Below, piece after piece: positions 1 through 34,328 of a DNA stretch of 34,328 nt. Each line of letters opens with the position of its first letter. The stretch's first letter is position 1. The stretch comes from Wenzhouxiangella sp. GTDB lineage: Bacteria; Pseudomonadota; Gammaproteobacteria; Xanthomonadales; Wenzhouxiangellaceae. Location: NCBI GenBank assembly GCA_007135355.1, contig SLJA01000002.1:1-34328 (forward strand), in the 5' to 3' direction. The notes under the pieces are model-generated. The model was not told the origin of the DNA. It saw only the letters and a list, made by a program, of their open reading frames with translations, and searched no databases. Position numbers and translations under genes: made by a program.

Positions 1-96
1 CGCCTCTGCGTCTCCGCGTGATGCGACCTCGCTTGAAGCGGTTCCACGGCTCGAGCGGGTATAATGCGCGCCCTTAGCGCTCGAGCCCGCCCTCCC

Positions 97-1902
<1,806 letters not shown>

Positions 1903-1925
1903 CCGGCGCTTTGCGCTGTGTCTGG

Positions 1926-2092
1926 CTAGGAGCCTGCGCGGCAGAAGCCGTCCGGACTGCAACGGCGCGCTCGCCATTGAGTGCGTCTATCGTTGAGCTT
2001 ACATAGGTCAACTATGCGCGCTCCCCGATAGGCACACTCAATGGCGATTGCATCCGTTTCGCCTCGAACGTTTCTGCCGCGCAGGCTCCTAG
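1926..2092. repeat. MITE-like / long imperfect palindromic element
   Basis: Terminal arms CTAGGAGCCTGCGCGGCAGAA (1926-1946) and TTCTGCCGCGCAGGCTCCTAG (2072-2092) are perfect 21-bp reverse complements. An internal arm CGCCATTGAGTGCGTCTATCG pairs with CGATAGGCACACTCAATGGCG at the same register with no gaps. No ORF inside is convincing. Confidence 0.8.
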
Positions 2093-2152
2093 GCTGTACC
2101 ATGAAAGAATGAGCACGGGGCGGTGCAGCCATGCGCCCAACTGAGGGGTCCG

Positions 2153-3904
2153 ATGACGGGTTTGAAGCCGGCAGCGCTGGTGGTTCTGGCCAGTTGCCTG
2201 ATTTGTGCGAACTGGGCTTTGGCCCGTTCCACTCCGGCCTTGAGTGAATTGCTCGAGGAAATCAGGTACATCAGTTACACACGCCACTGGCAAGAGGCAC
2301 AGGCCAGGTTGGACGAATTGGCCGCTCGAGTCGAACAGGCCGGACAGCGCGACCAAGTCGAGTTCCATCTGCTCGAAGCCCGCCATCTCATTCTTGCTGA
2401 CCAATCGCATGTGGCGCTTGAACGCCTGGCCAGTTTGCTGGAGCTTGATTTACCTGATGATCAGCGCTTGAGAGTTCTCCAGCTCAGCGCCAACGTCAGT
2501 GTCTTGCTGCGGCTGTATGAGCGCGGATTTGAATATCTGGGCGAGGCGCTCTCTCTGGCGGTAGACCCTGGTGCACCTGAACCAAGGATGGCAACACTCA
2601 ACTTGGCCAGTTACATGCTGGGCCGGGTCGGTGAAGTCGATCGCGGCATCGAGTATGGCGAGTCCGCGCTGGCGATGGCCGAGGCTACCGGCAATCAGGC
2701 TGAGCAGTGCGTTGCCCTGCAGCGTCTGGCGCCAGTGTACAAATGGGCCGATCGTTTGGATCGAGCCGAGCAGCTTTATCGTAAAGGGATTTCTATCTGC
2801 GAAGGTTTGGGCAATCAGCTATTCGCCGGGGTGATGTCCCATGGTTTGGCAGACCTTCTGCGTCAGCAGGGACGTCTGGACGAGGCCGAGCAGCTGGCGA
2901 CTGTAGCGGTTGAATTGCTGCAACGGGCCGTTTATCCCCTTGGTGAGTTCGAGGCGCGCCTGGTGCTGGCGGAAATCAAGGCAGATGCGGGAACGCTGAG
3001 CGATCTGGATGCGGCAGAGCTGGAGCGCCTGGACGATTATTTCGCGACTGACAACCTTTGGGATCAGGCCGCTCGTGTTTACGGCCTGCGTGCCCGCCTG
3101 GCGGAGCAGGCTGATCAACCGTATGCCGCAATTGCATTTCTGCGTGACCAGCAGCGGGCGCGCGAAGCATTTCTTGGACGGGAGCGCGCCATGCGGCTGG
3201 CTTTTTTGCAGGTCGAGTTCGACACCCGTTTGCAAGCGCAAGAGCTGGCGCTGGTGCGCCAGTCGGCCAGGGCCTCGGAGTTGGAAGCTCAAACCTTGGC
3301 ACAGCAGACCCAGCTGCGCGGTCTGATCATTTTCGTGATTGCGCTGCTCACGGTGGGCTTGTTGCTGCTGTTGTTGCGAGCCCAGCGAAGCCGTCGCCAT
3401 TTCCGCAATATTTCGCGCCAGGATCAGTTGAGCGGGCTGTTCAATCACAGCTGGTTTTTCCAGCGTGCGCAAATCTTGCTGGACCAGGCGGACGCAGCGC
3501 CTGGCTGCCTGGCACTGGTTGCCGCTGATATTGATCGCTTCAAGCGCATCAACGACTTGCACGGACATCGGGTCGGTGATGAAGTGCTAGGTCGCACCGC
3601 CAGACGCCTGCGCGAGGTGTTTCCCGAACACGCGCTGATCGGCCGCATTGGCGGCGAGGAGTTTGCCGTGCTGGTGCGGGCCGCCGATATCAGGGAAGTG
3701 GTGGACTGCGTCGAAGCCTTCAGGGACTCGCAACAGCATGTTCTGCGGTTGGGCGATCCCGAAGTGACCGTCAGTTTTGGTCTGAGCTGCTATCAGCCCG
3801 GCGACGACATCGAGGCGCTGCGCGAGCGTGCTGACCGTGCTTTGTACCAGGCCAAGCGCGATGGCCGCGACTGCTATCGCTTGGATGCGAGTTGCCGCGA
3901 TTAG
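2153..3904 (+). CDS. Diguanylate cyclase: signal peptide, periplasmic TPR-like repeats, TM helix, GGDEF (GGEEF) domain
   Basis: ORF 2123..3904; start 2153 gives the signal peptide MTGLKPAALVVLASCLICANWALA. Helical TPR-like repeats, TM segment LIIFVIALLTVGLLLLLLRAQ, then GGDEF with DIDRFKRIND and RIGGEEFAVL. Confidence 0.9.
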   Translation: MTGLKPAALVVLASCLICANWALARSTPALSELLEEIRYISYTRHWQEAQARLDELAARVEQAGQRDQVEFHLLEARHLILADQSHVALERLASLLELDLPDDQRLRVLQLSANVSVLLRLYERGFEYLGEALSLAVDPGAPEPRMATLNLASYMLGRVGEVDRGIEYGESALAMAEATGNQAEQCVALQRLAPVYKWADRLDRAEQLYRKGISICEGLGNQLFAGVMSHGLADLLRQQGRLDEAEQLATVAVELLQRAVYPLGEFEARLVLAEIKADAGTLSDLDAAELERLDDYFATDNLWDQAARVYGLRARLAEQADQPYAAIAFLRDQQRAREAFLGRERAMRLAFLQVEFDTRLQAQELALVRQSARASELEAQTLAQQTQLRGLIIFVIALLTVGLLLLLLRAQRSRRHFRNISRQDQLSGLFNHSWFFQRAQILLDQADAAPGCLALVAADIDRFKRINDLHGHRVGDEVLGRTARRLREVFPEHALIGRIGGEEFAVLVRAADIREVVDCVEAFRDSQQHVLRLGDPEVTVSFGLSCYQPGDDIEALRERADRALYQAKRDGRDCYRLDASCRD

Positions 3905-3970
3905 CTTGACCCGAACGGTCCAATGGTCGCCGTTTACAATGGGCACCAGACGTTACACCGATATAGGCCG

Positions 3971-5179
3971 ATGAATCTGACTGTTTCCGAGCTGGCGCAG
4001 CGCATTGCCGGCGAGCTCGATGCTTTCATGACCGAACAGGTTGAGCCGATCGAGCCGCGGTGGCATCGTGACATGGCCGCGCTGGACGATCCCTGGCAGG
4101 AGTTGCCGGTGATTGCCGAGCTGAAGGCCAAGGCGCTGTCCGCCGGGCTATGGAACCTGTTCCTGCCCGATGCCGAGTTGGGTCGGGGTCTGTCGGTGCT
4201 GGACTATGCGCCGCTGGCCGAGCGCATGGGTCGCTCCTTTATCGCGCCGGAAATCTTCAACTGCAACGCGCCTGATACCGGCAACATGGAGGTGCTTTAC
4301 CACTACGGTTCGGACGCGCAGAAGGAGCGCTGGCTCAAACCGCTGCTGGATGGCGAGATTCGCTCGGCGTTTTTCATGACCGAGCCGGATGTGGCTTCTT
4401 CCGATGCCACCAACATGGCCGCCACGGCGTTGATCGACGGCGATCAGGTGGTGCTCAACGGCCGCAAGTGGTGGTCGACCGGCCTGGGTCATCCCAATTG
4501 TCGGGTCGGGATTTTCATGGGCCTGACCGACCCGGCTGCCGATCGCCATCAGCGTCACTCCATGGTACTGGTGCCGCTGGATGCGCCGGGTGTGAAAATC
4601 GAACGCATGCTGCGCGCGATGAACATGCTCGATGCCCCTTATGGCCATGGCGAAGCCACCTTTACCGATGTGTGTCTGCCGCTCGATCACATCATTGCCG
4701 GACCGGGGAGGGGATTCGAGATCGCCCAGGGACGCCTGGGTCCGGGGCGTATCCATCACTGCATGCGCCTGATCGGCCTGGCCGAGCAAGCGCTGGCCCT
4801 GGCCTGTCGGCGCAGCTTGAGCCGCACTGCCTTTGGCCGACCACTGGCCAAGCTGGGCGGCAACTCCGAGCGCATTGCCGAGGCCCGGATCGCCATCGAG
4901 CAGGCCCGCCTGCTGGTGCTGAAGGCGGCCTGGAGCCTGGATCGCCATGGCATCCGCCGTTCCATGAGCGAGGTGTCGCAAATCAAGGTTGCGGTGCCGC
5001 GTATGGCCCAGGAAGTGATTGATCTGGCCATTCAGCTGCATGGCGGGGCCGGGGTCTCTGAGGACTTCCCGTTGGCCGCGGCCTGGACCGCGGCCCGTTG
5101 TCTGCGCCTGGCCGATGGCCCGGACGAGGTGCATCGGGGCTTGATCGCGCGTCTGGAACTGGCCCGCTACCGCGACTGA
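3971..5179 (+). CDS. Acyl-CoA dehydrogenase, ACAD10/11-like
   Basis: ORF 3923..5179, start 3971 (MNLTVSELAQRIAGELD). ACAD motifs FFMTEPDVASSDATNM, GRKWWSTG and LHGGAGVSEDFPLA...LRLADGPDEVH. Confidence 0.92.
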   Translation: MNLTVSELAQRIAGELDAFMTEQVEPIEPRWHRDMAALDDPWQELPVIAELKAKALSAGLWNLFLPDAELGRGLSVLDYAPLAERMGRSFIAPEIFNCNAPDTGNMEVLYHYGSDAQKERWLKPLLDGEIRSAFFMTEPDVASSDATNMAATALIDGDQVVLNGRKWWSTGLGHPNCRVGIFMGLTDPAADRHQRHSMVLVPLDAPGVKIERMLRAMNMLDAPYGHGEATFTDVCLPLDHIIAGPGRGFEIAQGRLGPGRIHHCMRLIGLAEQALALACRRSLSRTAFGRPLAKLGGNSERIAEARIAIEQARLLVLKAAWSLDRHGIRRSMSEVSQIKVAVPRMAQEVIDLAIQLHGGAGVSEDFPLAAAWTAARCLRLADGPDEVHRGLIARLELARYRD

Positions 5180-5256
5180 GTGCGCCCGCGGCCACTGCTG
5201 TTGCCGCCGTTCTTGCTATTCTTGCCGCTCAAAAGACACCGGCCTAAAGCCCCTGG

Positions 5257-6327
5257 ATGAACGCCAACCCCTTGATCGATCGTCCCAAGCCGCTGCGCGA
5301 GGAAGATCGCTTTGACATCGAAGCCGTTGATGACTGGCTGAAAAAGCGAATCGATGGCCTGGAAGGCAAGCCTGAGGTCGAGCAGTTTGCCCGTGGTGCT
5401 TCCAATCTGACCTATCGCTTGCGCTATACCGGGCGCGATCTCATCCTGCGCCGTCCTCCGCCCGGCACCAAGGCCAAATCGGCCCACAACATGGTTCGGG
5501 AATACCGAGTGCAAAAGGCGCTAAGGCCGGTCTTTCCGTATGTTCCCGAGATGCTGGCGCTATGCACCGACGAGTCGGTGATCGGCTCGGATTTCTATGT
5601 CATGGAGCGGCTCGAAGGTATCATCCTGCGCGCCAACCTGCCGCCGGGCATGACGCTGGACGCCGAGCAGGCGCGGCGGCTGTCGCGGGTCGCCGTAGAC
5701 CGCTTGATCGATCTGCACCAGGTCGATGTGGCCGCGGCCGGTCTGGAAAAGCTGGGCAAGGGCGCCGGCTATAACCGCCGCCAGATTGAGGGCTGGTCGG
5801 AGCGATTCAAGCGGGCCAGGACCTGGAATGTCCTTCCCGGACGCTACGTAATGGACTGGCTGGCCGAGCGCGTGCCCGACGAAGTCGCCATTCGGGTCAT
5901 CCACGGTGACTACCGCTTCGACAATCTGGTGCTGGATCCGGCCGACCCGCTGAAAATCGTCGGCGTGCTCGACTGGGAACTGGCCACACTGGGTGATCCG
6001 CTCATGGACCTGGGCAACTCCATGGCCTACTGGGTGCAGGCGGATGACGACAAGTACTTCAAGGGCTTCCGTCGTCAGCCCACGCACCTGCCGGGCATGA
6101 TGCGACGGGCCGAGGTGGTGGAATATTACTGCCAGCGGACCGGATTCCAGCCCGATCACTGGCCTTTTTACGAGGTCTACGGATTGTTCCGGCTGGCCGT
6201 GATCGCGCAGCAGATCTACTATCGCTATCATCACAAGCAGACCCGTAATCCGCAGTTCAGGCATTTCTGGATCGCGGTCAACTACCTGCTGTGGCGCTGC
6301 CGACGCATCATTCGCGCCGCCGCCTGA
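5257..6327 (+). CDS. Aminoglycoside phosphotransferase-fold kinase (ACAD10/11 N-terminal-like, phosphotransferase family)
   Basis: Catalytic VIHGDYRFDNLVLD (HGDxxxxN) and VLDWELATLGDPLMDLG; N-terminal FARGASNLTYRL nucleotide-binding loop. Confidence 0.92.
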   Translation: MNANPLIDRPKPLREEDRFDIEAVDDWLKKRIDGLEGKPEVEQFARGASNLTYRLRYTGRDLILRRPPPGTKAKSAHNMVREYRVQKALRPVFPYVPEMLALCTDESVIGSDFYVMERLEGIILRANLPPGMTLDAEQARRLSRVAVDRLIDLHQVDVAAAGLEKLGKGAGYNRRQIEGWSERFKRARTWNVLPGRYVMDWLAERVPDEVAIRVIHGDYRFDNLVLDPADPLKIVGVLDWELATLGDPLMDLGNSMAYWVQADDDKYFKGFRRQPTHLPGMMRRAEVVEYYCQRTGFQPDHWPFYEVYGLFRLAVIAQQIYYRYHHKQTRNPQFRHFWIAVNYLLWRCRRIIRAAA

Positions 6328-6362
6328 CAGTGCCCTGAGTCCGCACCCGAAGGAGTCCAAGC

Positions 6363-6995
6363 ATGAGCGCCGAGCAAGACAGCCGGTTGCCTGAACCCAG
6401 TCGTTGGTCTGATCCCCTGCCGGAGGAGCGGCAGATGGCCGCGCTGCCGCGCTTCAGCAACGATGCCATTGATCCCGGCCTGCTGCCGGAGTTTCAGCGC
6501 GCCAGCCTGCACCCGGTCTCGCCACGCTTCGTGTACTACGCGGTCACGGCCAATGTCGTCTCCTGGGCGGTGGTCATCGCCCTGGTCATCGCCGTCCCGC
6601 GCTTGCCCATGGTTAACTTTGAACTGCCTGCCTGGCTCCCGCTGGTGCCGTTGGCCTTGATGCTGTGGTCGTGCCTGGTCGGCGCCCTGGATGCGAACCG
6701 CCGGCGCTGGGTCCTGCGCGAGCATGACCTGATCTATCGCTCCGGTCTGATCTGGCAGCGCACGGCCATCCTGCCGTTTGCCCGCATTCAGCATGTGGAA
6801 ACCGCCAGCGGTCCGATCGAGCGCCTGTTCGGATTGATGCGGGTGAAGTGTTTTACCGCTGGCGGTATGTCGGCTGATTTGACGGTGGAGGGCCTGGAAC
6901 GCGATGCGGCCCGACGGGTGCGCCAGTACCTGCTCGAACAGATCAGCGACGAGGACACGGCCGCGCGCGCTACTGCGGAGGCCGACGCGGAGTGA
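6363..6995 (+). CDS. Bacterial PH-domain membrane protein (YdbS-like)
   Basis: Two TM helices followed by a bPH2-like domain (HDLIYRSGLIWQRTAILPFARIQHVETASGPIERLFGL). Good SD (GAAGGAG) upstream. Confidence 0.85.
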   Translation: MSAEQDSRLPEPSRWSDPLPEERQMAALPRFSNDAIDPGLLPEFQRASLHPVSPRFVYYAVTANVVSWAVVIALVIAVPRLPMVNFELPAWLPLVPLALMLWSCLVGALDANRRRWVLREHDLIYRSGLIWQRTAILPFARIQHVETASGPIERLFGLMRVKCFTAGGMSADLTVEGLERDAARRVRQYLLEQISDEDTAARATAEADAE

Positions 6996-8470
6996 GCCCG
7001 GCCGCGCAGGACTGGCAGCGCCTGAGCGGTCTGGCGCTGGTCTTCATCATCGCCAACAGCGTGCAGAAGACCATTCGGGAAAACCTGTTCCTGTTTGCCG
7101 GCGCCGGGGCCGGCGCGGCCTTTACCGACTGGCTGGGCTTGCGCGAGTTCGGTCTGTTGTTGCTGCTGTTTCTGTTGCTGTCGGTGTTGGGTGGTTTGAT
7201 CTATCACCGCCGTTTCCGGTTTCGTCTTGAACAGGACGCGGTGCGCGTTCGCCGCGGTTTGATCGAGCAGAAAGAATTGCGCATTCGTTTCGCGCGGGTG
7301 CAGAACATCCAGATTGGCGAGCCGTTCTATTTCCGACCGTTCGGCCTGGTTCGCTTCAGTCTGCAGACGCCGGGTGCGGCCGAAAAAGAAGTCGAGTTGC
7401 CGGGCATTCCGCGTCAGCTGGCGTTGGACATGCGCGACCGCATCGCTCAACAGCGCGAGGATCCGCAGGCCGCGGATGGGGCAGCTGAGGGCGCTGCTGA
7501 TGCCTTGGTCTACCGAGCGTGGGCAGGACGCCTGTTTCTGCACGGTTTGTCCAGCAACCAGGTCTGGGTGCTGGCCGGTCTGTTTTTTTATGTCGGCGGC
7601 AACCTCTTGGATCGACTGTCGGACCGCTTTGAGCCATACCTTGAGACTGCCGCCGAGTCCATTGAGGCGGCCTGGTGGTGGGCGCCAGGCTTGCTGGCGT
7701 TGCTGTTGCTGGTGCTGTTCACTCTGTCCGGCTTGCTGGCCATTGTTCGGTTCCATGACTATCGTCTGAGCGACCTCGGCGCGCGCCTGGTGGCCGTTGC
7801 CGGACTGCTCGACCGGCGCGAACAAACGATCCGCCGTCCCAAGATCACCGGGCTGTTGCTGCGCCAGTCGCCAGTAGGGCGACTACTGGGCTGCTGGACG
7901 CTGACCGTGCATCAGACGCAGAGCGGCATGCAGGTGGATGATGGAGGAAAAAGCAGTTTTCTCATCCCCGGTCTGCGCTCGGTGGATCTGCCCGTGACCG
8001 CTCGTCTGCTCGAGGGTGCCAGCCTGCCGCGGGAGTTCAACGGCGTGAGTGCGCGCTTTCGCCAGTTCGCTTGGTCCCGATTGCTGCTGGGACTGGTGCT
8101 GGCGGTACTGCTGATCATGCTGTTGCTGGGACGCCATCACTGGTCCTTGCCGTGGCTGGCGGCCGGCAGTGTGCTGGCCTTGCCCTTGCTGCACTGGCGC
8201 TTTCGGTGCTGGGGCTGGGCCCTCCAGGGTTCGCGGCTGTGGGTGCGGCGCGGGCTGCTGGGGCAGCGGGTCGATGCATTTGACCTGGAGCGGGTGCAAC
8301 AGGCCTCGCTGACCACCAGCCCGTACCTGCGCCGACATGATCTGGCGACCTTGAATCTGGTGTTGCCGCATGGGCCGGTCAGCGTGCCGTTCCTGCCCGA
8401 GGCAGTGGCGGCCGAGCTTGCCAATCGGGCCATTTACGCCGCCGAAACGGCGCTGGGCCACCAGGTTTGA
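6992..8470 (+). CDS. Bacterial PH-domain multi-TM protein (YdbT-like)
   Basis: GTG start overlaps the upstream stop (GTGA). Repeated TM + PH-like modules (VRVRRGLIEQKELRIRFARVQNIQIGEPF; LWVRRGLLGQRVDAFDLERVQQ). Confidence 0.85.
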   Translation: MSPAAQDWQRLSGLALVFIIANSVQKTIRENLFLFAGAGAGAAFTDWLGLREFGLLLLLFLLLSVLGGLIYHRRFRFRLEQDAVRVRRGLIEQKELRIRFARVQNIQIGEPFYFRPFGLVRFSLQTPGAAEKEVELPGIPRQLALDMRDRIAQQREDPQAADGAAEGAADALVYRAWAGRLFLHGLSSNQVWVLAGLFFYVGGNLLDRLSDRFEPYLETAAESIEAAWWWAPGLLALLLLVLFTLSGLLAIVRFHDYRLSDLGARLVAVAGLLDRREQTIRRPKITGLLLRQSPVGRLLGCWTLTVHQTQSGMQVDDGGKSSFLIPGLRSVDLPVTARLLEGASLPREFNGVSARFRQFAWSRLLLGLVLAVLLIMLLLGRHHWSLPWLAAGSVLALPLLHWRFRCWGWALQGSRLWVRRGLLGQRVDAFDLERVQQASLTTSPYLRRHDLATLNLVLPHGPVSVPFLPEAVAAELANRAIYAAETALGHQV

Positions 8471-8549
8471 GGCAAAAGCCGGCCGCGGCCATAGCGCTCC
8501 TGCGTGATAAACTGAAAGGCCGATTTCAGCCTGAAAGGTCGTTGTCCGT

Positions 8550-9431
8550 ATGTCCCGGCCGAGTCCTGGAGCAAAATTTCGCGCCCTGATAGATCAGCAG
8601 GCGCCGGTTCAGATCGTCGGCACGGTCAATGCCTACTGTGCGTTGCTGGCGCAGCGGGCTGGACACCGGGCCATTTACCTGTCCGGCGCCGGTGTCGCCA
8701 ACGCCTCGTTGGGCTTGCCCGATCTGGGGATCAGCCAGTTGTCGGATGTGGCCGAAGATGCGCGCAGAATCACCGCGGCTTGCGAACTGCCGCTGCTGGT
8801 GGATATCGATACCGGCTGGGGAAGCGCCTTCAATATTGCCCGTACGGTGCGCGAGATGGAGCGGGCCGGCGTGGCCGCCATCCATCTGGAAGATCAGGTG
8901 CAGGCCAAGCGCTGCGGTCATCGGCCCAACAAAGCCCTGGTCAGTCCGGCCGAAATGGCCGACCGGGTGCGGGCGGCGGTCGATGCGCGGATCGACGAGA
9001 ACTTTGTGTTGATGGCGCGCACGGATGCCCATGCCAGCGAGGGCATGCAGGCGGCGGTTGATCGTGCCAACCTGTATGTCGAGGCCGGTGCGGACATGAT
9101 CTTCGCTGAAGCCTTGCACACGCTAGACGAGTTTGCCGAGTTCACGCGGCGCGTGCCGGTGCCGGTGCTGGCCAACATTACCGAGTTCGGCCAGACGCCT
9201 TTGTTCAGCGTGGACGATCTGGCTGCTGTCAACATCGCCATGGTGTTGTACCCCTTGAGCGCCTTTCGGGCGATGAGCCGGGCCGCGCTGGGGGTGTATG
9301 ACTCGGTGGCCCGGCAGGGTCACCAGCGTGATGTGCTTGATCATATGCAGACTCGGGCCGAACTCTATGAAGTTCTCGGTTATCACGATTACGAGCGCAA
9401 GCTCGACGAACTATTCAGCAAGGAGTCCTGA
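8550..9431 (+). CDS. prpB: 2-methylisocitrate lyase
   Basis: ICL/PEPM fold; [25 protein letters not shown] and KRCGHRPNK signature. Confidence 0.92.
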
Positions 9432-9435
9432 AATC

Positions 9436-10557
9436 ATGAGCGAGAAGAAAACCGCTGCGGGCCTGCGCGGCCAGTCGGCAGGGCAGACGTCGATCTGTAC
9501 CGTTGGTGCCGCTGGAAACAGCCTGCGTTATCGTGGCTATGCTGTTGATGATCTTGCCGAAAATGCCACTTTCACCGAAGTTGCCCACCTGATTCTCAAG
9601 GGCAACCTGCCCAACCGAGACGAACTGGCGACTTATACCGAGCGCCTGAAATCACTGCGTGGTCTGCCGCGGGCGCTCAAGGACGTGCTTGAGCGGATTC
9701 CGGCCGATACCCATCCCATGGACGTCATGCGCACCGGGTGCTCGTTCCTTGGCAATCTTGAGCCGGAGGAGGACTTTTCCCAGCAGCAGGATGTGTCCGA
9801 CCGCTTGCTGGCGGCCTTCCCGTCGATCATCGCCTACTGGTATCGGTACAGTCACGACGGTGTGCGCATTGACGTGGAAACGGACGATGACGGAATTGGC
9901 GGGCATTTTCTGCACTTGCTGCGCGGCGACAAACCGAATGAACTGCACGCCCGGGTCATGGATGTCTCGCTCACCCTGTACGCCGAGCACGAGTTCAATG
10001 CCTCGACTTTCACTGCCCGGGTCTGTGCTTCGACCCTGTCGGACCTCCACTCTTGCGTCACCGGGGCGATCGGTTCGCTCAGAGGACCGCTGCACGGCGG
10101 CGCCAACGAGGCCGCCATGGCCATGTTGGAAGTCTACGGTTCGGCGGAAGAGGCGCGGGAAGACGTGCTGCGCAAGCTGGCCGCCAAGGAAAAGATCATG
10201 GGCTTCGGCCACGCGGTCTATCGTGAAAGAGATCCGCGTAACGCCATCATCCGCGAATGGTCGCGCAAACTGGCGGCCGACGTCGGTGATACCGTATTGT
10301 TCCCGGTTTCTGAAATCGTGGAAAAGACCCTCTGGGAAGAAAAGCGGCTGTTCGCCAACGCCGATTTCTACCACGCCTCGGCCTATCACTTTATGGGGAT
10401 CCCAACGGGTCTGTTCACTCCGATTTTCGTCATGTCCCGAGTCACCGGCTGGTGCGCCCACATCATGGAACAACGGGCCAACAACCGCATCATCCGGCCC
10501 AGCGCCGACTACATTGGACCCGAAGACCGCCCCGTCCCGCCGATTGATCAGCGTTGA
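9436..10557 (+). CDS. prpC: 2-methylcitrate synthase (citrate synthase family)
   Basis: ORF 9298..10557; start 9436 (MSEKKTAAGLRGQSAGQTSICTVG) follows SD AAGGAG. Motifs GPLHGGANEAAM, MGFGHAVYRERDPR. Adjacent to prpB. Confidence 0.9.
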   Translation: MSEKKTAAGLRGQSAGQTSICTVGAAGNSLRYRGYAVDDLAENATFTEVAHLILKGNLPNRDELATYTERLKSLRGLPRALKDVLERIPADTHPMDVMRTGCSFLGNLEPEEDFSQQQDVSDRLLAAFPSIIAYWYRYSHDGVRIDVETDDDGIGGHFLHLLRGDKPNELHARVMDVSLTLYAEHEFNASTFTARVCASTLSDLHSCVTGAIGSLRGPLHGGANEAAMAMLEVYGSAEEAREDVLRKLAAKEKIMGFGHAVYRERDPRNAIIREWSRKLAADVGDTVLFPVSEIVEKTLWEEKRLFANADFYHASAYHFMGIPTGLFTPIFVMSRVTGWCAHIMEQRANNRIIRPSADYIGPEDRPVPPIDQR

Positions 10558-10596
10558 AGCGCCGTCGTTGCTGCCTTTAGGGCCGGGAGGTTTTCT

Positions 10597-10723
10597 AACC
10601 GCAGATGAACGCGGATGAAAAGAAGGGCGTCTGCACCAGGGCGTCAACGTAGACAGCGGACATCAGCGGCTCGCTGGGGTCTTCAGTAGCTTTATCTGCG
10701 TTTATCCGCGTTCATCTGCGGTT
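10597..10723. repeat. Inverted repeat built of ~10-bp GCRGATGAAC-like units in a convergent intergenic region
   Basis: AACCGCAGATGAACGCGGAT (10597-10616) is a perfect reverse complement of ATCCGCGTTCATCTGCGGTT (10704-10723). The right arm extends to three decamers: TTTATCTGCG TTTATCCGCG TTCATCTGCG (10691-10720). Confidence 0.85.
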
Positions 10724-10760
10724 TAATTCCATAAGCATAGACACTGGGATTGCTGAACGC

Positions 10761-11360
10761 TCAGCTTCGCCGCGTCATCCCCGCCGTCAGGATCAGCCGA
10801 ACGGCGTCTTCGAACGGCATGTCGACCGGCTCGCACCAGTCCTTGGGTACGAACAGCATGTAGCCGGCAATCTGGTAGCTCAGCGGCAGGTAGACGGCGA
10901 CTTCGCCGTCCTGGCCGAACGGCAGGCTGGAAAAATCCTCGCGGGTGATGAAGCCGAGCAGGGAGTAGCCGGAAGGGTGGCGGACCAGGACCACCTGGTT
11001 GAACTTTTCGCCCTTGTCGCCGGCAAAATATTCGACGAAGTCCTTGGTGGCGCGGAACACCGATTTGACCACCGGCATGCGGTCCAGAATGGCTTCGCCG
11101 AAGTCGATCAACTTGCGGAACAGATAGACCTGGCTGAGCAGGCCGATCAGAATGACCAGCACGATGCCCAGCACCAGCCCCATGCCGCGGATGTAAAAAG
11201 AGTCGGGCAGCACAAACTGGATCATCGAGCCGAACGAATCTTCAGCAATCCCGGCCAGCCAGAACACGATAATCAGGGTCAGCGCGATCGGGATGATCGT
11301 CGCTAGGCCCTTGAGGAACAGCCGCACCAGGGCGGCGAAACGGTGGTCCTCAGAGCTCAT
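10761..11360 (-). CDS. DUF502 family membrane protein
   Basis: MSSEDHRFAALVRLFLKGLATIIPIALTLIIVFWLAG N-terminus, second TM region, GLVLGIVLVILIGLL, DRMPVVKSVFRATKDFVEYF. Confidence 0.88.
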   Translation of the reverse strand: MSSEDHRFAALVRLFLKGLATIIPIALTLIIVFWLAGIAEDSFGSMIQFVLPDSFYIRGMGLVLGIVLVILIGLLSQVYLFRKLIDFGEAILDRMPVVKSVFRATKDFVEYFAGDKGEKFNQVVLVRHPSGYSLLGFITREDFSSLPFGQDGEVAVYLPLSYQIAGYMLFVPKDWCEPVDMPFEDAVRLILTAGMTRRS

Positions 11361-11559
11361 CGAACTTGCGTCTCAGCACGTCGCGCTGGTCGGTAACGAT
11401 GCGTTCCAGGGTTTCAACCCGATCGCGCAAATCATCCAGCGTGGCCTGGATGCGCTCGGTGTCTTCGGGCGGGCGGCGACGCGCCTCCAGCCACTTCTTG
11501 GAAATCTCGGTCAGCGCAATAATGGCCATGATGGCGACGGCGGCAGAGAAAACGTTCAT
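11350..11559 (-). CDS. Small membrane-anchored coiled-coil protein, PspB-like architecture
   Basis: 69 aa: N-terminal TM then a charged coiled coil (RIQATLDDLRDRVETLERIVTD). Its 3' end overlaps the DUF502 start by 11 bp. Confidence 0.65.
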   Translation of the reverse strand: MNVFSAAVAIMAIIALTEISKKWLEARRRPPEDTERIQATLDDLRDRVETLERIVTDQRDVLRRKFDEL

Positions 11560-11612
11560 GGTGGGACTCCGATCGTTCCATGGTCTTGGGCCACCTTATT
11601 ATGACGCCGCCG

Positions 11613-12692
11613 TCAGGGCAGTGTTTCAGGGAGACCGGATTCCTCGCCGCGATCGATGGCCAGAGCCTGGTCGGGTTCCACGCTAACCCGTTCCATGAGG
11701 TAGCACAGGCAGTCATTGCGTACCACGAATTCATCCGTGGTCAGCATGGCCGGCATCAGCGGACGGCGGGTCAGAATCTGACCCTTTTCGAGCATAAAGC
11801 AATCTTCAGACAGGTCGTGGCCGTCGTGGCTGCGGGCGCGCAGGAGCAGTTCCGGCTCTGTCGGCACCGATGCCAGGCGGGTACCCGGGGGTAACTCGCG
11901 GAAATTCATCCGATCCAGATCGGCCGGCAGCAGCAGTTGGCTGATCCCGTCGGCGCCGGTAAAACTGAACTCGACTTCTTCGGGGACGGTCACAGTGGCG
12001 AACATGCTGTACAGCTCCAGGTCTTCGGGCGTAGGCATGCTGTCGGGTATTTCACTAAGGCTCAGAATCGCGTCTAGATAAGCCAGGGCATGGTCGCTGC
12101 CGTCAGCCTGACCGGACAATCCGCATTCCAGGGTCAGTGCCGGGCAGAACTCGCCGAAGGCCATAGACTGCACGCCGCGCGGCTCGGTGAAGTAGATCAC
12201 CGTGCGAGAAAAACGGGCAGCCAGGTTGAGCCGGCGTGGCTCGATGCGATTAACGGCCGCGTAATGCGGGTTCAGACCGGTGTTGTTATGAATATCAATG
12301 CTTGCAAATGGTTTTCGCAAACGAACATGCTCGGTGACCTCGGCAAAGATATCGTGCCAGATGGTCGGCACCGAGTCCGACCCCGGCCAGCATCGATTGA
12401 AGTCCGGTTGGTCGGCGAGGTGACGGCGGTTGCGCGCGGCGGCCCGTACGTTGCCGATGAACAGAATCAGGCTGCGCGGCAGTGGATCCCGCTGATAGCG
12501 GCTTTTCAGCAAGCGGCGCACCGCATCCCAGCCGGACACTTCGTTGCCGTGCTGCAGCACGGCAACAAACAGCGGCTGCGGGCGTCGACCGGGCAGGTGG
12601 ATCAGGGTCGGGCCGTCAATGATTTCGTTCAGGCTTGCGGCATCCCGATCAAGCAGGCCGTCGGGCAAATGGTCCAGTATCAGCGGCTTCAT
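11613..12692 (-). CDS. Succinylglutamate desuccinylase/aspartoacylase (AstE/AspA) family metallohydrolase
   Basis: Zn ligand motif LQHGNEVSG, FIGNVRAAARNRRHL, SIDIHNNTGLNPHY. Confidence 0.88.
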   Translation of the reverse strand: MKPLILDHLPDGLLDRDAASLNEIIDGPTLIHLPGRRPQPLFVAVLQHGNEVSGWDAVRRLLKSRYQRDPLPRSLILFIGNVRAAARNRRHLADQPDFNRCWPGSDSVPTIWHDIFAEVTEHVRLRKPFASIDIHNNTGLNPHYAAVNRIEPRRLNLAARFSRTVIYFTEPRGVQSMAFGEFCPALTLECGLSGQADGSDHALAYLDAILSLSEIPDSMPTPEDLELYSMFATVTVPEEVEFSFTGADGISQLLLPADLDRMNFRELPPGTRLASVPTEPELLLRARSHDGHDLSEDCFMLEKGQILTRRPLMPAMLTTDEFVVRNDCLCYLMERVSVEPDQALAIDRGEESGLPETLP

Positions 12693-12869
12693 GCGTTATC
12701 CTTTGGGGCCAAGCTTATAAGCTAACCCAACGTGGCCGGTCTGCGAGTTTTGATGTCTGGATCGGCGATGGCACGAGTACCCAGGAAAGTGCTTGAATGT
12801 CCCTGACGCCATCCCCATCCGACCATCGGAAGCCTTACGGCGCGATGCTTTCACAATGAGTTACCTGAC

Positions 12870-13796
12870 ATGATTCGTGCTCAATCCTTGACCCGGCGTT
12901 ATGGACCGCTGCTGGCGGTGGATAATCTGTCGTTTGAAGTCGAGCCTGGAACCATCCTCGGTTTTCTGGGGCCCAACGGCGCCGGCAAATCCACCACCAT
13001 GAAAATGCTGACCGGTTTTCTTGAACCGACCAGCGGCAGCGCGCAGATCTTCGGTCACGATATCCGAAATGACGGTCTCGCGGCGCGGCGCCGGCTTGGC
13101 TATCTGCCGGAGGGAGCGCCGCTGTATGGGGAGCTCAGCGTCGAACGATTTCTGAGCTTCGTTGCCGAAGCACGCGGATTTCGCGGGGACGAACTGCGTC
13201 GGCGCCGGCACGCTGCCATTGATCGACTGAACCTCGGCGAGGTGGCCGGCCAGACCATAGAAACCCTGTCCAAGGGGTTCAAGCGGCGTGTGGGCATCGC
13301 TCAGGCGATTCTGCACGATCCGCCCGCGTTGATCCTGGATGAGCCCACCGATGGACTCGATCCCAACCAGAAACACGAGGTGCGCAGGTTGATCAGCGAG
13401 ATGTCCAGCGACAAGATCATGATCATTTCCACCCACATTCTCGAAGAAGTCGATGCGCTGTGTACCCGCGCCATGATCATTGCCCGAGGCCGCCTGCTGG
13501 CCGACGATTCGCCGGAAGGCTTGTTAAAGCGTTCACGCTATCACAACGCCGTCACCCTGGTGCTCGACGACCTTCAGGTTGCGGCGTCGCGCCTGGGCGA
13601 ACTTTCCGAGGCCGCGGAGGTTGAAGTCAGGCGCGGCAGGTTGACGATCTTCCCTAGTGGTCGCGGCGACCTGTTTGAGGCGGTAACTCGCGTGGTGCGT
13701 GAATCGGGTTGGCAAGTTTCCCAGATCCAGCTCGAGTCAGGCCGGCTGGACGAGGTTTTCCGCACCGTGACCGGTGCCCCAGAGCGTGCGGCGTGA
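12870..13796 (+). CDS. ABC transporter ATP-binding protein (GldA-like)
   Basis: Walker A GPNGAGKST, signature LSKGFKRRVGIAQA, Walker B LILDEPTDGLDPNQ. Confidence 0.95.
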   Translation: MIRAQSLTRRYGPLLAVDNLSFEVEPGTILGFLGPNGAGKSTTMKMLTGFLEPTSGSAQIFGHDIRNDGLAARRRLGYLPEGAPLYGELSVERFLSFVAEARGFRGDELRRRRHAAIDRLNLGEVAGQTIETLSKGFKRRVGIAQAILHDPPALILDEPTDGLDPNQKHEVRRLISEMSSDKIMIISTHILEEVDALCTRAMIIARGRLLADDSPEGLLKRSRYHNAVTLVLDDLQVAASRLGELSEAAEVEVRRGRLTIFPSGRGDLFEAVTRVVRESGWQVSQIQLESGRLDEVFRTVTGAPERAA

Positions 13797-13823
13797 GTCA
13801 ATCTGGATGAGTAACGAAGCTGG

Positions 13824-14558
13824 ATGAGTAATTTAAGCGTTGTTCTGAAGCGGGAACTGGCGAGCTACTTTGCCACGCCGGTCGCCTACGTTTTTATCGT
13901 GATCTACCTGATCATGTCGGCTGTTTTCACGTTTTACCTGGGTGGGTTTTTCGAACGCGAGATCGCCGATCTGGAGCCCTTTTTTCGCTTCCACCCCTGG
14001 CTGTACTTGTTCCTGGTGCCGGCCATCGGCATGCGTTTATGGGCTGAAGAGCGCAAATTCGGCACCGTCGAGCTGCTGTTGACCTTACCCATCACCGCGA
14101 CCGAAGCTGTACTGGGGAAGTTTCTGGCTGCCTGGTTGTTCATCGGTCTGGCCTTGGTGCTGACCTTTCCCATCTGGATTACGGTCAACATTCTCGGTGA
14201 CCCGGATAACGGCGTCATTGTGGCGGCCTACCTGGGCAGCTGGTTGATGGCAGGCGGCTTTCTGGCGATCAGTGCCTGCTTGTCGGCCGCCACCCGCACC
14301 CAGGTCGTGGCCTTCATCCTGTCGGTGGTGGTCTGCTTTCTGTTTTTGCTGTCGGGTTTGCCGATGGTGCTGGACTTGTTCCGCGGCTGGTTGCCGCAGG
14401 CGATCATCGACGGGATCGCCAACCTCAGCTTTCTGGTGCACTTTACGTCCATTTCGCGTGGCGTTCTGGATGTTCGCGATCTGCTGTATTTCGTGCTGGT
14501 GATTGGTTTCTGGCTTGCCGCCAACCGAGTTGTGCTGGAACTGAAAAAGGCGGATTGA
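13824..14558 (+). CDS. ABC transporter permease (GldF/ABC-2 like)
   Basis: Six predicted TM helices; MSNLSVVLKRELASYFATPVAYVFIVIYLI; directly downstream of the ATPase. Confidence 0.9.
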   Translation: MSNLSVVLKRELASYFATPVAYVFIVIYLIMSAVFTFYLGGFFEREIADLEPFFRFHPWLYLFLVPAIGMRLWAEERKFGTVELLLTLPITATEAVLGKFLAAWLFIGLALVLTFPIWITVNILGDPDNGVIVAAYLGSWLMAGGFLAISACLSAATRTQVVAFILSVVVCFLFLLSGLPMVLDLFRGWLPQAIIDGIANLSFLVHFTSISRGVLDVRDLLYFVLVIGFWLAANRVVLELKKAD

Positions 14559-14561
14559 GCA

Positions 14562-16415
14562 ATGAAAAACTGGTATTCGACAAGCGCGCTCATTTTGCTG
14601 GCCATTCTGTTCCTGGCTCTGACCATGTTGTCCGGCACCTTCCTGACCGGCGCCCGCCTGGATCTGACCCAGCAGCGTCTGTACACCTTGAGTCCCGGCA
14701 CCATCAACCTGTTGCGAGCCATTGATGAGCCGGTGACCATCGAGTTCTTTTTCAGCGAAGGCGCGAGTAGCGAACTGCCCATGGTGCGCAATTTTGCCCG
14801 CCGGGTGCAGGAACTGCTCGACGAGATGGCCCGCCATGCCAATGGCGGGTTGCAAGTGCGACGAATTGACCCGCGTCCGTTCAGTGAAGAAGAGGACAGG
14901 GCGGTGCTCATGGGCCTGCAGGGCGTTCCGGTCGGCGCTGGGGGCGATACGCTCTATCTGGGTCTGGTCGGCACCAACATGATCGACGGTCGCGAGGTCT
15001 TGCCGTTCGTTTCGCCGGCCCGTGAGTCCTTTCTTGAGTATGAGTTGGCCCGCATGATCTATATCCTCAGCCAGCCGTCACGCCCAAGGGTCGGCCTGCT
15101 GTCTGCCTTGCCGATGGACGGTGGAATGGATTTTCAGACGGGCCGGACGCTGGAGCCATGGGCCATTTACGAGGAAATCCAGGAGCTGTTCGAGGTTGAA
15201 ACGATTGACATCGGGGCCGCTGCATTGCCGGAAGACCTGGACGTTCTGGTCCTCGTTCATCCGCGCAACCTGGAGCCGGAGCTGTTGAGCGATATCGAGC
15301 GCTTCATGCTGGCGGGAGGGCGTCTGCTGGCCTTCCTGGATCCGCATGCCGAGGCCGACCCAGGTCCGGACCCGACCGATCCCATGGGCGCGATGACGGC
15401 GGATGTGTACTCCACTCTGGAACCGCTGCTGGAGGCTTGGGGCATCCTGTTTTCCGTTGACGACTTCGTTGTTGACCTCGGGTTGGCCTTGCAGGTCGGG
15501 TTACAACAGGGTCAGCCGCCGGTGCGTCATCCGGCCATTTTGGGTGTGACGGCTGATCACATGAGCCGAGATGACGTTATTACCGGCGAACTGGAGGTCA
15601 TCAATATGGCCTCGGTAGGTTGGTTCGAGCTGCATGAAGACAGTTCGCTGAGCAAGGTTCCGCTGCTGTTCAGTAGCCGCAGTGCCGATCGTCTGGACAC
15701 CGAGCGGCTGCGTTTTCTGTCTGACCCCGGCCTGCTCGCCGATGAGATGGGCGCAACCGGGGAGCGTCACGTCTTCGCGGCACGGTTCAGCGGCGAGGTG
15801 GATGCTGTATTGACTCGCGAGGACCACAACGGGTTGCCGCGCGGCAATATTCAGGCCATATTGGTGGCTGACACCGATTTCCTCAGTGATCGCTTCTGGG
15901 TGCAGCGCCAGCGCTTTTTCGGTACGACGCTACTGGATCCGTTCGCCAATAATGCGGATTTTGTCATCAATGCCATCGACAATCTGCTCGGCAACGCGGA
16001 TTTGATCAGTGTGCGCAGCCGCGGCACTTCATTGCGGCCGTTTACGCTGGTGGATGAACTGCGCCGCTCCGCGGAACAACGACTGCGTGTGACCGAGCAG
16101 CGCCTGGAGGCGGAACTGGCCGAAACCGAACGTCGTCTGGGTGAACTGCAGGAAGCGCGCGGCGATGCCGATCTGGCCGTGTTGACCGCGCAGCAAGAAG
16201 CCGAAATCGATCGTTTCATTGCCCAGCGCGTCGAGCTGCGTCAACAACTGCGCCAGGTGCGGCGCGATCTTGATCGTGACATCGAGGCTCTGGGAACCCG
16301 GGTCAAGGCCATCAATATCGCCCTCATGCCCATCATGGTGACCCTGTTTGCCTTGTGGATGAGTTGGCGCCGGCGGCGCGCTTTCAGGCGGCGCCAGGAT
16401 GGCATGAATCCATGA
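14562..16415 (+). CDS. GldG family ABC-type auxiliary substrate-binding-like protein
   Basis: N-terminal TM, YTLSPGTINLLRAIDEPVTIEFFFS, ABC_transp_aux-like middle, C-terminal coiled coil and TM. Confidence 0.88.
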   Translation: MKNWYSTSALILLAILFLALTMLSGTFLTGARLDLTQQRLYTLSPGTINLLRAIDEPVTIEFFFSEGASSELPMVRNFARRVQELLDEMARHANGGLQVRRIDPRPFSEEEDRAVLMGLQGVPVGAGGDTLYLGLVGTNMIDGREVLPFVSPARESFLEYELARMIYILSQPSRPRVGLLSALPMDGGMDFQTGRTLEPWAIYEEIQELFEVETIDIGAAALPEDLDVLVLVHPRNLEPELLSDIERFMLAGGRLLAFLDPHAEADPGPDPTDPMGAMTADVYSTLEPLLEAWGILFSVDDFVVDLGLALQVGLQQGQPPVRHPAILGVTADHMSRDDVITGELEVINMASVGWFELHEDSSLSKVPLLFSSRSADRLDTERLRFLSDPGLLADEMGATGERHVFAARFSGEVDAVLTREDHNGLPRGNIQAILVADTDFLSDRFWVQRQRFFGTTLLDPFANNADFVINAIDNLLGNADLISVRSRGTSLRPFTLVDELRRSAEQRLRVTEQRLEAELAETERRLGELQEARGDADLAVLTAQQEAEIDRFIAQRVELRQQLRQVRRDLDRDIEALGTRVKAINIALMPIMVTLFALWMSWRRRRAFRRRQDGMNP

Positions 16416-17425
16416 GCCAGCGTCACATTCTGTTGCTGGGTGTGGCGACTCTGATCGTCATGCTTTTGGCCTTGTTGTTGACCGGTCAGCGTGGCGCGGA
16501 TTCAGCCGCCGAGGGTGAATTGCTGGTCCCCGGCCTGCGCGCTGCGGTCAATGACCTGGCGGCTGTGGATTTGAGGGCGGCGGATGGCGCACTGATCGTA
16601 GCGTTGCGGCGCGGGCCGCGCGGCTGGGTAGTCGAGAATCACGATGCCTACGAGGCGGATTTTCGCCGCGTTCATGACTTTTTGCGTGAGCTGGCCACGG
16701 CGCGTCGCGCCGAAGCCCGCACCGCGCTGCCGGAATGGCATGGTCGATTGGGCCTGGCCGATTTGGGGAGCCCGGAAGCCAGCGGCGTGCTGGTGGAGTT
16801 TCCGGGTAGCGATCTGGCAGCGGTGATTCTGGGCAACCATGACTCGGTGACCGGGACACGTTTTGCCCGTTTGCAGAACGACCAGCGTACCTGGCTCACT
16901 GATCGTCCACTGGTGGTCGCCGAGCAGTCGGTGGACTGGCTGGAACGCAGCGTCATGGACATTCCGGCCGGGGAGCTGGCCGAGGTGACGATCGAGCATG
17001 CCGACGGTGATCGCGTGCGATTGCGCCCGGCCGATGAAAGCGGTGACCAGTGGGTGCTGCTGGACGTTCCCGATGGACGCGAGGCCGGACCGCGCTGGGA
17101 GATCCGCCCCGTGGCCAATGGCCTGGCCAACATCGTTCTGGACGGCGTGAGGCTGCACGTCGGGACAGTGCCGGAGGATGCAGTGCGCTCGACCTATGTA
17201 ACCCGAGATGGCCTGGTGTTTGTTGTTCAGCTGTTCACTGACGCCTATGGGAACTGGGCTCACTTTTCCGTGTCGACCGAGCCCGACGCTGCAGACGAGC
17301 AACACCTGATCGACGCGGCGGCCGTTGATGCCCGTTTGTCGCCCTGGCAATTTGCCCTTAGCCAACGCAAATTCGAGGTCATGACGCAGAGACAGGAAAG
17401 CCTGTTGGCGCCGCCACCGAGTTGA
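16412..17425 (+). CDS. DUF4340 domain-containing protein
   Basis: Start 16412 overlaps the GldG-like stop (ATGA). N-terminal TM, then WVVENHDAYEADFRRVHDFLRELATARRAEAR; conserved neighbour of GldG-type cassettes. Confidence 0.82.
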   Translation: MSQRHILLLGVATLIVMLLALLLTGQRGADSAAEGELLVPGLRAAVNDLAAVDLRAADGALIVALRRGPRGWVVENHDAYEADFRRVHDFLRELATARRAEARTALPEWHGRLGLADLGSPEASGVLVEFPGSDLAAVILGNHDSVTGTRFARLQNDQRTWLTDRPLVVAEQSVDWLERSVMDIPAGELAEVTIEHADGDRVRLRPADESGDQWVLLDVPDGREAGPRWEIRPVANGLANIVLDGVRLHVGTVPEDAVRSTYVTRDGLVFVVQLFTDAYGNWAHFSVSTEPDAADEQHLIDAAAVDARLSPWQFALSQRKFEVMTQRQESLLAPPPS

Positions 17426-17433
17426 CGCGTCGT

Positions 17434-18336
17434 TCAGGGCTGCAAGAGCTCCGCATCAAGTGCGGAGAAGATTGCCGCCAGCTCTTCGAGAAAATCGTTC
17501 AATGCCGAGCTCTTGCGCCAAACCATGGCAATGGTGCGGCGTGGGGCCTGACCCTTGAACGGACGAATGACCAGATTTTCGGTTGGCGAAACCGGCGGCT
17601 TGATGGCCAGGGTGGGCAACAAGGTAATGCCGGTGTTGGCGGCCACCATCTGGCGCAGCGTTTCCATGCTGGTGGCATGGAAATCCAGTTGCTCATGCGC
17701 CCCGGCCAGTTGGCACACAGCCAGGGCTTGATCGCGCAGGCAGTGGCCGTCTTCCAGCAGCAGCAGCTCCTGGTCGGCCAGTTCGGTCAGGCTCAGGGCC
17801 TTGCGACGGCTTAACGGGTGGCCCTCGGGCATGGCGACCACGAAAGGTTCCTCGAACAGCTTGCGCGCAATCAATTGATCGCCGCCGGCCGGCAAGGCCA
17901 GAACAGCGGCATCCAGGCGTCCCTGTCCCAGCATCTCCAGCAGCTGCTCGGTTTTTTCCTCAAACAAACGCAGCTTCAACTTGGGGAAGCAATGACGGAT
18001 TCGCGGAATGACATGGGGCAACAGGTAAGGCGCCAGCGTCGGGAAAATCCCAAGTCGCAATAGACCCGAATGCGGGTCGCGTGAACGGCGAGCGACGGCT
18101 TTCATGGCCTCCACTTCGCTCAAGATCGTTCGGCAACGCTGCACGACCTCTTCGCCCACTCTTGTCAGCATCACTTGCCGCGGCAAGCGCTCGACCAGTT
18201 GGACATCCAGCTCCTCTTCCAGCTTCCGAATCTGTGTGCTCAAGGTCGGCTGGCTGACAAAACAGAGCTCGGCCGCCTTGCCGAAGTGGCGAACATCAGC
18301 CAGCGTGACCAGATATTGAAGGGCTCGAATGTTCAT
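17434..18336 (-). CDS. oxyR: LysR-family hydrogen-peroxide sensor OxyR
   Basis: LysR HTH (KAAELCFVSQPTLSTQIRKLEEEL). Redox loop LLEDGHCLRDQALAVCQLAGA with two Cys 9 residues apart, as in E. coli C199/C208. ATSMETLRQMVAANTGITLLP. Confidence 0.92.
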   Translation of the reverse strand: MNIRALQYLVTLADVRHFGKAAELCFVSQPTLSTQIRKLEEELDVQLVERLPRQVMLTRVGEEVVQRCRTILSEVEAMKAVARRSRDPHSGLLRLGIFPTLAPYLLPHVIPRIRHCFPKLKLRLFEEKTEQLLEMLGQGRLDAAVLALPAGGDQLIARKLFEEPFVVAMPEGHPLSRRKALSLTELADQELLLLEDGHCLRDQALAVCQLAGAHEQLDFHATSMETLRQMVAANTGITLLPTLAIKPPVSPTENLVIRPFKGQAPRRTIAMVWRKSSALNDFLEELAAIFSALDAELLQP

Positions 18337-18379
18337 GCTGCCGGCGGTGCCATCACTGTGGTCGTACTCAGCCCGCCTC

Positions 18380-19855
18380 TCATGAGTAGCCGATCAGCAC
18401 CGCGGTGCCGATGAATGCCAGGGACAGCGCGGTATACAGGCCAAGCACCGGCAGGATCCAGCGCGCCCAGACCGCCCAGTCGATGCGCGCCGCGCCCAGC
18501 ACTCCCATTAGCGTGGCCGAGGTCGGAATGATCAGATTGGTCAGGCTGTCGCCAAGCTGGAAGCACAACACCGTGACCTGGCGCTGGATGCCGACCAGAT
18601 CGCCCAGTGGTGCCATCAGCGGCATGGTCAGGGCGGCCTGGGCAGAGCCCGAGGGAACCAGGAAGTTGATCACGCTCTGGACGAAAAACATCAGCCAGGC
18701 CGAAACCATTTCCGGCAAATGCACCAGACCCGAGGCCAGGGTGAACAGAATGGTATTCATCACCGAAGGCTCGGCCGGATGGGTGCCGCCGAGCAGCAAT
18801 ACCAGTCCGGCCGCCATCCCCACCACCAGTACCGCCGGTACCAGTCCGGCCGCACCCTCGCGGAAAGCCTGGGCCTGAGCATTGGCGCTGAGACGGTTCG
18901 GGCCCGGCAACAAGTACAGCAGGCCAATGACCAGGCCCAGAGTGAAAAACTGGGCAGCGATTTCCGGGATGAAGTATTCATGCACGATCACGCCCCAGAT
19001 CACCCAGCCGATGCCGGCGACGATCAGCAGCAACGCCAGCCCATCGCGCGCGCCAAAATCAGCCTGCGCTTCGCTGCCAACCGGGCTGCCACGGAAATAG
19101 TCATCCGACTTAAAGCACGGTGAGCTCTCCGGCGAGCGGTACACCTTGCGCGCCCACCACAGCGTAATGGCGACGCCGACGGCCGTGAATACTGTCCATA
19201 TCAGCATGCGTAGCGGCGCGCCGCTGAACAGCGGCACATCGGCAATGCCCTGGGCGATGCCCACATTGAACGGGTTCATCCAGCTGGCGGCAAAACCCAC
19301 CCGTGAGGCAACAAAAGTGACCAGCACGGCGGTAATGGCGTCGTAACCCAGGCGCACGATGATCGGCGCCAGCAAGATCACGAAGGCGATGGTCTCCTCG
19401 CTCATGCCGAAGATCGCCCCGCCCAGTGAAAACAGGAAAAACAGCAGCGGAAGAACGACGATGGGGTCTCGTTCGGTGCGCTGGATCAGGGCGCGCACAC
19501 CGCGGTCGATGCAGCCGGTCTTCAGAATCACGCCAAAGGCGCCACCAACGAGCAGCAGAAACGCGATGATGCCAACCGCGGCGCTGGTCCGGGAACCCGA
19601 GCTCAAGCCCTCGAAGGGCGCGTTCAGAAAGCCGACGGCGTCTCTGTCGGCGTTGAACAAAGGCGTACCCGGGCTGCCGCTGCTGTCCACGCTGAAGCTG
19701 TCCAGCGCCACCGGCAGGGTGCGGCCCTGCTCATCCAGTTCAACCTCAAAGCTGCCGGCCGGCACGACAAAGCTGAGCACCGCCAGTGCCAGGGCGATCC
19801 AGAACAGGATCACCAGGGTGTCCGGCGCAGCGCCGAGCGCGGGTCTGGGGGTCAT
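18380..19855 (-). CDS. YfcC family membrane transporter
   Basis: Multi-TM; PDTLVILFWIALALAVLSFVVPAGSFEV N-terminus, GGAIFGMSEETIAF, FLVPSGSAQAALTMPLMAPLGDLVG, QLGDSLTNLIIPT. Confidence 0.85.
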   Translation of the reverse strand: MTPRPALGAAPDTLVILFWIALALAVLSFVVPAGSFEVELDEQGRTLPVALDSFSVDSSGSPGTPLFNADRDAVGFLNAPFEGLSSGSRTSAAVGIIAFLLLVGGAFGVILKTGCIDRGVRALIQRTERDPIVVLPLLFFLFSLGGAIFGMSEETIAFVILLAPIIVRLGYDAITAVLVTFVASRVGFAASWMNPFNVGIAQGIADVPLFSGAPLRMLIWTVFTAVGVAITLWWARKVYRSPESSPCFKSDDYFRGSPVGSEAQADFGARDGLALLLIVAGIGWVIWGVIVHEYFIPEIAAQFFTLGLVIGLLYLLPGPNRLSANAQAQAFREGAAGLVPAVLVVGMAAGLVLLLGGTHPAEPSVMNTILFTLASGLVHLPEMVSAWLMFFVQSVINFLVPSGSAQAALTMPLMAPLGDLVGIQRQVTVLCFQLGDSLTNLIIPTSATLMGVLGAARIDWAVWARWILPVLGLYTALSLAFIGTAVLIGYS

Positions 19856-21519
19856 GCCGTCGCGCGCACGGGCAGCGCGCGTTCGATCATCGCGCTGTGG
19901 TCGCCCGCCGCCGGCAGGTTGCCGTACATCAACCCCGTTTGGTTGGCCAGTCTGCCGTGCACGAACAGATCAGCCAGAAATTGCTGCCCGGACGCCATCA
20001 GTACCGTTGCCTGCAGAGCCAGAGCCAGGGTTTCGACCAGATGCCGAGCCTGTGCCTGCGCCACGCCAGGCTGGGTTAGATCCTGCAGGCAGCGTTGCAG
20101 GGTGCTGCGCAGCCTGGGTGCGGCACTCAGCGCCGGCTCGACATAGGCGAGCAGGGCGTCGAGGCAGCGCGGTTCGCGCTTGAGCGCCCGCAGCACATCC
20201 AGGCACTGGATATTGCCCGAGCCTTCCCAGATGGCGTTGACCGGTGCTTCGCGGTACAGGCGTGGCAGAATGAACTCCTCCACGTAGCCGGCCCCGCCCA
20301 TGCATTCCTGAGCTTCGTTGATCATGCCCACCGCCCGCTTGCACACCCAGTACTTGGCCACCGGCGTGGCAATGCGCGCGATCAGTTCGGAAGCTTCGTC
20401 GCCGCGTTCGGCTTGTTCGAAACGCGCGGCCAGGTGCAGGGCCAGGCGCATCGCGGCTTCGGACTCCAGGGCCAGGTCGGCCAGTACGTTCATCATCAAG
20501 GGCTGACGCGCCAACGGCTGAGCGAAGGCTTCGCGTTGCGCGCAATGGTGCAGGGCCTGGGCTGCCGCCTGGCGCATCAGCGCGGCCGAACCGATGACGC
20601 AGTCCAGCCGGGTTTCGGCGACCATGCGGATGATCGTGGCCACGCCGCGGCCCGGCTCGCCGATCATCCGCGCCCAGGTGCCGGGATACTCAATTTCCGA
20701 TGATGCGTTGGAGAGATTGCCGAGCTTGTTCTTCAGTCGCTGGATATGGATCGGATTGACGCTGCCGTCGGGGCGAAAGCGCGGCACCAGGAAGCAGCTC
20801 AAGCCCTCGGGCGACTGAGCCAGGCTCAAAAAAGCGTCGGACATGGGCGCGGAACAAAACCACTTGTGGCCGATGAGTTCATAGGCCTGGCCTGGCCCTG
20901 CGGCGCCCAGCGGTCGGGCCCGGGTGGTGTTGGCGCGTACATCCGAGCCACCCTGTTTTTCCGTCATCGCCATGCCCAGGGTGACGCCGCGCTTGTCCGC
21001 GGCGGGCCTGAACGCCGGGTCGTACACGCCGGCCAGCACACGCGGCTCCCATTCGGCCGCAACCTCCGGCTGCGCGCGCAGGGTCGGGATGGCCGCATGG
21101 GTCATGGTGATCGGGCACATGGTGCCGGCTTCAAACTGGTTGTGCAGGTACATCAGTGCTGAACGCGCCACGCGGGCACCAGGCTGGCCGCTCCAGGTCA
21201 GCGTGCTCAGGCCATGGCCGATGCCGAGTTCCATCAGACGGTGATAGCTGGGATGGAAATCGACCTGGTCGACGCGCCGGCCATAGCGATCATGGGTGCG
21301 CAGCACCGGTTTGCAGGTATTGGCCGGCTCTCCCAGGGCCAGAATTTCCGAACCGGCTATGACGCCGTAGGCATTGAGCTGGTCGTCGAATGCGGCCGCG
21401 CCTTCATGCGCGACCGCCGCGCGCAGCGCGATATCGCCGGCATAGGCGTTGTAGTCCTGCAATGGCCCGGCCTGGTTGAAAACTTCATGGGTGGCAATTT
21501 GTGGTTGCGGTTTGTTCAT
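19852..21519 (-). CDS. aidB: AidB-like acyl-CoA dehydrogenase family protein
   Basis: Start 21519 (MNKPQPQIATHEVFNQAGPLQDYNAY). FHPSYHRLMELGI, MAMTEKQGGSDVRANTT, KWFCSAPMSDAFL, ECMGGAGYVEEFILPRLYREAPVNAIWEGSGNI. 4-bp overlap with the downstream transporter start. Confidence 0.88.
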   Translation of the reverse strand: MNKPQPQIATHEVFNQAGPLQDYNAYAGDIALRAAVAHEGAAAFDDQLNAYGVIAGSEILALGEPANTCKPVLRTHDRYGRRVDQVDFHPSYHRLMELGIGHGLSTLTWSGQPGARVARSALMYLHNQFEAGTMCPITMTHAAIPTLRAQPEVAAEWEPRVLAGVYDPAFRPAADKRGVTLGMAMTEKQGGSDVRANTTRARPLGAAGPGQAYELIGHKWFCSAPMSDAFLSLAQSPEGLSCFLVPRFRPDGSVNPIHIQRLKNKLGNLSNASSEIEYPGTWARMIGEPGRGVATIIRMVAETRLDCVIGSAALMRQAAAQALHHCAQREAFAQPLARQPLMMNVLADLALESEAAMRLALHLAARFEQAERGDEASELIARIATPVAKYWVCKRAVGMINEAQECMGGAGYVEEFILPRLYREAPVNAIWEGSGNIQCLDVLRALKREPRCLDALLAYVEPALSAAPRLRSTLQRCLQDLTQPGVAQAQARHLVETLALALQATVLMASGQQFLADLFVHGRLANQTGLMYGNLPAAGDHSAMIERALPVRATA

Positions 21520-21605
21520 GCCGCTTGATTGAATCTGGCGCTGAATGAGATCAACAGTATATCGACCTGGTGACAAACCCGAGCCCGGGCCGCTAGACTG
21601 CTTGT

Positions 21606-21788
21606 ATGGGAAAGCTGATCAGACTATTTGCGGTCGTGCTGATCCTGGCGGGTTGTTCCACCGATGCCGATGAGCCCGATCTGCTGGCGCCGCAGCGCGA
21701 GGCCATGGAGCGGGCTGACGACGTCGAGCGCGTGCTGCAGGAGGCAGCCGATCGTCAACGGCGGTTGATTGACCAGCACGACAGCTGA
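21606..21788 (+). CDS. Small putative lipoprotein (60 aa)
   Basis: MGKLIRLFAVVLILAGCSTDADE: signal peptide with lipobox LAGC, followed by a charged helical tail. Confidence 0.6.
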   Translation: MGKLIRLFAVVLILAGCSTDADEPDLLAPQREAMERADDVERVLQEAADRQRRLIDQHDS

Positions 21789-21822
21789 GTCGGCCTTGGA
21801 TTGAGATGATGGTCAAGGTCTT

Positions 21823-21846
21823 GAGCCGGCCACGCTGGGCCGGCTC
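21823..21846. terminator. Perfect stem-loop between convergent genes
   Basis: GAGCCGGCC-ACGCTG-GGCCGGCTC: 9-bp GC-rich perfect stem with 6-nt loop and no clear U tract. Confidence 0.5.
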
Positions 21847-21880
21847 GGGTCAGGTCTGACTGGGGCACCAGACTGGCAGC

Positions 21881-23842
21881 TCAGGGCTGCTCGAGACCCA
21901 GTACCTCGATCAGGAACAGGGTTTCGGCCTCGCGTTGAAAATCGCGATTGGACTGGCGCGCGAAGCCGTGCCCCTCGTCCAGGGCCAGCAGGTACCACGG
22001 ATCGCCGCCGGCTTCGCGCACGGCGGTGAGGATCTGCTCGGCCTCGGAGGCCGGCACGCGCGGATCGTTGGCGCCCTGGATGATGAACAGCGGCGCGGTG
22101 ATCCGGTGGGCGTTGTTAGACGGCGAGATCGACTCCAGGAACTCGCGAACTTCCGGAATCCGTTCATCACCGTATTCCACCCGACGCAAGTCCTGTCGAT
22201 AGCCGGCGGTGTTCTCGAGGAAGGTGACGAAATTGGAGATGCCGACGATGTTGATGCCGCCGGCCAGGCGGTCGGAGAAATGCATCAGGCTGGCCAGCAC
22301 CATGTAGCCACCGTAGGAGCCGCCGTAGACCACGACCCGGTTTTCGTCCAGGTCCGGTTGCTCGGCGATCCAGTCGAGCAGGGCGCCGATGTCGAAGACC
22401 GAGTTTTCGCGCAGGAATACGTTGTCAAGGTTCACAAACTCGTTGCCGTAGCCGCTCGAGCCGCGCACGTTCGGTACTGCCACGGCCGCGCCCAGTTCGT
22501 GGACCCAGTACATGAACGTCGAGCTGAATCCCGGTCGCGCCTGGGCTTCGGGGCCGCCGTGGATGGAGACGATGACCGGGTGCGGTCCGTCGCCTTCGGG
22601 CCGGTGGATGAAGGCGGGGATTTCCAGCCCGTCGAAACTCGTAAAGCTGATCAGTTCCGGCGGCTGGAAGCGCGATGTGTCCAGTCCGCCGACCTCGGAC
22701 TCGGTCCAGCGCACCAGTTCGCCGCTGTCCATTTCCAGCACCCAGGCGTCTCCCGGGGAGCCGGCGTAACTGTGGCTGAAGGCCAGGCGCTCGCCGTCCG
22801 GGCTGAAGCTCAAGCCCCCGATCAGTCCGGCCGGCAGCTGCGGCGCTTCCGGCCGCTCGCCGGTCTCCAGGTTCAGGAAATGCAGTTCGGCGATGCCGCC
22901 GGCGTTGATGGTGTAGGCCAGCAGGCTGCCGTCTGGCGACAGATCCATGGCTTGCACGTCCCAGGGGTGTTCGGACACCAGTGTCATTGCGCCGCTGTCC
23001 AGGTCGATGGTCTTGATGCGACGGAACTCGGCGTCGGCGTCGGTCACCACGAACAGCCGGCTGCCGTCTGCCGAGAAGCGCACGGCACCGTAGGCGACCT
23101 GCTGGTCCGGATTGATCTGCTCCATGTCGCCGCTGTCGAGGTCGAGCAGAAACAGGCGCGACTCATTGATGGAAATGTAGCGCGACAGCAGCAGGCGCGT
23201 GCCGTCGGGCGACCAGTCGGCCGGTACCGTCGTGCCCTCGGCCTGAACGAGCAGGCGGCGCGAGGCGGGGTCGGTGGGGTCGGCGACCCAGATCTTGTGG
23301 TTCGGCTCTTCCCAGGTGGTCGAAGCCCAGGCGACTTTCGCGCCGTCCGGCGACCAGCGCGCGCTCAGGTTGCGCGTGCCGCTTTCAGTGAACTGGATGC
23401 TGCGCGCGGTTGCCGGGTCGAACAAAAAGACCTGGAAGAACTCATCCCCTCCGACATCGCGGGTGAACATGAACTGTCCCGAGTCGTCGGGCCGTACGCT
23501 GGCCCCGCTGGTGCGCTCGTCGTAAAAGGTGATCTGGCGCCGCTTGCCCATGGGCTGGGCGACGTGGTGGATCTGGTTGGTCTCGCCGAAACGCGTGAGG
23601 ATGTAGATGCCGCCGTCGGGCGCGAAGTCTGAGAACGACGCCGAGCGTACATTCTGGAACTGGCGCAGGCGTTCGCGGATCCCCGGCGGGATTTCGGGGA
23701 TGTTTTCCATCACCAGGTTGCCCTGCTGGATGCGTTCAGGGCCCTGCTCGGCGACCGCCGCGGCGGTGAGCCCGCCAGACAGGGCGAGGGCCAGAACGCA
23801 GGCCGAAAGCGGGGCTGGGAACCATCTCTGGGTGTTTTTCAT
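21881..23842 (-). CDS. S9 family peptidase (prolyl oligopeptidase-type, secreted)
   Basis: Signal peptide; beta-propeller-like WSPDGTRLLLS repeats; catalytic YGGSYGGYM, GANDPRVP and DEGHGF. Confidence 0.92.
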   Translation of the reverse strand: MKNTQRWFPAPLSACVLALALSGGLTAAAVAEQGPERIQQGNLVMENIPEIPPGIRERLRQFQNVRSASFSDFAPDGGIYILTRFGETNQIHHVAQPMGKRRQITFYDERTSGASVRPDDSGQFMFTRDVGGDEFFQVFLFDPATARSIQFTESGTRNLSARWSPDGAKVAWASTTWEEPNHKIWVADPTDPASRRLLVQAEGTTVPADWSPDGTRLLLSRYISINESRLFLLDLDSGDMEQINPDQQVAYGAVRFSADGSRLFVVTDADAEFRRIKTIDLDSGAMTLVSEHPWDVQAMDLSPDGSLLAYTINAGGIAELHFLNLETGERPEAPQLPAGLIGGLSFSPDGERLAFSHSYAGSPGDAWVLEMDSGELVRWTESEVGGLDTSRFQPPELISFTSFDGLEIPAFIHRPEGDGPHPVIVSIHGGPEAQARPGFSSTFMYWVHELGAAVAVPNVRGSSGYGNEFVNLDNVFLRENSVFDIGALLDWIAEQPDLDENRVVVYGGSYGGYMVLASLMHFSDRLAGGINIVGISNFVTFLENTAGYRQDLRRVEYGDERIPEVREFLESISPSNNAHRITAPLFIIQGANDPRVPASEAEQILTAVREAGGDPWYLLALDEGHGFARQSNRDFQREAETLFLIEVLGLEQP

Positions 23843-23887
23843 TGCTTGTCAAGTCTCGCTGTTGTGTGGCGCCGGGTCAGCGGCGGA

Positions 23888-24271
23888 TCAGGATTCGGCG
23901 CGCGGCAGGATCAGACCGGCAATGGCGCGCCGGTTTTCGCTCATCAGGATATTGAAAGTGCGGCAGGCGGCGGCCAGGGTCATCGTCTCAAGGCCAATTC
24001 CGCGCTCGAGGAACAAGCGCTGAACGCCGGGGTCGGGAAAGCCGGGACGGACGCCATGGCCGAGGATGACCAGTTCGGGTCCATGGTTCAGCAGGGGCGC
24101 GACCGTGGACTCGTCGAGATCCTCAAGCCTGTGCACCGGCCAGTCGTCGACCAGCAGTCGCGCACCCAGGATCAGGCTGCTGCGGTGGATGGACTCGTCA
24201 ATGGTCAGTTCGTGTTCGCCAACCCGTCGGATAAAGTGATACTGGCCGGGCCGGTGCTCGGTCAATTGCAT
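23888..24271 (-). CDS. Mth938-like domain (DUF498) protein
   Basis: LLVDDWPVHRLEDLDESTVAPLLNHGPELVILGHGVRPGFPDP...RGIGLETMTLAAACRTFNILMSENRRAIAGLIL. Confidence 0.85.
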   Translation of the reverse strand: MQLTEHRPGQYHFIRRVGEHELTIDESIHRSSLILGARLLVDDWPVHRLEDLDESTVAPLLNHGPELVILGHGVRPGFPDPGVQRLFLERGIGLETMTLAAACRTFNILMSENRRAIAGLILPRAES

Positions 24272-24305
24272 CTTCGAAATTCCAGGTCATTGCTCGGCTG
24301 CCAGG

Positions 24306-24599
24306 TCAGGCGGGCAGCGCGATTTTGGGCTTCTTCGGGTGGCGTCGATAGTAACAGGCCACTTGTCCAATCTGATGAACGAGTTCGGCGCGGAAGTCCT
24401 GCGTAATCTGGCTGATCCACTCTGTCCGCTGGTCTCGTTCGGCGCGCACTTTGACCTTGATCAGCTCATGGTGTTCCAGGGCCTGTTCGATTTCCGTGCG
24501 CACGTTCTCGCTCAAACCCTTGTCGGCCACGGTGACGACGGGTTTCAGGTTATGGGTCAATCCGCGCAAATAGCGGCGTTGGGTGTTGGTCAGGGGCAT
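24306..24599 (-). CDS. yhbY: YhbY family (CRM-domain) RNA-binding protein
   Basis: MPLTNTQRRYLRGLTHNLKPVVTVADKGLSENVRTEIEQALEHHELIKVKV; divergent from rlmE as in E. coli. Confidence 0.92.
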   Translation of the reverse strand: MPLTNTQRRYLRGLTHNLKPVVTVADKGLSENVRTEIEQALEHHELIKVKVRAERDQRTEWISQITQDFRAELVHQIGQVACYYRRHPKKPKIALPA

Positions 24600-24667
24600 G
24601 TCTTGAGTGGGTGATAAGATGCCGATCAGTGTAACTGAAGGCTTCAGCGCTCAGAGGAGTCCGCCCC

Positions 24668-25273
24668 ATGTCGTCCCGGGCCTGGAAAACGCGGCAGCAG
24701 AACGATCCCTTCGTGCGCCGGGCACGGGATGAAGGGTATCGCGCCCGCGCGGCGTACAAGCTGCTGGAACTGGCCGATAAGGACAGCCTGTTCAAGAACG
24801 TTGGTGTCGTGGTCGATCTGGGTGCCGCGCCAGGTAGTTGGTCGCAGGTCGCCCGTCAGCAGCTAGGACCGGAGGCTCGGGTTGTGGCGTTGGACCTCCT
24901 GCCCATGGAACCCCTGCCCGGGGTGGTGTTCTTACAGGGGGATTTTCGCGAGGATGCGGTGCTGGCTGATCTTGAGCAGACTCTGGCCGGGCGCCGGGTC
25001 GACCTGGTGCTGTCGGACATGGCGCCGAATCTGTCCGGCATCGGGCCGGCTGATCAGGCGCGCAGCATCCATCTGGCCGAATTGGCGCTGGAATTTGCCC
25101 GCGAATGGCTGGCACCGAAGGGCGTTTGCGTGGTCAAAGTGTTTCAGGGTGAAGGGTTTGACGGCCTGCTCACCCGCTTCAGGCAATCATTCACGCGTGT
25201 CAAGGTGCGCAAGCCGGCGGCTTCGCGTTCCGAAAGCCGGGAAGTGTATCTGGTCGGCTCGCAGCCGGCCTGA
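24668..25273 (+). CDS. rlmE: 23S rRNA (uridine-2'-O-)-methyltransferase RlmE (FtsJ/RrmJ)
   Basis: [60 protein letters not shown]. Confidence 0.95.
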
Positions 25274-25341
25274 AAAAAGAGCGTGCTCGCCCTCGCGTAC
25301 AATGCAAGTTTGGGCCTAACCAAAGCTAACGGAGAAAGCTG

Positions 25342-27261
25342 TTGAGCGATTTTGCCAAAAACCTGCTGATGTGGATCGTCATCGCCATGGTGCTGATGAG
25401 CGTATTCAATTACTACTCGCAGCCGCAGGAGCAGCAGACGCGGGAAATGAGCTATTCGACCTTTTTGGAAGAGGTGCGTCGCGGTAATGTCGATAGCGTG
25501 GTTATCCAGGAGACCAATGGCAGCCGCACTATTACGGGTCAGGCCCGGGATGGTCAGCGCTTCAGCTTGACCGCTCCACAAGACCCAGGATTGATTCAGG
25601 ACCTGATCGAGAATCGCGTGGAATTCACCGGCGCCGAGCCTCAGAGCCGTTCGCTGGTGGTCGACATTCTGATCAGCCTGCTGCCGGTTCTGGTGCTGGT
25701 CGGGTTGTGGGTGTACTTCATGCGCCAGATGCAGGGCGGCATGGGCGGCCGCGGCGGCGCCATGAGTTTTGGCAAGTCGCGCGCCAAGCTGCAGGGCGAG
25801 GACCAGGTCAAGGTGACCTTTCAGGATGTGGCCGGCTGCGAAGAAGCTAAAGACGAAGTGACCGAACTGGTCGACTTCTTACGCTCGCCGGCCAAGTTTC
25901 AGCGCCTTGGTGGCCATATCCCCAAGGGGATTCTGATGGTGGGCCCGCCCGGCACCGGCAAGACCTTGTTGGCGCGCGCCATTGCCGGTGAGGCCCGCGT
26001 GCCGTTTTTCTCGATCTCTGGTTCCGATTTCGTCGAGATGTTCGTCGGGGTCGGCGCGTCGCGGGTTCGTGACATGTTCGAGACGGCCAAGAAGCATGCT
26101 CCGTGCATCATCTTTATCGACGAAATTGACGCCGTCGGTCGCCAGCGCGGCGCCGGTCTGGGCGGCGGCCACGACGAGCGCGAGCAGACGCTGAACCAGC
26201 TGTTGGTCGAGATGGACGGTTTCGAAGGCAACGAGGGCATCATTCTGATCGCTGCTACCAACCGTCCGGATGTGCTGGACCAGGCGCTGCTGCGGCCCGG
26301 TCGTTTTGATCGCCAGGTCGTGGTGCCGCTGCCCGACCTGAAGGGTCGCGAGCAGATTCTGAAAGTGCACATGCGTAAGGTGCCGCTGGGCGACAACGTC
26401 GATGCCCGCGTGATTGCGCGCGGAACGCCGGGCTTCTCGGGCGCAGATCTGGCCAATCTGGTCAACGAGGCCGCGCTGTTCGCTGCGCGCCAGGACAGCA
26501 AGACGGTGCAGCAGACGCATTTCGACATGGCCAAGGACAAGATCATGATGGGCGCCGAGCGCAAATCCATGGTCATGTCCGAGGAAGACAAGCTGCTGAC
26601 CGCCTACCACGAGGCCGGCCACGCCATTGTCGGCCGCATCGTGCCCGAACACGACCCGGTCTACAAGGTCACCATCATCCCACGTGGTCGCGCGCTGGGC
26701 GTGACCATGTTCCTGCCCGAGGAAGACAAATACTCGATGACGCGCAAGCAGCTCAATTCGCAGCTGGCCAGTCTGTTTGGCGGACGCGTGGCCGAGGAGC
26801 TGATCTACGGCATGGATAACGTCACTACGGGGGCATCCAACGATATCGAACGTGCCTCCCAGCTGGCCCGGAACATGGTCACCAAGTGGGGGCTGTCCGA
26901 CACCATGGGCCCGCTGGCTTACGGCGAGAATGAAGACGAAGTGTTTCTCGGGCGATCCGTGACGCAGCACAAGCACATTTCGGACGAAACGCATCGCCAG
27001 CTCGACAAGGAAGTGCGTCGCATCATTGATCATGCCTACGACACCGCCAAGCAGATTCTCGAAGACAATCGAGAGAAGCTGGAAATCATGGCCCAGGCCC
27101 TGATGCGCTACGAGACCATTGATGTCAAGCAGATCGACCAGATCATGGAAGGGCGTGAGCCCGATCCGCCGGAGGGTTGGAATGACAGCCCGCCGCCGCC
27201 AAGCCCCCTGGGCGGTGGTGGATCGGGCGAAGAGCCCAGCGGTCAACCGGCACCAGGCTGA
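25342..27261 (+). CDS. ftsH: ATP-dependent zinc metalloprotease FtsH
   Basis: TTG start after SD (ACGGAGAAAGC). [21 protein letters not shown], Walker [12 protein letters not shown] region, HEAGH zinc motif. Confidence 0.96.
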
Positions 27262-27285
27262 CCATAGCGCGAATGAGACGGGTGG

Positions 27286-27310
27286 AAACGCCGGCCGCTG
27301 GCCGGCGTTT
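27286..27310 (+). terminator. Stem-loop downstream of ftsH
   Basis: AAACGCCGGCC-GCT-GGCCGGCGTTT: perfect 11-bp stem with 3-nt loop, A/U-flanked base. Confidence 0.65.
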
Positions 27311-27425
27311 CTGCGTCTGATCAGGAGAGCTTGTCAGGAGATCCGCGATCAAATGCCCTGGTCGCGATAAAATGGTGTGCTTTGCCGTACTGCGCGAGCG
27401 ATCGTCAAGGGAATCCTGACTGCCG

Positions 27426-28286
27426 ATGAAATTCGACCTGTTGGAACGCATCGAACACGCGCGGCACAAAGCCCGGCCGCTGGTTATGGGCGTGGTCAAC
27501 GTCACGCCGGACTCTTTCTCCGACGGCGGTCTTTTTGCCAGTCGGGAGCACGCAATTGCTCATGCGCTGGATCTGGTCGAGCAGGGTGCCGATATTCTCG
27601 ATATTGGTGGCGAATCGACTCGCCCCGGCGCGGAGCCGGTAACAGAGGCCGCCGAACTGGAGCGAGTCGTGCCGGTGATTGCGGGCATACGCGCGGCGTC
27701 GGCGATCCCGATCTCCGTTGATACCAGCAAACCGGCGGTCATGCGCTCAGCGGTCGGCGCCGGCGCCGATATGATCAATGATGTCAACGCGCTGCGTGCT
27801 CCCGGCGCCGTTGCCACAGCCGCGGATCTGGAAGTGCCGGTATGCCTGATGCATATGCAGGGTGAACCGCGGACGATGCAGCAGGCGCCGGCCTACGAAG
27901 ATGTGGTGGCGGAGATCAAAGCTTTTTTCCAAGCGAGAATCCGTGATTGTCGGGCCGCGGGGATTCCTTCCCAAGCGCTGGTGCTGGATCCGGGCTTCGG
28001 CTTTGGCAAGACACTGGCGCATAATCTGCAGCTGCTGGCCGGCCTTGAGCGTTTTGCCGCCCTTGGGCTGCCGCTTTTGGCCGGCCTGTCGCGCAAATCC
28101 ATGCTCGGTGCCATCACCGGCCGGGAGCGGCCGGACCAGCGGCTTGCCGCGTCCGTTGCCGCTGCAGTGCTGGCGGCAGAGCGGGGGGCTGCCATTATCC
28201 GGGTGCATGATGTGGTCGAGACCGTGGATGCCCTGAAGGTGCTGCAGGCGCTCAAACAAACCGAAATGCAAGGAAAAGCGGGATGA
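27426..28286 (+). CDS. folP: Dihydropteroate synthase
   Basis: [54 protein letters not shown]. Confidence 0.95.
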
Positions 28287-29629
28287 AACACTTTGGTACC
28301 GATGGCATCCGTGGGCGCGTCGGCGAGTCGCCGATTACCGTCGAGTTCATTCTCAAGCTGGGCTGGGCGGCCGGTCGGGTCCTGACCCAACGCAGCGATG
28401 AGCGTTGCGCCGTTGTCATTGGCAAAGACACCCGGATTTCGGGTTACCTGTTCGAATCGGCGCTGGAGGCCGGTTTTTCCGCCGCCGGTGTCGACGTCTT
28501 GCTGCTGGGCCCCATGCCAACGCCGGCAATTGCCCACATGACGCGCAGCCTAGGTGGCGCCGCCGGAATTGTCATCTCGGCTTCGCACAATCCTTACGAA
28601 GACAACGGCATCAAGTTTTTTTCCGGCGAGGGCCTGAAGCTGGATGATGAGGTGCAGGCGGCCATCGAGTCGGCGCTGGACCTGCCGCTACAGCAGGTTC
28701 GCCCCCACCAGCTGGGCAAGGCGGCGCGCATCGACGACGCGGTCGGTCGTTATATCGAATATTGCAAGGGCACGGTGACCTGGGGTACGCGCTTCGATGG
28801 TCTGAAGATCGTGCTCGACTGCGCCAACGGTGCCACCTACCGGATCGCCCCGGCCGTTTTCCGTGAACTCGGTGCCGAGGTGGTTGCGATCCATGATCGC
28901 CCCGACGGGCTCAATATCAACAAGCGCTGCGGCTCGACGCATCCGCAGAGCCTGACTGAAGCGGTGCAGGCCGAGCGGGCCGATTTGGGCATTGCTTTCG
29001 ATGGTGACGGCGACCGGGTGCTGCTGGTCGATCATCGCGGCCAGGTGATTGATGGTGACCAGATTCTTTACCTGCTCGCCAATGCGCGTCGCAGCGCCGG
29101 CCGCCTGGTTGGCGGCGTGGTCGGCACGGTGATGAGTAATTTCGGACTGGAAGAAATCTTTCAGCAGCTGCGGATTCCGTTTCAGCGCAGCCAGGTTGGC
29201 GACCGCCACGTCCACGAATTGCTGGTTCGCAACGGCTGGGTGCTGGGTGGGGAGACGTCCGGGCATATCCTGTGTCTGGACCGTGCTTCGACTGGTTGCG
29301 GTATCGTCAGCGCCCTGCAGGTGGTCGAGGTAGTAGCCGCCGGTCGCCAGTCTCTAGCGGCCCTGGTGTCGGGCTTGCACAAGTACCCGCAGGTCATGGT
29401 CAACGTGCCGGTTACCGGCAATGCGCGTGAGGTGCTGCAGGGAGACCCGAGCGTGGCCCGCGCCGTGGAAGACGCCGAAGCCCGTCTAGCCGGCAAGGGT
29501 CGGGTCATCCTGCGGCCTTCCGGTACCGAACCGGTGGTGCGTGTCACCGTAGAGGGGCGTGACGCGATCGAAGTACAGGCTATTGCCGATGAATTGGCCG
29601 AGGTCGTGGCCGGAGCGATAACGTCATGA
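28283..29629 (+). CDS. glmM: Phosphoglucosamine mutase
   Basis: [11 protein letters not shown], phosphoserine loop [46 protein letters not shown] overlap with folP. Confidence 0.96.
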
Positions 29630-30570
29630 GTGAAGCCGCTGCTATTCCCGTACTGTCGTTGACTGATTTCGACCGACAGCGCGGTCAGTTTACCGATCGC
29701 ATCGGCCGGGCCTGGCGCGAGTTCGGCTTCGTCGGTATTCGCGATCATGGCATCGCCGATGACATCATTGATTCCGGCTATGCCGTCTTCAAACAGTTTT
29801 TCGCATTGCCGGAAGCGGTCAAGCAAGGCTACCGGTTGCCCGGCCAGGGCGGCGCGCGCGGCTATACCGGGTTCGGCGTGGAACAAGCTAAGGACCACAA
29901 TGTGCCCGATTTGAAGGAATTCTGGCACGTCGGCCGCGAGATCGAGGGTGAAAATCCTTTCCCGGAAATCCTGCTGCCCAACCTGTGGCCTTCGCAGGTG
30001 CCGGAGTTTCGCGCCGCGGCGCTGGCCCTTTATCGGGCTCTGGATCAGCTGGGTGCGCGGCTGTTGTCGGCCATCGCGCTGGATCTGGGGCTGGAGCGGG
30101 ACTGGTTTGCCGATAAGGTCAACCATGGCAATTCCATCCTCCGGCCGATTCATTACCCGCCGATTGCCCATGCGCCGGAAGGCGCGGTGCGGGCCGCGCG
30201 TCATGAAGACATCAACCTGATCACGCTGCTGATTGGCTCGAAAGAGCAGGGGCTGGAAATCCTCACCCGCGACCAGCGCTGGGTACCGGTGTCGACCCTG
30301 CCCGGTACCATCGTCGTCAATGTCGGCGATATGCTGCAGCGCCTGACCAATCATGTCTACGCCTCGACCACGCATCGAGTCGTCAATCCGCCGGGTGAGG
30401 CCGCGCGTCAGCCGCGCTACTCGATTCCCTTCTTCCTCCATCCCAATCCGGATTTCGTGATCGAGACTTTGCCCCAGTGCATCTCGGACCAGCGACCGAA
30501 TCGCTACCCCGAACCGATCACCTCGCATGACTACCTGATGGAACGCCTGCGCCAGATCGGTTTGTTGTAA
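29626..30570 (+). CDS. Isopenicillin N synthase-like 2OG-Fe(II) oxygenase
   Basis: DIOX_N-like [40 protein letters not shown] ([12 protein letters not shown]), THRVVNP and [11 protein letters not shown] ligands. ATGA overlap with glmM. Confidence 0.88.
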
Positions 30571-30681
30571 ACGGCCGCTTGATCAGACAGGCGCGCCGAT
30601 GATGGCTGCGCCGCACGCCGGCTGCAGAGCGGGTGGGAACCATAAGCGCCTATGGCCGCTGTCGCTCGGTTGAGAAATGGT

Positions 30682-32040
30682 TCAGCTTGATACGGGCTTG
30701 GCTACGATCTGAGCCTTGACCTCGAAATGCCGAAACAACAAATTCACGTTCTTTCCCGGTTTGAACTGTGTGATCCGCGTCAGCGCATTCCCATCCGTAT
30801 CGCGCACCACGGCGTACCCGCGTTCCAGCACCCGTAGCGGGCTGACGCTGTCAAGCGCGCGGGCCTGGCTGGTCAGACGTGCTTGGGCCCGTTCCAGCTG
30901 GTGTTCGACAGCCAAGCGCAGCCTTTGCCGCTGGGCGCGGTAGCGCTCGGCCAGACGCTCGATTTGACCGGCGGGGCTGGCCTGATCCAGGCGAGCGCGG
31001 GTGGAGTCCAGGCGCTGATCGCAGCGCGCCAGAATCTGGAGCATGCCGCGCCCCAGTCTGCGCTGGAGGCTTGTGTGCCGAACCTGAAGTTCCTTCAGGC
31101 GGCGCTCTGGACGATGGGCGAGCAGGCGACGGGTCCAATGATCCAGGCCCTGGGCTTGTCGATCCAGGTGACGCAGTGCAGCGCCGCACAGGCGCGTGCG
31201 CAAGGCTTTGAGCTGGCGCACCAGGGCAGGGCCGTCAGGTGTTGCAGCCGCAGCGGCCGCGCTGGGGGTCGGCGCGCGCAGGTCGGCGACAAAATCGGCG
31301 ATGGTGAAATCTGTTTCGTGCCCGACGCCGCTGACCACGGGTGTTTCAAGCGCGGCGATGACGTGGGCTAGCGTTTCGTCGTTGAAGGCCCAAAGGTCCT
31401 CCAGAGAACCGCCGCCACGCGCCAACAAGATGACGTCGGCGAAACCGTCGCTGTCCGCGGCCCGCAAGGCGCGTTTGAGCTCATCGGGTGCCTGGGCTCC
31501 CTGGACCAGCGACGGATAAATGCGCACCTCGGCCAGCGGCCAGCGCTGCTCGATGACATTCAGTATGTCGCGCACCGCGGCCCCGCCCGGGCTGGTTACG
31601 ATGGCCAGCCTTTGTGGCCACGATGGCAATGGCTTCTTGCGATTTGGGTCAAACAGGCCCGCCGCTTCGAGTTTCTTTTTCAAGGCATCGAAGGCCGCCT
31701 GCAGTTCGCCGGCGCCGGCTGACAGCAGACCGTCGGCGATCAATTGATAGTCACCGCGCGGCTCATACAGGCTCAGGCGTCCGCGTACCAGCACTTCGTC
31801 GCCGTTGGCAGGCTGGAAGCCGATGCCAGCGGCATTGCCCCGGAACAGAGCGCAACGGATCTGCGCGCGCTGGTCTTTGAGGGTGAAGTAGATATGGCCG
31901 GAAGGCGGGCGGGCGAGATTGGATATTTCGCCGCGTAGCCACAGCCGAGGAAAGCCGGCCTCCAGGTGCACGCGGGCTTCCTGGTTGAGTTCGGCCGGGG
32001 CGTAAATCCGGGTTTCCGGACCTGGAGCGGCTAAAGACAT
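30682..32040 (-). CDS. xseA: Exodeoxyribonuclease VII large subunit
   Basis: Start 32040 (MSLAAPGPETRIYAPAELNQEAR) chosen within ORF 30682..32091. LWLRGEISNLARPPSGHIYFTLKD, VTSPGGAAVRDIL, ILARGGGSLEDLWAFNDE, SGVGHETDFTIADFVADLRAPTPSAAA. Confidence 0.94.
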   Translation of the reverse strand: MSLAAPGPETRIYAPAELNQEARVHLEAGFPRLWLRGEISNLARPPSGHIYFTLKDQRAQIRCALFRGNAAGIGFQPANGDEVLVRGRLSLYEPRGDYQLIADGLLSAGAGELQAAFDALKKKLEAAGLFDPNRKKPLPSWPQRLAIVTSPGGAAVRDILNVIEQRWPLAEVRIYPSLVQGAQAPDELKRALRAADSDGFADVILLARGGGSLEDLWAFNDETLAHVIAALETPVVSGVGHETDFTIADFVADLRAPTPSAAAAAATPDGPALVRQLKALRTRLCGAALRHLDRQAQGLDHWTRRLLAHRPERRLKELQVRHTSLQRRLGRGMLQILARCDQRLDSTRARLDQASPAGQIERLAERYRAQRQRLRLAVEHQLERAQARLTSQARALDSVSPLRVLERGYAVVRDTDGNALTRITQFKPGKNVNLLFRHFEVKAQIVAKPVSS

Positions 32041-32164
32041 GGCGGGATTATACGGGGCTTGAGCACCCGGGCGGCGATCGCCGATTTCCAATCAAAATGG
32101 CGGTTTTTTGCGGCGACTGCGCTATGCTGCTCCACCGTGCAAACCTGAACGAAGCAGATTCTAA

Positions 32165-33730
32165 ATGAGTGACCGCGCTGATTTTTCCTCTGAACAGCAC
32201 CGCCTGATTCTTCGCCAGACACAAATGTCTGACTATGAAGATGTGGCCCGTATCATGGACAAAGTTTATCCGGGTGGATTGGATGGGTCGTGGACCCGGG
32301 CCCAGTTCAAGTCCCAGATCAAGCGCTTTCCGGAAGGTCAGTTGTGCATTGAGGACAAGGGGCAGGTAGTGGCCGCGGCCATTTCCATGCGGGTCAAATA
32401 CAGCCGTTGGGGTCACGAGCACAAATATTGGGACATCGTCGGAAACGGATATCTCACCACGCACGATCCCAAGGGTGATGTGTTGTACGGTGTCGATGTC
32501 TTCGTTGATCCCGACTATCGCGATCTACGCCTGGGTCGGCGCCTGTATGATGCACGCAAGGAGTTGTGCGAAAACCTCAACCTGCGCAAGATTGTCGTGG
32601 GTGGGCGTATCCCCGGTTACCACAAGCATCAGGACGAGCTCTCTCCACAACAATACGTGGCCAAGGTTCGTTCACGCGAACTCAGTGACCCGATTCTCAC
32701 TTTTCAGCTGGCCAATGATTTCCAGGTGCGCAAGATCGTGCGCGGTTACCTGCCCGACGATAAAGCCTCGGCCGGTTACGCCGTGCTGCTGGAATGGGTC
32801 AATGTTTACTACGAAGAAGAACGGCCTGGCGCGGTTGGTGGTCGTCCGTCGGACGTGCGCATCGGCGCGGTGCAATGGCAGATGCGACCAACCCGCACCC
32901 TCGAGGACTTGTACTCCCAGGTCGAGTATTTCATCGATGCGGTGTCCGGCTACCAGGCCGACGTGGTCCTGTTTCCCGAGTTTTTCAACGGTCCGATGAT
33001 GGCGCCGTGGAATGATCAGGGGCCGGCCGAAGCGGTGCGCCAGCTGGCCGGCTACACCGAGCAGGTGCGCGATCAGCTGCTGCGCTACGCAGTGTCGTAC
33101 AACATCAATATCGTGGCCGGTTCCATGCCCGAGTATGACGGCGAGGAACTCCGCAACGTGTGCTACCTGCTGCGCCGGGACGGCACCTGGGATCGCCAGT
33201 ACAAGATTCATGTCACCCCCGATGAGAAGAGCTACTGGGGCCTGACCGGCGGCAACCGAGTGGCCGTTTTTGATACCGATTTTGGCAAGATCGGGATCCT
33301 GATCTGTTACGACGTTGAATTCCCGGAATTGCCGCGTCTACTGGCCGAGGAGGGCATGAATATCCTGTTTGTGCCGTACTGGACCGATACCAAGAATGCC
33401 TATTTGCGCGTGCGCCGCTGCGCCCAGGCCCGGGCTATCGAAAACGAATGTTACGTCGTCATTACCGGCTCGGTCGGCAACTTGCCGCGGGTCGAGAACA
33501 TGGATATGCAGTACTCCCAGGCGGCCGTCTTCACCCCATCGGATTTTGCCTTTCCTCATGATGCGATTGCCCACGAGGCGACGCCCAACACCGAAACCAT
33601 GTTGATTGCCGACCTGGATCTGGACAATCTGCGTGAAATTCGTTCGCACGGCTCGGTGCGCAATTTGCAGGACCGGCGCCTGGATCTTTACGAATTGCGC
33701 TGGCGACCCGAGCGCGTCAAGGAAGATTAG
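32165..33730 (+). CDS. Bifunctional GNAT acetyltransferase / carbon-nitrogen hydrolase (nitrilase superfamily)
   Basis: N-terminal GNAT-like region (VDPDYRDLRLGRRLYDARKELCENLNLRKIVVGGRIPGYHKH). C-terminal nitrilase with E (LFPEFFNG), K (RQYKIHVTPDE) and C (ILICYDVEFPE). Confidence 0.9.
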   Translation: MSDRADFSSEQHRLILRQTQMSDYEDVARIMDKVYPGGLDGSWTRAQFKSQIKRFPEGQLCIEDKGQVVAAAISMRVKYSRWGHEHKYWDIVGNGYLTTHDPKGDVLYGVDVFVDPDYRDLRLGRRLYDARKELCENLNLRKIVVGGRIPGYHKHQDELSPQQYVAKVRSRELSDPILTFQLANDFQVRKIVRGYLPDDKASAGYAVLLEWVNVYYEEERPGAVGGRPSDVRIGAVQWQMRPTRTLEDLYSQVEYFIDAVSGYQADVVLFPEFFNGPMMAPWNDQGPAEAVRQLAGYTEQVRDQLLRYAVSYNINIVAGSMPEYDGEELRNVCYLLRRDGTWDRQYKIHVTPDEKSYWGLTGGNRVAVFDTDFGKIGILICYDVEFPELPRLLAEEGMNILFVPYWTDTKNAYLRVRRCAQARAIENECYVVITGSVGNLPRVENMDMQYSQAAVFTPSDFAFPHDAIAHEATPNTETMLIADLDLDNLREIRSHGSVRNLQDRRLDLYELRWRPERVKED

Positions 33731-33804
33731 CGACTCTTTAACGGGCTGCACCAGCTGGCTTGGTATCATTGACGATTGTTAATCGAAACCAAGGTTAGAA
33801 GCTT

Positions 33805-34328
33805 ATGTTGGAGGGGATCGCAGGCGTTGTGATTGGACTGATGGTCGGCGCAACAGTGCTTTGGCTGTGGATGGACCGGAAAGCCGGCAGTCCGGAAGAA
33901 GTGGAAAAGCTCAAGAAGGAAAATGAGCGTTTCCGCGAGGAAGTCAACGTGCATTTCGTGCAGACCGCAGAGCTGATCAATCAGTTGACCGATAGTTACA
34001 AGGCCGTGTTTGATCATCTCAGTGAGGGAGCGGAGAAGCTGGTCGAGCCTGAGGTGGTGCGCGAGCGCATGCCGCAAGTCACCGACGAGGAAGTCCGGCT
34101 CAAGCGAATTGGCGCACCGCGACCGGTCGACGTCGAGGAGAACGTCAATGCCGCGCCCGAGCAAGAGCCCGAGGCGGAGCAGGCGCCAGAGCCAGAGCAG
34201 GGCTCCAAGTCGGAGCAGGAGTCCGAGCCAGAGCAGGAGTCCAAGCCGGAGCAGGAGTCCAAGCCGGAGCAAGAGTCCAAGCCGGAGCAAGAGTCCAAGC
34301 CGGAGCAGGAGTCCAAGCCGGAGCAGGA
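33805..34328 (+). CDS. YhcB/ZapG-like (DUF1043) N-terminally anchored protein, 3' truncated by window edge
   Basis: Read manually because it has no stop in the window: MLEGIAGVVIGLMVGATVLWLWMDRKAGSPEEVEKLKKENERFREEVNVHFVQTAELINQLTDSYKAVFDHLSEGAEKL, then a Glu/Gln/Ser/Lys/Pro repeat tail. Confidence 0.82.
   Translation, partial: MLEGIAGVVIGLMVGATVLWLWMDRKAGSPEEVEKLKKENERFREEVNVHFVQTAELINQLTDSYKAVFDHLSEGAEKLVEPEVVRERMPQVTDEEVRLKRIGAPRPVDVEENVNAAPEQEPEAEQAPEPEQGSKSEQESEPEQESKPEQESKPEQESKPEQESKPEQESKPEQ
34195..34328 (+). repeat. 18-bp in-frame tandem repeat (EQESKP)n, continuing past the window end
   Basis: Consensus GAGCAGGAGTCCAAGCCG; seven complete units (34195-34320), five of them differing only at one CAG/CAA position, plus a partial eighth. 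Confidence 0.95.

Follow-up and report, generated by a model that had tools for sequence, protein, structure and literature searches.

The 34 328-bp window of Wenzhouxiangella sp. analysed here, that is, the whole stretch of DNA whose first lines stand above, carries a long palindrome between two co-directional genes, typA (64–1902) and a GGDEF gene (2123–3904), the gene names being taken from the initial annotation of the window and from position. Is this palindrome a signal that belongs to the locus, or an element that arrived there? The initial annotation named a MITE, a REP-like element and an attenuator as candidate origins and held that one copy could not decide between them. With copies from other genomes the choice can now be made, and it falls on the MITE: the palindrome is, with high confidence, one copy of an IS1182-type MITE.

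The palindrome and its fold

The element occupies 1926–2092 (167 bp, counting a CTAG at each end) and starts 23 nt past the typA stop codon. Its coordinates and perfect 21-bp terminal inverted repeats had been given exactly in the initial annotation. The sequence of the repeats is CTAGGAGCCTGCGCGGCAGAA; the A end (1926–1946, plus strand), consisting of CTAG and GGAGCCTGCGCGGCAGAA, is matched perfectly by the B end (2072–2092, minus strand). The arms had been described as ungapped, about 67 bp long and separated by a loop of about 30 nt. They do stay in register without gaps, but they are 81 nt each (1926–2006 and 2012–2092), 73% complementary, and enclose a loop of just 5 nt. Among the inverted repeats listed for the window, this one is the longest. 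The element contains no ORF of at least 90 aa, in agreement with the earlier view that none was worth calling, and the overlaps at its edges are long mechanical antisense ORFs only.

The palindrome is genuine and much stronger than chance would give. As RNA, the segment 1916–2102 has a minimum free energy of −115.5 kcal/mol, compared with −66.6 ± 4.4 kcal/mol for 200 dinucleotide shuffles, none of which was as low (z = −11.2); the strong hairpin expected on transcription is thus confirmed. Over 1926–2092, the minus strand, on which the B end comes first ('B-first'), forms the more stable fold (−123.6 versus −110.9 kcal/mol), and it is this fold that is conserved among the copies described below.

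Dispersed copies in many genomes

The host genome (2.33 Mb in 356 contigs, 84% complete) contains one full copy and two end fragments of about 30 nt. Other genera of the order have full copies as well. When one end was searched for exactly, at least 120 DNA stretches contained it and, among the end matches listed, most came from Acidobacteria, Gammaproteobacteria and Betaproteobacteria. The length was 166–169 bp in 46 of 70 paired-end entries, which include a few overlapping combinations from a nested Massilia site, and the flanks were unrelated. Up to 188 ends were counted per genome (in one Acidobacteria genome), while a reversed control pattern gave zero in 18 of 18 genomes.

A covariance model built from a first alignment of 36 copies matched 28 of 151 relatives at E ≤ 0.001 and 55 of 274 genomes of a class-wide gammaproteobacterial sample at E ≤ 1e-10; match counts per genome are rough, as one palindrome may count on both strands and the counts are bounded by the number of candidates scored. 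Twenty copies taken from different genomes of the 274-genome sample all started with CTAG and all had the inner motifs, and nearly all ended with CTAG. A search of a plasmid collection with the element gave no match. Nothing in the window reached the gathering score of an Rfam family, and related copies gave only weak, chance-level Rfam matches.

The element has the short length (167 bp), the perfect 21-bp ends and the lack of an internal gene that define a MITE, together with multiple dispersed copies in unrelated flanks, of which its own incomplete genome holds one full copy.

An intergenic, palindromic and repeated sequence could also be REP-like, with a REP-associated tyrosine transposase (RAYT) as its mover. 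REP elements share these properties with the present element, but their size is given as 20–40 bp (PMC3733652), and at 167 bp the present element falls outside that range. REP elements also lack 21-bp terminal repeats combined with a CTAG duplication. Its perfect ends, its 4-bp duplication and the occurrence of the same ends on IS1182-family elements (see below) make a REP-like origin the most improbable of the alternatives considered here.

Insertion duplicates a CTAG target

CTAG is rare in the window: base composition predicts 118 occurrences and 13 are present, so chance is an unlikely source of two flanking CTAGs. The initial annotation had suggested that the outermost CTAG could be a target-site duplication, and this was borne out by a nested insertion. 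In Massilia aquatica (L046) one copy lies within another, exactly at the CTAG in the loop of the outer copy. Removal of 164 bp leaves a sequence identical at 168 of 168 positions to an intact copy (L085) and reduces two CTAGs to one. Because excision of the nested copy restores L085 with a single CTAG, insertion duplicates the 4-bp CTAG, and the CTAGs at 1926–1929 and 2089–2092 are accordingly the left and right copies of the duplication in the window.

Other insertions indicate what kind of site is used. One element with the same ends and a different interior (L098) is inserted at the CTAG that forms the tip of an unrelated palindrome 124 nt long. In addition, by our own simple gene calling, the element's own CTAG supplies the TAG stop codon at 21 gene ends adjoining 104 copies in four genomes. 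The target at L098 2888–3123 is itself a near-perfect palindrome (ends CGCGCCTTGTCAGG, centre CCGGGCTAGCCCGG; symmetry at 114 of 124 positions) and possibly belongs to another mobile hairpin family.

The window locus was compared with that of congeners. Four of them (G017, G002, G005 and G013) have typA followed by a GGDEF homologue (53–56% identity), and in all four the element is missing between these genes; most other congeners have different sequence downstream of typA. The empty-site comparison proposed earlier thus succeeds at the level of the missing element, and not at the level of a base-exact site with a single CTAG, as the congeners' intergenic regions are too diverged to align by eye. 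Taken with L046 and L085, the element is associated with both a target-site duplication and empty sites, the latter without base-level alignment in the four congeners. A single copy conserved at this locus had been named as the observation that would argue against mobility; the host genome does hold only one full copy besides the two end fragments, and conservation at the locus was not found.

These comparisons bear on the idea that the palindrome acts specifically at this locus, between typA and the GGDEF gene, as an RNA attenuator, a terminator or a hairpin that stabilises mRNA. Its position between co-directional genes and the strong fold that it would adopt if transcribed are what such a signal would show, and some congeners have a terminator-like inverted repeat past typA, as judged by eye. 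However, the sequence is absent from the same locus in the four congeners with the same flanking genes, is dispersed at unrelated loci elsewhere, and shows no orientation bias with respect to neighbouring genes (42 versus 47, among 104 copies of four other genomes), so a role in host mRNA is unsupported. An intrinsic terminator or attenuator would combine a GC stem with a T run and be conserved at its locus; no T run follows 2092. We regard a locus-specific signal as very improbable. The inverted repeat of the congeners (L159, L160, L161 and L163) is GC-rich and lies just past typA; the window lacks it, and the element sits at about its position.

IS1182-family elements share the ends

Elements of about 1.55 kb were found between the same ends at two loci, L115 in Variovorax sp. 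WS11 and L129 in a Burkholderiaceae MAG. The L115 transposase belongs to the IS1182 family (NF033551, 365 bits with a cut-off of 270; Pfam DDE_Tnp_1 and DUF772), and both ORFs of L129 match NF033551. The transposase with matching ends that the initial annotation had proposed to look for does therefore exist, in other genomes. Variovorax WS11 has several copies of the insertion sequence in different flanks, with CTAG adjoining each; the hairpin ends are common to autonomous IS1182-family elements at L115, at L129 and at further Variovorax sites. The ends CTAGGAGGCTGTCCGAGAA and CTAGGAGCGTGGGCGGCAGAA occur on other IS1182 elements, and hairpins with like ends exist. L115 resembles the hairpin in its 21-bp ends and in the CTAG on both sides, and ISPse1, an IS1182 member, resembles it in making 4-bp duplications (PMC3281130); the autonomous elements differ in their length of about 1.55 kb, their transposase gene and their unrelated interior.

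There was no NF033551 match in the host genome (G000) or in congeners G012 and G028, and a search of the 151 relatives with the Variovorax transposase found none in the genus and three more distant matches elsewhere. Several hairpin-rich genomes (e.g. G154, G157 and G160) lacked a matching transposase, and Variovorax WS11 gave no hairpin match; these assemblies are incomplete, and repeats are often missing from them. The putative mover is assigned by shared ends and shared target rather than by co-residence.

The following route would account for these observations. An autonomous insertion sequence carrying the same 21-bp ends would provide an IS1182-family transposase in trans, and this enzyme would recognise the terminal inverted repeats and insert the unit of about 160 bp at a CTAG, leaving CTAG on each side. 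Within this route, the CTAG duplication was seen directly in the nested insertion, while the transposase step is suggested by the shared ends and CTAG flanks. Targets would include CTAGs at palindrome tips and CTAGs containing TAG stop codons, and most insertions would therefore be intergenic. The window insertion would have landed 23 nt past the typA stop. As the searches of the host genome and of its congeners gave no matching transposase, this copy is probably dormant; it is an ordinary insertion of an IS1182-type MITE. The earlier label 'MITE-like' thus stands, given the dispersal in many genomes, the absence from the locus in four congeners, the duplicated CTAG and the IS1182-family ends.

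The interior is conserved as a hairpin across phyla

MITE interiors are usually expected to drift after gene loss. We aligned 36 copies on the B-first strand (the minus strand of the window) and counted 47 base pairs, with 93.7% of cells paired and 30 pairs changed on both sides; none of 500 shuffles scored as high on any measure. In a broader set of 32 copies from several end classes, 55 of 61 pairs were changed on both sides and 90.6% of cells were paired, and pairing fell to 36–48% when partner columns were slid by one to three positions. In the window, the apical stem-loop of this fold (2002–2016, minus strand) is CATAG, a 5-nt loop and CTATG, corresponding to helix 5 of the covariation count, in which every pair has changes on both sides. 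Two subterminal motifs are also kept across lineages in both alignments (A1 and A2): CTGC at the A end (1957–1960, plus strand; the GCAG columns) and AGGCGAAA at the B end (2057–2064, minus strand).

This hairpin does not follow from the ends alone, because elements with the same ends and other interiors (L037, L063, L076, L080, L098, L100, L118 and L145) range from 116 to 207 bp. That the same length and a hairpin of one strand are kept across two phyla is unusual for a MITE, and had not been foreseen in the initial annotation. While the window copy is ordinary, the family is less so, for across phyla and end classes it conserves an interior with a strand-specific fold.

Several variants were noted alongside the family. 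In five of the elements above, from Thermoanaerobaculum (L037, L063, L076, L118 and L145), the interiors of both arms are GGACA-type repeats. Elements of 274–275 bp with the same 21-bp ends, in Rubrivivax and Piscinibacter (L102 803–1077, L105 4824–5098 and L055 6804–7077), have a different two-armed interior that is extremely stable (down to −255 kcal/mol). Variants of 184 and 197 bp in Granulosicoccaceae (L070, L081, L096, L101, L110, L138 and L149) apparently share the hairpin and carry additional sequence at its centre.

One strand's fold is favoured

The B-first strand was the more stable in all 47 copies compared, including L118, the orientation of which is arbitrary because its interior is unrelated. 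The same was true of 32 of 33 lineages, two of which had an unclear motif and were oriented by energy itself, and of all 20 additional copies, which were oriented by the model. On the B-first strand, mismatches were G.U in 159 cases and A.C in 73; as the lineages are related, a nominal p-value for this difference overstates the case. Such a preference could be expected from selection on the folded strand, or from a strand-biased mutation spectrum.

Correction of quasi-palindromes is known in bacteria, and the palindrome might likewise be kept by arm-to-arm correction during replication (template switching) rather than by selection on the fold. Correction would yield changes that look compensatory. 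It predicts no strand preference, however, whereas the preference for one strand is nearly universal, and conserved loops where the arms do not match (GCGA facing GCA) stay uncorrected across lineages. We consider arm correction unlikely, though less so than the locus-specific signal or the REP-like origin; a strand-biased mutation spectrum added to it could account for the preference.

We favour selection on the folded form. The preserved length and the hairpin of mainly one strand would then serve the life cycle of the element itself, either as an RNA of its own or, while the element moves, as single-stranded DNA, a reading much less certain than the assignment as a MITE. Bias with respect to the replication strand was weak and did not hold consistently, at 56:36 in the pooled data (p = 0.047) and 15:16 in G157. 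A broader proposal can be made tentatively, and we hold it to be possible, if somewhat more doubtful than not: the copies may form an undescribed superfamily of mobile hairpins of about 165 bp, found in Gamma- and Betaproteobacteria and Acidobacteriota with several end classes, in which the fold of one strand (RNA or single-stranded DNA) is selected, and which would travel as an IS1182-type MITE and act beyond carrying its ends.

Comparison with known repeats

A literature search for the end sequences found no paper on the repeat, the one relevant string match being a Geobacter PCR primer, and no paper was found that combined IS1182, CTAG and intergenic repeats. The closest precedent is on record for ISMac2, an IS1182-family element of Methanosarcina acetivorans (Kamoun et al. 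2013, PMC3852290). That source describes one MITE of 160 bp (14 copies, 26-bp inverted repeats, 4-bp duplication) and a second of 169 bp (seven copies, 25-bp inverted repeats). By description, these are like the present element in being non-autonomous, of similar size and partnered by an IS1182-family element; they differ in their archaeal host and in that a conserved one-strand fold is not reported in the section consulted.

The Bacillus cereus repeats include MITE-like bcr1–bcr3 and bcr10 and bcr18, which have conserved RNA structure (PMC3446304, PMC6542083). Like the present family they are intergenic; some resemble MITEs and others have a conserved secondary structure, and bcr1 has a high copy number. 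However, bcr1 is described as confined to the B. cereus group, as having TTTAT motifs and as possibly involving site-specific recombination (PMC3446304, PMC6542083), whereas the present family spans phyla, targets CTAG and has IS1182-type ends, a distinction drawn from the descriptions.

As both interior length and a strand-specific fold are preserved, one may ask directly whether a selected RNA or single-stranded DNA is part of some MITEs. In practical terms, a repeat present in about one-fifth of the gammaproteobacterial genomes sampled can be annotated with the covariance model and the end patterns.

Other repeats in the window

A second, unrelated palindromic repeat of 127 bp with 23-bp arms (AACCGCAGATGAACGCGGATGAA) lies at 10597–10723. 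Its ends occur at no fewer than 36 places in the host genome and at 24–37 in several congeners, marking a high-copy family of the genus. At 34119–34328, at least eight tandem 18-bp units of the GAGCAGGAGTCCAAGCCG type run up to the end of the window and are probably a coding repeat.
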